The notes: a model not told the origin generated them from the sequence alone. Counted from the first letter of the stretch, positions 1-64,000 are shown. The stretch: 64,000 bases of DNA from Archangium gephyra (GCF_001027285.1 NZ_CP011509.1:8022501-8086500); one strand, 5' to 3'. Made by a program: numbers and translations.

Positions 1-831
1 CTTCGTCTGGCCTTCCGGCAGGCTCTCCGCGAGCTTGGAATGGAAGGACTCCATGCCCGCCACCGCGCCGGCCCACGAGGCGTGGGAGCGATGCTCCTGG
101 CCGTGCGAGGCGACGCACATGCCCGAGTAGAGGGCCCGGAGCTGCTCCACCGAGGTGGCCTTGCGGCGGGCCTCGTAGTTGTTGCCGAGCAGGAAGAAGG
201 CGGCGTGGATGCCCTGGGCGCGCAGCTGCTCGGCGAGCGCGTCCGTGCTACCGCCCTTGGGCGTGGGGCCATCATCGAAGGTGAGCAGGAAGCTCCGGTC
301 CGGCATCTCCAGGCCGAAGCGCTCGGAGGGCGACAGGGGGAGGATCTCGCTCGTCACCTTGGGGAAGAGCCCCGCCAGGCGGACCAGCTCGGCGACATAG
401 CCCTGGTGGAAGGGCTTCTGCTCGGCGTACCAGGGCGCCAGCTCCGCCGGCAGCTTCGCGAGGCCCGCCCGGGAGGTGGCGACCATCGCGTCCCAGTCCT
501 TGGGCACCGCGCCCTCGCAGAAGAGGGCCCCGGCGGCACACGTCTCCCGGGCCTTGGCGAAGTTGTCCACCACCACCTGCCGCATCCGCTCCTTCCACTT
601 CGCCAGCGACGCGGCGTCACCCGTGGCGTCGTTGCGGGCATCGGCGTCCGCCATGGCCTCGGTGAACACGGCGAGCTCCGCGCGGGAGGCCACGTCGAAG
701 GCCTGGGGAGTCTTCATGGGCCAGGGCCATTGGGAGCGCTCGGTGAGCGACACCTTCAGGCCCGCCTGGGCGGTGGGCACGAGCAGGACGGAACAGAGCA
801 GCGCGGTCAGGTAGCGGAACGGGCGGTACAT
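1..831 (-). CDS. Polysaccharide deacetylase family protein (3' end outside window)
   Basis: The reading frame starts at an ATG at 831 and runs off the left edge with 277 codons visible. The N-terminus (MYRPFRYLTALLCSVLLVP...AQA) is a signal peptide, so the product is exported. Residues 184-190 read TFDDGPT, the metal-binding motif 1 of the NodB-type deacetylase fold, and S242-H250 (SHGQEHRSH) fits the second metal-binding His motif. A domain of about 150 residues with no recognised family precedes the deacetylase part. The family removes N- or O-acetyl groups from cell-wall or extracellular polysaccharide; the substrate here cannot be told. It lies 120 bp downstream of the aminotransferase gene on the same strand, with no clear functional link. 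Confidence 0.85.
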   Translation of the reverse strand, partial: MYRPFRYLTALLCSVLLVPTAQAGLKVSLTERSQWPWPMKTPQAFDVASRAELAVFTEAMADADARNDATGDAASLAKWKERMRQVVVDNFAKARETCAAGALFCEGAVPKDWDAMVATSRAGLAKLPAELAPWYAEQKPFHQGYVAELVRLAGLFPKVTSEILPLSPSERFGLEMPDRSFLLTFDDGPTPKGGSTDALAEQLRAQGIHAAFFLLGNNYEARRKATSVEQLRALYSGMCVASHGQEHRSHASWAGAVAGMESFHSKLAESLPEGQTK

Positions 832-952
832 GGAATCCTCTCTCAGGTGACGGACGTGAAAAGCACGCTACGTGCCAGCCCCCGGGCAGAGGAAGCCCCC
901 CCCGAACGCGGCCGGACGGCCACGGGGCGCGGACCCCCGGCCACGAGGCCCG

Positions 953-2137
953 CTACGCCGCGCGCCTGTCCAGGATGCCCGAGCGGGCGATGCGCTCGAC
1001 GGCCTCGGCCAGCCGCGCCTCGCTCTGCACGAGGGCGATGCGCACGTGGCCCTCGCCCATGGCGCCGAAGCCACTGCCGGGCACCACGGTGACGCCGGCC
1101 TGCTCCAGCAGCTCCATGGCGAAGGCGAGGCTGGACTCGAAACCCGGCGGCACGGGTGCCCAGCAGAACATGGTGGCCCTGGGCTTGGGGACGGCCCAGC
1201 CCAGCCGGTTGAGCCCGTCCACCAGCACGTCCCGGCGGCGCTGGTAGGTGGCGGCCATGTCGGCCACGCACTGCTGCGGCCCGGTGAGGGCGGCGATCGC
1301 GGCGGCCTGGATGGGCCGGAAGAGCCCGTAGTCCAGGTGGGCCTTCACCTCCGCCAGCAGGCCGAGAAGCCGCGCGTTCCCCACGGCGTAGGCGATGCGC
1401 GCCCCGGCCAGGTTGTACGTCTTGGACAGGGAGTTGAACTCCAGGCCCACCTCCATCGCGCCCGGCGTCTCCAGGAAGCTGGGGGGCCGGTACCCGTCGA
1501 AGGACAGCTCGCTGTAGGCCGCGTCATGCAGGATGACCGTGCCGTAGCGGCGCGCGAAGGCGACCACCTGCTCGAAGAAGCCGGGCCGGACCACGGCGGC
1601 CAGCGGGTTGCTCGGGTAGTTGAGGACCAGGAGCCTGGCCCGTTGCTTGATGTTCTCGGGCAACGCCTCCAGGTCCGGGAGGTAGCCGTGCTCGGCCTTC
1701 AGGGGCACGGGATGGAGCTCCGCTCCGGCCAGGACGGGGCCCGCGGTGTAGATGGGGTAGCCGGGATCCGGCACCAGCACGAGGTCACCCGGGTCGGTGA
1801 TGGCCTGGGTGATGTGGGCCAGTCCCTCCTGCGAGCCGGTGAGCCCCAGCACCTCGGAGTCCGGGTGAAGCGTCACACCGAAGCGCCGCTGGTACCAGCC
1901 GGCCACCGCCTCGCGAAATGCGGGTAGGTCCCGCATCGGATAGCCGTAGTTGCCCGGATCCCGGATGGCCTGGGCCATGGCCTCGGTGATGTGCGGGGCG
2001 GGAGGCAGGTCCGGGCTGCCGATGGACAGGTTGATGACATCGGCTCCAGTCGCGAGCTTGCGCTTGCGCGCCTCGTCCATGGTGGTGAAGACGGCGGCGG
2101 CGAGCTTCTGGAGACGCTGGGGCTTGCTCATGGACAT
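953..2137 (-). CDS. PLP-dependent class I/II aminotransferase (LL-diaminopimelate aminotransferase-like)
   Basis: This 394-residue protein is a fold-type I aminotransferase. SLSKTYNLAGAR contains the Schiff-base lysine at about K239, Y127 lies in the PDPGYP substrate-pocket motif, and NYPSNP (173-178) is the usual cofactor-binding stretch. The sequence style resembles DapL/AlaC-like enzymes, which transaminate diaminopimelate or 2-oxo acids; the exact substrate is not assigned. I chose the ATG at 2137 (MSMSKP...) because it lies 2 bp after the stop of the upstream SMR-like gene, implying translational coupling; a second ATG at 2131 is also possible. The open frame continues upstream to 2416, but that part overlaps the SMR-like gene and has no family similarity. 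Confidence 0.9.
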   Translation of the reverse strand: MSMSKPQRLQKLAAAVFTTMDEARKRKLATGADVINLSIGSPDLPPAPHITEAMAQAIRDPGNYGYPMRDLPAFREAVAGWYQRRFGVTLHPDSEVLGLTGSQEGLAHITQAITDPGDLVLVPDPGYPIYTAGPVLAGAELHPVPLKAEHGYLPDLEALPENIKQRARLLVLNYPSNPLAAVVRPGFFEQVVAFARRYGTVILHDAAYSELSFDGYRPPSFLETPGAMEVGLEFNSLSKTYNLAGARIAYAVGNARLLGLLAEVKAHLDYGLFRPIQAAAIAALTGPQQCVADMAATYQRRRDVLVDGLNRLGWAVPKPRATMFCWAPVPPGFESSLAFAMELLEQAGVTVVPGSGFGAMGEGHVRIALVQSEARLAEAVERIARSGILDRRAA

Positions 2138-2139
2138 GG

Positions 2140-2460
2140 CTACCAGCGTAGCAGGGCCACCCCGGCGAGGATGAGCACGACGGCCAGGACCCGCGTGGAG
2201 GAGAAGCTCTCGTGGAAGAACGCGATGCTGAAGACGAGCGTCAGGGCCGCTTCCAGGCCCAGCACCGCGATGTACATGACGCCCAGCTCGCCCCGGCGCA
2301 TCGCGATGGCCAGGACGACGGCCCCCACCAGGAACAGGGCGAGGAAGGCCAGGGTCGGCAGCACCCGGGACGCCCCCTCCGAGAGTTTCATGAAGATCCC
2401 CCCGCCCGCGAAGCACACGGACGAGAGGACCAGCAACACCAGCTCTTTCCAGGACACCAT
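2140..2460 (-). CDS. SMR/EamA-like four-helix inner-membrane protein
   Basis: The 106-residue product (MVSWKELVLL...) has four hydrophobic helices and the size of small multidrug resistance proteins. The stretch IFMKLSEG matches the conserved MKxSEG region at the end of EmrE helix 1. In EmrE the essential proton/substrate glutamate lies 7 residues before the Met of that motif; here that position is Phe, so classical proton-coupled drug antiport by this Glu is not supported. It may instead be an SMR-like half transporter or a transport helper. Start ATG 2460; the frame is open further upstream (to 2523) but that part overlaps the kinase gene. It is followed 2 bp later by the aminotransferase gene, so the two probably form one transcript. 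Confidence 0.75.
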   Translation of the reverse strand: MVSWKELVLLVLSSVCFAGGGIFMKLSEGASRVLPTLAFLALFLVGAVVLAIAMRRGELGVMYIAVLGLEAALTLVFSIAFFHESFSSTRVLAVVLILAGVALLRW

Positions 2461-2482
2461 CAGAAGAACACCACTGTGGAAG

Positions 2483-4648
2483 TCAAACGAGCACGGGCAA
2501 CAGCAGGGAGAAGGTGGTGCCACGGCCGGGCTCGCTCTTCACCCTCATCTCCCCGCCCATCTTCTGGATGATGGACTGGCTGATGGACAGGCCGAGCCCC
2601 GTCCCCGCGCCCGCGGGCTTGGTGGTGAAGAAGGGCTCGAAGATGCGGGGCAGCACCTCGGGAGGAATCCCGTGGCCGGTGTCCGAGATGTCGATGCGCA
2701 CCCGCTCCCCTTCCACCGCCGTGCCCACCCGGAGGACATTGCGCTCCGTGCCACCGGACCGCATGGCCTGGGCCGCGTTGATGATCAGGTTGAGGAAGAC
2801 CTGGCTGAGCCGGCCCTCGCTGGCGGACACGGGCGGCAAGGACTCCGCGTAGTGCCGCTCCAGCCGGGCCGTGTGCTTCAGCTCGTTGTGGGCCATGCGC
2901 AACACCACATCCAGGCACGAGTGGATGTCCACCGGAGCCAGCTCCTCGCCCGCGGTATGCGAGAAGAACCGCATGTCGCGCACGATGTCCCGGATGCGCT
3001 GGCCTCCAACCAGGCACTCGGCCAGGACCTCCTTCACCTCGGAGAGCGTCTCCGCCAGACGTGACGGCAGCCCCGGGACCGTTGCCAGCTCCCGCTCCAG
3101 CTCGTCCCGCCACTCCTGGAGATAGGAGAGGTTGGAGAGCACATAGGACGTGGGGTTGTTGATCTCATGCGCGATGCCCGCCGCCAGCGCCCCCATCGCG
3201 ACGAGCCTGTCGTTCTGGATGTTCTGCTGCTCCAGCCGCCGCTTCTCGGTGAGATCATCCCCGACGATGAGCAGCCGCCGCGCCGTTCCCGACACCTGGA
3301 GCGAAGCGGCGATGCCGAGCGTCACACGCTCCCCCCCGGCCGAGCGCAGCCCCTGCTCCTCCAGCCGCACCGTGCCGCGCACGCGCAGATCCTTCAGCAT
3401 GCGCCGCAGGGGCCCGCGCTCGTCCTCGGGCGCGAGCGCCTCGAAGGACGTGCCGAGCAGCTGCTCGCGGGAGATGCCCAGCAGCCGCTCCGCCACCGGA
3501 TTGACCTCCAACACACTCCCGGCCGCGTCGAGCACGAAGACCACCTCGCGGGAGTGCTCCATCAGATGGAGGGTGCGCTCGTGGGCCTCGCGGACCTGCT
3601 CCTCCAGGTGGGCGGCGTGCCGCTCGATGAGTCCCTTGGTCTCCTGCAGCGTGGCCTCCTGGCGCCGGCGCTCGCTGATGTCCACGTAGATGCCGACCAG
3701 CCCCTTCACCGTCCCTTCCGAGTCCTTCAGGGGCACCTTGCTCGTCAGCACCCAGGACGCCTCGCCATCGGCACGATGGAGGGGCTCCTCGAAGGCGAGC
3801 CGGGAGACACCGGACTCCAGCACCTCGCGATCATCCCGGCGGTAGACGTCGGCATGCGGGCCCGCTCCGGGCAGATCCAGGTCCGTCCTGCCGATGATCT
3901 CCAGCGGAGAGGACACCCCCATGTCGCGGGCGAACTGCTGGTTGCAGCCCAGGAAGACGCTGTTGCGATCCTTCCAGAACACCGAGTGGGGAATGTGGGC
4001 GAGGATGCTGGTGAGCAGCTCCTGTTGATCCAACAGCTGGCGCTCGATGCGCTGGCGCTCGCGCATCTCCGCCTGGAGGAACGCGTTGAGCGAGCGCATG
4101 CGCTCCTGGGCCTGCTCCAGCTCGGTGTTGCGCTCCTGGAGCCGCCGCACCTGGGTGCGCGCGCGCAGCAGCAGCTCGAGCTGACGCTTGAGCCCGCTCA
4201 GGCCGCGGCGCTGGGACTCACTCCACCCGCGAGGACGCCGGTCCAGTACGCAGAGCATCCCGATGAAGGCGCCGTCCTCCGTCTGGAGGGGGACCCCCGC
4301 GTAGAAGCGGATGAACGACTCTCCCTGGACGAGCGGGTGGGTGGAGAAACGCTCGTCGGCGAGGACATCCTCGACGAGGAAGACGCCCTCGCGCTGGAGG
4401 GCCTGGGTGCAGAAGGAGGTGACACGCTCCGTCTCGCTCGGCCCATGCAGCCCCACGCTGGCCCGGAACCACTGCCGGTTCGGCTCCACCAGGCTGATGA
4501 GCGCGATGGGCGTGCCGCACGACACCGCGGCGAGCCGCACCAGTTCGTCGTAGTCGGGTTCCGGCGGCGTATCGAGGAGGAGGGAGCGATCGAGTGCCTG
4601 CGGGCGCCGCGCTTCGTCTCTCTTCAAGGCTGGAGCTGAGGTGTGCAT
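2483..4648 (-). CDS. GAF-PAS-PAS sensor histidine kinase
   Basis: A 721-residue cytoplasmic sensor kinase without membrane segments. An N-terminal GAF domain (about residues 35-165) is followed by a coiled coil, two PAS domains (about 205-335 and 355-470), a HisKA dimerisation helix with the phospho-acceptor in GIAHEINNP (His near residue 493), and an ATPase domain with an N-box (FLNLIINAAQAM), G1 box (DTGHGIPP) and GTGLGLSIS. It should autophosphorylate and pass phosphate to an unlinked response regulator; none is adjacent, as is common for myxobacterial orphan kinases. I take ATG 4648 (MHTSAPALKR) rather than the open extension to 4786, which is basic and low in similarity. Its 3' end overlaps the region upstream of the SMR-like gene start by a few tens of bases without sharing codons. 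Confidence 0.9.
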   Translation of the reverse strand: MHTSAPALKRDEARRPQALDRSLLLDTPPEPDYDELVRLAAVSCGTPIALISLVEPNRQWFRASVGLHGPSETERVTSFCTQALQREGVFLVEDVLADERFSTHPLVQGESFIRFYAGVPLQTEDGAFIGMLCVLDRRPRGWSESQRRGLSGLKRQLELLLRARTQVRRLQERNTELEQAQERMRSLNAFLQAEMRERQRIERQLLDQQELLTSILAHIPHSVFWKDRNSVFLGCNQQFARDMGVSSPLEIIGRTDLDLPGAGPHADVYRRDDREVLESGVSRLAFEEPLHRADGEASWVLTSKVPLKDSEGTVKGLVGIYVDISERRRQEATLQETKGLIERHAAHLEEQVREAHERTLHLMEHSREVVFVLDAAGSVLEVNPVAERLLGISREQLLGTSFEALAPEDERGPLRRMLKDLRVRGTVRLEEQGLRSAGGERVTLGIAASLQVSGTARRLLIVGDDLTEKRRLEQQNIQNDRLVAMGALAAGIAHEINNPTSYVLSNLSYLQEWRDELERELATVPGLPSRLAETLSEVKEVLAECLVGGQRIRDIVRDMRFFSHTAGEELAPVDIHSCLDVVLRMAHNELKHTARLERHYAESLPPVSASEGRLSQVFLNLIINAAQAMRSGGTERNVLRVGTAVEGERVRIDISDTGHGIPPEVLPRIFEPFFTTKPAGAGTGLGLSISQSIIQKMGGEMRVKSEPGRGTTFSLLLPVLV

Positions 4649-4925
4649 AGAGCGGGTCTCGAACAGTCGCGGCTCAGGAGTAGTCCCTGGCGTGAACAGT
4701 CCGCCACATTTCAAAGACACGCGTACGCGCCATGTAGGTCTCGGCACCCAAAGCGCGCAGCGGTCCTGGACAACCCGCAACCGCATCGCAACACGGATTG
4801 CCCACTATCTTTCACTTCGAGGGAAGTCGGGCCCTCGCTGCGAGTGGGTGACGAAGGTGGGCCGCCCAGGTGTTCGAGCGTGGGAAGTGGCATGATCTCC
4901 TCCGCGGCCCACCCGCCCATCACCT
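4649..4925. promoter_or_regulatory. Divergent intergenic region between the GAF/PAS kinase and the ATPase-kinase genes
   Basis: These 277 bp separate two divergently transcribed sensor-kinase genes and must hold both promoters. The stretch is visibly less GC-rich than the flanking genes. I found no convincing sigma-70 or sigma-54 core promoter and no perfect palindrome, so no site is assigned. Confidence 0.4.
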
Positions 4926-7900
4926 ATGAGAGTCCCACCCGGAGATCCCCTCCATCGCGGACCCGAGGAAGCCCTCGGCCCCTTCCGGTTGCCCCAGCGC
5001 CTCTACGGACGCGAGGCGCACGTCGCCGCGTTGCTGCGAGGCTTCGAGCGGGTCACCCGGGAATGCCAGTCGGAGCTCATCCTGGTCCGCGGCTACTCCG
5101 GCATCGGCAAGTCGTCGGTGGTGCACGCGCTGCAGGAGCCCGTGCTGCGGCGGCAGGGGTTCTTCCTGAGCGGGAAGTCCGAGCAGTTCCAGGGGGACAT
5201 CCCCTACGCCACCCTGGCGCAGGCCCTGGGCGGCCTGACGCAACAGCTCCTGGCGGGTCCGGACGAGCAGCTCGCCCGGTGGCGTGAGCGGCTGCGCGAG
5301 GCCTGGGGCGAGCAGGGCCAGGTCCTCGTGGACGTGGTGCCCCAATTGGAGCGCGTGGTGGGCCGGCAGCCCGCGGTCCCGGAGTTGCCACCCGGAGACG
5401 CGCTGTATCGCTTCCACCGGCTGTTCCAGAAGTTCCTCGGCGTGTTCGCCACACCCGAGCACCCGCTCGTCGTGTTCCTGGATGACCTGCAGTGGGCGGA
5501 TCTGGCCAGCCTCCGGCTCCTCCAGCACCTGCTCACCCATCCGGAGACACCGCCGCTGCTGCTGCTGGGCGTCTACCGCGACAACGAGGTGGGCCCCACC
5601 CACCCGCTGTCACTGATGCTGACGGAGCTGCGCAGGGCGAAGGTGCGGATGACGGACATCTGGCTCGAGCCGCTGAGCCCGGAGCACATCCAGCAGCTCA
5701 TCGCGGATTCGCTCCCGGGAGCGGGCGAGAGCACGGTGGGGCCGCTGTCGGCCGTGGCCCACGAGAAGACGGGCGGCAACCCCTTCTTCCTCACCCAGTT
5801 CATGTTGACGTTGCATCGTGATGGCCTGTTGACCCGGACCGCCGAGGGCGGGTGGCGGTGGGATGCCGCGGGTGTCCGGGCCCAGGACTACTCCGACAAC
5901 GTCGCCGACTTCATGGTGAGCCGGCTGCGCCAGCTGCCCGTGCGGACCCAGCACCTGCTGCAACTGGCCGCGTGCGTGGGCAACGTCTTCCCGCGCCAGC
6001 TGCTGGTCATCCTCTCCGGCGCGGAGCCGGGCGAGGTGGAGTCGGGACTCGAGGAGGCGATCCGCGAGGGCATGCTGGTGCGCAAGGGCCCCGAGCAGTG
6101 CCGCTTCCTCCATGATCGCATCCAGCAGGCGGCCCATGACCTCATCGCCGAGCCGGAGCGCAAGGCCGTCCACCTGCGCATCGGCCGCCTGCTGCTGGCG
6201 AGCCTGTCACCGGAGGAGCTCCGCGAGCAGCTCTTCGATGTGGTGAGGCAGCTCGACGCGGGCGTGGAGCTGATCGTCGACGCGAGCGAGCGCCACCGTG
6301 TCGCCCGGCTGAACGCCGAGGCGGGCTGGAAGGCCCGGGCCTCGACCGCGTTCCGCTCGGCCGCGGACTTCTTCGCGCTGGCCTTCTCGCTCCTTCCGGG
6401 CGAGCCCTGGCAGACGGATCCGGAGCTGGCCTTCAAGCTCCAGCTGGACCAGGCCCACAGTGAGTTCATGAGCGGCAACGCCACCGAGGCGCGCCGGCTG
6501 GTGGAGGTGCTGCGGCCCCGGGCCCGGGCGCGCGTGGACCTCGCGGCGGTCTACCGTCTGGAGAGCGAGCTGCTCCTCGCCGCCAATGAGATCCAGGGCG
6601 CCAAGACCTGTCTGCTGGAGGCCCTGACCTGGCTCGGCATGCCCCTGCCTCCCAACCCCTCGCGCAGGGAGGTGGTGACCGCCAACGACGAGGTGTGGGC
6701 CCTGCTGGGTGAGCGCTCCATCGAGCAACTCGTCGAGCTGCCGCTCATGACGGATCCCGACATGAAGGCGGTGATGGACGTGCTCGGCGCGCTGTTCACG
6801 CCGGCCATCTTCACGGACGAGAACCTGCTCATCCTCCACCTGTGCCGGATGGTGTCCCTGAGCCTCCAGTACGGCAATACCGAGGCCTCCGTGCATGGGT
6901 ACGGCTGGTACGGGCTGATGCAGGGGGCCATCTTCAACCGGTACCGGGAAGGCCATGCCTTCGGCGTGCTCGCGAGCGAGCTGGTGGAGCGCCACGGCTT
7001 CTCCGCCGCGCGGGGGCGGGCGCTGTACGCCCTGGAGCTGAACAGCTATTGGGTGCGCCCCCTCTCCTACGCGCTGGAGGTCGTCCGCGACGCCTTCCAA
7101 CAGGCGCTGCAGGGCGGGGACTTCCAGGTCGCCTGCTACTGCAGCAACCACATCGTCACGGACCGCCTCGTCCTGGGACACCCGCTGGAGGACGTGTACC
7201 AGGAGACCCTCACGCGGCTCGACTTCGCGCGCCAGTCCGGCTTCCAGGCCGCGCAGGACGTCATCATCCATTCCCAGCGCTACGTGCAGCAGCTGCGCGG
7301 GCTGTCGCGCTCGTTCGACACGATGAACGGCGACGGCTTCGACGAGGACGCCTTCGAGGCCAGCCTCACCGTGCACCACATGAGCACCATGCGGTGCTGG
7401 TACTGGATCCTCAAGATGCAGTCGCGCTTCATGTGCGGCGCCTACGGGCAGGCGCTGGAGGCGGGGGATCAGGCCGCGGAGCTCACCTGGTCCACGCTCG
7501 GCCACATCCAGCTCTTGAACTTCCACCTCTACCGGGCCCTGGCGCTGGCGGCCTGCTACCCGGTGGCGGCGCCCCAGGAGCAGCGGCAGTACCTCGACAC
7601 CATGTGGCAGCACCAGCAACAGCTGGCGGAGTGGGCGGGCCTGTGTCCCGACAGCTTCCGCGCCGCCGAGCGGATGGTCTCCGCGGAGCTCTCCCGCCTC
7701 ACGGGTGGCATGGAAGAGGCGCTCCGGGCCTACGAGGAGGCCATCCACTCCGCTCGCGCGCACGGCTTCATCCAGAACGTCGGCCTCGCCAACGAGCTGG
7801 CGGCGAGATTCTGGCGTGAGCGCCGGGTCCCCACCCTCGCCGACACCTATGCCCGGCATGCGCGCGAGGCCTATCTGAAGTGGGGGGCCCTGGGGAAGGT

Positions 7901-9365
7901 CCGTCACCTGGAGGCACTGTGGCCCCAGCTGGTGCCCCTGTCGGACCTTCAGGCTTCCCCCTCCGAGACGGAGGCGGTCCAACAGTTCGACGCGCTCGCC
8001 GTGGTGAGGGCCCAGCGGGCCATCTCCGGAGAGCTGGACCTCGAGCGGCTGGCGGCGACGCTGGTGCGCGTGGCCACCGAGCACGCGGGAGCCACCCAGG
8101 GCGCCCTGCTGCTCGTCAACGACGGCGGCCTCTCGGTCGCGGCGCTCCTGGAGGCCCGCGAGGAGGAGCTGCCCGGGAGCGTGATCTCCTACGTCGAGCG
8201 CACCCGGGAGCACGTGCTCATCGCGGACACCGCTCTGCCCCACCCCTTCTCGTCCGAGCTCGCCCTCGAGCGCGGCCAGCTCCGCTCGGTGCTCTGCCTG
8301 CCCCTGGTGCACCAGGAGGCGTTCCAGGGAGTGCTGTACCTGGGGAACACCCTCTCCGCCCACACCTTCACCCCGGCACGCCTGGCGTTGCTCGGGCAGC
8401 TGGTCGCCCAGGCCGCGACCTCGCTCGAGAATGCGCGGCGGCACGCCGGGGTCCAACGCGCCGAGGCCTCCCTGCGCAGTGCCCATGACGCGCTCGCGCA
8501 GCGCCTGGAGGAGCAGGCCTGGGAGCTCAAGCAGGCCCAGGCCCGGCTGGTGGACGCGGCGCGCGAGACGGGCACGGCCGAGGTGGCCGCCAACGTGCTC
8601 CACAACATGGGCAACGTCCTCACCAGCGCCGTCCTCAACGCCCAGATTCTGCGCGACAAGGTGGACAACTCCCGCATGGTCCGCCTCAAGCAGCTCACGG
8701 GCCTGCTCGAGCAGCACCAGGGAGATCTGGCCGGCTTCCTGACGAAGGATCCCCGAGGCCCCCAGTGGGTGAACTATCTCTCCGGTCTGGCCGAGGAGTT
8801 GCTGCGCGAGCACGCCTCCATGAAGGAGAGCGCGGGGAAGCTGAGGGAGCACCTGGAGCACATGCGCGCCATCCTCCAGGTACAGCAGGCCTATGCCCGC
8901 AACAGCCTCCTGCCCGAGGAGTGCGACCTCGCGCAGCTGGTCGAGGATGCGCTGAGCATCCAGCTGCCCGCGCTCCAGCGCCATGGCATCACCGTCACCC
9001 GGGAGCTTCGCGCGCAGCCCCGGGCGCGGCTGGACAAGCACCGGATGTTGCAGATCCTCATCAACCTCCTCACCAACGCCCGCAACGCCATGAGCGGGCT
9101 GCCCGAGACCCAGCGGCACCTGCGCGTGCGGCTCGACGCGGAGGGAGGCACGGCGCGCATCCAGGTGGTGGACAGCGGCAAGGGGATCGCCCCGGAGCAC
9201 CGCGAGCGGCTGTTCTCCCAAGGCTTCACCACCCGCGAGGATGGACAGGGCCTGGGGCTCTACTCGAGCAGCCTCGCGGCGAAGTCGCTGGGCGGGCGGC
9301 TCACCCTGGACAGCGAAGGCCCCGGCAAGGGCGCCACGGCCACGCTGGAGCTCCCCCTCGCGTAG
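4926..9365 (+). CDS. Giant AAA16-ATPase / GAF / histidine kinase signalling protein
   Basis: This 1479-residue protein starts with a STAND-like predicted ATPase: Walker A GYSGIGKS at residues 56-63 and Walker B VVFLDDLQWAD near 180. A long helical TPR-like middle follows (about 420-1030), then a GAF domain (about 1040-1190), a coiled coil, and a histidine-kinase module with the atypical H-box EVAANVLHNMGN (His near 1223) and an ATPase domain ending GQGLGLYSSS. The family often carries an N-terminal Ser/Thr kinase domain; here it is missing, and translation starts almost directly at the ATPase. The gene just downstream has a kinase-ATPase arrangement, so the pair may act together, but this is inference. 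No strong ribosome site precedes ATG 4926, so the start is only probable. Confidence 0.88.
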   Translation: MRVPPGDPLHRGPEEALGPFRLPQRLYGREAHVAALLRGFERVTRECQSELILVRGYSGIGKSSVVHALQEPVLRRQGFFLSGKSEQFQGDIPYATLAQALGGLTQQLLAGPDEQLARWRERLREAWGEQGQVLVDVVPQLERVVGRQPAVPELPPGDALYRFHRLFQKFLGVFATPEHPLVVFLDDLQWADLASLRLLQHLLTHPETPPLLLLGVYRDNEVGPTHPLSLMLTELRRAKVRMTDIWLEPLSPEHIQQLIADSLPGAGESTVGPLSAVAHEKTGGNPFFLTQFMLTLHRDGLLTRTAEGGWRWDAAGVRAQDYSDNVADFMVSRLRQLPVRTQHLLQLAACVGNVFPRQLLVILSGAEPGEVESGLEEAIREGMLVRKGPEQCRFLHDRIQQAAHDLIAEPERKAVHLRIGRLLLASLSPEELREQLFDVVRQLDAGVELIVDASERHRVARLNAEAGWKARASTAFRSAADFFALAFSLLPGEPWQTDPELAFKLQLDQAHSEFMSGNATEARRLVEVLRPRARARVDLAAVYRLESELLLAANEIQGAKTCLLEALTWLGMPLPPNPSRREVVTANDEVWALLGERSIEQLVELPLMTDPDMKAVMDVLGALFTPAIFTDENLLILHLCRMVSLSLQYGNTEASVHGYGWYGLMQGAIFNRYREGHAFGVLASELVERHGFSAARGRALYALELNSYWVRPLSYALEVVRDAFQQALQGGDFQVACYCSNHIVTDRLVLGHPLEDVYQETLTRLDFARQSGFQAAQDVIIHSQRYVQQLRGLSRSFDTMNGDGFDEDAFEASLTVHHMSTMRCWYWILKMQSRFMCGAYGQALEAGDQAAELTWSTLGHIQLLNFHLYRALALAACYPVAAPQEQRQYLDTMWQHQQQLAEWAGLCPDSFRAAERMVSAELSRLTGGMEEALRAYEEAIHSARAHGFIQNVGLANELAARFWRERRVPTLADTYARHAREAYLKWGALGKVRHLEALWPQLVPLSDLQASPSETEAVQQFDALAVVRAQRAISGELDLERLAATLVRVATEHAGATQGALLLVNDGGLSVAALLEAREEELPGSVISYVERTREHVLIADTALPHPFSSELALERGQLRSVLCLPLVHQEAFQGVLYLGNTLSAHTFTPARLALLGQLVAQAATSLENARRHAGVQRAEASLRSAHDALAQRLEEQAWELKQAQARLVDAARETGTAEVAANVLHNMGNVLTSAVLNAQILRDKVDNSRMVRLKQLTGLLEQHQGDLAGFLTKDPRGPQWVNYLSGLAEELLREHASMKESAGKLREHLEHMRAILQVQQAYARNSLLPEECDLAQLVEDALSIQLPALQRHGITVTRELRAQPRARLDKHRMLQILINLLTNARNAMSGLPETQRHLRVRLDAEGGTARIQVVDSGKGIAPEHRERLFSQGFTTREDGQGLGLYSSSLAAKSLGGRLTLDSEGPGKGATATLELPLA

Positions 9366-9494
9366 CGGGCAGTGAGGCGCGAGGAGGCAAGGGAGCGCTC
9401 GCGCGGTAGGCGGGCGCATCACAAACGCCGCATCTCTATTCCATCCAGAGGTGAGCGGGGAATCCGTCAGGAGCGCGAGCAACTGGGGCTGCCC

Positions 9495-12400
9495 ATGAGT
9501 GATTTCGAGGACGACGAGACTTCGGTCTCCGAGGCTTCATTTCTACTGAAGGTGCTCCAGATCAATCCGTTCGCCGAACTACCCAGGATCGGAGAGAAGC
9601 TCGAAGGGAACGAAGGGCACAGGTACGAAGTCTTGAAGCACCTGGGCGGCGGAGGCATGGGCCACGTCTTCCTTTCCTGGGACGAGGTGTTGTGGCGGCA
9701 GGTGGCGCTCAAGTTCCTCCTGGCGGATCCAGGACGCGATGAGGAGGTTCTCCGCGAGGCACGGGCAGTGGCCCGGCTGGACCACGACCACATCGTCCAC
9801 ATCTTCGACGTCGCCCGGTGGCGCCGCTCGCCTGGAATGCAGCACATCCCCTTCCTGGTGATGGAGGCCTTGAAAGGGGAGTCTCTGGCGGCGCTGCTGA
9901 AGCGGGGGCCGCTGGAGGTACGGCACGCGCTGGAGCTCCTCGAATCCATTGCCCTGGGGCTGGCCCATGCGCACGCGTGCGGCCTCGTGCATCGCGACCT
10001 GAAGCCAGACAATGTCTTTCTCACCCGGCAGGGAAAGGTGAAGCTGCTGGACTTCGGCCTGTCTCACGTCATGGCGGCCACCACTCCGCAGGCCCCCTTC
10101 CTTCCCCTCGCGGGGACGCCGGCCTACATGGCGCCGGAGCAATGGCGGGGCGCTCCCCAGGATGCGCGTGTGGACGTGTGGGCAGCCGGAGTGGTGCTCT
10201 ACGAGATGCTCACCGGGCACGTGCCCTACCCGCGGGCCCGGCTCGGCGAGCTTCGGGCGCAAGTGCTGTCCGGGGAGTCCATGCCCTCGGTGCGCTTGCG
10301 TGTCCCGGAAGTGCCCGAGGAGGTACAAACGCTGCTCAAGAGAGCACTGGCCAAGGCTCCGGACCGGCGTTTCCCCTCGGCGCGGGAGCTGCTGCGGGAG
10401 CTGGGTGAGCTGAGAGCGCGCCTGGAGGGTCCGCTGCGCGAGGCCGCATCGCTGGCGTCCGTGCCCCAGCTCCGGCAATTGACGCTGATCTGCTGCCAGC
10501 TCACGTGGCGGGATGGACTCGCGGAGCGCTTGGACCCAGACGATCTACGGGAGGTGGTGGCGGCCTTCCATGAAGGCTGCGAGGAGCTCATCGGACGATA
10601 CGGAGGCACCATCACGTCGAGCATGGGAGCCGAGGTCTTCGCCTGCGTTGGTTGCAGGCAGGTCCGGGAGATCGACACGGAACGCTCGGTCCACGCGGCG
10701 TTACGGCTGGCTCACGACGTACCGGGGATGATCCAGCGAAGCCTGCCCCACGTGTCTCTCTCCGGGCTGGCCACACGGGTGGGCCTCCACACGGACTTGA
10801 TGGTGGGCTTGGAGACGGGAGCCCTCCAGGCGGAGGCCGCGAAGGTGGCGGCCTGGCTCGCCAGCCAGGCCGGGCCGGGCGAGGTGTGGATCGGGAGGAC
10901 GACCCGGAAGCTGGTCCAGGGCGCGTTCGAGCTGGAGCCCCTCGGTGCTCGTCTCTTCGAGGGGCAGGGGCTCACGGGCTCGGAGTGCATGGAGCGCCAC
11001 CGCGTGGTGTGTGAGCGGAAGGCCGAAGTCCGGTTCGATCGGGCACTTGCCACCCGCGGAGTCACTCCCCTGGTGGGGCGCAAGCGCGAGCTGCGACGGT
11101 TGCTGACGCTCTGGGAGCGGGCACGAGGCGGACAGGGGGCGCTCGTCCTGGTGTGTGGCGAGGCCGGTATCGGCAAGTCCCGCCTCCTCAGGGAGCTGCT
11201 CGAGCGCGTGCCTCCCGAGTCGGCCACCCGCCTGCGGTTGCAGTGCTGGTCTCCGCTCAGTGCCAATACCCTCCACCCGACCGTCGCGCTGCTCCAGGGA
11301 CTCATCCGCTCATCTCCGCGGAGTCCACCGCTCCTGCAGCGGAGGAAGCTGGAGGAACGATTGGGTGCGTTGGGGTTGCCCGAGGAGTCCGTAGCACTGC
11401 TCGGCCTGCTCCTCGGCTTGCCCCTCCCCGAGGGCTCGTCCCTCCTCCAACTCACGCCTGCCCGGCGGCGGGAGAAAACCCATGAGGCCCTGGTGGAGCT
11501 GCTCCTGCGCCTAGCGCGGCAGCGTCCGATGCTCATCCTCGTCGAGGATCTGCACTGGTCCGATTCCTCCTGGCTGGAGTTCCTCGGCATCCTGATGGAG
11601 CGCATCGGAGGGGCGCGCCTGCTCATCGCCCTCAGCACCCGGCCCGAGCTCCAGCCGGACTGGTCCAACCGCCCCTGGTTCCACAAGCTCCCGCTGCGGC
11701 GACTCCCGACACGGCTCGCGGCGACACTGGTGAGGGAGGCCGCCAACGGTGCGTCCCTGTCCGAGAAGGCGGTGCGGGAGCTGGTGGGGAGGACCGATGG
11801 CATGCCGCTCTTCATCGAGGAGATGACGCACATGGTGCTGGAGCAGTCCGCTTCCGGTGCCCTGGAGCCAGGAGGCCTGCCGGGCTCCATTCCCGTCACC
11901 CTGCACGAGTTGCTGCAGGCGCGGCTGGACATGCGTCCCTCGCGGCAGAAGGCGCTGGCCCAGCTGGGTGCCATTCTGGGACGGGATTTCTCGTCGGCCC
12001 TGCTCGCGGCCGTCTCCGGGCACGACGCCGCGGAACTGCGACATGAGCTGGCGGGGTTGGTGGAGGCGGGGCTGTTCCAGGAGGAGCGAGCGGAGACGGG
12101 TGAGTCCGGGTACCGGTTCCGGCACGCGCTCTTCCAGGAAGCGGCGTACCAATCCCTCCCCCGCGGCGAACGCAGGCTGCACCACTCCCGGATTGCCCAG
12201 GTGCTGGAGGAACACTTCCCCACCCTCGTCGAAGCCCGGCCCGAGCTGCTCGCCCACCACCACACGGAAGCGGGGCAACACACGCGGGCCGTTCCCTGTT
12301 GGCGGAAAGCCGGGATGCTCGCCCTCAATCGCAGGGCCATTCCAGAAGCGTTGAAGCACCTCTCCCAGGCACTGGAATTGCTGCGGCGCCTGCCTGGCTC

Positions 12401-13610
12401 CCACCTCCATCCCGGTGAGGAATTGCAGGTGTTGACGGCCCTGGGCTTCGCGCAGGCGGAGCTCCAGGGGTTCGACTCACCGGTAGCGGCACGGACGTAT
12501 GCCCGGGCCTGGGCTCTCCTGCGGAGGATGAACGAGGTCACCCCCCTGCTCGGAGCCAGCTTCTGGGAGATCTTCGTCTACCACCTGGAGCGATTGGAAT
12601 TGGCTCTGTGCCGCGAGGTGGCCCGGCACGTCATCACCCAGGCGGAGCGACAGCAGGATCCGGAGCTGCTCTCCATGGGTCAGCTGATGAGGGCCGTCGT
12701 CTTCACCTACCAGGGGCGAGTACGGTCCGCGCTGGAATCCAGCGAGCGTGCGATGGGCCGCGCGCGCTTCAGCCTCAAGCAACACCGGGAACTGGTGGTG
12801 CGGCACCGCAGGGGCTCGCCGACGGAAGCCCTGGCCTATCTCTCCTGCATCCATTCATTGGCTGGGCGGCTGGAGCAGGCCCGGGAGCATGGCCGGGACG
12901 CGTTGAAGCTGGCCCGGCGCGTGGGCGAGCCCGTCACCCTTGCCGGAGTGCTGACCTACACGGCACTGGCCTGTTTGATCCGGCGGGATCTTCAGGACGC
13001 CTCGCGATGGGCAGAGGAATTCATCGCCATCTCCAGGGAACGTGGGGACTTGTTGCGGCAGGCCTGGGCGTGCGTCATCCGCGGACGGGTCCTCGCCGAT
13101 CAGGGACAGCCCAAGCAAGCGCTGGCGATCGTCCAGCGCTTGACCGCGTACTGGTGGGACCAGCGGAGCCATGCCGGCTTGACCTACTGCTTCTGCATGA
13201 TCGCGGAGCTCCACCTGATGCTGGGGCAGGTTCGTCAGGGGCTGACGGCCGTCCATAAGGCCCTGGACCTGGTGCGAAGGACGGGAGAACGCATCTGTGA
13301 AGCCGAGCTCCACCGCGTGCGCGGAGAGTTGCTGCGCATCTGGGGATTGGAGCACCGGGCGAAGCATGAATTCTTTCGCGCCATCGCCATCGCGCGTGAG
13401 CAGGGGACGCTCCTCTTCGAGTTGCGGGCCACGGTGTGTCTGGCCCGGCTGCTACGAGACCTGGGACGCCAGGAACCTGCCCGCCAATTGCTGGTGAGAA
13501 TACTCGAGCGGTTCGAACCAGACGTGGACTCGGCCGACCTCGGGGAGGCGCGAGCGTTGCTGGCGCGGCTCGTCCATGGAGACCCGTGCCACGTGCCTCC
13601 AGGCTCCTAG
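9495..13610 (+). CDS. Ser/Thr protein kinase - degenerate cyclase - ATPase - TPR protein
   Basis: This 1371-residue protein contains a complete Hanks-type kinase (glycine loop GGGGMGHV 51-58, K73, HRDLKPDN 167-174, DFG 186-188, APEQ 213-216). It is followed by a class III cyclase-like domain (about 330-510), a predicted ATPase (Walker A GEAGIGKS near 553-560, Walker B LILVEDLHWSD near 678) and TPR-like helices to the end. The cyclase part looks inactive: the metal-binding Asp in the first motif is replaced (CQLTWRD) and the second motif reads SSMGAEVF instead of a GDA/GDE-type sequence. It probably senses through the cyclase-like and STAND modules and signals by phosphorylation. ATG 9495 (MSDFEDDETS) is preferred to the basic 41-residue extension from 9372. 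Confidence 0.88.
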   Translation: MSDFEDDETSVSEASFLLKVLQINPFAELPRIGEKLEGNEGHRYEVLKHLGGGGMGHVFLSWDEVLWRQVALKFLLADPGRDEEVLREARAVARLDHDHIVHIFDVARWRRSPGMQHIPFLVMEALKGESLAALLKRGPLEVRHALELLESIALGLAHAHACGLVHRDLKPDNVFLTRQGKVKLLDFGLSHVMAATTPQAPFLPLAGTPAYMAPEQWRGAPQDARVDVWAAGVVLYEMLTGHVPYPRARLGELRAQVLSGESMPSVRLRVPEVPEEVQTLLKRALAKAPDRRFPSARELLRELGELRARLEGPLREAASLASVPQLRQLTLICCQLTWRDGLAERLDPDDLREVVAAFHEGCEELIGRYGGTITSSMGAEVFACVGCRQVREIDTERSVHAALRLAHDVPGMIQRSLPHVSLSGLATRVGLHTDLMVGLETGALQAEAAKVAAWLASQAGPGEVWIGRTTRKLVQGAFELEPLGARLFEGQGLTGSECMERHRVVCERKAEVRFDRALATRGVTPLVGRKRELRRLLTLWERARGGQGALVLVCGEAGIGKSRLLRELLERVPPESATRLRLQCWSPLSANTLHPTVALLQGLIRSSPRSPPLLQRRKLEERLGALGLPEESVALLGLLLGLPLPEGSSLLQLTPARRREKTHEALVELLLRLARQRPMLILVEDLHWSDSSWLEFLGILMERIGGARLLIALSTRPELQPDWSNRPWFHKLPLRRLPTRLAATLVREAANGASLSEKAVRELVGRTDGMPLFIEEMTHMVLEQSASGALEPGGLPGSIPVTLHELLQARLDMRPSRQKALAQLGAILGRDFSSALLAAVSGHDAAELRHELAGLVEAGLFQEERAETGESGYRFRHALFQEAAYQSLPRGERRLHHSRIAQVLEEHFPTLVEARPELLAHHHTEAGQHTRAVPCWRKAGMLALNRRAIPEALKHLSQALELLRRLPGSHLHPGEELQVLTALGFAQAELQGFDSPVAARTYARAWALLRRMNEVTPLLGASFWEIFVYHLERLELALCREVARHVITQAERQQDPELLSMGQLMRAVVFTYQGRVRSALESSERAMGRARFSLKQHRELVVRHRRGSPTEALAYLSCIHSLAGRLEQAREHGRDALKLARRVGEPVTLAGVLTYTALACLIRRDLQDASRWAEEFIAISRERGDLLRQAWACVIRGRVLADQGQPKQALAIVQRLTAYWWDQRSHAGLTYCFCMIAELHLMLGQVRQGLTAVHKALDLVRRTGERICEAELHRVRGELLRIWGLEHRAKHEFFRAIAIAREQGTLLFELRATVCLARLLRDLGRQEPARQLLVRILERFEPDVDSADLGEARALLARLVHGDPCHVPPGS

Positions 13611-13630
13611 CGCCGGAAGGAACGAGTGCC

Positions 13631-14962
13631 ATGCCTCATACGAGAGCCACCCCTGGATGGCTGGCGCGGTTGGGACTCCACCGTCCCGAGCCGCGCGCCT
13701 GGGTGATGTACGACTGGGCCATCTCGTCGGTGTTCGCCGTCATCATGTCGGCCGTCTTCCCCATCTACTTCGTCAAGGTGGCTGGAGCGGACCTCCCCGA
13801 AAGCAGAGCCACGCAGTACTGGAGCATCGCGAATGCGGTGGGCTCCACGGTGCTGGCGGTGCTCAGCCCCATCCTCGGCGCACTGGCCGACTTCGCGGCC
13901 CTCAAGAAACGGTCCATGGCCCTCTGCATGACCCTGGGGGCCTCGGCCACGGCGGCCATGTTCCTCATCCAGCGAGGAGACGTCTGGCTCGCCTCGGTGC
14001 TCTTCGTGTTCGCACTCTGCGGGGCGAGTGGCAGCATGACCTTCTACCTGTCGCTGTTGCCGCATGTCGCGCGAGACAGGGCGGTGGATCGCGTCTCCGC
14101 GGCGGGCTATGCCTTTGGCAATGTGGGCGGCGGGCTGATGCTGGCGGTGAGCCTGGCCTGGATTCAGCGCCCCGAGTTGTTCGGTTCGCGGACCGATGAC
14201 TCCACCTTGCCGGCGCGGCTGAGCTTCGTGGGCGTGGCGGTGTGGTGGGTGCTCTTCTCGCTGCCCACCTTCCTGCGCATTCCCGAGCCGCCACGGCTGT
14301 CCGGCACGGAGGGCCACGTGGGGAGCAACCCGGTGAGGGCCGCCTTCACGCGGCTGGGAGACACGCTGCGTGCGCTGCGAGGCTATCGCCAGGCCGCCCT
14401 GATGCTGCTGGCCTTCATGAGCTACAACGCGGGCTCCCTGACCATCGTCAAGATGGCCGCGGCCTACGGGACGGAGCTCGGCATTGGCCAGGGAGATCTG
14501 ATCGCGGCCGTGTTGCTGGTGTATGTCGTGGGAATTCCTTTCACTCTTCTTTTTGGAATGTTCGCGGGGCGGATGGGCGCGAAACGCTCCATTTTCGTGG
14601 GGCTGCTGATCTACACGGGCATCAGCCTTCTGGGCTACGTCATGAAGACGGCGGCGCACTTCTACATGCTGGCCATCCTGGTGGGGATGGTGTCGGGAGG
14701 AACGCTGGCACTGAGCCGCTCATTGTTCTCGAGCATGATTCCACGGAACAAGTCGGCGGAGTTCTTCGGCTTCTTTGGAATGTGCGAGAAGCTCTCCGGC
14801 ATCTTCGGTCCGTTGTTCTTCGCGCTCGCCATTGGTGTCACGGGTTCGAGCCGGTGGGCGATTCTTTCGGTCAGTGTCTTCTTCGGGGTGGGCGCGGTGC
14901 TCCTGGCGCGTGTGGACGTGAAGGCCGCCCACAGCGCCTCGCCTGCGTCTCAGGGGCCGTGA
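13631..14962 (+). CDS. MFS transporter of the UMF1 / Atg22-like type
   Basis: A 443-residue protein with about 12 transmembrane helices. The N-terminal WVMYDWAISSVFAVIMSAVFP is the signature of the UMF1 (Atg22-like) branch of the major facilitator superfamily, in which YDWA.S.. precedes helix 1. The substrate is unknown; the yeast relative exports amino acids from the vacuole. ATG 13631 follows the stop of the upstream kinase gene by 20 bp, so co-transcription is likely. Its last 13 bases overlap the 3' end of the convergent anti-sigma-like gene. Confidence 0.87.
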   Translation: MPHTRATPGWLARLGLHRPEPRAWVMYDWAISSVFAVIMSAVFPIYFVKVAGADLPESRATQYWSIANAVGSTVLAVLSPILGALADFAALKKRSMALCMTLGASATAAMFLIQRGDVWLASVLFVFALCGASGSMTFYLSLLPHVARDRAVDRVSAAGYAFGNVGGGLMLAVSLAWIQRPELFGSRTDDSTLPARLSFVGVAVWWVLFSLPTFLRIPEPPRLSGTEGHVGSNPVRAAFTRLGDTLRALRGYRQAALMLLAFMSYNAGSLTIVKMAAAYGTELGIGQGDLIAAVLLVYVVGIPFTLLFGMFAGRMGAKRSIFVGLLIYTGISLLGYVMKTAAHFYMLAILVGMVSGGTLALSRSLFSSMIPRNKSAEFFGFFGMCEKLSGIFGPLFFALAIGVTGSSRWAILSVSVFFGVGAVLLARVDVKAAHSASPASQGP

Positions 14963-15714
14963 AGCCGCGGCTCGCGCTGCTTTCGCAGCGACAGCGACGT
15001 CACCTCGGCGCCCGAGGGCAGGATGTCCGACATCGGCCTGCCCTCTTCCAGTGCTCGCACCACGGGTGCCAGTTCGAAGGGTGTGCGGGAGAAGATCGCG
15101 GACACCTCCTCCTTCCCTGGAGCGTCACTCAAGGGGAAGGGTGGTATCCGCGTCCACCCTTTCGCGATGGGAACGGCGTCCGGTGCGGCCTTGGGGTGGT
15201 AGACGCTCACCCTGCCTCTGGAATCCTGTCCCACCACCGCCAGGAAGCCTGGAGTGCCTGACCGCACCTCGAACCGGAGGATGTCTCCCGGCGCGAGCTC
15301 GTCCGTGCCCTTCACCTGTACGCTGCCCGCCTTCACCTGACGGTGCACCCTGAGCGTCACCCCGTTGCCCTTGAGCTCCCAGTCACGCTCATCGGGAGAG
15401 TGCTCCTCCGGCCGAAGCACCAGGAACGTCAGGGCCACGAGCCCCGTCAATACCGGTGCCATGAGCGCCCCACCCCACCACCGCCGCTGCATCTTGCGCT
15501 TGCCCACCGTCTGCTCGATATGCGCTTCCAGTGGGCCTGGCGGATGACTCACGAGGAATGCGCTGGCTTCGGCGCGCAATTCCTCGAGCCGGGCCCGATC
15601 CGCTTGGGACTCCCCGAGCAATGTCTCCACCCTCTCCCGGGCTTCTCCCTCCAACACAGCGGCCAGGTACCGGTGCAGGAGCACATCTGGAATGCGTCGT
15701 CCCTCGGGTCTCAT
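14950..15714 (-). CDS. Membrane anti-sigma candidate with DUF4384-like extracytoplasmic domain
   Basis: A 254-residue single-pass membrane protein. Residues 1-75 are a charged helical region resembling anti-sigma N-termini but without the zinc-binding His/Cys set. One transmembrane helix lies at about 82-100 (GGALMAPVLTGLVALTFLVL). The C-terminal 150 residues contain LAPGDILRFEVRS...GRVSVYHP, the style of DUF4384 domains. The start overlaps the stop of the sigma-factor gene by 4 bp (ATGA), a classic sigma/anti-sigma arrangement. I infer that it holds the sigma factor at the membrane and senses an envelope signal. Its 3' end overlaps the convergent MFS gene by 13 bp. Confidence 0.7.
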   Translation of the reverse strand: MRPEGRRIPDVLLHRYLAAVLEGEARERVETLLGESQADRARLEELRAEASAFLVSHPPGPLEAHIEQTVGKRKMQRRWWGGALMAPVLTGLVALTFLVLRPEEHSPDERDWELKGNGVTLRVHRQVKAGSVQVKGTDELAPGDILRFEVRSGTPGFLAVVGQDSRGRVSVYHPKAAPDAVPIAKGWTRIPPFPLSDAPGKEEVSAIFSRTPFELAPVVRALEEGRPMSDILPSGAEVTSLSLRKQREPRLHGP

Positions 15715-16253
15715 TTGGCTTCCCCCCCAAAACGGATGCTGCGCTTCCGGGCCCGTGCCACGAAACGGTCCAGCAGCCGTCTGACCGTTCCGCGTGACAG
15801 GCCCAGCGCGTCCGCCACCTCCGTCACCGTACAGCCATCCACGAAATGGAGCAGTGCCACGGTGATCGACTGACGCGACTCTCCCCGCGTCAGCAGGGCC
15901 AGTTCCTGGGCGCTCTCGACTCGACGCGCCTCGTGATCGCTCACACTCCCATGGCGCGCATCCACCGCGAACCCCTGGGCCAGCCCCTTCGACCTGCGCG
16001 CTCTCTCGCGCAGCCGGGTGATCGCCTTGTTGGAGGCGATGCTGTAGAGCAATGCGAATGCCTCGGACTCATTCTTCACCCGCTCGAACTTCTCCACGAA
16101 AATCATGAAGGTTTCCTGGGTGATCTCCCAGGCATCCTCCTTGTCGTTCAACAGCGACGAAGCCCGGTGATGAACGGCCGGACCAAATCGACGATACCAA
16201 TCGTTACTCCACAGGGCTGAGTTCCCTGCCTTTCCGCCTGGTTTGTGCTCCAC
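15711..16253 (-). CDS. ECF-type RNA polymerase sigma factor
   Basis: A 180-residue protein with the two helical regions of ECF sigma factors: region 2 around DAWEITQETFMIFVEKF..., which binds core polymerase and the -10 element, and region 4 with the helix-turn-helix VTEVADALGLSRGTVRRLLDRF, which reads the -35 element. Translation probably starts at GTG 16253; no better in-frame start is visible and the ribosome site is weak. It lies 140 bp downstream of the caspase-like gene on the same strand and is translationally coupled to the anti-sigma candidate, so the three genes probably form one regulatory unit. Confidence 0.85.
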   Translation of the reverse strand: MEHKPGGKAGNSALWSNDWYRRFGPAVHHRASSLLNDKEDAWEITQETFMIFVEKFERVKNESEAFALLYSIASNKAITRLRERARRSKGLAQGFAVDARHGSVSDHEARRVESAQELALLTRGESRQSITVALLHFVDGCTVTEVADALGLSRGTVRRLLDRFVARARKRSIRFGGEAK

Positions 16254-16393
16254 CGGTTCACCGCGTTCCTCTTCAGCAACAGCCGGTCACGAGCCCAGGC
16301 ACCCAGGTCTCGTTCTCCCTTGCGTCGCCTGAATGGAAATCGCCCGAGGCCTTCGGGTTGTGACTTTTTTTTCCAGTCCCTCGGACCCACACC

Positions 16394-17923
16394 CTAATGC
16401 CGGGTCGCCACATACTGCACGACGACAGTGCCCGACTTCTCGAGGAGGGTGTCCGCGGAAATGGGAATGGACAGCTCCGCGATGTCACTGTCGCGGGAGC
16501 AGTCGAGGTGGAGGGAGCCACGTTGACTGCCATGGTCGTCCTCTCCCTGAAAACCGAACTCGACCTCCCACAATTCGGCGTCCAGCGGGACACGGCCGCT
16601 CTTGTCGATGGTCACGCGCGTGACGAAGTGGTTCATCCGGAGGGTCTCCCCTCCTTTCATCGTCACGACGGTGGACGCGGAGGGATAGAAGGGAGCCGTG
16701 ACGTTGTCGGCGGAGAAAAGGGCCCGCAGCTCGAGCAGTCCCTCCAGATTGATCACATTGGTGCGCTGGTTGCGTTCCACATAGATGGAGTGAGCGACGA
16801 TGTCGAAGGTGCAGCGCGGCTTGAGGTCCTTGAGCGCTCCCTTGCGCAGGATGTCTTGCTGGTGCACCTCCATGAACTTCAGGGTGACCGCGCGCGTGTG
16901 CTCCCCCGCCGCCATGGAAAAGGACGCCTTTCGGAGAGGCCCTTCATCCTGTCGCCTGCACTTGAGGACATAGGAGTCGGGTTTGAGTGCCATGTGCAGC
17001 TCGCGATCTGGCTCCGAATGGCCCTCCGCGATGAGCCTCCGCTCGTCCGCGTTGGTGATGAAGCAGACGTCCTGGCCGCGGGGGAGCGTCAAGCGGGCTC
17101 TGGCCATCGACAGCCAGGTGAGGATGACAGGGCCCTCCCCCTTCACCTCGAGGCGCTTGAGCTGAGGCGCCTGCTCACTCAGGCTCTGCGAGTACCGGGT
17201 CTCGGCCAGGGTGTTCACGGAGGCGTACTGATAGACTTCCTCCAGGCTGACCTTGCCGTCGGAATTCTTGTCCGCGGCGCCCCGCAGCCCACTGGTCACG
17301 TGATGGGAGAAGATGGAGCCCGCCAGGGCGCTCTGCTGGAGGGAGCTTTGGTTCCACTGGGAGGAGGTGAGGATCACCGTCCCCTTCATCTTCAGGGAGT
17401 CATCCACGGTGAAGGAGGCTCGTGCCAGGGAGCCCTTGCCGATGATGGCCCCGCTGTTACAGGCGTCGATGATGCCGATCTTCAAACTGGCCTGGAACGC
17501 CTCCAGCCGCCGGCGCAGCTCCGTGTAACGGAGCTTCTCGCCATCCAGGTGCATGGACGTCGCATCCGCATGACCCGAGTAATAGAAGATCAGCAGCGTC
17601 TCTCTCTTGCCCGCCATGCTCTTTTCGAGCTTCTCCAACAGCTCGAAGACCTTGTCCGGGGTCGAGCCATCCAGGCGATGGATGTTCGCCCGGTCGAAGC
17701 CGCCGACCATGAACAGCGTCTCCTCCAACCGCGCGGCATCCTCCCGGACATGTTTCAAGGGCGTCTCATCACCCAGGCCATTCTCGGCGGTGACCAGCAC
17801 CGCCATGCGAACCGCCGCCCAGGAGCTGGTGGAGGTCAGCAGCAGTCCCACTGTCAGGACCAGGCGCAGAGAGAAACGACTGGAAGTACTCGAGCTCTTC
17901 AGTGGATCACGTCGTGGAAGCAA
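16394..17923 (-). CDS. Exported caspase-like (C14) protease with an EF-hand loop
   Basis: A 509-residue product. An N-terminal signal peptide (residues 15-36, ending SSWA) is followed by a caspase fold: the catalytic His is in YYSGHAD (H118) and the catalytic Cys in IIDACNSG (C155), matching the p20 domain of caspases and metacaspases. Residues 218-229 (DKNSDGKVSLEE) form a textbook EF-hand calcium loop. The remaining 280 residues look beta-rich and belong to no family I recognise. The only in-frame start is TTG 17923, preceded by AAGGAC about 10 bases upstream. Gene order (caspase, ECF sigma, membrane anti-sigma) suggests a stress-triggered protease module. Confidence 0.8.
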   Translation of the reverse strand: MLPRRDPLKSSSTSSRFSLRLVLTVGLLLTSTSSWAAVRMAVLVTAENGLGDETPLKHVREDAARLEETLFMVGGFDRANIHRLDGSTPDKVFELLEKLEKSMAGKRETLLIFYYSGHADATSMHLDGEKLRYTELRRRLEAFQASLKIGIIDACNSGAIIGKGSLARASFTVDDSLKMKGTVILTSSQWNQSSLQQSALAGSIFSHHVTSGLRGAADKNSDGKVSLEEVYQYASVNTLAETRYSQSLSEQAPQLKRLEVKGEGPVILTWLSMARARLTLPRGQDVCFITNADERRLIAEGHSEPDRELHMALKPDSYVLKCRRQDEGPLRKASFSMAAGEHTRAVTLKFMEVHQQDILRKGALKDLKPRCTFDIVAHSIYVERNQRTNVINLEGLLELRALFSADNVTAPFYPSASTVVTMKGGETLRMNHFVTRVTIDKSGRVPLDAELWEVEFGFQGEDDHGSQRGSLHLDCSRDSDIAELSIPISADTLLEKSGTVVVQYVATRH

Positions 17924-18262
17924 GCAGACCCTGTCCTTGCGAGTGCATGACCTGCCCAGGGCGGGCAGGCGAGCATCGGTCTTCGTGACCGGACCGGGTG
18001 GACGGCGCCGACAGGATTTGTGACAGGAGGACCATCACGGGTTGCCTGTCAGTCTCCCCTCCTGACAGGCACCGCCCCCATCCCGCCGATAAGGGAAGTG
18101 GAGCAGCGTTCCCCGCACCTGCCCGGCCGGGCGCGGCGGCAAATTCCATCGTTGAACATTTGCACCTGGCGACCCGCTCCACCCGCCAATGCACCCGATC
18201 GCGCCTGCTAGCGTCTCCCGAGCCGCGGCCACGACCTTCCGGGGCGCACTGAGACGGAGTCC
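17924..18262. promoter_or_regulatory. Divergent intergenic region with TGACAGG boxes
   Basis: This 339-bp region separates the caspase-like gene (minus) from the multi-PAS kinase gene (plus). It contains a perfect inverted repeat, GCCTGTCAG (18044-18052) and CTGACAGGC (18062-18070), with a 9-bp spacer, and a further TGACAGG copy at about 18021-18027. These may be operator half-sites or a short hairpin. No gene was seen in it. Confidence 0.5.
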
Positions 18263-20605
18263 ATGCCTACGCCGCCGCACGTCGAACCGCCGCTCCAACC
18301 CTCGAGCGCGCCGCCACGGGAGACGGAAGCGCAGTTGAGGACCGTCCTCGCCGCCCTCGACCAGGGCATCGCGCTGTACGACACGCGTGGCGCGGTCCTG
18401 TTCGTCAACGCCGCCGCGGAGCGCCTGCTGGGGTTGACCTTCGAGCAGCTGCAGGACCGGGCGGAAATCGACCCGCGCTGGCGAGCGCTGCGGGAGGACG
18501 GGACCGACTACCCCCGCGAGGAGCATCCGCACTGGGTGGCGCTGCACACGGGCGCCCCTGCAACCGCGGTCATGGTCACCGAGGCGCCGGACCGCGCCCC
18601 CGCTTGGGTTGCAGTCCGCGCACAGCCTCTTTTCGAAGGTGACACCGGCAAGCCGACGGGCGCCGTCGCCTCGTTCACCGACATCACCGAGCGCCGCGCA
18701 TTGGATGTGGCGCTGCGCGAGAGCGAGGAGCGGCTCCGCCAGACGTTGGCGGTGACGGGGGCGGGAACCTTCAGCCTGAGGTTCACGGAGGGCGTGATGC
18801 ACTTCGACACGCAGATGTGGGCGCTCTCCGGCGCTCCGCGTCCCGCTGGCGACCTCACACTCGAGAGCGCGGCCGCCTTTGTCCATCCGGACGACCGCGC
18901 GAGGGCCCAGGCGGTGATAGCCGGCGCGCTCGAGCCGAACGGGCCGGCGTCCGTGGTCTATGAGCACCGCCTGGCACACGCGCCGCACCGCTGGCTGTCG
19001 GCGCGCGCGGGAGTTCAGCGGGGTGCGGACGGGCGCGCGCTGCGACTGGTCGGCACGGCCGTGGACGTCACCGAGCAGAAGGCCGCCGAAGCGGCCTTGC
19101 GCGAGGCCCAGGAACGGCTGAGTGCGATCCTCGCGTCCTTGGAGGAGGGCGTGCTCCAACAGGATGCAGAAGGCGTCCTGCGGTTCAGCAACGCCGCCGC
19201 CGAGCGGCACCTGGGGCTGAGCGCCGCGCAGCTGTCAGGGCGCCTCTCGGCGGACCCACGCTGGCAGGCGATCGATGAGAGTGGGCGCGAGCTGCCCGGC
19301 GAAGAGCATCCATCGATGCGCGCCCTGCGGTCAGGGAAGCCTGTGCGAGGTTTCGTCATGGGCCTCCACCACCCGGACGGCCGGCTCGTGTGGATGTCCG
19401 TCAACGCGCAGCCGATGTTCCTGGCGGAGGGGAGAACGCCAGCGGGGGTCGTCACGTCGTTCTCCGACATCACCGAGTCCCGCGCCGCCGCGGAGGCGCT
19501 GCGCCAGCGCGAGGCGGAGTTCCGCACGCTCGCCGAGGCGAGCCCGGACGCCATCTTCACGACGACGCCCGAGGGCGTGGTGACCTACGCGAGCCCGGCC
19601 ATGCTGCGTTACACGGGGCTGACCTTCGAGCAGATGGTCGGCGGCGGTTTCCTCGCGGTGATTCACCCGGACGACCGGGAGCGGTCCATGGGCGAGTACG
19701 CGCGCTGCCTTCGAGCAGGCGAGCCCTACGCGTCAGAGCACCGTGTGCATGGAACGGACGGGCGCTACCGGTGGCACCAGCTCCGTGCACTGCCGGTGCG
19801 CGACGCCGCCGGCCGGATCGTGAAGTGGGTCGGGACCAGCGTGGACGTGGATGCGCTGCGAAACTCGCAGGAGGAGCTGCGCCAGCGCGCGGACTTCGAG
19901 GAGAAGCTCATCGGGATCGTCGGCCACGACCTGCGCCAGCCGCTGCAGGGCATCGCGATGTCGGCGGGCTTGCTGCTGCGGCGCCAGGAGCTGGACGCGC
20001 GCACGTTGTCAGCCGCGGGCCGCATCTCGGCGGCGGCGGCGCGCATGCAGCGGATGATCCGCGACATCCTCGACTTCACGCAGGCGAGGGTCGGCACGGG
20101 CATCCCGATCAAGAGAGCGCCCGTCGACCTGGCAATGCTGGCCCACGACGCAGCCCAGGAGGCCGAGCTCGCGAACCCCGCCCGGCGCGTCCAGCTGGTT
20201 CATCAGGGCAGGGGGGACGGCGAGTGGGACGCGGACCGCCTGCGCCAGGTGCTCGACAACCTGCTCTCCAACGCGCTCGCCTACAGCCCGCCAGCGACGG
20301 CTGTGCGGCTGGAGGTAGACGGGCAAGCCGAAGATTCGGTGACGCTGCGGGTTCACAACGAGGGCGCGCCGATTCCTCCCGATGTCCTCCCGACGCTCTT
20401 CCAGCCGATGACGCGCGGCGTGTCGGTGGGCGGCCAGCAGCGGAGTGTCGGCCTGGGGCTCTTCATCGTGGACCACCTCGTCCGCGCGCATGGCGGCGAG
20501 GTGAAGGTGACCTCCGCGGAAGTGGGGACGACGTTCACGGTGCGTCTGCCTCGGAAGAGGTCCGCGCCGGAAAATGAAGGAAGCTTTTCCCATGGGAACG
20601 CCTGA
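18263..20605 (+). CDS. Multi-PAS sensor histidine kinase
   Basis: A 780-residue soluble histidine kinase with four PAS domains (about residues 25-155, 156-275, 280-405 and 410-535). Two of them have near-identical wording around DQGIALYDTRGAVLFVNAAAERLLGL and EEGVLQQDAEGVLRFSNAAAERHLGL, which points to internal duplication. A HisKA helix follows (IGIVGHDLRQPLQGI, His near 555), then an ATPase domain with LDNLLSNALAYSP and GLGLFIVDHLV. No receiver domain and no adjacent response regulator are present. It probably integrates several cytosolic cues, but ligands cannot be told. Start ATG 18263. Confidence 0.9.
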   Translation: MPTPPHVEPPLQPSSAPPRETEAQLRTVLAALDQGIALYDTRGAVLFVNAAAERLLGLTFEQLQDRAEIDPRWRALREDGTDYPREEHPHWVALHTGAPATAVMVTEAPDRAPAWVAVRAQPLFEGDTGKPTGAVASFTDITERRALDVALRESEERLRQTLAVTGAGTFSLRFTEGVMHFDTQMWALSGAPRPAGDLTLESAAAFVHPDDRARAQAVIAGALEPNGPASVVYEHRLAHAPHRWLSARAGVQRGADGRALRLVGTAVDVTEQKAAEAALREAQERLSAILASLEEGVLQQDAEGVLRFSNAAAERHLGLSAAQLSGRLSADPRWQAIDESGRELPGEEHPSMRALRSGKPVRGFVMGLHHPDGRLVWMSVNAQPMFLAEGRTPAGVVTSFSDITESRAAAEALRQREAEFRTLAEASPDAIFTTTPEGVVTYASPAMLRYTGLTFEQMVGGGFLAVIHPDDRERSMGEYARCLRAGEPYASEHRVHGTDGRYRWHQLRALPVRDAAGRIVKWVGTSVDVDALRNSQEELRQRADFEEKLIGIVGHDLRQPLQGIAMSAGLLLRRQELDARTLSAAGRISAAAARMQRMIRDILDFTQARVGTGIPIKRAPVDLAMLAHDAAQEAELANPARRVQLVHQGRGDGEWDADRLRQVLDNLLSNALAYSPPATAVRLEVDGQAEDSVTLRVHNEGAPIPPDVLPTLFQPMTRGVSVGGQQRSVGLGLFIVDHLVRAHGGEVKVTSAEVGTTFTVRLPRKRSAPENEGSFSHGNA

Positions 20606-20784
20606 CGAGCTGGCGGCCTTACCGCAGAAGTTGGCAGCATAACCCCACTGTCCACGTAACCGGCTCAAGCCCACGACGCAGCCTCCCCTGCACAACAGCG
20701 GGTTCGGCGCCGCGTGGGGAACGGGGAGTCAGATGATTCGTAGGAGACGCGGTGTCGGAACGAGTCCTTATGTAGGATTCCGGC
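20606..20784. other. Intergenic region with a remnant shared with the IS91-like fragment
   Basis: The 179 bp after the kinase gene contain a 32-base stretch (20613-20644) that matches 27445-27476 at 26 of 32 positions. In both copies one frame reads PYR-x-x-WQHN, and most differences are synonymous, so both look like decayed remains of one coding sequence, probably a transposase end. The second part, up to 20784, must carry the cyclase promoter, but no clear motif was found. Confidence 0.4.
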
Positions 20785-21957
20785 ATGGCGCCCCCCGGCT
20801 CGCTTCACCCGATTGCGCAATGGCTTCTGGAGCAACGCTCGGCACGCGGTGACGCGGCGGAGTTGGTGGCTGGGTTCGCGGAGCGCCTGATGGCGCACGG
20901 TACGCCCGTGTGGCGGCTCCGCCTGACCGTCCTCGCCATGCATCCCGAGGTCTTCGGACGTTCGGTGCAATGGCAGCGGGGAGCGGGCGTGAGCGTGATG
21001 TCGGCCCCCCACTCCATCGTCGCGTCGCCCTCGTACCAGGGAAGCCCGGTCGAGGCGATTCACCGCGGGAGTGGCCCCATCCGCTGCCGGCTCGATGGTC
21101 CGGCCGGGGCGCTCCCGTATCCGCAGCTGGGCGCGCTGCGCGCCGAGGGCGGCACCGACTACTTCATCGCCCCGCTGGTGTTCGGAGATGGCCGCAGCTC
21201 GTTCATCTCGTTCGCCACGGATGAGGCCTCCGGGTTCTCGGACGAGCAGCTGCGGCTCTTCGAGTGGCTCGTGCCGTTCCTCACGGTGCGGTTGGAGCTC
21301 GAATCGGCCGCGTTCTCGCTGCGTTCGCTTCTCCAGGTGTACCTCGGCCGTAACGCCGCCGAGCGCGTCCTCTCCGGCCAGTTCAAGCGGGGAGAAGGAC
21401 AGGTGCTGCGCGCGGCCATCTGGTACTGCGACCTCCGCGGCTTCACCTCGCTGGTGGACCACACGGCGCTGGACGCGGTGATTCCCATCCTCGACCAGTA
21501 TTTCGAGTGCATGGCCCGGCCCGTCGCGGAAGAGGGAGGCGAAATCCTCAAGTTCATCGGGGATGCGCTGCTCGCCGTGTTCGTGGTCGGCGAGGACGAG
21601 GGCGACGCCTGCACGCGTGCGGTGCGGGCCGCGCAAGCCGCCCTGGAGGCCCTCGCCCGGCTCGAGGTGGCCCGGGTGCATGGGTTGCGCGCGGGCGTCG
21701 CCGTCCACCTGGGCGAGGTGATGTACGGGAACATCGGCGCCAGCGACCGGCTGGACTTCACCGTCATCGGTGCGGCCGTCAACGAGGCGGCCCGGATGGA
21801 GTCGCTGTGCAAGGAGCTCGGTGTGCCGCTGCTCATCTCCGCCGAGGCCGCCGCGCGCGCCAGGGGAGTCACGCTTCGCTCTCTGGGACGGCACGCGCTG
21901 CGGGGCGTCTCCGCGCCGAGCGAGCTCTTCACGCCTTTCGCCCCGGTCGGAGTGTGA
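20785..21957 (+). CDS. Class III adenylate/guanylate cyclase
   Basis: A 390-residue protein. The first 190 residues look like a GAF-type sensory domain (GGTDYFIAPLVFGDGRSSFISFAT...), followed by a class III cyclase catalytic domain. The two metal-binding aspartates are present, in IWYCDLRGFT (near 216) and FIGDALLAVF (near 260), and the loop TVIGAAVNEAARMES is typical. It should make cAMP (or cGMP) in the cytosol. The N-terminal half resembles other orphan cyclases with GAF-like input domains in which an unknown ligand controls activity. Start ATG 20785 follows a weak AGGA about 10 bases upstream. Confidence 0.9.
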   Translation: MAPPGSLHPIAQWLLEQRSARGDAAELVAGFAERLMAHGTPVWRLRLTVLAMHPEVFGRSVQWQRGAGVSVMSAPHSIVASPSYQGSPVEAIHRGSGPIRCRLDGPAGALPYPQLGALRAEGGTDYFIAPLVFGDGRSSFISFATDEASGFSDEQLRLFEWLVPFLTVRLELESAAFSLRSLLQVYLGRNAAERVLSGQFKRGEGQVLRAAIWYCDLRGFTSLVDHTALDAVIPILDQYFECMARPVAEEGGEILKFIGDALLAVFVVGEDEGDACTRAVRAAQAALEALARLEVARVHGLRAGVAVHLGEVMYGNIGASDRLDFTVIGAAVNEAARMESLCKELGVPLLISAEAAARARGVTLRSLGRHALRGVSAPSELFTPFAPVGV

Positions 21958-22002
21958 GGACGCTGGGCGTCAGGTTGCCCCGCTCCATCCGCCCGTACAT
22001 CC

Positions 22003-22024
22003 AGTGGAGGCGGCGGGAATCGAA
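22003..22024 (-). repeat. tmRNA/tRNA-like 3'-end fragment (att-like copy A)
   Basis: Read on the minus strand this is TTCGATTCCCGCCGCCTCCA, the T-loop plus acceptor end typical of tmRNA and some serine tRNAs. Four of the five T-stem pairs form with the following bases, but no rest of a tRNA can be folded, so this is only a 3' end fragment. A second copy with one mismatch lies at 28625-28645 in the same orientation. Such duplicated RNA-gene ends are typical of integrase attachment sites. Confidence 0.5.
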
Positions 22025-22121
22025 GCCGCGAAGGGCGGCTCCGCCTGCCAGGCCCGGGTGGCCTCCCCACCGCCCCAAAGGTGCCCGCCCTGGCTGCTGC
22101 CCGCACTGGTGGCCTCCACCG

Positions 22122-22221
22122 GTGAGCACCCTGGAGGAGCTGGAGCGCGAGTACATCCTCGCGGTGCTCGCGAGGAACGGAGGGAACCGGACTCGCACCG
22201 CGAAGGAGCTGGGCATCGGCC
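22122..22221 (+). pseudogene. Fragment of a Fis-type helix-turn-helix (sigma-54 activator C-terminus)
   Basis: This stretch codes for TLEELEREYILAVLARNGG-N-R-T-R-T-A-K-E-L-G-I, the DNA-binding tail of NtrC-type response regulators, which usually continues with an LYRKL-like recognition helix. Here the continuation is unrelated (GRCSPYSVGER) and no AAA+ domain lies upstream, so only about 33 codons of a former gene remain. It sits 100 bp downstream of att-like copy A. Confidence 0.55.
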
Positions 22222-22437
22222 GGTGTTCGCCCTACAGCGTCGGCGAGCGCGGAGGCAGGGCATCCCTCATGGGCAGGTCCTCATCCGGTGCCCCGCCCCG
22301 CCAGGGACGGTGGCCTGGGCTGGGCTGGCGTGTGTCCGCTGGAGATGAATCGGTTCTGCGCCGGCCCGGCGTGCGGTTCCTGGAGTCCCTCAAGCCGTGA
22401 GTGCTCCCATTCCGCCGATGATTCAGCGTCGATGAGC

Positions 22438-22465
22438 AGGTTGTCGCCCTGTGCGGCGACAACCT
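22438..22465. terminator. Perfect 11-bp hairpin
   Basis: AGGTTGTCGCC (22438-22448) and GGCGACAACCT (22455-22465) pair perfectly around a 6-base loop. There is no T-tract on either side, so it is either a non-canonical terminator or an element-borne structure. It lies in the remnant region downstream of the IS66 fragment. Confidence 0.5.
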
Positions 22466-22599
22466 CACCCGCGAGACCTCCCAGAAGTTACGCGGCGGAC
22501 CGTCCAGCCGCCGCGCCAGCCGTCGACACGGAGAGGGGCAGCGCCTCCAGGCGTATGCGTATAGGCGGGATAGAGGCCATGTTGAGGGTGAGGGTGGAG

Positions 22600-22969
22600 C
22601 GCAGGTGCCGAGGAGGACCGCTGACAGGGGCCGTCCGAGCAGTGAGCCAGCCGCCACGCAGTCGGCCCGTCCTCCTCTGCTCAAGCTCGCCGCCGCACCG
22701 GCAGCACCCCTTGGGCCGCACCGCCACCACCTGGTCCACCTTCTCGGGCGGCAACAACTCACGCCGATGCCCCTTGTGCCCGGACTGTCCTCCCGGATTA
22801 CTCCCCATGGGCTCCTTGCGCTCTCGCTTCACGCCTGGCCCGTCCGAAGCTTGTTGGAGTTGCGTGAATTCTGCCCCAACTGCGCCCGCAGCTCCGCGAT
22901 TGTAGCCAGCGCCTCGGCCAACTGCTTCTTCAGCTCGGCGACTTCAGCTGTCACTTCGCCCCTGCTCAC
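22600..22969 (-). pseudogene. IS66-family transposase (TnpC) remnant, frameshifted and truncated
   Basis: From GTG 22969 the minus strand codes for a coiled-coil start (AEVAELKKQLAEALATIAEL) and LGQNSRNSNK, then stops at TGA near 22828. In another frame from about 22845 it continues with SDGPGVKRERKEP, PGGQSGHKGHRRELLPPEKV and CCRCGGEL, the N-terminal and zinc-finger parts of IS66 TnpC. In intact elements these join as NSSKPPSSDGPG, so a small deletion at about 22845 caused the frameshift. Similarity ends near 22650 and the large catalytic part is missing. No terminal inverted repeats were identified. Confidence 0.75.
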
Positions 22970-23412
22970 CCCTCAACCAACCCAGACGCGTGAACGCTTA
23001 CCTCGAAACGAGGGACACGAGCCACCCGGCCAGCCCAACTTCTCCGCCCGCTCTTTCCTGTCCATCGCTGCCCTCTCCTCTGTGACAGCGGACATGCTCA
23101 CGTCTCCACACTCACGTCACAACGGGCTCTGGCGAGGACTTACGACTTCCCTGTCGCTCTGTCTTCTGCCGTACTGAAAGTGAAGGAGCGCCAGATAGGG
23201 CTCGTACCGTCATGCCCGACCGGGCAATCTGGTGTGACAGCTCCGGGTGGCGGCATGTTCCCGGTGCCTGCCGCTGCTCCTCGGCTGTGATGTGTTGGTG
23301 CGGAGTTGGACAGCGGGTGCGCTCCAATGCTGCGTCCCCGCCCCTGGTGGATGTGGCTGGCTCGTGGAGGGCCGACCGAGCAAGCACGACCATTTGCTGA
23401 GGAAGAAACGCG
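22970..23412. other. Remnant/intergenic DNA upstream of the PAAR-Het-C gene
   Basis: About 440 bp without a supported gene. The first part is probably the 5' flank of the IS66 remnant. The last bases (GAGGAAGAAACGCG before ATG 23413) carry a good ribosome-binding site for the PAAR gene. No clear promoter motif was recognised. Confidence 0.4.
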
Positions 23413-25857
23413 ATGCCTCCTGCTGCACGTATTACCGACCAGCACGTCTGCCCGAAAGTAAATCCAGGTCCAGTCCCCCACGTGGGAGGCCCCACGACGT
23501 CAGGTGAGGCCACGGTCCTCATCGGCTACCAACCCGCGGCACGGGTGGGGGACTCCCTGCTGTGCGTCGGGCCAGGGGCAACGGATTCGATCTCTCAAGG
23601 GGAGCCGACGGTCATCATTGGTGGCCGCCCTGCTGCGCGGTTGGGGGATCCAACGTCTCACGGCGGCGTTCTCGTGGCGGGGTGCCCCACGGTCGTCATT
23701 GGCTCGTCGGTACAGGCGAACGCCATAAAGATCGCGGCCCGCGACGGCACGCCCTTCTGCGAGGAGTGCGAGAAGAAGTGGCAGCAAGAGAAGGCCAAAG
23801 TGGCGTTGGAGCCCGATAACGATCGCCTCCAGAGCACCTTCGCGCTGGACGAGTTCCGGGGGCTCGCCGAGGCCATGAGCGAGGCCGAGTTCGTGCAGTG
23901 GATCTTCTTGACCTTCGGGGACGACATCCCGGAGGAGGCGTGTAAGAAGCTGCGTTCGGCCCTTCTGGGCGGCAGCCTGCCCCTGGCCGAGATTCACATC
24001 ACGGGGAAGGGTCTTTCCGGGCACGAGGCCGCGTACGATCGTGAGAAGCGCCAGATCCTCGTCTCTCGTGAGCTGGTGCTTGCCGCTCGCGAGGACAACG
24101 ACGAGGCGTGGAAGCTGCTCATCGCCCTACTCGAGGAGTTCGGCCATCACGTCGACAACCTGCTGCGGACGGAGTACTCGCAAGTGGGTGGAGATGCCCC
24201 TCTCGATGAGGGCTCGCGGATGGCGTACGCGCTCGTGAACCTGGGGTGGAGCGAGGGAGAGGGGCGCTGCGAGTTCGCGAAGTACACGTCCAAGGCGGGC
24301 GAGGTGCCGCTGGAGGTGGAGTTCAAGGGGATGACGGAAGCCGTGGAGAAGTTCCTCAGCGCCGAGCAGCAGGAGGACGACGCTCAGTTCGGCAATCTCG
24401 AGTTCTTCAATGCGGGGCTCGGCTCGGGCAAGCCCGGGTCCCACGGACATGAGTCCATCGAAAAGGCCCTCATAGAGGCCGGTTTCAGTGAGAAGGAATG
24501 CCACCTGGTATATTTTGGCAATTGGCTGCGTGATCATTCGCAGCTCATTGACCCGAAGCTCTTGCGCTTCCCGGGCGCCGTCGCCTCCCTGGTCCCCTTC
24601 ACGGGGTTCTCACGCAACGGTCTCACCCAGATCGTGGATGTGCTGACACGCGCGAAGTTCGAGGATGTCTCTCATTTTCGCGTCAATACCACGAATCTGG
24701 GGGTCTATCGAAACGAGGAGCATCTCGACAACCCGAGCGGGATCGAAGACAAGAGATCAGTCGACAAAATGTTCCGCGCTGCTTGCCTTCCCAGGGAGTT
24801 GGAGGTCGACCCAACAACCCGGATGAAGCGCTTCATCCGTAGCGCTGCCGCCCAGGGCAGTGAGGAAGGGTATACGGGTCTCAAATACCTCTCCGACCAG
24901 CTGCATCTGGCCGTGAGCAAGGGCAAGAATAATACCGGGTACCTCCACCTTGGTCAGGCCCTGCACACGCTGGAGGATTTCTTCAGCCACACGAATTTCG
25001 TGGAGGTCGCGCTGGTCCACGTGGGCTACTGGGTCGAACCATGGGTCCCTGCGCGAGACGGTAGAGCCAGCAGCCTGCCCATCACCAGTGGCAAGTTCGG
25101 CGGCCTGGATACGGCTGCGAGTCTCCTCCTCGGCCTGGGCGAAAGCCTCAAAAAGGAAAATGTGTGTGTCGCGGGTCAACCCACTCTTGCCTCGAAGATT
25201 GCCCTCATCCTGCTCAAGGACTTTGAATTCAACAAGACGTACGAGACCCTTGGCGGCCTTCTGGAAGATCTCTATGAGCTCGAAAAAAAGTATCCTGTTC
25301 TCGCGACCTTGAGCTGCAAGACCATTGGTTTTGTCCTGTGGCTGTTCGACGCAGCCATCGGTGAGGCCATACATACCATCGGGAATTTGATCGATGACGC
25401 CCAGACGGAGTTCATGAGCAATCCGGCGAGTACGGATCCCACCCATAGCCAGCTCGCCAAGGACCATGATGATCACCACCTCCACACACTCGCGGCGACG
25501 CTGGCGAAGATTGCGGTCAAGGACGTGGGGTTGATGATGCAACAGGCCTGGGCAGGAAAAGTCAGCAGCCAGCAGGTCGTCGCCACGGCCGCGAAGCACT
25601 TCGTCCATCCCGTCCATATCGGTAAGGACGACAAGCGGTTGCTGACTGTCGCCGCCTGGGCCAAGAGTAACGGTCCGAAAATCAAGGAGCTCGGCTCACG
25701 CAGCCGGGTAGCGGATTGGACCAAGGAGAAGGCCAAGGAGCTGGAGGAACTGAGAAAGAGGGCGGATGCTCTCCTGTCGGATCCCCCCAAGGGTGTGCGT
25801 GCGGTCAAGCGCCTGCGCCGCGCTTCCGCACGGAAGCCGGCACTACGCAGTCGCTGA
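23413..25857 (+). CDS. PAAR-tipped type VI effector with a metalloprotease-like motif and a Het-C domain
   Basis: An 814-residue protein. Residues 1-100 form a PAAR domain, the tip of the type VI secretion spike (repeats PAARVGD and PAARLGDP). The middle contains LLEEFGHHVDNLL (240-251) followed by DEGSRMAYAL, similar to an EExGHxxD metal-binding motif. From about 345 (HESIEKALIEAGFSEKECHLVYFGNWLRDHSQL) a Het-C type domain begins; it includes LHLGQALHTLEDFFSHTNFV (511-530) with H512, H518, E521, D522 and H526 as likely metal ligands, as in the zinc phospholipase C/S1-P1 nuclease-like helical fold. I infer an antibacterial toxin carried on the spike, perhaps acting on membranes. Stretches such as 24480-24780 are AT-richer than the flanking chromosome, suggesting transfer. 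No other type VI genes are in the window. Confidence 0.8.
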   Translation: MPPAARITDQHVCPKVNPGPVPHVGGPTTSGEATVLIGYQPAARVGDSLLCVGPGATDSISQGEPTVIIGGRPAARLGDPTSHGGVLVAGCPTVVIGSSVQANAIKIAARDGTPFCEECEKKWQQEKAKVALEPDNDRLQSTFALDEFRGLAEAMSEAEFVQWIFLTFGDDIPEEACKKLRSALLGGSLPLAEIHITGKGLSGHEAAYDREKRQILVSRELVLAAREDNDEAWKLLIALLEEFGHHVDNLLRTEYSQVGGDAPLDEGSRMAYALVNLGWSEGEGRCEFAKYTSKAGEVPLEVEFKGMTEAVEKFLSAEQQEDDAQFGNLEFFNAGLGSGKPGSHGHESIEKALIEAGFSEKECHLVYFGNWLRDHSQLIDPKLLRFPGAVASLVPFTGFSRNGLTQIVDVLTRAKFEDVSHFRVNTTNLGVYRNEEHLDNPSGIEDKRSVDKMFRAACLPRELEVDPTTRMKRFIRSAAAQGSEEGYTGLKYLSDQLHLAVSKGKNNTGYLHLGQALHTLEDFFSHTNFVEVALVHVGYWVEPWVPARDGRASSLPITSGKFGGLDTAASLLLGLGESLKKENVCVAGQPTLASKIALILLKDFEFNKTYETLGGLLEDLYELEKKYPVLATLSCKTIGFVLWLFDAAIGEAIHTIGNLIDDAQTEFMSNPASTDPTHSQLAKDHDDHHLHTLAATLAKIAVKDVGLMMQQAWAGKVSSQQVVATAAKHFVHPVHIGKDDKRLLTVAAWAKSNGPKIKELGSRSRVADWTKEKAKELEELRKRADALLSDPPKGVRAVKRLRRASARKPALRSR

Positions 25858-26008
25858 ACACCAGGTCAACCCGCTGGCGGTTCCTCGGAGAGAACCGTCA
25901 CCGTGACTCTGGGGATGAGCGGTGTCACGCGCGGCAATCCTCGAGCAGGTTTCGTTCCCTCCATCGCTGATGTATGAGGAACGGAGTTGTCTGGCATGGA
26001 GTATAGAG

Positions 26009-27367
26009 ATGAAGAAGCAGCCATCCTCCGGAGACTCCATCTGGCCGTGCGCCTCCTCGTGCCGGATGCGCTCCCACGCCGCCGCGCTCGTGCTCGTGTT
26101 CCTCAGTGCCTGCGGTGGCTGCCGCGCGACGGACGCCGAGCGCGCCGCCAGGGAGCGGGCTGAAATCGAAGAGCGCATCCGTGACTCCATGACGCTCGTG
26201 CCCTACCGGGCCTTCAAGCTGACGCTGCGTGCCAATGGAGAACCGAACGCGCCCGAGCAGATCGCCCTCCTCTGGAAGGCCCTCTCCGAGACGCGCGCCC
26301 TGCCCGGGAAGTCCCTGACCGACGAGGAGGCCCGCCGCGCGGCCCAGAGCTACCTCGACCTCTTCATCGCGTTCTACGAGGCACGCAAGACGCTCCAGAA
26401 GCGCGACGAGGACGAGTTTCCGCTGCTGTGGTCAAAGTGGCTGCCTGACCAGCCGCCGTTCCTTCCGGGCTACGATGCCGGGCAGGAACACGCCATCCTC
26501 GCCAGCGTCTGGCTCATTCTCGACAACGCGGATAGGGGCAACCGCCTGCCAGCCTCGGACCTGGTGTTCTACGAGCTCTCGCGCGCTACACCCCAGCCCT
26601 CGTGGCCACCCGCGCTACGCGTGGCCGTCCAGGCCAAGCGGGGCCTGTCGTTCTGCGGGGCCGGGTACCACTATGCGGCCGAGGAGGAACTGAACGCCTT
26701 CCTCTCCGAGGTGGAGGTTCTCCCCGCGAGGGACCTTCCCGCGCTCCAGGGAAGGACCCGCGAGCAGTCGCGCGAGATGCTGCTCGCCGCTGGCTACTTC
26801 CTGCGCGCCTGGAACCGCATGGGCCTCGAGCGAGAGCGAGCCGCGGAGGACGACATCGAGCGTGGCCTGCGCTCGCTGGAGAAGCTAGGCGTTGAGAACG
26901 AGTTGACGTGGTGGGGGTGGGCCTTCATTCACTTCCGCCGTGAGCGCTACGAGGAGTCGGCGAAGTACCTCGACAGGCTGGCCGACAGTCCGTATCTCGG
27001 CGAGCGGGAGCGCCAGGAGGTGCGGGCCAGCGCCGAGGAGATGCGCCAGCATGGCGACTCGCTGCCCATCTTCCTGCAAGCGCGTGCGAGCGTCATTCTC
27101 GCACAGGCGCTCATCGCCCGGGCTGGCGGGCTGGAGAACATCCTCGTCACCGTGCTGGGCCCAGAGCAGGCGAAGCAGGTCTACGCCCCCATTGTGTGGA
27201 TGGACCGGGTGTACCAGGGCGTTGGGGAACTCACTCCCGAGAAGGTCGCGCACGAGGCCGGCGGCACGCTGGACAAGGTTCGCGAGGTCGGTGGCAAGGG
27301 CCTGGACGCGCTCAAGCAGCGACTGGGGGGCGGCGAGGGAGTCACCACGGAGTCCGGCCTGCGGTGA
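26009..27367 (+). CDS. Lipoprotein, possible immunity protein of the PAAR-Het-C effector
   Basis: A 452-residue protein with a lipoprotein signal: VLVFLSAC puts the lipidated Cys near residue 37. It is helical and acidic, with TPR-like pairs of helices (for example ENELTWWGWAFIHFRRERYEESAKYLDRL). I recognise no enzyme family. ATG 26009 is supported by GGAG 7 bases upstream; ATG 26066 would give a shorter signal peptide and is the alternative. It lies 150 bp after the PAAR-Het-C gene on the same strand within the same island. Toxins acting in the periplasm or on membranes are often neutralised by lipoproteins encoded directly downstream; that role is inference from position only. Confidence 0.65.
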   Translation: MKKQPSSGDSIWPCASSCRMRSHAAALVLVFLSACGGCRATDAERAARERAEIEERIRDSMTLVPYRAFKLTLRANGEPNAPEQIALLWKALSETRALPGKSLTDEEARRAAQSYLDLFIAFYEARKTLQKRDEDEFPLLWSKWLPDQPPFLPGYDAGQEHAILASVWLILDNADRGNRLPASDLVFYELSRATPQPSWPPALRVAVQAKRGLSFCGAGYHYAAEEELNAFLSEVEVLPARDLPALQGRTREQSREMLLAAGYFLRAWNRMGLERERAAEDDIERGLRSLEKLGVENELTWWGWAFIHFRRERYEESAKYLDRLADSPYLGERERQEVRASAEEMRQHGDSLPIFLQARASVILAQALIARAGGLENILVTVLGPEQAKQVYAPIVWMDRVYQGVGELTPEKVAHEAGGTLDKVREVGGKGLDALKQRLGGGEGVTTESGLR

Positions 27368-27442
27368 CCAATCGGGCGTGAGCCCTGAAAAAAGAGCAGC
27401 GGCCTTCTTCGCTGGGTCATCTCAGCTCGGTGGAATTCGAAC

Positions 27443-27751
27443 GTGCCGCCCTACCGCGGAACCTGGCAGCACAACCAAGCAGGTGAGGAGGAGGCGAACG
27501 AGGCGCCCCAGGCAGCGGCCAGCAAGGAGCTGCTGAAAGAGAGGACGCCGCGAGTGAATGGGGCCGAGCTGCTCAGAAGGACGTGCGACTTCGACGTGTT
27601 CGCCTGCGTGAGATGTGGAGGCAGGCGACGGGTTTTGGCGGACGTGACTGCACCCGGTGGGGTACGCGCCCTTCTGGAGCACCTGGGGCTGCCGACGTCG
27701 AGGGCAAGCCTGGCTAAAGCCCAGGGGCCCGCCCAGCGCGCGGGGTGTTGA
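27443..27751 (+). pseudogene. IS91-like transposase C-terminal remnant
   Basis: The frame from GTG 27443 codes for NGAELLRRTCDFDVFACVRC-GGRRRVL followed by VRALLEHLGLPTSRASL. This is the conserved tail of IS91-type transposases (WAELLxRvFxxDVLxCPrCGGR, then HLGLP). The catalytic HUH/Y2 part is absent, so only the last ~100 codons survive and some conserved positions are lost (the first W and the CP of CPRC). The stop lies inside a 20-base motif repeated at 28590, which may be the terminus of the element. Confidence 0.6.
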
Positions 27752-27766
27752 GCCCCAAGCCCTCAA
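27747..27766 (+). repeat. IS91-remnant terminus-like repeat, copy 1
   Basis: The bases TGTTGAGCCCCAAGCCCTCA occur here, at the end of the IS91-like remnant, and again at 28591-28610. The upstream flanks (CAGCGCGCG-GG / CAGCGCGCGTGG) are also alike. The repeat therefore marks a piece of the same element on both sides of the membrane-protein gene between them. Confidence 0.55.
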
Positions 27767-27790
27767 CAGGGCCCTCATCCCGCCTATACT

Positions 27791-28525
27791 TCAGAAGGAG
27801 CCGCGCAGACCCACCAGCGCGCCGCGCGGGGAGAAGCCCAGCACCGGATGGAGCCGGGGGCGCACGGAGGCCACGGGCGAGGCCCGGGCGGCGGTGGGCC
27901 CCGGCTCCGACTGCGTGGTGAGCTCGTAGCCCACGATGGAGCCGACCATGGCCAGGGGCACGCTGAGCAGGATGCCGTCAAATTCATGCTGGCCGATCAG
28001 CCAGCCCCCGAAGAAGCCCACCAGGGCGCCCCCGGCCAGCCCTCCCAGCGCACCGAGCAGATTTCCTCTTCCACCGACGGCCTGTCCGCCCCAGAAGACG
28101 CCCAGCGGAAACCCGAGGCCGACGCCCACCAGCGTTCCGATGCCGATCTGCGCCAGGCATGCGTTGGTCGCATCCGCGCCTTGCACCATGAGGCCCCACA
28201 CGCACATCCCGGTACCGACCCCCAGGCCGACGACCCCAAGCCCCGCCGACGTCAGCAGCCCGGCGCCCGTCTCCGCGAGGATGCGCACGCCCCGGGAGGG
28301 ACGCGAGCGCTCGCGCTCATACTCGCTCTCCTCCGTCAGCCGCCGGGGCGCCCGCGGCTGGGTGCCCGGCTGCGCGGAGGAGGCCGGGGGCGGCTGCTCC
28401 ACCGTGGCGGAGGGCGGGGGGGAAGGGGTGGCCGGCTCCTCCTGGCCGGCGAGGCCCACGCCGGGCACGAGCAGGAAGATCAGCAACAGGGGCAGCCGGG
28501 AGGGAGTGGACAGGGCATTCATCAT
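27791..28525 (-). CDS. Hypothetical membrane protein with glycine-rich helices
   Basis: A 244-residue protein that I do not recognise. An N-terminal signal peptide (LPLLLIFLLVPGVGLAG) is followed by a Pro/Ser-rich spacer and then several glycine-zipper-like hydrophobic helices (SAGLGVVGLGVGTGMCVWGL, LLGALGGLAGGALVGFFGGW). The glycine-zipper style suggests an outer-membrane or lipoprotein-like anchor. Start ATG 28525 (or 28522) is preferred to TTG 28543. It lies between two copies of the IS91-like terminus repeat, so it may have moved with that element. Confidence 0.6.
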   Translation of the reverse strand: MMNALSTPSRLPLLLIFLLVPGVGLAGQEEPATPSPPPSATVEQPPPASSAQPGTQPRAPRRLTEESEYERERSRPSRGVRILAETGAGLLTSAGLGVVGLGVGTGMCVWGLMVQGADATNACLAQIGIGTLVGVGLGFPLGVFWGGQAVGGRGNLLGALGGLAGGALVGFFGGWLIGQHEFDGILLSVPLAMVGSIVGYELTTQSEPGPTAARASPVASVRPRLHPVLGFSPRGALVGLRGSF

Positions 28526-28590
28526 GTCCGCGACAATACGCAACCCGAAAGCCGATCCCCAACAGGAGAGGAGGCGCCGCCAGCGCGCGT

Positions 28591-28610
28591 GGTGTTGAGC
28601 CCCAAGCCCT
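28591..28610 (+). repeat. IS91-remnant terminus-like repeat, copy 2
   Basis: Second copy of the 20-base motif found at 27747-27766, in the same orientation and 844 bp away. It lies just upstream of the start of the glycine-rich membrane protein gene and 15 bp before att-like copy B. Confidence 0.55.
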
Positions 28611-28624
28611 CACGCAAAACTCTA

Positions 28625-28645
28625 CTGGAAGCGGCGGGAATCGAC
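28625..28645 (-). repeat. tmRNA/tRNA-like 3'-end fragment (att-like copy B)
   Basis: The plus strand reads TGGAAGCGGCGGGAATCGA, identical to copy A at 22004 except for one base. On the minus strand this is a T-arm/acceptor-like RNA-gene end; no complete RNA gene folds around it. With copy A it brackets 6.6 kb containing transposase remnants and the PAAR-Het-C pair. Confidence 0.5.
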
Positions 28646-28670
28646 CCCACCGCCCCCGGCTCAAACCCAC

Positions 28671-29312
28671 TCAGAACGTGACGAGGCTGGGGGACTGCGG
28701 CGCAGCGGTGAAGAAGTCAGCGTAGGTGGCGACGAAGTGGTTCCCCTGCAGGATCGGGTACGGCCAGGGCGTGGTCGCGGGATCCTCCGTGAGCGAGTTC
28801 CCCGTGAAGGTGCCGGCCACCTCGAGGTTGGCGGCGTTCAAGGTGAGTCCGCTCAGGGTGATCACGCCCGGCATTCCGGCCCCACCATTCGACGGCACGT
28901 AGTTCGACTGCAGACCCACCAACCTCAGGGTGCTCAACGTGCTCGGGTCCAGGCGGTGGATGCGGGCACGACCCCAGGTCCCGTAACCCCGGATGTACTC
29001 TCCGTAGGTCCAGGCCGCCGCGAGCCCATCGGCACTCGCGACGATCGCGACCTCCGGCGTGTTCTTCGAGGTCCCCAGCTCGACGGTCCGCGGCGTCAGC
29101 GCGCAGGTGGCGGACGAGACCACCGCGCTCTGGACGGTGACCCTGTAGAGGACCTGCCAGGGAGCATACGGATCCGAGCCCTGCAGGACCTTGATCGAAT
29201 AAGCGCAGCCCTGCCAGTCGGCCCGCGCCTCCTTGACGACGGGCAACTGCGCCTGAGCCGCTGAACCCAGCAACATGACAATCCCAACAACAATCGTTCC
29301 AAACAGACGCAT
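28671..29312 (-). CDS. Exported hypothetical protein
   Basis: A 213-residue protein with a signal peptide (MRLFGTIVVGIVMLLGSAAQA). The mature part is rich in short beta-like stretches and contains two cysteines (C36 and C70), which could form a disulfide. I recognise no domain. ATG 29312 is the obvious start. It is oriented like the beta-helix lipoprotein gene upstream (gap 69 bp). Confidence 0.6.
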   Translation of the reverse strand: MRLFGTIVVGIVMLLGSAAQAQLPVVKEARADWQGCAYSIKVLQGSDPYAPWQVLYRVTVQSAVVSSATCALTPRTVELGTSKNTPEVAIVASADGLAAAWTYGEYIRGYGTWGRARIHRLDPSTLSTLRLVGLQSNYVPSNGGAGMPGVITLSGLTLNAANLEVAGTFTGNSLTEDPATTPWPYPILQGNHFVATYADFFTAAPQSPSLVTF

Positions 29313-29381
29313 GAGTGCGCCCTCCTCGGGGGGTAGAGGGCCGCGGACTCTAGGGGATTCGAAGCCAGAAACGCACGGACT

Positions 29382-30905
29382 TCACTGCAGTACGGAGGAA
29401 CCCGTATCCACCCCAAGCACCTGTCTCCACACCTCGAGCCTCTCAGGTGATGAGAGGATGAGTTGCTCACCCGGGAAGTTCGCGCCATCGCCTTTCAAGA
29501 CACCGCCACTGGCGTACTGGTTTTCCCTCATCAACAGCCCCGGGCGATAACCGGCGGCACCGAGTCGAAGCAGCAACGATTGCGAGCCCCCCCGGAGGAC
29601 ATTGTTTCTGACCTCGAGCCCGGTGACGCTCCGTCCATCCGCCGCCAGCATCAATCCGTAGCTGGCCGTGCCCTCGACAGTGTTGCCCACCACTCGCACG
29701 GTCCTCGCGCCCTCGATGCGAATGGCCTGCCCGTTGCCCGCTGGAACGTTGCGGATGTCCTGGAAGAGGTTGCCCTCCACCGTGATGTTCTCGGCGGGCG
29801 TGCTGCCATCGAGCACGGACACACCACGCCCGGCGCGGGAGATGGCGTTGCCCTGGATGACGATGTCCCGAGCGGAAGCGTGGATGACCACCGCTTCCCC
29901 AGCCGACGAGCCCGCCGGACGGATGGCCGTGTTGGGAAACCCGGAGAGGACATTGTCACGCACGGTGACGCGAAGGCACTGCTTGATGTCCACCCCGTTC
30001 TCGCCCTCGTCGTGCAGCGTGTTGCCCTCGATGAGCACGCCGTCCGCGGGACCAGAACCCGGCTGGCATTGAATGGAGTCCCCCGAGTTGTGATGGATGT
30101 CATTGTCCCGGATGACGATGTTCCGCGCCGGGCCCACCACCGCCACGCCATGGGAGTCATCTCCCGGCTTGATGAAGTGGTGGATGTGATTGTTCCGCAC
30201 CGTGATGTCCCGCGCGCCCTCCACGCACACGCCCGCGCCCGCGGTTCCTCCGTTCAACTCACTGCCGGAGAGGACGGACTGGACGGCGTTGGCGTCGAAG
30301 AGCACGGCGAACATGCTCGCCCCCGCGACGTCGAGGTGCAGGTTCTCCAGATTCCACCGCCCCTGCACACGGAGGATCGCCCCGCGCACCCTGTCCTTGG
30401 GGACGAGCCTGGGACGCTCCGTGCCCTCTCCGCGCAGGGTGATGGGGGCCACGCCCGAGCCCCTCGACTCGAGGACGAGCTCCTCCGCGTAGACGCCCGG
30501 GAGCACCCGGATGACCTCACCCGGACGCGCGAGCGCCGCCGCCCGGCCGATGGTCCGCAGCGGGGCCGCGAGCGTGCCCGCCCCACCGTCCGAGCCCTTC
30601 GTGCTCACGTACCAGCTCCGGCCCACGGGCTCCGCCGGCACGGGTGCCGGGGGCACGGGCGCCGGGGGCATGGGTGCGGACGGAGAGGGCTGCGGTGACG
30701 AAGGCACCGAGGGTGTGGGCTGGGGCTCCTCCGGAGCCGGCAACCCCACCTGGGGCGACTGCGCGTCCGAGGGACTGTCGTGCGCCGGAACCTCCGGCTC
30801 GCAAGCGAGCAGGAGCAGACAGGTGAACACTCCGCATGCGCCCTTGAAGCGACTCCCGCCACCCTCGCCTCGTGTCACCCAGCACCCCCGCTCGCCTGCC
30901 CCCAT
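29382..30905 (-). CDS. Lipoprotein with right-handed parallel beta-helix
   Basis: A 507-residue lipoprotein: the lipobox CLLLLAC gives the lipidated Cys near residue 35. A Pro-rich linker (about 40-90) leads to SWYVSTKGSDGGAGTLAAPLRTIGRAAALARPG, the usual entry of DUF1565/pectate-lyase-like beta-helices. Ten or more coils follow with the ladder NxIxxNxI (for example VRNNHIHHF, IRDNDIHHN, VEGNLFQDI). Such proteins bind or cleave polysaccharides at the cell surface; no catalytic set is assigned. Start ATG 30905 is chosen because the open frame further upstream overlaps the TPM gene. Confidence 0.8.
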   Translation of the reverse strand: MGAGERGCWVTRGEGGGSRFKGACGVFTCLLLLACEPEVPAHDSPSDAQSPQVGLPAPEEPQPTPSVPSSPQPSPSAPMPPAPVPPAPVPAEPVGRSWYVSTKGSDGGAGTLAAPLRTIGRAAALARPGEVIRVLPGVYAEELVLESRGSGVAPITLRGEGTERPRLVPKDRVRGAILRVQGRWNLENLHLDVAGASMFAVLFDANAVQSVLSGSELNGGTAGAGVCVEGARDITVRNNHIHHFIKPGDDSHGVAVVGPARNIVIRDNDIHHNSGDSIQCQPGSGPADGVLIEGNTLHDEGENGVDIKQCLRVTVRDNVLSGFPNTAIRPAGSSAGEAVVIHASARDIVIQGNAISRAGRGVSVLDGSTPAENITVEGNLFQDIRNVPAGNGQAIRIEGARTVRVVGNTVEGTASYGLMLAADGRSVTGLEVRNNVLRGGSQSLLLRLGAAGYRPGLLMRENQYASGGVLKGDGANFPGEQLILSSPERLEVWRQVLGVDTGSSVLQ

Positions 30906-30993
30906 CGAAGCGCCGAAAGTCGTCACGGGGGACGCCGGGATCAAGGGGACGGACCTGCGGAAAGGTGCGCACCTGCCCCCGAGGGCGGGGTTG

Positions 30994-32100
30994 CTACCAG
31001 GAGGAGCTGGCCCCTCCTCCGCCGAAGCTGCCCCCTCCCCCACCCCAGGAGCTGCCCGAGCTGGAGCCACCCCCCGAGCTGGAGCCACCCGAGGACGAGG
31101 AGCCCCACGAAGACGAGGAGCTGACCGTGGAGCTGGAGCTGAGGAACATGAACAGGATCTCGATCAGCACCCGGAAGACGGGCGGATAGGTGACGACCAC
31201 CAGCCCGACGGCGAGGAGGGAGAAGGTCTTCCCGGCCTCGAGGATCATCCCCAGCACATTCACGGAGTGGTAGTCCGCGAGCGCCACCAGGCTGCCCACC
31301 GTGGCGCTCAGTCCCAGGACAAAGGCGATCCGGAAGGACAGGTGTTGAGCCGCCAGGGTGACGGCCAGGAACATCGCGGCGAAGGTGGCCCAGGCCAGCA
31401 GGAAGTGGAACGTGGGGATCCAGATCGAGCTCACCAGCAGGGCGGTGAGGCCCAGGGGAACGAGGACGAGCGCGCCGATGCTCCCGGCGAGCCTCGAGGT
31501 GCCGAGCCGCTCCCGCCAGACGCCCAGGCAGCAGCCGAGCAGCACGCCCGCGACGATCCCCATCGCGATCAACGCCAGCATGATGTTGTTCACCCGCGCG
31601 GCGGTGACCGGCTTGAAACCGGAGAGCTCCGGCACGTCCTGGACACCCGGCAGGCGCGTGCGCACACCCTGGATGACGCCCAGCAGGGCGCCGCGGTAGT
31701 CGCGCTCGCGCAGCAGCGGGCCCTGGGCATCGAGGAGGCTCCTCACCGCGTCGTCCGGCAGGTACTCCTCCATCCCATAGCCTACCTCCAGGCGCGCGCG
31801 CCGATCGCCCACCGCGAGCACGAAGAGGAGACCATTGTCCAGGCCGGCGGTACCTCCCCGCCATGCCTCGGCGGCCCGCAGCGCGTAGTCCTCGATGGGC
31901 TCGCCCCCGGTGGTGTCCACGAGCAGCATCGCCAGCTGCGCGCCCGTCTCGTTGCGCAGGCGCACCAGCTCGCCGGCCACGTCTTCCTTGTCCGAGGACG
32001 ACAGCAGCCCGGCCTCATCCACCACGGGCTTGTCGATGACCGGCGTGCTCCCCAGCAGGAGCGCCGGCAACAGCAGCACCAGGGCCGAGGTCTTCACCAC
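30994..32100 (-). CDS. TPM-domain (YgcG-like) membrane protein
   Basis: A 368-residue protein with a signal peptide and an extracytoplasmic TPM domain (residues 20-150: VVDEAGLLSSSDKEDVAGELVRLRNETGAQLAMLLVDTT). About five transmembrane helices follow, then a Ser/Gly-rich tail ending in SFGGGGASSSW, the hallmark tail of YgcG-type proteins. Start GTG 32100 overlaps the stop of the LemA-like gene. Proteins of this type are usually encoded with LemA; their role in envelope maintenance is not well defined. Confidence 0.85.
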   Translation of the reverse strand: MVKTSALVLLLPALLLGSTPVIDKPVVDEAGLLSSSDKEDVAGELVRLRNETGAQLAMLLVDTTGGEPIEDYALRAAEAWRGGTAGLDNGLLFVLAVGDRRARLEVGYGMEEYLPDDAVRSLLDAQGPLLRERDYRGALLGVIQGVRTRLPGVQDVPELSGFKPVTAARVNNIMLALIAMGIVAGVLLGCCLGVWRERLGTSRLAGSIGALVLVPLGLTALLVSSIWIPTFHFLLAWATFAAMFLAVTLAAQHLSFRIAFVLGLSATVGSLVALADYHSVNVLGMILEAGKTFSLLAVGLVVVTYPPVFRVLIEILFMFLSSSSTVSSSSSWGSSSSGGSSSGGGSSSGSSWGGGGGSFGGGGASSSW

Positions 32101-32720
32101 GAGGTCACCTCGGTGGACAGGGGAACGGAGCCAGGCAGCCCCGAGAGGCGGACCACCCAGGACCTGGGGAAGGAGGACGCGGAGGCGTTGTAGCCGGTGG
32201 CCAGGATGTCGTAGCGCCGCTGCTCCACGCTCACCCGGTTCTCCGCACCGGAGAGCTGGGCGTCACGCTCCGGGCCCGGGGTGGCGGTGGCGTAGCGCGC
32301 CTGCTCCCGCTCCCGCCGCTCCAGCACGTTGCGCACCTGGGCCCGCTGGCGCGTCACCTCCTGCAGCGTCGAATTGAGGCCGTTGCGCACGACGAGGCCG
32401 CTCAGCCCGAGCACCACCGCCACACCGGCGGCGACCCAGGCGCCCTTGCGCAGACGCTCGCGCCGGGCCTGCCGCGCCCGCTCCGCCTCGAGCTTCGCCT
32501 GCTCCTGCTCCCGCCGCCGCTGCTCCAGCACCGCCATCGCCTGATCGATGTACTCGGCGGGGATGTCCAGCTCCTGCCCGATGCGCTTGACGTCCTCGGT
32601 GGTGAGCGTCTCCGGGGCCGAGTCCTTCTGCATCAGCCGGGTGGCGGTGTGGATGAGGTCGTCCACGTCGTCGACGGCCACCTGCCCCTGGGGGGAACGG
32701 TTCCGCGTCCCGTCACTCAT
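32094..32720 (-). CDS. LemA-like single-pass membrane protein
   Basis: A 208-residue protein. The N-terminal cytosolic half is charged (EYIDQAMAVLEQRRREQEQAKLEAERA), and one transmembrane helix lies at about 94-112 (AWVAAGVAVVLGLSGLVV). The C-terminal part contains ENRVSVEQRRYDILATGYNA...FPRSW, resembling the conserved RxRYNxxVxxYNxxxxxFP stretch of LemA. The full LemA fold is shorter here, so the call rests on that motif and on the neighbours, both TPM proteins. ATG 32720 overlaps the previous gene by 4 bp. Confidence 0.6.
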   Translation of the reverse strand: MSDGTRNRSPQGQVAVDDVDDLIHTATRLMQKDSAPETLTTEDVKRIGQELDIPAEYIDQAMAVLEQRRREQEQAKLEAERARQARRERLRKGAWVAAGVAVVLGLSGLVVRNGLNSTLQEVTRQRAQVRNVLERREREQARYATATPGPERDAQLSGAENRVSVEQRRYDILATGYNASASSFPRSWVVRLSGLPGSVPLSTEVTSW

Positions 32721-33169
32721 GACTGGCTCACCACGTCCGGAAGTTCGTTGCCCCGGGCGTCCTCACCGGGAACGGCGGTGCGAAGCAGTCCGCCAATGCG
32801 CTCGATGGCCGTCTCCAACCCCACCACGGGCGAGCCCTCGCGAAAGCCCTGGGCAAGCCCGTCCACCACCTCCTGCCAGAAGCCCGGCTGGGCGGCGCCG
32901 TGGACGCCCTGGCCCGCGTAGACGGCGGCCTTGCGGTCGGCCACCGCGACGTAGAGGAGCACCCCGGTGTCCGCGGCCGTGCGGCGCATCCCGAGCTCCT
33001 CGAAGAGCTGAGCGGCACGGGCCAGCGGCTCCACACCGTGGCAGCTCCGCTCGAGGCGGACGACCACCTCGCCCCGATGTCCCTCCTCCGCCCGGCGGAT
33101 GGCCGCCACCAGGCGCGCCTCCTCCGTCTTGCTCAGCTTCCACCTCGGACGCATCCACGACCAATCCAT
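32717..33169 (-). CDS. Short TPM-domain protein
   Basis: A 150-residue protein without signal peptide. It matches the second, stand-alone type of TPM domain (LSKTEEARLVAAIRRAEEGHRGEVVVRLE, TGVLLYVAVADRKAAVYAG, FWQEVVDGLAQGFREG). It is the first gene of a three-gene unit, overlapping the LemA-like gene by 4 bp. LemA plus two TPM proteins is a recurrent bacterial arrangement. Confidence 0.8.
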   Translation of the reverse strand: MDWSWMRPRWKLSKTEEARLVAAIRRAEEGHRGEVVVRLERSCHGVEPLARAAQLFEELGMRRTAADTGVLLYVAVADRKAAVYAGQGVHGAAQPGFWQEVVDGLAQGFREGSPVVGLETAIERIGGLLRTAVPGEDARGNELPDVVSQS

Positions 33170-33265
33170 GGTGGGGAGGATATGCCATCCGGCCGAGCGG
33201 CGGAACGAGCCTCCTCGCCTGCCCAGCGGACATTCTCCACGCGGCGTCTATACTGCGCCCCCATC

Positions 33266-34627
33266 ATGAAGAAGGACACGCTCAAGGAGCAGCTCCAGAG
33301 GACGACGCGCCGGGACCTGTGGCTCACGGTCGCGCCCGCGGCGCTCGTCATCGGCATCGCATTCGCCGTCACGTTCTACTTCATCAAGCCCGCGCCCCCC
33401 CGGAAGCTCGTGCTCGCCACCCCGCAGGACGAGGGCGGGTTCCGCTACTTCGCACGCAAGTACCAGGAGAGCCTCGCCCGGCACGGCGTCACGGTGGAGA
33501 TCCAGCAGACGAAGGGCTCCCCCAGCAGCGTGGAGCTCCTCGCCGGAGACAACGCCCAGGCCGACGTCGCCTTCGTGCAGAGCGGCACGGCCGGCGGCGA
33601 GAAGGCGGCGCGCATCGTCTCGCTCGGCAGTCTCTCGTACGTACCCCTCTGGGTCTTCTACCGGGGCGAGCCCATCGACGACGTGCTCGGGCTCAAGGGC
33701 AAGCGCGTCGCCATCGGGGGAGCCGAGAGCGGGACCCACGCGCTCGCCCGCACGCTGCTGTCGGTCAACGGCGTGGACCAGGCCCCGACGGAGCTGCTTC
33801 CGCTGGAGCGCGACGCGGCCATCGAGCAGCTCAAGAAGGGCCAGATCGACGCGGTGTTCCTCGTCTCGCCCGCGGAGGCGCCCGCCATCCAGAAGCTCGC
33901 CGCGGAACCGGGTGTGCGGCTGCTCAGCTTCGCGCGCGGTGAGGCCTACGTCCGCCGCTACCCCTACCTGTCGAAGCTCATCCTGCCCCGGGGGGTGTTC
34001 AACCTCGCCGCGGACATCCCCGAGCGTGACGTGGTGCTGCTCGCGCCCACCGGGAACCTCATCGCGCGGGACTCGCTGCATCCGGCGCTCGCCTACCTGC
34101 TCATGCGCACCGCGAGCGAGATCCACGGCGGCTCCGGGCTGCTGGACCGCTCCGGCGAGTTTCCCGCGCCGCTCGAGACGGGCTTCCCCCTCAGCAGCGA
34201 GGCCCGCCGCTACTACGAGGCCGGTGTCCCGCTGCTGCAGCGCTACCTTCCCTTCTGGGCCGCGAACCTGGTGGACCGGCTCTGGGTGATGCTGGTGCCG
34301 ATCATCGCCGTGGTGGTGCCGCTCGGGCGGGCCGTGCCGGCGTTCTACCTGTGGCGGGTCCGCTCGCGCATCTTCCGCTGGTATGCCCGTCTCAAGGAGA
34401 TCGAGCTCCAGCTGGAGGAGAACCCCGGGCAGGAGATGCTCGAGGACATGATGAAGCGGCTCGAGGAGGCCGAGCGCGCGGTGAACCGCATCCCCGTGCC
34501 GTTGGCCTACGCCGAGAACCTCTACTTCTTCCGCGAGCACATCGACGTGGTGCGCCGGCGGCTCATCCGGCGGCTCTCCGGTGCGCCCGAGAGCCGGGAG
34601 CTCGTGGCGCGGGTGAGCGCCTCATGA
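33266..34627 (+). CDS. Membrane-anchored TAXI-family substrate-binding protein
   Basis: A 453-residue protein. A transmembrane helix at about 21-41 anchors a TAXI (TRAP-associated) substrate-binding domain, recognisable by LVLATPQDEGGFRYFARKY and DAVFLVSPAEAPAIQKLA. A second hydrophobic helix near 345-365 (LWVMLVPIIAVVVPLGRA) is followed by a cytosolic coiled coil. TAXI proteins usually work with DctQM permeases; none is present here, so it may sense rather than import a solute. It overlaps the acyltransferase gene by 4 bp (ATGA). Confidence 0.8.
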   Translation: MKKDTLKEQLQRTTRRDLWLTVAPAALVIGIAFAVTFYFIKPAPPRKLVLATPQDEGGFRYFARKYQESLARHGVTVEIQQTKGSPSSVELLAGDNAQADVAFVQSGTAGGEKAARIVSLGSLSYVPLWVFYRGEPIDDVLGLKGKRVAIGGAESGTHALARTLLSVNGVDQAPTELLPLERDAAIEQLKKGQIDAVFLVSPAEAPAIQKLAAEPGVRLLSFARGEAYVRRYPYLSKLILPRGVFNLAADIPERDVVLLAPTGNLIARDSLHPALAYLLMRTASEIHGGSGLLDRSGEFPAPLETGFPLSSEARRYYEAGVPLLQRYLPFWAANLVDRLWVMLVPIIAVVVPLGRAVPAFYLWRVRSRIFRWYARLKEIELQLEENPGQEMLEDMMKRLEEAERAVNRIPVPLAYAENLYFFREHIDVVRRRLIRRLSGAPESRELVARVSAS

Positions 34628-35346
34628 AGTACGTGGTGACCGCCTGGTTCTGGCTCCTCTTCCTCACCACGGCCCCGGTGCTCTTCGTGCTCGGGCTGGT
34701 GCTGTTCCTCGTCGCGTACCCGGTGGATCCGGACCGGCGGTGGCTGCACGGGCTGGTGTGCCGCTGGTGCCACTGGCTGTGGCTGCACGCGTCCCCGGGG
34801 TGGCGCACGCGGGTGGAGGGACGGGAGCTGCTGCCGTCCGGGCCGTGTGTGCTGGTGGCCAACCACCAGTCCGCCGCGGACATCCTGGCCGCCATGGGCC
34901 TGTTCCATCCGTACAAGTTCGTGGCCAAGGCGTCCCTGTTCCCCATCCCCATCGTGGGGTGGATGATGAGCCTGCTGGGCTATGTGCCCGTGAATCGCGG
35001 CAGCACCAACTCCATGGGCCGGATGCTCGATCAGTGCCGGCACTGGCTGCGCCGGGGCATGCCGGTGCTCATCTTCCCCGAGGGCACCTACTCGCAAGAG
35101 GGACTGCTGCGCTTCAAGCGGGGTGCCTTCCAGCTCGCGCTGGAGGAGCACGTGCCCGTGGTGCCGGTGGTCATCGAGGGCACTCCCCAGCTCCTCGTGG
35201 GGGATGGCATCTGGATGAGCCCGCGCGCCTCCATCCGCGTGCGCGTCCTGCCGCCGCTGCCCCCCGAGTCGTTCGCCCCGGACGCGGTGACGCTCGCCGA
35301 GCAGGTGCGGTCGCTGTACGTGGACACGCTGGCCGCCACGGGCTGA
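34624..35346 (+). CDS. 1-acylglycerol-3-phosphate acyltransferase (PlsC family)
   Basis: A 240-residue membrane enzyme with the PlsC motifs: NHQSAAD (motif I, HX4D) and FPEGTYS (motif III). It adds a second acyl chain to lysophosphatidic acid, or acylates a related lipid, at the inner membrane. An N-terminal hydrophobic hairpin (about 5-32) anchors it. Start ATG 34624 overlaps the TAXI gene stop, so the two are translationally coupled and may share a lipid-related role. Confidence 0.9.
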   Translation: MKYVVTAWFWLLFLTTAPVLFVLGLVLFLVAYPVDPDRRWLHGLVCRWCHWLWLHASPGWRTRVEGRELLPSGPCVLVANHQSAADILAAMGLFHPYKFVAKASLFPIPIVGWMMSLLGYVPVNRGSTNSMGRMLDQCRHWLRRGMPVLIFPEGTYSQEGLLRFKRGAFQLALEEHVPVVPVVIEGTPQLLVGDGIWMSPRASIRVRVLPPLPPESFAPDAVTLAEQVRSLYVDTLAATG

Positions 35347-35395
35347 GGCGGCCGCGCTATTGCGCGCAATCCCAGCCGGGGAGTAAGGACGCCGC

Positions 35396-37036
35396 ATGAA
35401 CGTCAGACTCCTCGCCGCACTCCTGTGCCTCGCCGCCGTGAGCACCGGCTGCATCATCAACAACAACGGCCACGACCACGACACGGATCCCCAGCCCGGA
35501 GACGTGTCGTTCCTCTGGAGCTTCGCGGGTGCCTCCACCGCTGGCCGCTGCACGGACGTGCCCGAGGTCAGGAAGGTGCGCATCACCATCCCCGGCCAGA
35601 CGCTGCTCAACGGCGGCATCTACCCCTGCAATACCTCGGGGGTGGATGGCATCACCCTGAGCAACTTCGCTCCCGGCGGCTACAACTACACCGTCGAAGC
35701 CCTCGGCTACTCGGACGAGGTCCTCTACACGGCCAACGGCGCCTTCACGGTGAATGGGAACAAGCAGGTGAGCACCACGCTCGCCCCCGTCACCCGTCCG
35801 CCCGCGCCCGGTGACGTGACCTTCCTGTGGGCCTTCTCCGGCTCCCCCCTCCGTCATTGCGCGGACGTGCCCGAGGTGAGGAAGGTGCGCATCACCATCC
35901 CCGGCCAGACGCTGCTCAACGGCGGCATCTACGCCTGCAATACCACCGGCGTGGACGGCATCATCCTGCGGGCCTTCGCTCCCGGCGGCTATGGCTACAC
36001 CGTCGACGCCCTCGGCTCCTCGGACGAGGTCCTCTACTCGGCCGGTGGCTCCTTCACGGTGAACGGGGACCGGCAGGTGAACGTCGTGCTGGCGCCGTTC
36101 ACCCCTCCGCCCGCGCCCGGCGACGTGACCTTCCTCTGGACCTTCTCCGATGGCCGGTGCGCGGACGTGCCGGACGTGAAGTCCATCCGCATCAGCATCC
36201 CGGGTGAGACGCTCGCCAATGGCGGCATCTATCCCTGCAACACCTCCGGCGTGGACGGCATCGTCCTGCATGACTTCCGTCCCGGCGCCTACAGCTTCAC
36301 TCTCGAGGCCATCAGCTACTCGGGCACGGTGCTCTACACGGGCAGTGGCTCCTTCACGGTGAACGGCGATATCCGGGTGAACTACACCCTGACCCCGAGC
36401 GGCGGCCCGAGCTCCTACGCCTACGTCTCCTGGACCTTCCCACCCAACACCACCAGCCCGAACCCCACCTGCGCCCAGGCGGGCGTGGTCTCGGTGGACG
36501 TGAGCATCGACGGGGGCGCGTGGACGCGCCTGAGCTGCATGGATGGCGCGGGCGCCAACCAGATCCGCTCGCCCTACCTGCCGCCGGGCTCGCACACCAT
36601 CGCGTTCATTGGCGTGGGCTCCGGCGGCCAGCACTACTACTACACCCAGAGCACGATGGAGACCCGGGCGGGGGCGCCCGTCTCCGTCTCGTACCTGCTG
36701 CGGCCCGTGGGCGGCATGGCGCTGCGGTGGGAACTGCGCGAGGGCTCCGTGACCAGGACGTGTGCCCAGGCGGGCGTCACCACCATGGCCATCAACCTGC
36801 AGAACACGGCCACCGGGGAGTACGTCTACGGTGCGGCCGGTGACGCGCAGCCCTGCACGGGCGCGCCCATCCTCTACAACTACCTCGAGCCGGGGAACTA
36901 CCGGGTGTACATCCGCGGCACGGGTCCGGACGTCTTCTACACCAACGAGGATGGCAGCCCGGTCACGTTGACGGTGAAGGCCTTCGAGCTGAAGAGCTCG
37001 GCGGACGCCGTCACCATCGTCCTCATGCGCAAGTAG
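35396..37036 (+). CDS. Lipoprotein with three ~100-residue repeats
   Basis: A 546-residue lipoprotein (lipobox AAVSTGC, Cys 19). Three tandem repeats begin at about residues 33, 137 and 243 and share PGDVTFLW.F, CADVPEVRKVRITIPGQTL and NGGIYPCNTSGVDGI. Each repeat has two Cys that could pair. Two shorter related units follow. The repeat looks like a beta-sandwich binding module; no known family is assigned. It is followed by a bidirectional hairpin at 37057-37083. Confidence 0.75.
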   Translation: MNVRLLAALLCLAAVSTGCIINNNGHDHDTDPQPGDVSFLWSFAGASTAGRCTDVPEVRKVRITIPGQTLLNGGIYPCNTSGVDGITLSNFAPGGYNYTVEALGYSDEVLYTANGAFTVNGNKQVSTTLAPVTRPPAPGDVTFLWAFSGSPLRHCADVPEVRKVRITIPGQTLLNGGIYACNTTGVDGIILRAFAPGGYGYTVDALGSSDEVLYSAGGSFTVNGDRQVNVVLAPFTPPPAPGDVTFLWTFSDGRCADVPDVKSIRISIPGETLANGGIYPCNTSGVDGIVLHDFRPGAYSFTLEAISYSGTVLYTGSGSFTVNGDIRVNYTLTPSGGPSSYAYVSWTFPPNTTSPNPTCAQAGVVSVDVSIDGGAWTRLSCMDGAGANQIRSPYLPPGSHTIAFIGVGSGGQHYYYTQSTMETRAGAPVSVSYLLRPVGGMALRWELREGSVTRTCAQAGVTTMAINLQNTATGEYVYGAAGDAQPCTGAPILYNYLEPGNYRVYIRGTGPDVFYTNEDGSPVTLTVKAFELKSSADAVTIVLMRK

Positions 37037-37056
37037 GAGCACGCCTCGGGAGAGGA

Positions 37057-37083
37057 GCACCCGCCGCCTCGTGTGGCGGGTGC
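37057..37083. terminator. Bidirectional terminator hairpin
   Basis: GCACCCGCC and GGCGGGTGC pair perfectly (9 bp) around a 9-base loop, midway between two convergent genes. A T-tract is not evident, so termination is inferred from position. Confidence 0.5.
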
Positions 37084-37087
37084 CCGG

Positions 37088-38212
37088 CTACCGGCAGTCC
37101 GCGCGCCGCAGCGAGACGCCGGCCTCGGTGCGGTACTGGTAGACCACGCCTCCCTCGTCCAGGACGGAGTAATCCCGGAAGGTCTCCTCGGGCATGGTGT
37201 TGAGCGGCAGGTCCGCTTGGCCCAGCACCTTCCCGTCGAGGGGATCCAGGCAGAAGAGCCGCACGCCGGGCTCGGAGGCCGGGCTCGCCTTGCCCGTGGG
37301 CAGCTCACCGGCCACTCCCAGGTAGATGACGCCGGAGCGGTCGGAGTCGAGCAGCGTGATGTACATCAGCGGGAACTGCACCCGGTACTCGCGGGTGTAG
37401 CGCTGCTGGTTCGTCTGGCGATCGACGGCGTTGAGCAGCAGGCGGCCGCTCGGTCTGTCGATGATGTTGGCGAGGATGTACGAGCGGCCATCCCGGGTGG
37501 GCCGGCCAGGAATTTCCGGACGTGTGGTGTCGGCCGTGCCCGAGAGATCGCCGATGCGCACCAGCGTGCCGTGCTCGCGCTCGACGTACACCGAGTCCCC
37601 ATCCACGAAGGTGCCGGTGATGCCGCCCGTCTCGGGGATGCCCTGGCCCTGCAGCGGCAGCTCTCCCCGGAGCGAGCCCGTCTCGGGATCGATGATGGCC
37701 ACGGACTTGTCCCGCAGCCGGTCCATCACCAGCAGGGTGCCGTCCCTGGCCACGGCGACGTCCTGGGGTGTCTGCTGGGTGATCGGCGTGGTTCCGAGCA
37801 CCTTGCCATCCTGGCCGATGCGGACGAGCCGCCCGTTGAGCTGATCCAACACCACCACGTCTCCGAGCGGCGTCACCGCGAGCGACATGGGCGCCTCGGG
37901 GTTGGCCTCCTGGGGACGGTCGCGCCCGAGCTGGGAAGCACCACTGCCCCAGCCCAGCTCGGCGATCACTCCCGGAGCCCTGTTGGAGGGAGCCGAAGGA
38001 GACGCCCCCTCCCCCGCCTTGCCCTGACTGGCGCCAGACGGAGCCCTGGGAGCGGTACCGCCCTGGGCTGACGCCGGAGCCGCCGGCCCTTGCGTGGACG
38101 AGTCAGAGCCCGGGCCGTCCTCATGGCCCGAGCGTGCCATCACGAGCGCGATGCCGAGCGCGAGCACCGTGAGACCCACGAAGATGACGACACCGCGCTT
38201 GCGCGACTTCAT
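37088..38212 (-). CDS. Membrane-anchored beta-propeller (NHL/quinoprotein-like) protein
   Basis: A 374-residue protein with one N-terminal transmembrane helix (RGVVIFVGLTVLALGIALVMA), a Pro/Ser/Ala-rich spacer to about residue 95, and propeller-like blades (VTPLGDVVVLDQLNGRLVRIGQDGKVLG, VARDGTLLVMDRLRDKSVAII, and others). It probably forms a periplasmic beta-propeller. The start ATG 38212 replaces the longer open frame from 38236. It lies 27 bp after the metallophosphoesterase-like gene on the same strand and may belong with it. Confidence 0.7.
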   Translation of the reverse strand: MKSRKRGVVIFVGLTVLALGIALVMARSGHEDGPGSDSSTQGPAAPASAQGGTAPRAPSGASQGKAGEGASPSAPSNRAPGVIAELGWGSGASQLGRDRPQEANPEAPMSLAVTPLGDVVVLDQLNGRLVRIGQDGKVLGTTPITQQTPQDVAVARDGTLLVMDRLRDKSVAIIDPETGSLRGELPLQGQGIPETGGITGTFVDGDSVYVEREHGTLVRIGDLSGTADTTRPEIPGRPTRDGRSYILANIIDRPSGRLLLNAVDRQTNQQRYTREYRVQFPLMYITLLDSDRSGVIYLGVAGELPTGKASPASEPGVRLFCLDPLDGKVLGQADLPLNTMPEETFRDYSVLDEGGVVYQYRTEAGVSLRRADCR

Positions 38213-38239
38213 GACCTCTTCCTTTCCAACGAACACGGC

Positions 38240-39349
38240 TCAATGCGACGGGGAGCCCGGCGGTACGAGCCGCTCCACCCGCGCCTTCAGCTCCGGGTCA
38301 TCCGGCACGTCCGGCCCGAGCTGGATGAAGGAAAGCAACTGGGTACGGCCCTCCGCGTCCGGGCGCTCCCGGGCCTGCTCCTCCAGGCGTTGCCGCCGGG
38401 ACAGGAAGCCGGCCAGCGCCTCCTCGAGCGGCTTCCGGGCCACCTCGTCCTTCGCCGCGGCCAGACGCTCGCGGGCCCGCTGGATGTTCTCGTCCAGGAG
38501 CGCCAGCCCGTCCCGGGCCCTCGCCACCTCGGCCAGGTCCACGAACGGCCCCGTCCCGGCGACGGTGAGCTCCAAGCGGCCCAGCTGCCTGCCGCGCTCG
38601 CCAGAGGGCACCAGGGTGGCGTGACCGAGGCGCTGCGCCGTCCCCGGAAGGCGGCTCTCATGGGACTGCACGACGAAGTCCACCGCGTCCCCCAGCTCCC
38701 GCGTGAGCGCCTGGGCGGACGTCAACGGCAGCGCGGCCAGCACCACCACCACGTCCACCTTCTCCTTCTCGCGCAGACGGCGGGCCTCGGCGAGGGCCAC
38801 CGGCCCGGGAGGCCGGCCTGTCACGCCGGGCCGCACCTCGCCCTCGGGCGAGAGCCCCACCACGCCGAACACCCACTGCCCCACCTTCACCACCGTGGAG
38901 GCCGCGAAGAGCGGCTTGCCCTTCGCATCCACCAGGTTGGCCGACAGCACCTTCATCTTCGACTTCCGGGTGGCCTGCTTCAGGAAGTCCGTGCCGAGCA
39001 CCAGGTCGCGCGCCCCCACGGCCATGGCCGCGGTGCCCAACGCCTCCATCTGCTCGAGCAACAACTCCGCGCGTGCCCGGGCGCCCGGCTCGCCCTCCGA
39101 CTCGAGCGACTTGAAGAGCGCATTGCCGGCATCCAGCACCAGCACCGGCTCGCCCCTGGCACGCTCGCGCGCGAGGACCGTCTTGCGCCGGGCCAGTCCT
39201 CCCGCCGGGAGCTGCCCGCAACCACAGTGGGAGACCTCTCCACCGTTATCCCCGGTGAACAGCAGCACCGCCTTCCCGGGCGCGGCTCCCGCCACCAGGG
39301 GACTCAGCAGCAACACCAGCAGGGCGAGCAGGCCCGGTCGAAAGCGCAT
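38240..39349 (-). CDS. Exported 5'-nucleotidase/metallophosphoesterase-like protein
   Basis: A 369-residue protein with a signal peptide (LLALLVLLLSPLVAGAA). The sequence FTGDNGGEVSHCGCG followed by VLDAGN, AVGARDL and QSHESRL resembles the N-terminal half of the UshA/SoxB-type fold, although the metal ligand set looks incomplete (DNGG instead of DLHG). C-terminal coiled-coil stretches follow. Catalytic activity is therefore uncertain. Start ATG 39349 is chosen because the upstream extension has no signal peptide. Confidence 0.6.
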   Translation of the reverse strand: MRFRPGLLALLVLLLSPLVAGAAPGKAVLLFTGDNGGEVSHCGCGQLPAGGLARRKTVLARERARGEPVLVLDAGNALFKSLESEGEPGARARAELLLEQMEALGTAAMAVGARDLVLGTDFLKQATRKSKMKVLSANLVDAKGKPLFAASTVVKVGQWVFGVVGLSPEGEVRPGVTGRPPGPVALAEARRLREKEKVDVVVVLAALPLTSAQALTRELGDAVDFVVQSHESRLPGTAQRLGHATLVPSGERGRQLGRLELTVAGTGPFVDLAEVARARDGLALLDENIQRARERLAAAKDEVARKPLEEALAGFLSRRQRLEEQARERPDAEGRTQLLSFIQLGPDVPDDPELKARVERLVPPGSPSH

Positions 39350-39432
39350 CACATCCTCGAAAGACAACCACTCCCCAACGAATGGCGGCCGGGCCACACG
39401 TACCCGGCCGCCCCCTCTCCACGGCGGAGGAA

Positions 39433-40263
39433 TTAGAAGTGACGGATGGCGTGGTACGTGGTGGTGGCGGTGCGGAGGTTGTACACGCAACCGGCCGCGC
39501 AGCCCTTGCACTCGTAGGCCCACATGCTGCCCCAGCCGTCACCCGACTCGTAGAGGAAGGTGTGGCCGGCGCCATCCACGTTGTAGACGAGCGCGTCGGC
39601 CTTCAGCAGGACGTCCCGGGAGATGGTCCACCACTGGCTGGTGTCGGAGTTGAAGCTGACGGTGCTGTAGGGGTGCGAGTCGCTGGCCACGTTGGTGTTG
39701 GTGCTGGGCACCACCCACGCCTTGGCGAGGAAGCCGGAGCAGTCCGCGCCGTACGAGCCGCTGTGCGTGCAGCTCGGGCAGCTTCCCGAGCACGAGCCCA
39801 CGGCGGCGCCCGGGCTCCAGGCGCCGTGGCCCCACCAGTACGAGAAGCCCATGGCGCCCTTCGCCTTGGTGATGGCCGCGTCGCGCGTCGTGGTGGAGGT
39901 GGTCACCAGAGTGAGGTAGCTGCCGGAGGCCCAGCCCGTCACGCCGCTGTAGGTGACCTTGTACCAACCGCTGGTGGGGCAACCTCCGCCGGCCTCCTTG
40001 GCGATGGCGCCGCCCGGCATCGTCAGGAGGATGCCGTACGTGGTCCCGGGCCCGCTGCGCAGGTTCAGGTCCGTGGTCGTCTGGAGGCTGGAGCCCGCGG
40101 TGACGCAGGTGGTGATCGCGCCGGCACTGCTGCCCACGCTCTCGTCCACGCCCTTCAGCTCGAAGCTCTCCACGGACGACTGGCCGCCACCGCAGCCCGC
40201 CGCCACCACTGCCAGGACCGCCAACCACTTCAAGGAATGACCGCTCATGCTCCGGGTGCTCAT
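39433..40263 (-). CDS. Lipoprotein with SH3-like and NlpC/P60-type peptidase domains
   Basis: A 276-residue lipoprotein (lipobox VVAAGC, Cys 24). Residues about 60-122 form a bacterial SH3-like domain (LNLRSGPGTTYGILLTMPGG), followed by a papain-like domain with the catalytic Cys in YGADCSGFLAK and the His in AGHTFLYESG, as in NlpC/P60 enzymes that cut peptidoglycan stem peptides. A Cys-rich loop (CSGSCPSC) is unusual. Start ATG 40263 has GGAGG about 8 bases upstream. It is divergent from the acyltransferase gene. Confidence 0.8.
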   Translation of the reverse strand: MSTRSMSGHSLKWLAVLAVVAAGCGGGQSSVESFELKGVDESVGSSAGAITTCVTAGSSLQTTTDLNLRSGPGTTYGILLTMPGGAIAKEAGGGCPTSGWYKVTYSGVTGWASGSYLTLVTTSTTTRDAAITKAKGAMGFSYWWGHGAWSPGAAVGSCSGSCPSCTHSGSYGADCSGFLAKAWVVPSTNTNVASDSHPYSTVSFNSDTSQWWTISRDVLLKADALVYNVDGAGHTFLYESGDGWGSMWAYECKGCAAGCVYNLRTATTTYHAIRHF

Positions 40264-40486
40264 ACGACCCTCCATCGGGGGGGACTGCGGGGAAAGCAGG
40301 CGCGTCCCACGGCCCATCAGCTTCACCGACATGGCGGGACGCCTTGGAAAACAAGGAAGCGCATGATTGCAGGAAATGTAGGTATTTTCATCTTCTTTTT
40401 TCATGAGAGCCCACACGCCTGTCCCAGGGGCGGGCTTGGCCCCTCCACGCGGACATCGTGAGCGGGCGAAGTACGCTCCTCTTCCC

Positions 40487-41641
40487 ATGCCTCCCGCCCC
40501 GCCCGACTCCCGCCCCGTGGATCCCGCTCGCCACGCACCGGGACTGGACACGCTCCGGGTGCTCGCCATCGTGCTGGTGCTCGGCTTCCACTACCCGCGC
40601 GAGGGGGCACCGGAGTGGTTCGCGGCGGCCGCGGGCTTCGGGTGGGCGGGCGTGGACCTCTTCTTCGTCCTCAGCGGCTTCCTCATCGGCCGGCAGCTGC
40701 TCGCCCCCCTGGCGCACGGGGAGCGGCCACGGCTGGGCGCCTTCTGCCTTCGTCGGCTCCTGCGGGTCCTCCCCGCCTACTGGGTGGTGCTGGCCGTCTA
40801 CGCCCTCGTCCCCGGCGCGCGCGAGCAGGAGGCCATGGCGCCCCTGTGGAGCTTCCTCACCTTCACGCAGAACTTCGGCCTGGAGGGCGGCGCGTTCTCA
40901 CACGCCTGGTCCCTGTGCATCGAGGAGCACTTCTACCTCGCGCTGCCCCTGCTCGTGCTCGCGCTCACCGGCCGCGTGCGCTGGCGCGGCGTGGGGGTGC
41001 TCGTGCTCGGCCTCGTGCTCCTGGGCATCGCGGTGCGCATGGGGCTCTGGTGGGCCCACCTCGAGGCGCCGCCACCCGGCGCGTCGCTGGGGCGCATCTA
41101 CAGACAATGGATCTACTACCCCACGTGGGGCCGGATGGACGGCCTGCTCGCCGGGGTGGTGCTCGCGCTCGTCCACACCTTCCGGCCCGCGCTCTGGCGC
41201 CGGTGGGTCCGCGCTCCCCTGGGGGCGGCGCTCCTCACGGGGGTGTGCCTCGGGCTCGCCGGGCCGCTGTGCGCCGAGAACAAGACGCTCGCCTCCTCCG
41301 CGCTCGTCTTCCCGTTGCTCTCGCTCGGCTTCGCGGCGCTCGTCGTGCTCGCCCTGACGGACGCGGGGGCCCGGGTGCTCGGACGGCTTCCCGGAGCGCG
41401 CTGGCTCGCGGGCGTGACGTACTGCGTGTACCTCTCCCACAAGCTCGTGATCCACGCCGTACACGGGGTGCTCGCGGAGCACGGGATGGGCGCCTATCAC
41501 CCCGTGACGCTGCTCGTGTCCGTGGCGTGTGTCCTCGCCGTCGCCGCATTGCTGCACCTGGGAGTGGAGCGCCCCTTCCTCCGGCTGCGCGAGCGCTGGG
41601 GGCGGCCTCCCGTCCGGCAGGCGCTGGCCGCCACGGCCTGA
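40487..41641 (+). CDS. Membrane acyltransferase (OafA/YrhL family)
   Basis: A 384-residue protein with about ten transmembrane helices. The family signature LDTLRVLAIVLVLGFHY contains the catalytic-type His, and GWAGVDLFFVLSGFLIGRQL follows it. Such enzymes transfer acyl (often acetyl) groups to sugars of the envelope or of secondary metabolites. ATG 40487 is chosen over 40403 because the helix starts shortly after it. Confidence 0.88.
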   Translation: MPPAPPDSRPVDPARHAPGLDTLRVLAIVLVLGFHYPREGAPEWFAAAAGFGWAGVDLFFVLSGFLIGRQLLAPLAHGERPRLGAFCLRRLLRVLPAYWVVLAVYALVPGAREQEAMAPLWSFLTFTQNFGLEGGAFSHAWSLCIEEHFYLALPLLVLALTGRVRWRGVGVLVLGLVLLGIAVRMGLWWAHLEAPPPGASLGRIYRQWIYYPTWGRMDGLLAGVVLALVHTFRPALWRRWVRAPLGAALLTGVCLGLAGPLCAENKTLASSALVFPLLSLGFAALVVLALTDAGARVLGRLPGARWLAGVTYCVYLSHKLVIHAVHGVLAEHGMGAYHPVTLLVSVACVLAVAALLHLGVERPFLRLRERWGRPPVRQALAATA

Positions 41642-41788
41642 GCCCGTCACCCAGGCTGGGGCCACACAACCCGCGAGGGTGCTCTTCACTCTGGCTGCCC
41701 CCTGTTGCAGGGGGGGGCTTTCGTTCTCTCCACACAGAGCCCCCGTTCTTCTCTATGTTCCACGCCCCCAACAAGAAGGAGCCCTCTC

Positions 41789-42763
41789 TTGGCCGGATCC
41801 AGCCTGCTCGCACTGCTCGACGACATCGCCACCATCCTCGACGACGTGTCGGTGATGACCAAGGTGGCCGCGAAGAAGACGGCCGGCGTGCTGGGCGATG
41901 ACCTGGCGCTCAATGCCCAGCAGGTCACCGGCGTCAACGCCGACCGCGAGCTGCCGGTGGTGTGGGCCGTGGCCAAGGGCTCGGCGTGGAACAAGGCCAT
42001 CCTGGTGCCCTCGGCCCTGGCCATCAGTGCCCTCACGCCCTGGTTGGTGACACCCCTGCTGATGTTGGGCGGCCTGTACCTCTGTTACGAGGGCGTCGAG
42101 AAGCTGGCGCACAAGTTCCTGCACAGCGAGGCCGAGGACGAGGCCCACCACGCCGAGCTCACCCACGCCTTGGAGGATCCGAGCGTCGACCTGGTGGCGC
42201 TCGAGAAGGACAAGATCAAGGGCGCGGTGCGCACCGACTTCATCCTCTCGGCGGAGATCATCGTCATCTCGCTGGGCGTCGTGGCCTCCGCGCCCTTCAT
42301 GACGCGGGTGATGGCGCTGGTCGGCGTTGGCATCATCATGACCGTGGGTGTCTACGGGCTGGTGGCGGGCATCGTGAAGCTCGACGACGCGGGGCTGTTC
42401 CTCACCCGGCGGACCGGAGACAGCGGGTGGGCGCGATTCCAGCGCGGCCTGGGGACGGGCCTCCTGAAGGGGGCGCCGTACCTCATGAAGTTCCTGTCGG
42501 TCGCCGGCACCGTGGCCATGTTCCTGGTCGGCGGCGGCATCATCGCGCACGGCATCTCCGCGCTGCACCACGGCATCGAGGGACTGGCCCATCACGCGGG
42601 CGAGGTGTCTGTCATCGGCGGTCTGCTCGGTGGGCTCACGTCGGCTCTGGCCAACATCGTGGTGGGCCTGGTGGCCGGCGCGGTGGCGCTCCTGCTGGTG
42701 CTCGCGGTCCAGCGCGTGATGAAGCGGGGCGGCAAGGCCGGAGCCTCGAACACGAACGGGTGA
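41789..42763 (+). CDS. DUF808 (YedI-like) inner-membrane protein
   Basis: A 324-residue protein with at least five transmembrane helices. [33 protein letters not shown]... is the diagnostic start of DUF808 proteins. The function of the family is not known. Start TTG 41789 is supported by AAGGAG 7 bases upstream and by full match to the family N-terminus; no ATG exists nearby. Confidence 0.88.
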
Positions 42764-42872
42764 GGCCCCGAGGGCCCGTCTGGCAGTCAGGCGTGGGGCG
42801 CTCTCGAACCCGAGGGAGGCTTCCGCCGACACAATGCCCATCTTTCCGTCAGCCACCTCAAGGAGCGGAACG

Positions 42873-44135
42873 ATGGACGAGGCACCTCATCCGACCGGAG
42901 TCGTAGAACCGCGGGACAAGGCGGCGCTGGAGGTCGAGCGCATCCGCCAGGATTTCCCGATGCTGCACCGGCGGATGAATGGCCTACCGCTCGTGTACCT
43001 GGACAACGCGGCGACGAGCCAGAAGCCCCAGGCGATGATCGAGCGGCTGCGCTCCCTGTACGCCGAGGAATACGCGAAGGTGGAGGAAGGGCATTCCCTC
43101 AGCCAGCACGCGACGAAGGTGTTCGAGGAGGTGCGGGCCAAGGTCGCCCGGCTCATCCACGCGGCGGAGCCCCGGGAGATCATCTTCACCCGTGGCTGCA
43201 CGGAGGCGCTGAACCTGATCTCACGCGCCTTCGAGCGCTCGCGGCTGGGCCCGGGTGACGAGGTGCTCATCACCCTGGCGGAGCATGCCTCCAACTTCAT
43301 TCCCTGGCAGATGGCCTGTGAGGACAGCGGCGCGACGTTGAAGGCGGTGCCCGTCACGCCCTCGGGAGAGCTCGACCTGGAGCGATTCGAGCAACTCCTC
43401 GGCCCTCGCACCCGGATCGTCGCGGTCTCCCATGTGTCGAACGTCACGGGGACGATCTACCCGGTGAAGCGGATCACCGAAATGGCCCATGCGCGGGGCA
43501 TCCCGGTGCTGGTGGACGGGGCGCAGGCCGTGCCCCACCTGCCCGTGGACGTGCGAGACATCGGCTGCGACTTCTACGCGGGCTCGGGCCACAAGATGGG
43601 GGGACCCTCGAGTGTGGGTTTCCTCTACGGCATCGCGAGCAAGCTGGAGGAGCTGCCCGTGGCGGACGGCGGCTCGACCATGGCCGAGACCGTGAGCCTC
43701 GAGAAGATCCAGCCCAAGCCCCTGCCGCACAAGTACGAGGCGGGTGAGCCTTGTTTCGGCGAGGCCGTCGCCTGGGGCCCGGCCATCGACTACTGGATGG
43801 ACCTGGGGATGGAGCGCATCGCCGCCTATGAGAAGGAGCTGACGGCCTACGCCACCGGGAAGCTGTTGGCCATTCCGGGCGTGCGCGTGCTGGGCGCGGA
43901 GACGGAGCGCATCTCGGTGCTGTCGTTCACGGTGCAGGGGGTGCCGCCGAAGGAGCTCGAGAAGGAGCTGGACCGCCGGGGCATCGCCGTGCGTGCCGGG
44001 GAGCTGGATGCCGAGCCCCTGCTGAAGGCCCTGGGCACGGACATGGCGGTGCGCGCTTCCTTCCTGTTCTACAACACGCGCGAGGAAGCGGACGCCCTGG
44101 CCGAGGCCGTGGCGGAGCTCGCCCGGCTGCACTGA
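42873..44135 (+). CDS. Cysteine-desulfurase-like class V aminotransferase without the catalytic Cys
   Basis: A 420-residue PLP enzyme of the SufS/CsdA type: LVYLDNAATSQKP at the start, the PLP lysine in GSGHKMGGP, and the substrate-binding VRAG motif. In desulfurases VRAG is followed by HHCAQP, with Cys carrying the persulfide. Here it reads RAGELDAEP (R374-P382), so the Cys is replaced by D379. This argues against cysteine desulfuration and for another PLP reaction (beta-elimination or transamination). Start ATG 42873 has AAGGAG 8 bases upstream, which excludes ATG 42834. No suf or isc neighbours are present. Confidence 0.85.
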   Translation: MDEAPHPTGVVEPRDKAALEVERIRQDFPMLHRRMNGLPLVYLDNAATSQKPQAMIERLRSLYAEEYAKVEEGHSLSQHATKVFEEVRAKVARLIHAAEPREIIFTRGCTEALNLISRAFERSRLGPGDEVLITLAEHASNFIPWQMACEDSGATLKAVPVTPSGELDLERFEQLLGPRTRIVAVSHVSNVTGTIYPVKRITEMAHARGIPVLVDGAQAVPHLPVDVRDIGCDFYAGSGHKMGGPSSVGFLYGIASKLEELPVADGGSTMAETVSLEKIQPKPLPHKYEAGEPCFGEAVAWGPAIDYWMDLGMERIAAYEKELTAYATGKLLAIPGVRVLGAETERISVLSFTVQGVPPKELEKELDRRGIAVRAGELDAEPLLKALGTDMAVRASFLFYNTREEADALAEAVAELARLH

Positions 44136-44216
44136 GCTCCAGAGGGAGGGGCACGTTTCGGATGGGGCCTGCTGGGAAAAGAGGAGGAGAATCCTCGTGG
44201 AACCACCCCCCACGGT

Positions 44217-46829
44217 TCAGAAGGTGTAGCGAAGACCGAGGCGTACCTGCCTGGGCGGCTGGTACTGCAAGGGCTGCTTGAAGCCTGGATTGACGTCAGC
44301 CTGGGAGAGGGATCCGCCCGAGCTCCTCTGGATCATGTCAGGGGTGAGTTCCCCGGCAGCCACCGGTGTCTCGAGTGGCAGCACGGCGGCGTTGGTGTAG
44401 AGCTCATCCACCCGCGTCGCCGCCTGGAAGTTGAAGAGGTTGAACACATCCAGCGTGAAGGACAGCACCTTGTCCTCGCCGAGCCGGTAGTTCACGCCGA
44501 CGTTGGAGTCGATGACGTGGATCCACGGCGTGCGCTCTCCGGTCGAGCCGCGCGCCAGGATGAAGGTATTGCCCTGTCCGAAAAGCCAGTGATTGCCCAG
44601 GTAGTTGATGGGGGTGCCCGAGCAACCGAGGTAGGACAGGCCCAGGCTGGCGGACAGCTCCCGGGTGAGATGGAGCTCCCTGGCGCCAAAGAGCTTGAGG
44701 GAGTGCGTGCGGTCGTACGGCAGAAGACCTGACCGGTTCCTCATCAGGGACATGGAATCGAAGTCCGGCTGCAACGGCGTCCCGTCCCGATTGTAGGGAG
44801 TGACGTAGTTCCCATGCAGGCGCGACCAGGTGTAACTGGCCTGGGCCAGCCATCCATCGCGGAAGGTGCGGCTCAGCACCAGCGTCAGCCCATCGTAGGT
44901 GCGCTCCGCCTTCTGGTAGTCGCTGCCGAGCCCCAGGCCTGGATTGCCCAGGAAGAAGGATCTGCCCTCTTCATCGCCGCCCATGTCCTCGATGGCCGAG
45001 TCCAGACGGCGGTGGGTGTAGTGGGCGCTCAGCCGGGTGTGGGCAAGCACCTCGTACCCGGCACCCGCGACGAGCTCGGTGGACGACAAGGGGCGGATGT
45101 CGGGGTCGACCGGCACATCGGAGGCCTGCGTTGGAAAGGGGGTGTCGCTTCTCTCTGGCGGGAAGACCTTCTCCAACACGCCGAGCGGCAGCTGAGCCTG
45201 GTACTTCGCGTAGTGGGCGAAGAGTTTCATCCTGCCCTGGCCCATTGGATCCACGACCACGCCCAGACGGGGTGAGAGCTGGTCACGGAGTGCGAAGGCC
45301 AGAAGACCGTTCGTCCGGTACAGCCATTGCGTGTCGTAGCGGAAGCCCGCGTTCACCGTGACGCGATCGAACAGTGTCCAGCTGTCCTGCACGAAGCCAC
45401 CGAGGAGGTTGCTGGTGTAGCTGTCCTTCGAGAAGCTCGTGTGCTGCACGAAGCCACCGCGAAGGGCGCGGATGTCTCCGCCATTCGGGCGGGCCAGGTC
45501 TCCCTCGACGAGGACCACTCCACCCGATGAGCCCCAGTCCCGCTCGAGGGTGAGGAATTCCCCATCCACACCCGCCCTGAGCACGTGAGTGCCAGCGAGC
45601 TGCAGCAGCCAGGTGGCCTGGGCGGTGCCCTGGTAACGGTAACGGTCCACCGCCGTGAGGAGACTGGAGCTGCCCGGTTCGTAGCTCTTGACGGGACATG
45701 GCATCGAGCCTTCCGAGGGCTCCGTACAGGGCTCTCGCGTGGAGTCCCCCACGATCGGGGGCAGGGGAGCGGAAGCCGCAACGAGCTGGCGGGCGGTCAT
45801 CTGGTGGGACCAGCCCAGCCTTGCATCGACCGTCAACCGCTTGTCCAGGAAGGCACCGGCATACTGCAACTGAGCGGTCGTGAAGTCGTAGCGGGGCTCC
45901 AGCGCCGTAACGGAGCCCATGCTCGAATCCACCACGCCCGAAACGCCCGGCGTGGTGATGATCGACAGCGCCACGTTGTGGTCCTGATGGAACAGGTACG
46001 TGAGCTTGCCCACCGCCTGGAAGCGGAATGCCTCCAGCGAGAAGCTGCGCGAGGAGCCAGGAATCGGCGTGTTCGTGTTGATGTCCTTGGCGGTGCGCGT
46101 GTGCTCGGAACGGCTGAGTGCCGGGGCCACGCCGGCGAAGAACCAAAGCTTGTCCTTCACGAGCGGGCCACCCAGCGTGGCACCGGCGTCGCCCAGATAT
46201 TGGAGCGCTTCCCGCGTGGAGATGACTGAGGTCGGAGGGGAGATGGGCGTGCGGAGCCCCTCCAGGAAACCCGGCGCCCAGGTGCCGAACAACGAGCCGT
46301 GGAACTCGTTGGAGCCGGACCGGGTCCGCGCTTGGAGGATACCTCCGGTGGCTCGTCCATACTGCGGCATGTAGCCGCCGGTGATGACCTGGAAGTCCTG
46401 GAGGAACTCGACGCTCAGGGGGCTGGCATTGAAGCCGCTCACCGCGTCACCGGTGGAGAGGCCATCCACCAGGTACCGGTTTTCCGCGGGAGAAGCCCCA
46501 TGGATGGAAAAGCCACCCATTTCGCTCTGCGTGCCCGGAACGAGCCCGGCCAGGGATTCGAAGGACCGCGCCGCGCCTCCTTCCGGCGGCCGGTTCACCG
46601 CGAGGTGCTGGGTGAACTCCCGCTCGACGGACTGGCTCGTGCTGGTCGAGCACCCGTCGAGAGTGGAGGGCTCGCAAGAGGCGAGCACCACTTCCTCGAC
46701 CTCCCTCCTGGACGGCTCCTCGTTGACCTGGACGGTCTGCGCTGGGGGGTCCGCGAAGGCCTTGGTCGAGAACGACAGGCTCGCCACCATGACGACTCCC
46801 AAGGCCTGGAACATCCGCATCAGAGGCAT
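44217..46829 (-). CDS. TonB-dependent receptor (Oar-like)
   Basis: An 870-residue outer-membrane protein. Signal peptide (VVMVASLSFSTKAFA), a plug domain (about 60-210: FESLAGLVPGTQSEMGGFSIHGASPAENRYLVDGLSTGDAVSG...), and a beta-barrel of about 650 residues ending in LRYTF, with the terminal Phe needed by the Bam machinery. The usual carboxypeptidase-like N-terminal domain of Oar receptors is absent. It probably imports a large substrate, unknown here. It runs convergent to the desulfurase-like gene. Confidence 0.88.
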   Translation of the reverse strand: MPLMRMFQALGVVMVASLSFSTKAFADPPAQTVQVNEEPSRREVEEVVLASCEPSTLDGCSTSTSQSVEREFTQHLAVNRPPEGGAARSFESLAGLVPGTQSEMGGFSIHGASPAENRYLVDGLSTGDAVSGFNASPLSVEFLQDFQVITGGYMPQYGRATGGILQARTRSGSNEFHGSLFGTWAPGFLEGLRTPISPPTSVISTREALQYLGDAGATLGGPLVKDKLWFFAGVAPALSRSEHTRTAKDINTNTPIPGSSRSFSLEAFRFQAVGKLTYLFHQDHNVALSIITTPGVSGVVDSSMGSVTALEPRYDFTTAQLQYAGAFLDKRLTVDARLGWSHQMTARQLVAASAPLPPIVGDSTREPCTEPSEGSMPCPVKSYEPGSSSLLTAVDRYRYQGTAQATWLLQLAGTHVLRAGVDGEFLTLERDWGSSGGVVLVEGDLARPNGGDIRALRGGFVQHTSFSKDSYTSNLLGGFVQDSWTLFDRVTVNAGFRYDTQWLYRTNGLLAFALRDQLSPRLGVVVDPMGQGRMKLFAHYAKYQAQLPLGVLEKVFPPERSDTPFPTQASDVPVDPDIRPLSSTELVAGAGYEVLAHTRLSAHYTHRRLDSAIEDMGGDEEGRSFFLGNPGLGLGSDYQKAERTYDGLTLVLSRTFRDGWLAQASYTWSRLHGNYVTPYNRDGTPLQPDFDSMSLMRNRSGLLPYDRTHSLKLFGARELHLTRELSASLGLSYLGCSGTPINYLGNHWLFGQGNTFILARGSTGERTPWIHVIDSNVGVNYRLGEDKVLSFTLDVFNLFNFQAATRVDELYTNAAVLPLETPVAAGELTPDMIQRSSGGSLSQADVNPGFKQPLQYQPPRQVRLGLRYTF

Positions 46830-46978
46830 GCTGGTCCCCCACGACAAGGGCGCGAGGCTAACCAGACTCCTCGCTTTCAATGAACGGGTGCGGCCGGCTC
46901 TGTCCCTGTCTGAACGAGACTCGCCACGCCGGAATCGGGTAGAGGACACCCTCCCCCATCAAAACGTCCTCACGGCCT

Positions 46979-47557
46979 TCAGGCGCCGAACCACCCCTTC
47001 TGGCGGGCCTCCTCGAGACGGCCTTCCAGATAGTCCCACAGGGCCGGGCAGCCGGCCTTGATGGGCGGAGCGATGCGGCGCACCACCCGCTCATGGCTGA
47101 CGCCGTTCTCGCGCCAGCTCTGCCCCGCGTTGGCCAGGTTCAGCAGGACCGGCATGGCCCGGTCCACGGCATGGGCGAAGCGGGCTTCCGGCGTCTCCCC
47201 TGTCTCGAACTCCTCCCACAGCGCCAGGAAGGCCGCGCCCTGCTGCTCCGGCAGCAGCCCGAAGATGCGTTTCACCGCCGCCAGCTCGGCCGCCTTGCGC
47301 TCCTTCCAATCCCCCTCGGCGTACACCAGCGTGTCCCCGGTATCGATCTCGCCGATGTCGTGCACCAGCAGCATGCGGACCACCCGGTTGATGTCGATGG
47401 GGGACCCGGCATGGGGCGCCAGGGAGGCGGCCAGCATCGCGATCTGCCAACTGTGCTCCGCGGAGTTCTCATAGCGCTCGAGCCCCAGCGGACGGGTCTT
47501 GCGCGTCACTCCCTTGAGCTTGTCGAGTTCCAGGATGAAGTCGATGATCTGTTGCAT
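46979..47557 (-). CDS. HD-domain nucleotidase (YfbR/HDDC2-like)
   Basis: A 192-residue cytosolic protein with ENSAEHSWQIAMLA and LLVHDIGEIDTGD, the His and HD metal ligands of YfbR-type 5'-deoxynucleotidases. Usual length and start (ATG 47557). It removes the 5' phosphate from deoxynucleoside monophosphates, though related proteins have other substrates. Confidence 0.85.
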   Translation of the reverse strand: MQQIIDFILELDKLKGVTRKTRPLGLERYENSAEHSWQIAMLAASLAPHAGSPIDINRVVRMLLVHDIGEIDTGDTLVYAEGDWKERKAAELAAVKRIFGLLPEQQGAAFLALWEEFETGETPEARFAHAVDRAMPVLLNLANAGQSWRENGVSHERVVRRIAPPIKAGCPALWDYLEGRLEEARQKGWFGA

Positions 47558-47666
47558 CGCCGTGCCTCCCAGCGGTGTCTGAGCTGCCCCGGCGGCACTG
47601 TACAAGAAGCGGCCTGGACTGGCGTGGAATCCCTCATGCCCACGCCAGTCCGGAAGAGGCCTCGGG

Positions 47667-48911
47667 TTACTGCTGGTTCAGCTGGACCTCGAGCGACTCC
47701 ATCTTGCGGATGACCGGGTGGGGCCCGAACGAGGGCTCCTTCACCAGCCGCAGGGCCGGGAAGCGCTTGAGGAGCGTCTCCACGGCGATCTGCACCTCGA
47801 GCCGCGCCAGGCTCGCGCCCAGGCAGAAGTGCATGCCGTGGCCGAAGGCGATGCTCGCGTTGGTGTTGCGGCGCACGTCGAAGACATCCGCCTTCGGGAA
47901 CACGCTCTCGTCACGCAGCGCGCTGTTGAGCAGGACGAGCACCATCTGGCCCTTCTTGATGGTCACCCCGCCCAGCTCCACGTCCTCGAGCGCGTAGCGG
48001 GCGATGCCCAGCTTGCCGAAGTTGTCGAAGCGCAGCACCTCCTCGATGACGCCCTTGAGCAGCTCGGGCTCGGCCTTGACCTGCGTGAGCAGCTCGGGCC
48101 GCTTGAGCACGTTGTAGACCGTGAAGCCGATGAGGTGCACCGTGGTCTCGAAGCCGCCCACGATGAGCGCGGCCACCAGCGACAACAGCTCCGAGGTGTT
48201 GAGCCGATCCCCCTGCTCCTCCGTCTGGATGAGCGTGGTGAGGATGTCATCCGGCAGCGGGTTGCGGCGCCGGTCCTCGATCGTCTCGCGCACCAGGGCG
48301 ATGCCCTCCCGGACATCCTCACGCAGCGAGGGCACCTCCTCCGGGCGGAGCAGTCCGGGCAGGAAGCTCTTGATCGCCGCCTCCGTGAAGCGCTGGAACA
48401 GCGTCTCGCGGCCCTTGGGGATCTTCAGCATGGAGCCGATCACCCGGGGCGGAATGCGGTCCGAGATGTCCTTGACCACGTTGAGGGTGTCCCGGCCCGC
48501 CAGGTCGTTCAGGATGTCATCGACGACGGCCTGGAGCTCCGGCCGCAACCGCTCGATGGCGCGCGGCGTGAGCGCCGGGCTGACGAGCTTGCGCACCCGG
48601 GCGTGATCCGAACCCGACAGCGCGAAGAGCCCTCCCTTGTTGAGCTCCGCCAGCTCGGGGATCAGCGCCGCGGACCCCGCGATCGCGGCGAACTCCCACT
48701 CATCCCGGTTGGGCGAGAAGCGCCTGGCGTCCCGGAGCACGGCGGTGGCGTCCTCATACCGCGAGAGCAGCCAGGCCCGGCCTTCCGGCCAGTAGTACAG
48801 GGGCGCCTTCGTGCGCAGCTCCGCGAGCGCGGGATAGGGATCGAGGACGTAGCCGGGTGCGTCCGGCGCGAAAGACACGGAGGGGGACTGGGAAGGCGTC
48901 TGAAGCGACAT
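47667..48911 (-). CDS. Cytochrome P450 (bacterial class I type)
   Basis: A 414-residue soluble P450 with all standard elements: I-helix LIVGGFETTVHL (acid-Thr pair), ExxR in EEVLRF, and heme loop IAFGHGMHFCLGASLAR with the Cys ligand. It is encoded 45 bp after a ferredoxin gene, its likely electron donor. The substrate is unknown. Confidence 0.92.
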   Translation of the reverse strand: MSLQTPSQSPSVSFAPDAPGYVLDPYPALAELRTKAPLYYWPEGRAWLLSRYEDATAVLRDARRFSPNRDEWEFAAIAGSAALIPELAELNKGGLFALSGSDHARVRKLVSPALTPRAIERLRPELQAVVDDILNDLAGRDTLNVVKDISDRIPPRVIGSMLKIPKGRETLFQRFTEAAIKSFLPGLLRPEEVPSLREDVREGIALVRETIEDRRRNPLPDDILTTLIQTEEQGDRLNTSELLSLVAALIVGGFETTVHLIGFTVYNVLKRPELLTQVKAEPELLKGVIEEVLRFDNFGKLGIARYALEDVELGGVTIKKGQMVLVLLNSALRDESVFPKADVFDVRRNTNASIAFGHGMHFCLGASLARLEVQIAVETLLKRFPALRLVKEPSFGPHPVIRKMESLEVQLNQQ

Positions 48912-48956
48912 GGGTCATCTCCTTCGGGGGGGACAACAGGGGGGAATGGCGGGGAC

Positions 48957-49151
48957 TCAGTCTTCCGAGAGCGACAGCGCCTGCTTCGGGCAGCCGAGGA
49001 TGGCCTTGTCCACCTTGGCGCGCAGCTCGGGGGGCACCGTCTCGGTGAGCACGTGCAGCTGATCCTTGTCATCCAGGTGGAAGGACTCGGGCGCCGCGCG
49101 AACGCAGACACCGTTGGCCTCGCAGCGATCCCAATCGACCACGATCTTCAT
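48957..49151 (-). CDS. Small [3Fe-4S]-type ferredoxin
   Basis: A 64-residue ferredoxin: DRCEANGVCVRAAPESFHL and ILGCPKQAL give the Cys-x5-Cys...Cys-Pro pattern of [3Fe-4S] ferredoxins that feed P450s. It precedes the P450 gene by 45 bp on the same strand, so it is very likely the redox partner. Start ATG 49151. Confidence 0.9.
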   Translation of the reverse strand: MKIVVDWDRCEANGVCVRAAPESFHLDDKDQLHVLTETVPPELRAKVDKAILGCPKQALSLSED

Positions 49152-49194
49152 GTGCAGCTCCTTGAGGTGGGACTTCGAAACGGAAGGGAGGGCG

Positions 49195-49377
49195 TCAGGC
49201 ATTGAGCAACCGGAGGACCCGCTCGATGGGTGGCCGCGCCGCGCCGGCATTCACGGCCTGGCTGATGGCGAGCCCCTGCGTCACCGCCATCCACGCACAC
49301 GCGAGTTCCTCCACGAGCTGTACCAAGCCCGGAAAAAGGACACAACCCAGGAATGGCCCCGGAGCGGCCGAGCCCAT
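49195..49377 (-). other. Short open frame, possible TetR C-terminal fragment
   Basis: The frame codes for 60 residues (LVEELACAWMAVTQGLAISQ, then PIERVLRLLNA) that look like the C-terminal helix of a TetR-type regulator. No N-terminal DNA-binding part is present. It lies between the ferredoxin and LysR genes. This is a weak assignment. Confidence 0.25.
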
Positions 49378-49389
49378 GCCGCCCCGGAC

Positions 49390-50304
49390 TCAGGGCACGT
49401 TCATCAGCGGCCAAAGTGCGCGGAAACGCTCGGAGAGGTGGTCGATCAACGCGGCCACGGGCGGCGGCAGACCGCGGCGGGAGGTGTAGACGAGATGGAC
49501 GGTGCCGTCCGGGGCGTGCCAGTCCGGAAGCACCTGGACGAGCTGGCCGGAGCGCAGCGCGGGCGCGCAGGTGTGCTCGGGCAGCAGCGCGACGCCCTGC
49601 CCCGCCAGCGCCGCCTCGCGCAAGGCACCGAAGTCTCCACACATCAGCCGCGGCTCGTGGCGCACGGAGACGGTCCGCTCCTCGGGTCCCACCAGCTCCC
49701 AGACATCCTGGCCCGCTTCCTCGCTCGCGCTCAGGGTGGGCCACGAGGCGAGCCGGGCCACGTCCCGGATGTCCCCGAGCCGCGGAACCAGCGTGGCGCC
49801 CGCGACGAGGATGCGGCGGCTGCGCCCGAGCGTGCGCAGGATGAGCGCCGCATCGGAGTCCAGCGTGGTGCGCACCCGGAGCGCGACGTCGATCCGCTCG
49901 TGGATGAGGTCCACCCGCCGGTTGGTGGCCACCACCTGCAGGTTCACCCGGGGATGGCGCGCCAGGAAGTCGGCCAGCAGCGGCGACACCACCTCCATCA
50001 TCCCCAGGGGACAGCTGAACCGGACGAGCCCATGGGGCTCGCCCTGGGTCGCGGCCACCGCCTCCTCGGCCCGCTGCACCTCCGTCATGACGTTGCGGCA
50101 ATGCTCGTAGAAGGCCTGCCCCACCTCGGTGACGCGGAAGCGGCGGGACGACCGCTCGATGAGCCTGACGCCGAGCCGCTCCTCGAGCTGGGCTACCCGG
50201 CGGCTGAGCTTCGACTTGGGCTGCCGCAGCGCCCGGGCGGCCTGCGAGAACCCTCCCCAGGCGACGACCTCGGTGAAGAAGAACAGATCATTGAGATCCT
50301 GCAT
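49390..50304 (-). CDS. LysR-family transcriptional regulator
   Basis: A 304-residue LysR-type protein: N-terminal winged helix ([21 protein letters not shown]... [20 protein letters not shown]) and a periplasmic-binding-like effector domain. It is divergent from the SDR gene, with 127 bp between them holding a pair of 17-base direct repeats. By the usual LysR logic it regulates itself and the SDR gene. Confidence 0.9.
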
Positions 50305-50431
50305 GACGGCCTCATCGTTCCATTATCTGAACGCAGAGTGCCACGAGACCGCTCTTTCGGCCTCATCGTTCCATGACTATCTCTTTCCGGGCGAGCGACG
50401 AACTCCTTCGCCTCGCGACAGGGAACGAGCC
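50305..50431. promoter_or_regulatory. LysR/SDR divergent promoter region with 17-bp direct repeats
   Basis: CGGCCTCATCGTTCCAT occurs identically at 50307-50323 and 50358-50374, 51 bp apart. The first copy directly abuts the LysR start codon. Each copy is followed by a similar TATCT stretch. The spacing places them on the same face of the helix at about five turns, as expected for a regulator dimer or tetramer. Confidence 0.6.
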
Positions 50432-51184
50432 ATGAGCAACAGACTTCAGGACAAGGTGGCGGTCATCACGGGTGGGACCTCGGGGATCGGGCTGGCGACG
50501 GCGAAGCGGTTCGCGGCCGAGGGGGCCCATGTCTTCATCACGGGCCGCCGCCAGGCGGAGCTGGACGCGGCGCTGAAGGAGCTGGGCCCTCGCGTCACGG
50601 GGGTGCGTGGCGATGTGTCCCAGCCCGCCGACCTCGATCGCCTCTACGAGCGGGTGCGGCGCGAGCACGACCACATCGACATCCTCTTCGCCAATGCCGG
50701 GGGCGGGGAGTTCGCGGCCCTGGGCTCCCTCTCCGAGGCGCACATCGACAAGACCTTCGACATCAACGTCAAGGGCACCGTGTTCACGGTGCAGAAGGCC
50801 CTGCCGCTGCTGCGCGACGGCGCGTCGATCATCCTCACGGGCTCGACGGCGGCCATCGTGGGCAGCCCGGCGTTCAGCATCTACGGCGCGACCAAGGCGG
50901 CCCTGCGCAGCTTCGCCCGCAACTGGATGCTCGATCTCAAGGACCGGCACATCCGCATCAACACGCTGAGCCCTGGCCCCATCCGGACGCCCGGCCTGCA
51001 TGGCCTGGGCAAGACGGAGGAGGAATCGCGGGCGATCCTCGACAGCCTGGCGGCCAGTGTCCCCATGGGCCGCCTGGGTGAACCGGACGAGGTGGCCAAG
51101 GCCGCGGTGTTCCTCGCCTCGGAGGACAGCAGCTTCGTCAACGGCTCCGAGCTCTTCGTCGATGGCGGCATGGCACAGATCTGA
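50432..51184 (+). CDS. Short-chain dehydrogenase/reductase
   Basis: A 250-residue SDR: NAD(P) motif [13 protein letters not shown], and catalytic YGATK. R40-R41 after the second strand (ITGRR) suggest NADP preference. Ends GGMAQI as usual. The substrate is unknown; control by the divergent LysR regulator is inferred. Confidence 0.92.
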
Positions 51185-51315
51185 GCGGTCCCCGCTGATG
51201 ACCCCAGACACCAGGGTGGTGACAGGGGTCACCGGGGCCCCGCGCCCTCGGGTGGAGCAACCGCCTGGAAACACGAGGCGCCAGGGCTGGCACGACGGAC
51301 GCAACAAAGCCCGTC

Positions 51316-53793
51316 ATGCCCATCGCGCCCCTGTCCAGGCAGCCCCTCCTCCACCGGCCGTCTCCCGTCCAGACCAGCCCCGTGGCCGCGGAGAAGCCGG
51401 CGCCGGCCGCTGCCGCCCAGAAGCCCGTGAAGGCCCTGGTGCGCAACGACCGCGACACCTTCGAGGCCACCGGGGCTCCGGGTGTGGCGAAGCTCAGGCA
51501 GGGGCTCGCCGCCGCCGGGAAGACGATCGCCGCCGAGGCACCTCGTCCCGCCGCGCCGCCTCCCCCACCGAAGACCGTGTCGGGCGAGGAGCGCGCCAAG
51601 AAGGAAGTGGACGTGAAGACGGTGGCGGACCGCCGCGTGGAGACCGAGGACGCGCAGAAGAAGCTGCGCGAGGAGACCGGCAAGCAGGCCGACGACATCC
51701 TGGCCATGGCCGACGGCAAGGCGGTGGTGCCGCCGGGCACCGAGGTGAAGAAGCTCTCCGACACCGAGGCGGAGCTGGTGCGCAAGGACGACCAGGGCGG
51801 AGTGCTCGAGCGCACCGTGGCCTCGAAGGGCCAGGACGGCGCGGTCACCCTGGACTCGGCCACGTACGCGAACGGCGTCAACAAGCGCGATCGGATGGAG
51901 GTGCTCGCTGGCGGGGGCACACGTGTTCGGCATGCCGAGTGGAAGGGCGAGACGAACGAGGCCAGCGGGCTCAAGTCCTTCGAGGACATCTCCAAGGCGA
52001 GGGACCGCAACCTCGTCTACTCGGACACGCACGTGCGCGTGGAGGACGATCGGCTCAAGGTGGACGAGTACTCGCAGGCCGATGGCGCCATCAAGGGCAG
52101 CCGCACCTCGTTCTACCAGCAGAAGGGAGACAAGGGCATCGACAACAAGCTGGACAAGCCCTTCGACTACAAGAAGCCGGTGGACCGGGCGGACACCTAC
52201 TCGTACGCGATTCCCGCGCCCAACGCGGATGGTACCCAGGGCAATCCCCAGTACCAGCGCACCCAGGACTTCTCCCAGGACAACGTGAAGGCCACCTCCA
52301 TCGTCAACCGCGAGCTGGATGGTCACACGAAATACGCGGGCGAGGGGCCCCACAACCGCGAGGACGCGGATCGCGTGCGGGACGAGTACTCCAAGCACGG
52401 TGGCGAGGACTACGACGCCAACGACGGCACCCAGAAGGGCAAGACGCCCAAGCAGTGGTTCGTCGAGGTGCAGAAGGGCCCGGATGCCAAGGACACGCAG
52501 ACCTTCATCGAGGGCTCGCCCAAGGCCACGGTCGTCACCCACCTGTCCCGCGAGGGCAGCCAGGTGCGCGAGAGCTCCTCGGGAAAGACCTTCAAGCCCG
52601 GCTCCGGGGATCTGGCGGACGTGAATGGCGAGACCACGCGCACCTACGCCCAGGACGGCTCCATCGAGAAGATGGACATGAAGCGCAAGGAGGCGGACGG
52701 CACGGAGCTGGAGCAGCACTACGCCAGCACGCGCACGCCCACGGACAAGGGCCTGGAGCTCAGCGAGACGCTGGAGACGAAGCGCACGAAGGACGAGAAG
52801 ACCTTCACCTCGAAGAAGGAGGACACGTCGCTCCTGTCGGGCCAGGGTGTGCGGCTGCTCGGCTCGCGCAGCACGGTGACGGACCCGGACGGGAGGCAGG
52901 CCGTCTCCGAGGTGGGCAAGGCGGGCGAGAAGCTGACGCTGTCGGGCCCCGGAGGCGGGGATCCCCGCATCGTCGCCCGCCCGGAGGACTTGAAGGACGA
53001 TGAGGCGGGCAAGGACCTGTTGCTCCAGGCGAGCGTGTCCACCACGGACACCGTCCAGGACTTCCTGCGCAATGGAGGCACCCGGGCGCTCGGGGCGCTC
53101 CACGGACTGAGCGCGGGCGCGGACGCACTGCCGCTGGGGAAGGCCTTGCAGGTGTTCGGGAAGGACGCCGTCCAGAGCTCCCTGCAGGGCGCCAAGGGAA
53201 GCGTGTCCTCGCTGGGCGGCGCGGCCGGTGTGGTCGCGGGCGGCATGCAACTGGCCCAGGGCATTCGCGAGCACAACGTGTCCACCCTCTTCCAGGGCCT
53301 GGCGGACGTGGGCGTGGGCGCGTTGGATCTCTACAACGGCACCCAGTCCTTCCGGAACGCCATCAAGGGCGTGTCGGACTTCGCGCTGGATGCCTCCGAG
53401 GATGCGGCCCGGCTCGCCGACGGTTGGCTGGGCAAGGCCACGGGGCTGGGCAAGCTGGCGGAGACGTCGGCGGGCACCAAGGTGCTCGGGGCCATCAAGG
53501 GCCTGGGAGGCGCGGCCAACGTGGCCGGTGCGCTGGTGGGCACGGGCCTGGGCATCAAGGACATCGTCGACGGAGCCCGCTCGGGGGATGGTGCGCAGAT
53601 CGCCAAGGGCGCCGTGAGCATCGCGGGAGGCCTTGGCGGTGCGGCCGCCGCCATCGCCGCGGGCAGCGCCTTCGGTGGGCCCATCGGGGCCGCGGTGGGC
53701 GCGGTGGTGGGCTTCTTCACCTGGGGCATCAACAAGCTCATCGATGTGATCACCGACAAGAAGCACAAGATCGCCGGCCTGCAGATCGGCTGA
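51316..53793 (+). CDS. Large hypothetical protein with hydrophobic glycine-rich C-terminus
   Basis: An 825-residue protein of no recognised family. Residues 1-100 are Pro/Ala-rich with a NDRDTFEATG motif seen as a short anchor-like element; residues 100-570 are highly charged and look like a repetitive beta/coil region (many DxT, GxE, K-rich turns); residues 610-815 contain several long Gly/Ala-rich helices such as SIAGGLGGAAAAIAAGSAF, ending in FFTWGINKLIDVITDKKHKI. No signal peptide is present. The hydrophobic tail resembles pore-forming or membrane-inserting C-termini, but this is only a resemblance. It is the gene just upstream of the candidate RiPP unit, 80 bp away. Confidence 0.7.
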   Translation: MPIAPLSRQPLLHRPSPVQTSPVAAEKPAPAAAAQKPVKALVRNDRDTFEATGAPGVAKLRQGLAAAGKTIAAEAPRPAAPPPPPKTVSGEERAKKEVDVKTVADRRVETEDAQKKLREETGKQADDILAMADGKAVVPPGTEVKKLSDTEAELVRKDDQGGVLERTVASKGQDGAVTLDSATYANGVNKRDRMEVLAGGGTRVRHAEWKGETNEASGLKSFEDISKARDRNLVYSDTHVRVEDDRLKVDEYSQADGAIKGSRTSFYQQKGDKGIDNKLDKPFDYKKPVDRADTYSYAIPAPNADGTQGNPQYQRTQDFSQDNVKATSIVNRELDGHTKYAGEGPHNREDADRVRDEYSKHGGEDYDANDGTQKGKTPKQWFVEVQKGPDAKDTQTFIEGSPKATVVTHLSREGSQVRESSSGKTFKPGSGDLADVNGETTRTYAQDGSIEKMDMKRKEADGTELEQHYASTRTPTDKGLELSETLETKRTKDEKTFTSKKEDTSLLSGQGVRLLGSRSTVTDPDGRQAVSEVGKAGEKLTLSGPGGGDPRIVARPEDLKDDEAGKDLLLQASVSTTDTVQDFLRNGGTRALGALHGLSAGADALPLGKALQVFGKDAVQSSLQGAKGSVSSLGGAAGVVAGGMQLAQGIREHNVSTLFQGLADVGVGALDLYNGTQSFRNAIKGVSDFALDASEDAARLADGWLGKATGLGKLAETSAGTKVLGAIKGLGGAANVAGALVGTGLGIKDIVDGARSGDGAQIAKGAVSIAGGLGGAAAAIAAGSAFGGPIGAAVGAVVGFFTWGINKLIDVITDKKHKIAGLQIG

Positions 53794-53873
53794 GACGAGC
53801 AACGGAGTCCTCTCGTACCTCCCGACTTCAAAGAGCATCGACACCCTGAGTGACCTATGACACGCTCGGAGTC

Positions 53874-54530
53874 ATGGTTCCTCCGCCGCCTCCCGCGTCA
53901 GGATTGCGTCTGCATGCGCTGTTTCCCACGCTCGTTGGAGAGGCCGATCACCCCGATGCCGAAGCGCTCAACGCGAATCTGGTGGACTACATCCGGTGGC
54001 GTGAACGGCAGGAGCCGGATCGCTCCCCGTTGACCACGGTGAATCATGGATGGCAGTCCGGGTTGGATCTGCTCGATGCGGATGTGCCCGCCATCCATGC
54101 GCTGAAGCGCTTCATCAACCACCATGTCGAGATGTTCCTGGCGGAGTGGGGCCGGCTGATGCACTCGGCCTCGGCACCGAGCAGCTTCCGCTATGACTAT
54201 CGCGGGTGGGCGGTCATCCTGCGCCAGGGGGGCTTCCAGCACGAGCACATCCACTCGCGCACGAACCTGGTGGGCGTCTATTACGCGCAGGTTCCCGCGG
54301 TCCCCCCGGGAGTGGTGGCTGGCGGGGCGCTGAGCCTGACGGATCCCCGAGGCGGACGGCTCGCCACCCGCGCGATGTGGGACGTGGATCGCATCAACCT
54401 GCAACCCGTTGCGGGCAGGCTGTTGCTCTTTCCCAGCTTCCTGGCGCACCGGGTGGAGCAGTTGCTGGTGCCGGGTGAACGCATCTCCATCAACTTCGAT
54501 GTGCAGGTAGACGCTGTCAGTCCCCGTTGA
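53874..54530 (+). CDS. 2OG-Fe(II) oxygenase-like protein
   Basis: A 218-residue protein. QHEHIHSRTNLVGVYYAQVP (122-141) contains the H-x-H iron-binding pair (H125, H127) before the GVYY strand, and LLFPSFLAHRV has the distal His (H192), followed by GERISINF with the 2OG-binding Arg (R203). This layout matches the TIGR02466-type putative 2-oxoglutarate dioxygenases. Such enzymes hydroxylate or desaturate proteins, peptides or small molecules. It is followed by the repetitive protein gene after 29 bp, with the next ORF on the same strand, so it may modify that protein. Start ATG 53874 is preferred; GTG 53850 is an alternative. Confidence 0.75.
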   Translation: MVPPPPPASGLRLHALFPTLVGEADHPDAEALNANLVDYIRWRERQEPDRSPLTTVNHGWQSGLDLLDADVPAIHALKRFINHHVEMFLAEWGRLMHSASAPSSFRYDYRGWAVILRQGGFQHEHIHSRTNLVGVYYAQVPAVPPGVVAGGALSLTDPRGGRLATRAMWDVDRINLQPVAGRLLLFPSFLAHRVEQLLVPGERISINFDVQVDAVSPR

Positions 54531-54559
54531 GCAGGCCAAAGACATCCCTGGAGGCAACC

Positions 54560-55384
54560 ATGGCGCTGTTTCGCGACGAAGAAGGCAATTTCTACAACAT
54601 CCCCAATGAAGAGCTGCAGAAGTACAAGGTGGAGGGCGAAGTGCCGGAGACCGAGCGGCTGACGGGACAGGAAGCACGGCGCGCGGAGACGCCCAAGCAG
54701 GGTACCGCCTATTTCTGGGACTCGCTTGGCGCGCGGCCCGCTCCCGCCTACTTCTGGGACCCTGGCACACGGCCCTCCGCCGCCTACTTCTGGGACAAGG
54801 CTCCCGCTCCGCTTTCCACCAGTGGAGGCGCCCCCCGGCCGATGCCGGCCCACAACTATGAGGCTGGCGCCAACCTCGGAGCCGCCTACAACTACGCCTC
54901 TCCGGCTCAGGCGCCGAGCGCCGCCTACAACTACGCCTCTCCCCGGCCGATGCCGGCCCACAACTATGAGGCTGGTGCCAATCTCGGAGCCGCCTACAAC
55001 TACGCCTCTCCGGCCCAGGCTCCGAGCGCTGCCTACAACTACGCCTCTCCTGCGCCGAGCGCTGCGTACAACTACGCGGCTCCGGCCCAGGCTCCGAGCG
55101 CTGCGTACAACTACGCCTCTCCGGCTCCGAGCGCCGCGTACAACTACGCCTCTCCCGCTCCGAGCGCTGCGTACAACTACGCCTCTCCCGCTCCGAGCGC
55201 TGCGTACAACTACGCGGCTCCGGCCCAGGCTCCGAGCGCGGCCTACAACTACGCCTCTCCGGCTCCGAGCGCCGCGTACAACTACGCCTCTCCGGCGCGG
55301 ACGGCGAGCGCCGCCTACAACTGGACGACTCCCACCGGGCCGGCTCCCGCCTATTACTGGGGGGATGTGCCCACCCGGCGCTGA
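54560..55384 (+). CDS. Repetitive multi-core peptide precursor candidate (18 A-(Y/H)-x-(Y/W) motifs)
   Basis: A 274-residue protein with a leader-like start (MALFRDEEGNFYNIPNEELQ, then KYKVEGEVPE) and no signal peptide. After residue 48 come three AYFWD units, then alternating AHNYE (2), AYNYA (11), AYNWT and AYYWG units, 18 in all, each separated by 6-10 residues rich in Ala, Pro and Ser (for example SPAPSA, SPAQAPSA, GANLGA). Every core has two aromatic residues two positions apart. Neighbours are a 2OG-Fe(II) oxygenase-like gene upstream and a P450 downstream. I infer a RiPP-type precursor whose cores are crosslinked and hydroxylated; a structural role is the main alternative. ATG 54560 has GGAGG 5 bases upstream. 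Internal repetition is also visible in the DNA. Confidence 0.7.
   Translation: MALFRDEEGNFYNIPNEELQKYKVEGEVPETERLTGQEARRAETPKQGTAYFWDSLGARPAPAYFWDPGTRPSAAYFWDKAPAPLSTSGGAPRPMPAHNYEAGANLGAAYNYASPAQAPSAAYNYASPRPMPAHNYEAGANLGAAYNYASPAQAPSAAYNYASPAPSAAYNYAAPAQAPSAAYNYASPAPSAAYNYASPAPSAAYNYASPAPSAAYNYAAPAQAPSAAYNYASPAPSAAYNYASPARTASAAYNWTTPTGPAPAYYWGDVPTRR
54880..55325 (+). repeat. Coding tandem repeats inside the precursor gene
   Basis: About 450 bp of imperfect tandem repeats with units of 33 or 39 bp (core plus linker) that code for AYNYASPAPS and AYNYASPAQAPS. Third-position differences (gcctac/gcgtac, ggctcc/cgctcc) show that the units have diverged while the peptide stayed constant, so selection acts on the amino-acid repeat. 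Confidence 0.9.
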
Positions 55385-55404
55385 GAGCTGACACACTTCC
55401 ACCC

Positions 55405-55431
55405 GGGCGGATCGGCACTCCCGATCCGCCC
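55405..55431 (+). terminator. Hairpin between the precursor gene and the P450 gene
   Basis: GGGCGGATCGG and CCGATCCGCCC form a perfect 11-bp stem with a 5-base loop, 20 bp after the precursor stop and 24 bp before the P450 start. It lacks a U-tract. Partial termination here would give more transcript of the repetitive gene than of the enzyme gene, a common arrangement for precursor peptides. Confidence 0.6.
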
Positions 55432-55454
55432 TCCTGCCCCACTGATTCAAAGCC

Positions 55455-56702
55455 ATGGAACCCAACGCTCCCGAGGCCGCGCCCCACGATGTCAGGGATT
55501 GGAGGGACCATGCGGCTTTCTTCCTCAACCTGAGCCGTCTCTGTCCGGATGAGGTCGTCCCCTACATGGCGCAAGGGCGGCCGGCCTTCCTCATCAACCG
55601 TCCAGAGCACGTCACGCACGTGCTGAGCACGGCCCAGGCCAACTACCGCAATCCCTATCATCCCTATGCGGAGCTGGCCGGGCTCTATCAACCCGAGGGC
55701 TCCTTCCTGCTGCGGTTGGGGCACCGCGCCGAGCACCGCTCGGCCTATACGCACCAGCTCACGCGGATGGTGGAGTCCGCGCGTGCACGGTTTCGCGTCC
55801 TGGGCGAGTCATCGAGCCAGGGGCCCGTCGAGGTGGAGCGCGAGCTGAAGGAGCTGCTGCTGTGCGTCTTCGCCCAGGCCCTCTTCGGCGTGGACGTGGC
55901 CGCGGAGAGCGAGTCCTTCGTCCGGGCGGTAGGTCTCCTCGAGGAGGTCCAGGCCAACCACGTCTTCGCCCGGGGCGCGGACACCGGGCCGCTGCGCCTG
56001 CGCTACCAGCAGGCCGTGGAGGACCAGCAGCGGTTGGTGGAGCGTATCGTCCAGGGAAGCACCGGGATGCGCGAGGCCGTGGAGGAAGCACCCGAGCGGC
56101 ACTCGCTCGTGCACACGGCCATCATCCGCACCCTGCTCAACGGGTACAACGCGATGGCCACGGCGCTGGGTTGGACGCTCCACCTGTTGGGACAACACCC
56201 GGAAACCCAACGGCAGGTCCGGGAAGAGGCGCTGGGGCTCGAAGAGGAACTGCTCACGATCAGGGACCTGCCCCGGCTGCGCGTCACCCGCTGCGTGGTG
56301 CAGGAGTCGCTGCGGCTCTACCCACCGGCGTGGATGCTCGGGCGCCATGTGCGAGAGGAGGAGCGGCTCGGGGGCATCACCCTTCCCACAGGGGCCATCA
56401 TTTCCGTCTCGCCGTATACGATGCAGCGTCACCCCCGGGTGTGGGAGGAGCCCGATGCCTTCCGTCCGGAGCGCTTCCTCGGAGCGGAAAGCCGGCAACC
56501 GGGAGCGTACTTCCCCTTCGGTGGAGGAATGCGCTCGTGCCCGGCCGAGCATTCCGTGGTGGGCCCGCTGCAGCTCCTGGTGGCCACCCTGGTGAGAGAG
56601 CACCAGATCGAGCCGGTGCCAGGAGTCACGGTCCGGCCGCGCGGGCTCGTCTCGCTCCGTCCGTCCCCTACCCTCCGGTTGCGATTCCTGTCCCTGGCTT
56701 AG
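55455..56702 (+). CDS. Cytochrome P450 with atypical I-helix
   Basis: A 415-residue P450: ExxR in CVVQESLRLYPPAW, and heme loop YFPFGGGMRSCPAEH with the Cys ligand. The I-helix reads LLNGYNAMATAL: the usual (A/G)Gx(D/E)T acid-alcohol pair is replaced (E to N, T to A and M), so proton delivery must differ from a standard monooxygenase. The pattern fits P450s that make radical crosslinks rather than hydroxylate, but this is inference. It lies 70 bp after the repetitive precursor gene, beyond the hairpin. No ferredoxin is adjacent; the one at 48957 is 6.3 kb away and in another unit. Confidence 0.88.
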   Translation: MEPNAPEAAPHDVRDWRDHAAFFLNLSRLCPDEVVPYMAQGRPAFLINRPEHVTHVLSTAQANYRNPYHPYAELAGLYQPEGSFLLRLGHRAEHRSAYTHQLTRMVESARARFRVLGESSSQGPVEVERELKELLLCVFAQALFGVDVAAESESFVRAVGLLEEVQANHVFARGADTGPLRLRYQQAVEDQQRLVERIVQGSTGMREAVEEAPERHSLVHTAIIRTLLNGYNAMATALGWTLHLLGQHPETQRQVREEALGLEEELLTIRDLPRLRVTRCVVQESLRLYPPAWMLGRHVREEERLGGITLPTGAIISVSPYTMQRHPRVWEEPDAFRPERFLGAESRQPGAYFPFGGGMRSCPAEHSVVGPLQLLVATLVREHQIEPVPGVTVRPRGLVSLRPSPTLRLRFLSLA

Positions 56703-56797
56703 GTCATCTCGAACAGGGCTCCCGGACTGGGAGTGTGGGGCAGGACGATCACCTTCCTTCCGTTCCTTCGGAGTCCAGTCCTAGAATCTCCGGCGTG

Positions 56798-57919
56798 ATG
56801 ACCTTTCGACCTTCACGTTGGGGTGCGGTGCTGTCTCTCGCCCTGGTGCTCGGGCTCGGCATGCCGGGGCCGAGTGCCTGGGCGGCGAAGAGTGCGCGGG
56901 GCGCCAGGGCGGCCAAGAAGGCCGGCAAGGCCAAGGCCCGGAAGGGTCCGCAGCCCAAGCTGCTCTTGCCCGCGGAGGACGCCGAGCTCGAACCGGGCAA
57001 GAAGGTCACCTTCACGTGGAAGGTGGCCGCGAAGCTCGTGCGCCTCCAGGTGGCGCGCGACGAGGAGTTCACCGACTCGGTCGTCGACCGTCCCGTGAAG
57101 GGGCGCTATGCGGTGCTCCCGCTCGAGGAAGGCACGTACTACTGGCGGGTGACGGCCCCGCGAGGTGGGCCTTCCGACCCACGCAGGCTGACCGTGGGCG
57201 CCGAACCGCAACCCGAGCCGCAACCCGAGCCACAAACGGAAGCACAGCCGCAGGAGCAGGCCGAGCCCATCGCGGCCGGGGGCCTGGGGTTGGATCTCAC
57301 CGGGGCCACCACCCCGAGCGACACCAGCGCGGCGCCGAGCGAAACGGCCGCCCCGGAGCCGCCGGTCGTGGCGCCCGTGCCGAGCGAGCCCACCCCGGTG
57401 GTGGCCGAGGCGGAGCGTACGCCGCCCTCCTCGCAGCGCGGCAACCAGAAGCGGTGGAGCGTGCTCCTCGGCGGCTCGGCCGCGTTGGGCTCGGCCGCGC
57501 CCAACTCGATGGCGACGCTGCGGTACGAGGCCAGTGTCGCGTTCCGGATCGTGAATCCCTTCGAGCTGAGCCTCGCGGTGGGAGGCTCGGCACTCCAGGT
57601 GCTGGGCACCCGTGACGTGACCTGGCCGTACTACACGTGGAGCGGGCAGTTCTACTTCGACCTCGGAGCGCGGTACCGGTTGGTGCGCTTCGAGGGCGGA
57701 GCGGTGTTCGGGCTCGTGTCGGGGCGGCTCTCCTACTTCACCGCGGCGCAGGACCAACTGGGCTTCCTCGTGGATCGCAGCCCGTTCTCGGCCGGTGCCG
57801 GCCTTGCCTGCCGTTTCCGGGTGGGCCTCCCGCTGGAGATTGGTCTGCGCGGCAACGTCCTCACCGGCAAGAGCCTGGGCGGCGAGGTCGAGCTCGGCCT
57901 GCGCGTGATGATCTTCTAG
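56798..57919 (+). CDS. Exported protein with a C-terminal outer-membrane beta-barrel-like domain
   Basis: A 373-residue protein with signal peptide (ALVLGLGMPGPSAWA), a basic AK-rich stretch, a fibronectin-like domain (PAEDAELEPGKKVTFTWKVA ... GTYYWRVTAPRGGPSDP), a Pro/Glu-rich linker (about 140-215) and a C-terminal part with alternating hydrophobic strands that ends in VELGLRVMIF, typical of small outer-membrane barrels. It is 95 bp downstream of the P450 gene. Its stop overlaps the stop of the convergent hydrolase gene within a CTAG. Confidence 0.7.
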   Translation: MTFRPSRWGAVLSLALVLGLGMPGPSAWAAKSARGARAAKKAGKAKARKGPQPKLLLPAEDAELEPGKKVTFTWKVAAKLVRLQVARDEEFTDSVVDRPVKGRYAVLPLEEGTYYWRVTAPRGGPSDPRRLTVGAEPQPEPQPEPQTEAQPQEQAEPIAAGGLGLDLTGATTPSDTSAAPSETAAPEPPVVAPVPSEPTPVVAEAERTPPSSQRGNQKRWSVLLGGSAALGSAAPNSMATLRYEASVAFRIVNPFELSLAVGGSALQVLGTRDVTWPYYTWSGQFYFDLGARYRLVRFEGGAVFGLVSGRLSYFTAAQDQLGFLVDRSPFSAGAGLACRFRVGLPLEIGLRGNVLTGKSLGGEVELGLRVMIF

Positions 57920-58986
57920 GCCCGCACCTGGGCCCCCCTCCCGTTGACGACAGGGAGCACGTGCCGGCGAAGCAGCTCGAGGAACCGCTCGGGCCGGACG
58001 AAGGCGCCGAGGTGGCCCGAATCGGCCATCCGCTCGAAGTGCTTGAGGGGCGCCTCGAGCGCCTCGCAGTACGCCGCCGCGACGGAAGCGGGCGTGTGGA
58101 CATCCGAGTCTCCCTGGAACACGAAGAAGGGAAGCTCGACCCTGGGGGCCACCGCGTGCGCGTCGAACGCCACCATCTCGGCGAAGAGCCGCTCCGTGCA
58201 GAAGCCCAGGCCCTCGACGATCGCCCCCAGCTCTCGCAGTCCATGCGCTGGTGAGAAGAGCATGAGGGGCGGGAAGATGGCCGCCATGCCCCGGCCATCC
58301 CGGGTCGTCCGGTCTCGCAGCCGCATCAGGCGATTGTAGGAGGCCACGTCCCAGCGGCTGGGATCCGCCCCCATCCGCGACAGCCAGGCGACCTCGGCGC
58401 GGCTCCCGTGCTTCGCCGCCCAGGCGAGCGTCTCCGCGTGGGCCACCTGCTCGCTCGCGGCCACGCCCACGTTGAAGTCCGTGCCCACGTACGCCGCGAA
58501 GAGGTCTGGCCGCGCCCGCACGAGCGGCAGCCCCAACAGCGTTCCCGCGGAGCTGGCGAGGAGGATCCGCTCGCGGCCCGGCAGCCGCTCGTCGAGGAAC
58601 GCGCACAGCTCGAGGGCGTCCTCCTGCATGCGCCTGAAGCTCATCTCACCACTCCCCTCCTTGCCGTTGCGCGCGAGCGTCTTTCCAGCACCCCGCCTGT
58701 CCCACTGCACGACGGTGAAGTCCTTCTCCCAGCAGCGCAGGGCCGGGGTGAAGAGCGAGTAGGGCGAGCCCGGTCCCCCGTGAAGCACCAGGAGCACGGG
58801 ATTGCGTGCGTCCTCCCCACGAAGGCTGACCCACTGCTCGATTCCCCCGAGGCGCACGAACCGCTCCTCGGCGATGCCCGGAGGCACCTCGATGAGAAGC
58901 GTGCGCGCGACCCGCTGCTGACGCAGGGCCCGGTAGCCGAGCGCGGCCGAGACGAGGACGACTGCTGCGACGACGACCGTCACCAT
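57916..58986 (-). CDS. Membrane-anchored alpha/beta hydrolase (proline-iminopeptidase-like)
   Basis: A 356-residue protein with a transmembrane helix at the N-terminus (VTVVVAAVVLVSAALGYRAL), HGGPGSP (oxyanion loop), a nucleophile elbow LLASSAGTL (Ser), the acid in FQGDSDVHTP and the His in DSGHLGAF. The family includes prolyl aminopeptidases. ATG 58986 is chosen over a longer frame. It is divergent from the TetR gene across a palindromic operator. Confidence 0.85.
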   Translation of the reverse strand: MVTVVVAAVVLVSAALGYRALRQQRVARTLLIEVPPGIAEERFVRLGGIEQWVSLRGEDARNPVLLVLHGGPGSPYSLFTPALRCWEKDFTVVQWDRRGAGKTLARNGKEGSGEMSFRRMQEDALELCAFLDERLPGRERILLASSAGTLLGLPLVRARPDLFAAYVGTDFNVGVAASEQVAHAETLAWAAKHGSRAEVAWLSRMGADPSRWDVASYNRLMRLRDRTTRDGRGMAAIFPPLMLFSPAHGLRELGAIVEGLGFCTERLFAEMVAFDAHAVAPRVELPFFVFQGDSDVHTPASVAAAYCEALEAPLKHFERMADSGHLGAFVRPERFLELLRRHVLPVVNGRGAQVRA

Positions 58987-59020
58987 GGCGATGCCCCCAA
59001 CTGTGTAGTTGCTAAGCAGT

Positions 59021-59039
59021 TGTGTATACGAGATACACA
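59021..59039. promoter_or_regulatory. TetR operator palindrome
   Basis: TGTGTAT-ACGAG-ATACACA is a perfect 7+5+7 inverted repeat in the 77-bp space between the hydrolase and TetR genes. Its size and place fit a TetR-dimer operator controlling both genes. Confidence 0.7.
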
Positions 59040-59063
59040 GTTTCGACAAGCCGGAGAGATTCG

Positions 59064-59831
59064 ATGGCCAGGAAGCACCCGGTGTTCGGAGACCAGGCAG
59101 CGAGCGTGAAGCTCCTCTGGAAGGAGACGTCAGCCGGCCGCCGCGGCCCGAAGCCGGCACTCACGCTGGAGCAGCTCGTCGACGCGGCCATCCGGCTCGC
59201 GGACGCGGGGGGGCTGGCGGCGCTCTCGATGGAGAAGCTCGCCCGCGAGTTCGGCTTCACGCCGATGGCGCTCTATCGCTACGTGCCGGGGAAGGCCGAG
59301 CTCATCGACCTGATGATCGACCGGGGGCTCGGAATGCCCCCCGCGTTCGAGGGCGAGGCCACGGCCTGGCGCGACAAGCTCCTGCACTGGGCGGAGTCGA
59401 TGGCCGGCGTGTTCCGCCGGCACCCGTGGAGCCTCGAGGCGACGGGCCACCTCCGTGTCATGGGGCCCTGCGAGCTGGCCTGGCTCGAGGCGGGCATGGG
59501 CGTACTCGCCCCGGCCGGGCTGACGCCCGATGAGTGCCACAGCGCCTGCCTCGCGCTGGTGAGCCAGATCCGCACGAGCGCCCAATTCTCGAAGGCGCCA
59601 GCGGATGGACACCAGGCCATGAGCGGCGAGCAGTGGGCCACCGCGACGCGGGCGCTCCTCGAGACGCGAGAGGAGCGCTATCCGCAGTTGAGCCATGTGC
59701 TCTCCGAGAGGCGCGAAGCGGGCCCACCCGAGTCGGGACTCACGTGGGTGTTGGACGGAATCGCCGCGCGCATCGAGCGGCGCAAGCGGAAGCCAGCGAA
59801 GGGAGCGGCGAAGGTGTCAAACCACTCGTAG
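59064..59831 (+). CDS. TetR-family repressor
   Basis: A 255-residue TetR-type regulator: LEQLVDAAIRLADAGGLAAL followed by SMEKLAREFGFTPMALYRYVPGKAELIDLMID is the helix-turn-helix; the ligand domain resembles TetR_C_1 proteins. ATG 59064 (MARKHPVFG) has GGAGAG upstream. It is likely to repress the divergent hydrolase gene in response to an unknown small molecule. Confidence 0.9.
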   Translation: MARKHPVFGDQAASVKLLWKETSAGRRGPKPALTLEQLVDAAIRLADAGGLAALSMEKLAREFGFTPMALYRYVPGKAELIDLMIDRGLGMPPAFEGEATAWRDKLLHWAESMAGVFRRHPWSLEATGHLRVMGPCELAWLEAGMGVLAPAGLTPDECHSACLALVSQIRTSAQFSKAPADGHQAMSGEQWATATRALLETREERYPQLSHVLSERREAGPPESGLTWVLDGIAARIERRKRKPAKGAAKVSNHS

Positions 59832-59858
59832 GGCAGCGCCTACAGCCGCATGGGAAGG

Positions 59859-60452
59859 TCAGCGCGACTCGCCCAGCGCGGCGATGCACGCCTCTCGCAC
59901 ACGCCAGATGCGCTCGGGGTCCAACTTCCGCCGGGCGGCCCAGGTCCGGATGAAGGCCCGGTGCTTCTCCTCCTTGGGAGCGCCGATGTCCTCCGGCTCA
60001 ATCCGTTCCTCGGTGAAGAAGACGGCCAGGGCGGCAATGGACCCGCCGGGGGGCTCCTTGCGCGTGAGATCCACACGGCGCTGGTGCACGACCAGGTAGC
60101 AGTGCGCCTCGGGAATGCCCGACAGGCCCTCGCGCTCGAGCACGGCTCCCACCCCCGGCGTGTTGCGCTCGTGCATCTCGTAGATACCGAGAGTCAGGTG
60201 GACGGGCTGTCCGTGCGCGCGAGCCAGGGCGGCCAGCAGGGCATGCTTGGTGCTGCAGGTGCCTCGCCCTTCCGGCAGGACGAGGCGGAAGTCCGCCCGG
60301 TCCGAATTACGCCCGTGGGGCAGTTCCCAGACATACCGTGCCGCGTCCTCGAAACTCCGCAGCCCGAGCGCGAGGAAGCCTTGGGCCAGGGGCTCGTGCT
60401 CCGACAGCGGAAATCCGGGGAGCGCCAGCAGGGGAAAGAGGGACGTCCGCAT
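59859..60452 (-). CDS. Transglutaminase-like protein
   Basis: A 197-residue protein. GRGTCSTKHALLAALARAHG carries a Cys, EAHCYLVV a His and VDLTR an Asp, the triad order of transglutaminase-like thiol enzymes. It could process a peptide bond or amide. Start ATG 60452; ATG 60473 is possible. It is convergent to the TetR gene, with a 27-bp gap. Confidence 0.7.
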   Translation of the reverse strand: MRTSLFPLLALPGFPLSEHEPLAQGFLALGLRSFEDAARYVWELPHGRNSDRADFRLVLPEGRGTCSTKHALLAALARAHGQPVHLTLGIYEMHERNTPGVGAVLEREGLSGIPEAHCYLVVHQRRVDLTRKEPPGGSIAALAVFFTEERIEPEDIGAPKEEKHRAFIRTWAARRKLDPERIWRVREACIAALGESR

Positions 60453-60519
60453 GGACGCCAGGATACCTCGCATGGCCTGATGGGAGGACCCCAGACACGC
60501 CGCGCGCAGCTTCCACGTC

Positions 60520-61461
60520 ATGCTCTTCTCGCTCGTCCTCCTCGTCTCGGCCGCCAGCGCGGACCTGTCCACGCCACAACTCCTGGAGTTGCAGCGGATT
60601 CGTGAACACCTCCAGCAGCACGTGCGCGGGGTCTGCGGCGATGCCTCGTGCGTGCGCTGGGATGCGAGGCTCCGCGTGTGGCGCTTCGCACGCAGCGGTG
60701 TCCTGACGAGCGCCTTGCCAGACGACGGCCGGAACGATCCTTCTGGTAACGCCTGGACCGACGCGAAGCTGGTCCACTTCTTCCCCGAGCTCGCCCCGAC
60801 GGAGCTGGCGCTCAACGCCATGTCCCGCCCGGTCTCCAACCTCTGGATGGCACTCGTCCGGTGGCTGGCCGAGGACCCGCGGCGGCTGGATGCCTACGGG
60901 CCACCGATGTGGAACAGGTTTCTCGCCGCGCACCGTCAGACGCCGCACCTCCAGACGCTGTCGCCATGGGGACGGCCCTACGCATTCGAGGACTTCGTGT
61001 ACCTCGGCATGACCGCCGACGCGCTGCGGACGGCGGTGACGCTCCTTCGCTGCGAGACACCGGCCGCGAAGGCCATCGAAATCCAGAGGGCCGGGAAGGA
61101 GCTCACGCCCGAGCTGCTCACGCACGGGTCCACCTCCGGCGCCCTCGCGAAGGAATGGCTTGTCGACGCGTGGGGCACGCCCCTCCGGCTGCACCGTCTT
61201 CCCCCCGGGAGTGGCCAGCTCCGGATGGGCGCGACCGCCCCACTCTCGGCGGCCGATACCTTGCGAGGGTGGCAGCTCTTCTCCGCGGGCCCGGACCGGA
61301 AGCACGGCGGCGCGGATGACCTCGGGTGCGGAGATGCGCGCCGGGTCGAAGGACCCGCCAGGCTGACGCCGTATGGCTACCGGCCCCTTCCCCGAGGTCC
61401 CCATGACCAGGCGATTGACGACGCGCTGATCCAGCGAGCGAATGAAGAACTCATCGAATAG
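60520..61461 (+). CDS. Exported protein with a GspG-like C-terminal domain
   Basis: A 313-residue protein with a signal peptide (MLFSLVLLVSAASA). Residues about 215-275 (LVDAWGTPLRLHRLPPGSG ... FSAGPDRKHGGADDL) resemble the end of type II secretion major pseudopilins (DPWGNPY...SxGxDGxxGGxxDI). The typical N-terminal prepilin helix is absent. The pseudopilin-like module may bind calcium. Function unknown. Confidence 0.6.
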   Translation: MLFSLVLLVSAASADLSTPQLLELQRIREHLQQHVRGVCGDASCVRWDARLRVWRFARSGVLTSALPDDGRNDPSGNAWTDAKLVHFFPELAPTELALNAMSRPVSNLWMALVRWLAEDPRRLDAYGPPMWNRFLAAHRQTPHLQTLSPWGRPYAFEDFVYLGMTADALRTAVTLLRCETPAAKAIEIQRAGKELTPELLTHGSTSGALAKEWLVDAWGTPLRLHRLPPGSGQLRMGATAPLSAADTLRGWQLFSAGPDRKHGGADDLGCGDARRVEGPARLTPYGYRPLPRGPHDQAIDDALIQRANEELIE

Positions 61462-61486
61462 CTGAAGCGGTCCTCCCCTCCCCGCC

Positions 61487-62278
61487 TCAGCGTCCCTGGA
61501 AGCTGGGAGCCCTGCGCGCCGCCGCGGCCGCGAGCCCCTCGCCCAGGTCCTCGCTCCCGTAGCTCTCCGCCTGGAAGCGAGCCTCTTCCTCCAGGGCCCG
61601 CTGGAGGGCGGCCCGGTCCGGCGCCAGCCTGCGCTTGAGCGCGCGGGTGGCCAGCGGAGCATTCGCCGCCACCTGGGCCGCCAGCTTCCGCGCACGTGCG
61701 AGCACCTCGGACCCTGGCGCCGCCTCGAGCGCCAGCCCGAGCCGCACCGCCTCACGCCCGTCGAAGCGGCGGCCCGTGAGGAGCAGCTCCGCGCCCCGCT
61801 GCGCGCCCGCCCTCCACGGCACGAAGTACGTCGCCCCCATGCCCGGGTGCAGGCCCAGCTGGACGAAGTTGAGCGCGAGCTTCGCGTCCTCGGCGACGAC
61901 ACACAGGTCGCACGCGAGCGCCACACACAGCCCGGCGCCAATCGCCGCTCCCTCCACCGCGGCCACCGTGGGCACCGGCAGCTCCAGCACGCTGAGGTAG
62001 CGCGCATAGAAGTCGAGCATGAAGGTGCGCGCCTCCTCCGACGACACCCGGCGCAGCCGCTCGAGCATCTGGAGGTCTCCCCCCGCGGAGAACGCTCCGC
62101 CGGCCCCGGCGAGGACGACCGCCCTCACCTCGGGGCGTTGCTGCAACTCGGCCACCCGGCCCCGCAGCGCCTCCCCGAGCTCGGGTGTCATGGCGTTGCG
62201 GCGGGCGGAATCATTCAGCGTGAGGGTGGCGACGGCACCCTCCACCTCGAGCAGGACGGCGGTGGACGGAGTGGACAT
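61487..62278 (-). CDS. Enoyl-CoA hydratase/isomerase family protein
   Basis: A 263-residue crotonase-fold protein: AGAGGAFSAGGDLQML (oxyanion hole) and GAAIGAGLCVALACDL are the CoA-binding and oxyanion-hole motifs. The second catalytic Glu position reads HPGMGAT where hydratases have PEGG(A/S), so isomerase or other crotonase activity is as likely as hydration. Start ATG 62278. Confidence 0.88.
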   Translation of the reverse strand: MSTPSTAVLLEVEGAVATLTLNDSARRNAMTPELGEALRGRVAELQQRPEVRAVVLAGAGGAFSAGGDLQMLERLRRVSSEEARTFMLDFYARYLSVLELPVPTVAAVEGAAIGAGLCVALACDLCVVAEDAKLALNFVQLGLHPGMGATYFVPWRAGAQRGAELLLTGRRFDGREAVRLGLALEAAPGSEVLARARKLAAQVAANAPLATRALKRRLAPDRAALQRALEEEARFQAESYGSEDLGEGLAAAAARRAPSFQGR

Positions 62279-62338
62279 GGGGCCCCTTTTATCAGGCTCG
62301 ACCCGGGGCCCCAGCCCGTACGTCCTGGAGGACGGGTG

Positions 62339-63517
62339 TTACTTCTGGCCGCCCAGCCACGAGCCCCAGCGCACGATCCGCGTGCCGCCCTCGGGCTCGC
62401 GCTTGCCACCGGCGGCCACGCGCTCGGTGGAGCTGGCCAGTGGCTGGAAGCGCGCCTCATAGGGCAGGCCCGCGAAGCCCGGGGCCCACGGATCGGCCGC
62501 GTAGGTCTGCGAGAAGACGCGCTGGGTGCCCTCGACGTTCTCCGTGCTCTGCTCGGTGAGGGCGGGCACCTCGCGGCCCTCCGCGGTGAAGGTGCCACGG
62601 GTGACGGACGCGGCGGTGGCGGGCGGCCAGTCCCCCGAGGACAGCGCCTCCCAGGGCAGGTTGATCAGCACTTCCTCGAGGGGCTCCGGCTCCACCTGGG
62701 AGAAGTCGGAGCAGGGGGCGGCGTTGGCGTCCACGGGGGCCTCGGTGCGCAGCAGGTAGCCGCGCTCGGCGGCGAAGCACACGCGCTGCACGCTCGGCGA
62801 GGGGCCCACGTCCACGCGCCGGTCGTAGTACGAGCCCGGGCCCAGGGGCCGCTCCAGCGAGGGCACGGGGGCGTTGGCACCCGCCGAGCCCTCGCGGAAC
62901 TCGCGCAGGGTGAGCTGGAAGCCGCCCGCGGCGCCGAAACCGGAGAGCGTGATGTTCGCGTCGATCAGGCCGCGGGTGAGGTAGAGCGGGCCCGGCTCGT
63001 TGGCGTACACGCGCGTGCGCAGGGGGCCGTCCACGGGGCGCTGATCGCTCACGTAGCGCGAGGCCTCCCAGGTGCGGCCCGCGCTGGAGGGCTTCTCGGC
63101 GGAGACCTCACCCGCGTGGGGCACGTCGAGCGGGCGCGTCGTGTCCGCGCGCACGGGGAAGAGCAGCTCCCGCGCCAGCCGCGTCTGGGCCAGGGGCTTG
63201 CCGGCCTCGTCGGTGAAGGCCAGGCGCACCCAGACCCAGGGCTGCTGCACGGCCACCACCTCCAGCGTCACCTGACCGCCCAGGGTTCGCAGGGTGCCGC
63301 CGCCGCGGGGCTCGGTGCTCTGGGTCCCGGAGAAGGAGTAGGTGACCCGGTCGCCCACGCGGGCGCGCTTCCAGGCGTCAGCGGCTTTCATGGAGGTGGA
63401 CTCCTGGGCCTGGGGGTCGGAAGGAGACGGGCTGCCCGACTTCGTGCTCTCGCAGCCCGGGAGGAAGGACAGGGCCGCGCCCAGCAGCGCGGCGATGGGG
63501 AGGGTGGTGTGGCGCAT
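62339..63517 (-). CDS. Hypothetical lipoprotein
   Basis: A 392-residue lipoprotein (lipobox ALSFLPGC, Cys 22). The mature part is beta-rich with two Cys (residues 245 and 269) that may pair. I recognise no family. Start ATG 63517. Confidence 0.6.
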   Translation of the reverse strand: MRHTTLPIAALLGAALSFLPGCESTKSGSPSPSDPQAQESTSMKAADAWKRARVGDRVTYSFSGTQSTEPRGGGTLRTLGGQVTLEVVAVQQPWVWVRLAFTDEAGKPLAQTRLARELLFPVRADTTRPLDVPHAGEVSAEKPSSAGRTWEASRYVSDQRPVDGPLRTRVYANEPGPLYLTRGLIDANITLSGFGAAGGFQLTLREFREGSAGANAPVPSLERPLGPGSYYDRRVDVGPSPSVQRVCFAAERGYLLRTEAPVDANAAPCSDFSQVEPEPLEEVLINLPWEALSSGDWPPATAASVTRGTFTAEGREVPALTEQSTENVEGTQRVFSQTYAADPWAPGFAGLPYEARFQPLASSTERVAAGGKREPEGGTRIVRWGSWLGGQK

Positions 63518-63917
63518 ATGCCTGTGAGACTTGATCCACCGGGAGTGTATTCACAAGGACGAGCGCGGCCCTTCGAGGACCTGGAGCGCCCGCGCGCCCT
63601 CCCCTTCCGGCCCGCACCCGCTGTCCGATGGGTGAGCACCCCGTCCGAGACTCGGACAGTCCGAGTGTCGTGCGCACAACTGCTTGACACTCAAACGTTT
63701 TGAACGCAAAACGTCAGGGCACTTTACAAGAAAGCCCAGGACGACGGGTGCATCCATGCTCCAGGGAGAAGATTGAGCTGCCAACCAAGTCCCTGTTTTC
63801 CCGAGGTGTCCAGGTGTTGGCCCGGGGGTTGCTCAGGGCAAGGGGCGCGCGGCCGCGGCTGGGAACCCCTCAGGCGGCGGCGTCCAACCCCTGTAGTCCC
63901 CCGAAAAGGAAGCCCCC
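63518..63917. promoter_or_regulatory. 400-bp intergenic region with clustered palindromes
   Basis: No gene was seen. It contains four GTCCGA-type boxes (63623-63629, 63643-63649, 63651-63657 inverted, 63659-63665); the middle pair GTCCGAG-A-CTCGGAC is a perfect palindrome. Further on, a TTGACA (63684-63689) is followed by ACGTTTTG-AACG-CAAAACGT (63695-63714), a perfect 8-bp inverted repeat. These look like operator sites for the downstream lipoprotein gene. The last bases before ATG 63918 include an AAGGAAG ribosome site. Confidence 0.55.
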
Positions 63918-64000
63918 ATGCGCAAGCTTTCCATGGCGTTGCTGGCCGGTGTTGCCCTCGTTGGTTGCGGTGTCGACTCGCAGGTGGAGAACCAGGAGAT
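63918..64000 (+). CDS. Lipoprotein (5' part only)
   Basis: The frame starts MRKLSMALLAGVALVGCGVD and runs off the right edge. LVGC is a lipobox with the lipidated Cys at residue 17. The rest of the gene is outside the window, so no function can be assigned. Confidence 0.7.
   Translation, partial: MRKLSMALLAGVALVGCGVDSQVENQE

Follow-up and report, generated by a model that had tools for sequence, protein, structure and literature searches.

A leader-bearing array of aromatic triads encoded with a P450 and a 2OG oxygenase: a candidate multi-core RiPP system in Archangium gephyra and cyanobacteria

Archangium gephyra is a soil-dwelling predatory bacterium whose genome of 12,489,432 bp is represented by a single contig. 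In the 64,000-nt stretch of this genome that was analysed here (positions 8,022,501-8,086,500; called the window below, and used for all Archangium coordinates), a gene for a protein rich in short aromatic repeats is located between the genes of two oxidative enzymes. This arrangement raises the question of whether the repeats are substrates of the two enzymes and, if so, what kind of product could be formed. In this work, we describe a conserved three-gene system, present in two phyla, in which a precursor with a leader and an array of aromatic triads is encoded together with two oxidative enzymes. Judged from its sequences, this system is very likely a RiPP pathway.

The locus in Archangium gephyra

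The first-pass annotation of this DNA proposed three same-strand genes, and these indeed lie on the plus strand where it had placed them, in the order 2OG oxygenase, repeat protein and P450. The gene of the 2OG-Fe(II) oxygenase, a member of the PF13759 / TIGR02466 family, occupies positions 53874..54530 (+); its ATG at 53874 is favored over an alternative GTG start at 53850 because the cyanobacterial orthologues have short N-termini. The precursor peptide gene (54560..55384, +) codes for 274 aa comprising a leader, with orthologues in four cyanobacteria, and 18 cores. It is preceded by GGAGG at 54550..54554 (+), read from the sequence 5 nt 5' of the ATG, in agreement with the good ribosome site that had been claimed for the middle gene. 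The third gene (55455..56702, +) encodes a cytochrome P450 of 415 aa (PF00067, 6.2e-42), representing a new subfamily.

The leader, MALFRDEEGNFYNIPNEELQKYKVEGEVPE..., is encoded at 54560..54694 (+), and the alignment of five leaders gives the family consensus FRDxxGNFYxI...L. The array, in which 18 triad cores of the form A[YH]x[YW] are separated by Ala/Pro/Ser linkers, extends from 54707 to 55363 (+). Both the length of 274 residues and the earlier tally of repeats were reproduced, with AYFWD occurring three times, AHNYE twice, AYNYA eleven times, and AYNWT and AYYWG once each. When the residues after position 45 of the repeat protein were shuffled 2000 times, A[YH]x[YW] sites occurred 1.5 times on average and at most 6 times, compared with the 18 observed. 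Pfam and NCBIfam family scans of the precursor gave no match. About 108 bp of the array are duplicated (54839-54946 / 54947-55054). The varied DNA wording of the conserved repeat, pointed out in the annotation, is evident in the 11 YNY units (pS = 0.345 vs pN = 0.018), and the array is under purifying selection.

The GC3 values of the three genes are 0.784, 0.785 and 0.851, whereas those of their neighbors are 0.927 and 0.888. In another genome of the same genus (G004, contig C142), both flanks are kept and the segment corresponding to window positions 49,634-56,780 is missing. This segment comprises the genes of a LysR-type regulator, an SDR and an 825-aa protein as well as the three putative RiPP genes, and a short LysR remnant is present in G004. 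The lower GC3, together with the failure to find the leader in other myxobacteria, fits a horizontal gain of the three genes, the alternative being loss in relatives. The 825-aa protein (51316-53793) belongs to no known family (best Pfam match DUF4225, E 0.059), has a Gly/Ala-rich hydrophobic C-terminus, and possesses homologues 33-46% identical in two genomes of the genus. It was considered as a further operon member and dropped, as its homologues in G001 and G004 occur without P450 or 2OG neighbors.

Distribution of the leader and its neighboring genes

The genome searches covered 1242 genomes. Conservation in other Archangiaceae, proposed in the annotation as a check, did not hold, as the leader was not found in the five other genomes of the genus. 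Beyond the window, searches of 98 relatives, of the full set of 195 Myxococcota genomes and of plasmids did not return it; a second match (E 0.004) was dismissed on account of an internal stop. No close orthologue of the 2OG enzyme or the P450 was detected in 58 relatives, and no relative of the leader was returned by an exact 8-mer, leader-only scan of the genome contig collection or by a leader scan of viral contigs. A designed alignment of 2OG enzyme, leader and P450, in which made-up variant rows serve only for degenerate search patterns, was scanned against 84,980 species genomes and revealed one locus, in Microseira wollei NIES-4236. A P450 profile run on 386 cyanobacterial genomes added genome G473, and a leader profile run on 391 genomes of the order of Microseira identified four true members, adding G840 and G703. 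Four sequence sets are complete, while the fifth (G703) is split over two contigs.

The Microseira precursor has 162 aa, the leader MMIFRDREGNFYNIPEEELSKFRVEGELPE and 11 triads. It is followed by the P450 gene, an opposite-strand 2OG gene (product 54% identical), a MATE transporter gene and an O-methyltransferase gene, and the same layout occurs in G473 and G840; other flanking genes of these three cyanobacterial clusters differ. Archangium and G703 have the order 2OG-precursor-P450. In G703, the 2OG gene stands ahead of a precursor gene that runs off its contig, with the break inside the repeat array, and a profile search located the P450 gene near the start of contig C74, after the tail of a YNYAPP array.

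The annotation asked whether leader homologues co-occur with the oxygenase and the P450, and held that homologues consistently devoid of either neighbor would speak against a pathway. The opposite was found: each of the five leader genes, in two phyla, is accompanied by an orthologous 2OG gene and an orthologous P450 gene, and no strong match to the P450 subfamily without a leader turned up in the 386 cyanobacterial genomes. A conserved leader, a more variable core region and modifying enzymes co-encoded beside every leader gene give the family the composition of a RiPP system.

The precursors range from 136 to 274 aa, their leaders being about 36-45 residues long, and each contains 8-18 cores (18 triads in the window, 11 in Microseira, 8 in G473, 12 in G840 and at least 8 in G703). 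Twelve positions of the leader are invariant across the five genomes, and the array is more varied. Among the 57 complete triads, 49 are YNY; the remainder consist of YFW (three), HNY (two), YNW and YYW, all from the window, and a single YKH from Microseira. Position i is occupied only by Tyr or His and position i+2 only by Tyr, Trp or His, while Phe is confined to the middle position, where Asn is present in 52 of 57 triads and Phe, Tyr or Lys in the other five. Few aromatic residues occur outside the triads downstream of the leader. Twelve cores of the window, and almost every core of the relatives, have a Pro three residues past the triad, and no conserved cleavage site between cores is obvious. 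When G473 is compared with G840, dN/dS values are about 0.22 (P450), 0.24 (2OG enzyme) and 0.16 (MATE pump), and the leader region differs by 4 synonymous changes and 1 non-synonymous change.

Weak leader matches in G863, G692, G282, G515 and G730 (E 0.002-0.008) were disregarded, that in G692 being a leader-like stretch within a longer unrelated protein. Transposase-like ORFs are located directly upstream of the G840 precursor gene (locus L084, 8553-9423), and the Microseira cluster has TnpB-like ORFs on its flanks as well as within it (locus L062, 8277-9767 and 12175-13656), hinting at cluster mobility.

The two enzymes and related systems

The window P450 matches PF00067 and has both the Cys heme ligand and the ExxR motif. 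Its I-helix carries NGYNAMAT (56139..56162, +) in place of the canonical AGxET acid-alcohol motif, and its heme-binding loop, FPFGGGMRSCPA, is encoded at 56511..56546 (+). All five family P450s contain TLLN[GS]YN[AG]MAT together with FGGGxRxCP; the N[GS]YN[AG]MAT stretch corresponds to AGHETT or close variants in 29 controls, and the acid position is Asn in 5/5 family members vs Glu in 29/29 controls. The pair AGx[ED][TS] is thus missing from NGYNAM in the window and from N[GS]YN[AG]M in all five. Such a pair is usual, though not required, for P450 membership, and some specialised P450s are known to have lost it, which is why the assignment to the superfamily stands. In the heme loop, the window P450 reads CPA vs CIG or CVG in the 29 controls. 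It is 46% identical to the Microseira P450, and the five family members form one clade with support 100/100 when 33 other P450s are included in the tree, the G703 enzyme lying on a long branch. The closest solved structures are 7wzl, 3dbg (which we take to be CYP170A1), CYP46A1, CYP3A, CYP97-type and CYP102 enzymes, and the best PDB matches include no peptide cross-linker. Predicted structures of the 2OG enzyme and the P450, each from an alignment of two sequences, are too poor for use, with mean pLDDT values of 39.7 and 33.7.

The P450s of two further cyanobacterial genomes, G225 and G571 (234 and 227 bits), were rejected as members, as their I-helix retains AG-H-E-T and the peptide cluster alongside is of another kind. 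These clusters (L071 1614-11522 and L072 8856-18184, gene names being from sequence reading) encode a nitrile-hydratase-leader-like peptide with the Cys-rich core end CCCCCPCCTCT, the P450 with normal AGHET, a methyltransferase, a subtilisin-like protease, two cyclodehydratase-partner-like large proteins and radical-SAM-like enzymes.

The 2OG enzyme matches PF13759 (1.1e-15) and scores 72.2 bits against TIGR02466, above the curated cut-off of 62.5, with iron and 2OG ligand residues in place. It is 45-54% identical to its counterparts in the four cyanobacterial clusters. Residues H133, H135, H200 and R211 (GTG-start numbering) are invariant among these enzymes, and the HxH...H motif aligns with HIH...H of PDB 3bvc/2rg4. 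A paralogue from the same genus (G001), 30% identical, has no adjoining P450 or repeat gene. TIGR02466 / PF13759 oxygenases also include cyanophage members about 30% identical; in the phage collection (H47-H54), a 2OG oxygenase with about 30% identity to the cyanobacterial family member is present in 110 cyanophage-type records.

No description of this leader/triad/2OG/P450 family was found in the open-access literature, most subscription papers being outside the scope of that search. Fungal dikaritins (ustiloxins) and plant burpitides have precursors with many repeated Tyr-bearing cores and oxidative side-chain cross-links. Their cyclases are of the UstY type or copper BURP enzymes and their hosts are different, and the analogy is one of layout only. 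Cittilins and atropopeptides (tryptorubin type) are made from leader-bearing RiPP precursors with P450 aromatic cross-links, one core per precursor and no 2OG enzyme. The comparison with these two groups, also drawn from PMC13417212, shows that they differ from the window system in core sequence, in having a single core and in the lack of a 2OG enzyme.

In aminopyruvatides (ApyA/ApyO/ApyH), the P450 ApyO cross-links Y-x-Y and tolerates Trp at either position; its substrates, which lose 2 Da, include WLY, YLW and YYY besides YLY (PMC13192836). In contrast to the multi-core array and 2OG enzyme found in all five genomes here, these systems combine a single C-terminal YLYD core (YxYD in general) with an MNIO enzyme, and none of the latter was recognised among the neighboring genes as read (part family-scanned). 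Membership of the ApyO family was also rejected: the NF050147 match of 113.7 bits (cut-off 525) is no link, because ordinary control P450s from other myxobacteria score higher (174-194).

In biarylitides (MRYxH-type, P450Blt/BytO), a P450 likewise joins aromatic residues at i and i+2, linking His, Tyr and Trp (PMC13417212), and the residue pattern found here would fit such chemistry. An Asp/Asn beta-hydroxylase gene, savH, is part of one biarylitide cluster, although no additional modification was observed (PMC13417212). The I-helix residues A231, H234 and E238 control the specificity of P450Blt, and the substitutions H234L and E238N derive from a natural P450, with Asn at the acid position, for which a preference for His-X-Tyr has been proposed (PMC10929621). 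Activity rose when E238N was combined with H234L, and the H234L-E238N enzyme is better at Tyr-x-Tyr cross-linking and binds His-x-Tyr (PMC10929621). By motif position, N232 of the window P450 may correspond to E238 and L228 to H234, the two P450s being distant. We do not identify the system as a biarylitide pathway: biarylitide precursors are MxYxH/W/Y pentapeptides from 18-bp genes with a two-residue leader, unlike the precursors of 136-274 aa described here.

What the enzymes may do to the triads

On balance, we consider it probable that the five loci represent a multi-core RiPP family, with the P450 cross-linking each triad between positions i and i+2 and the 2OG enzyme hydroxylating core or linker residues; taken by itself, the cross-linking is likely and the hydroxylation plausible. 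The conserved leader would recruit both enzymes to the long triad array, the P450 would join i and i+2 of each triad, and the TIGR02466-type oxygenase would act on core or linker, most likely on the middle Asn or on the Pro three residues past the triad. The array would then be cut by a putative protease, and in three cyanobacteria the product would probably be O-methylated and exported by the MATE pump. The pumps in these clusters suggest a small, exported cyanobacterial product; beside the three Archangium genes there is no protease or exporter gene. Restriction to Tyr, His and Trp at i and i+2 is what aromatic cross-linking between these positions predicts. The near-invariant middle Asn, left unexplained by such linkage, is a candidate target of the 2OG enzyme; it also counts against this reading, being far more conserved than the middle residue of ApyO or biarylitide substrates. 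Further points against it are the missing protease and exporter genes in Archangium, the want of an obvious cleavage site in the arrays, the PDB matches of the P450 and the long branch of the G703 enzyme.

The same array could be read differently. If the enzymes only hydroxylate, with the P450 converting Tyr to DOPA and the 2OG enzyme acting on Pro or Asn, the product may be an uncut adhesive resembling mussel foot proteins or a pigment polymer, as would suit long Ala/Pro/Ser-Tyr repeats of up to 18 units, tandem duplications within the array and the lack of evident cleavage sites. DOPA formation, however, fails to explain why His and Trp, and never Phe, replace Tyr only at i and i+2, while the charged and conserved N-terminus of the precursor resembles a recognition leader rather than a signal peptide and the MATE pumps of three clusters suggest a small product; we regard a purely hydroxylated polymer as rather unlikely. 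The near-invariant Asn would be accounted for if the P450 made a link other than aryl-aryl, e.g., from Tyr to the side chain of the middle Asn, and the missing acid-alcohol pair suggests unusual oxygen chemistry that may extend to nitration or another substitution of Tyr, as in RufO, which represents a cross-linking lineage turned to nitration (PMC13417212). Yet in the five cores with Phe, Tyr or Lys in the middle, i and i+2 are still Tyr, His or Trp, and the neighbors of the clusters as read (part family-scanned) include no recognisable nitric oxide synthase gene, so that a different P450 reaction of this kind appears unlikely.

A low-complexity, Ala/Pro-rich array alone would also allow a structural repeat protein that stays unmodified and merely happens to have two unrelated oxidases as neighbors. 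Both orthologous enzymes accompany 5/5 leader genes in two phyla, and the search of the 386 cyanobacterial genomes gave no strong match to the P450 subfamily that lacked a leader; chance proximity is therefore highly improbable.

If the cross-linking reading is true, P450-cross-linked RiPPs gain a multi-core family, TIGR02466-type 2OG oxygenases gain a concrete substrate hypothesis, and an enzyme becomes available that may cyclise many tripeptides per chain and that naturally tolerates Tyr, His and Trp. More tentatively, the system may constitute a separate RiPP class, passed between cyanobacteria and myxobacteria, in which a P450 devoid of the usual acid-alcohol pair and a 2OG enzyme act repeatedly along one chain, creating up to 18 three-residue aromatic rings as well as hydroxylations; the product might be a string of connected cyclophanes or else a hydroxylated cyclic tripeptide in many copies. 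With its atypical I-helix, the P450 would also allow a test of what the acid-alcohol pair does in peptide cross-linking. On its minus strand, at 47670-49250, the window carries another P450-like gene and a gene for a ferredoxin-like protein, both conserved in G004, and the ferredoxin-like product could be a candidate redox partner for the P450 of the triad system.
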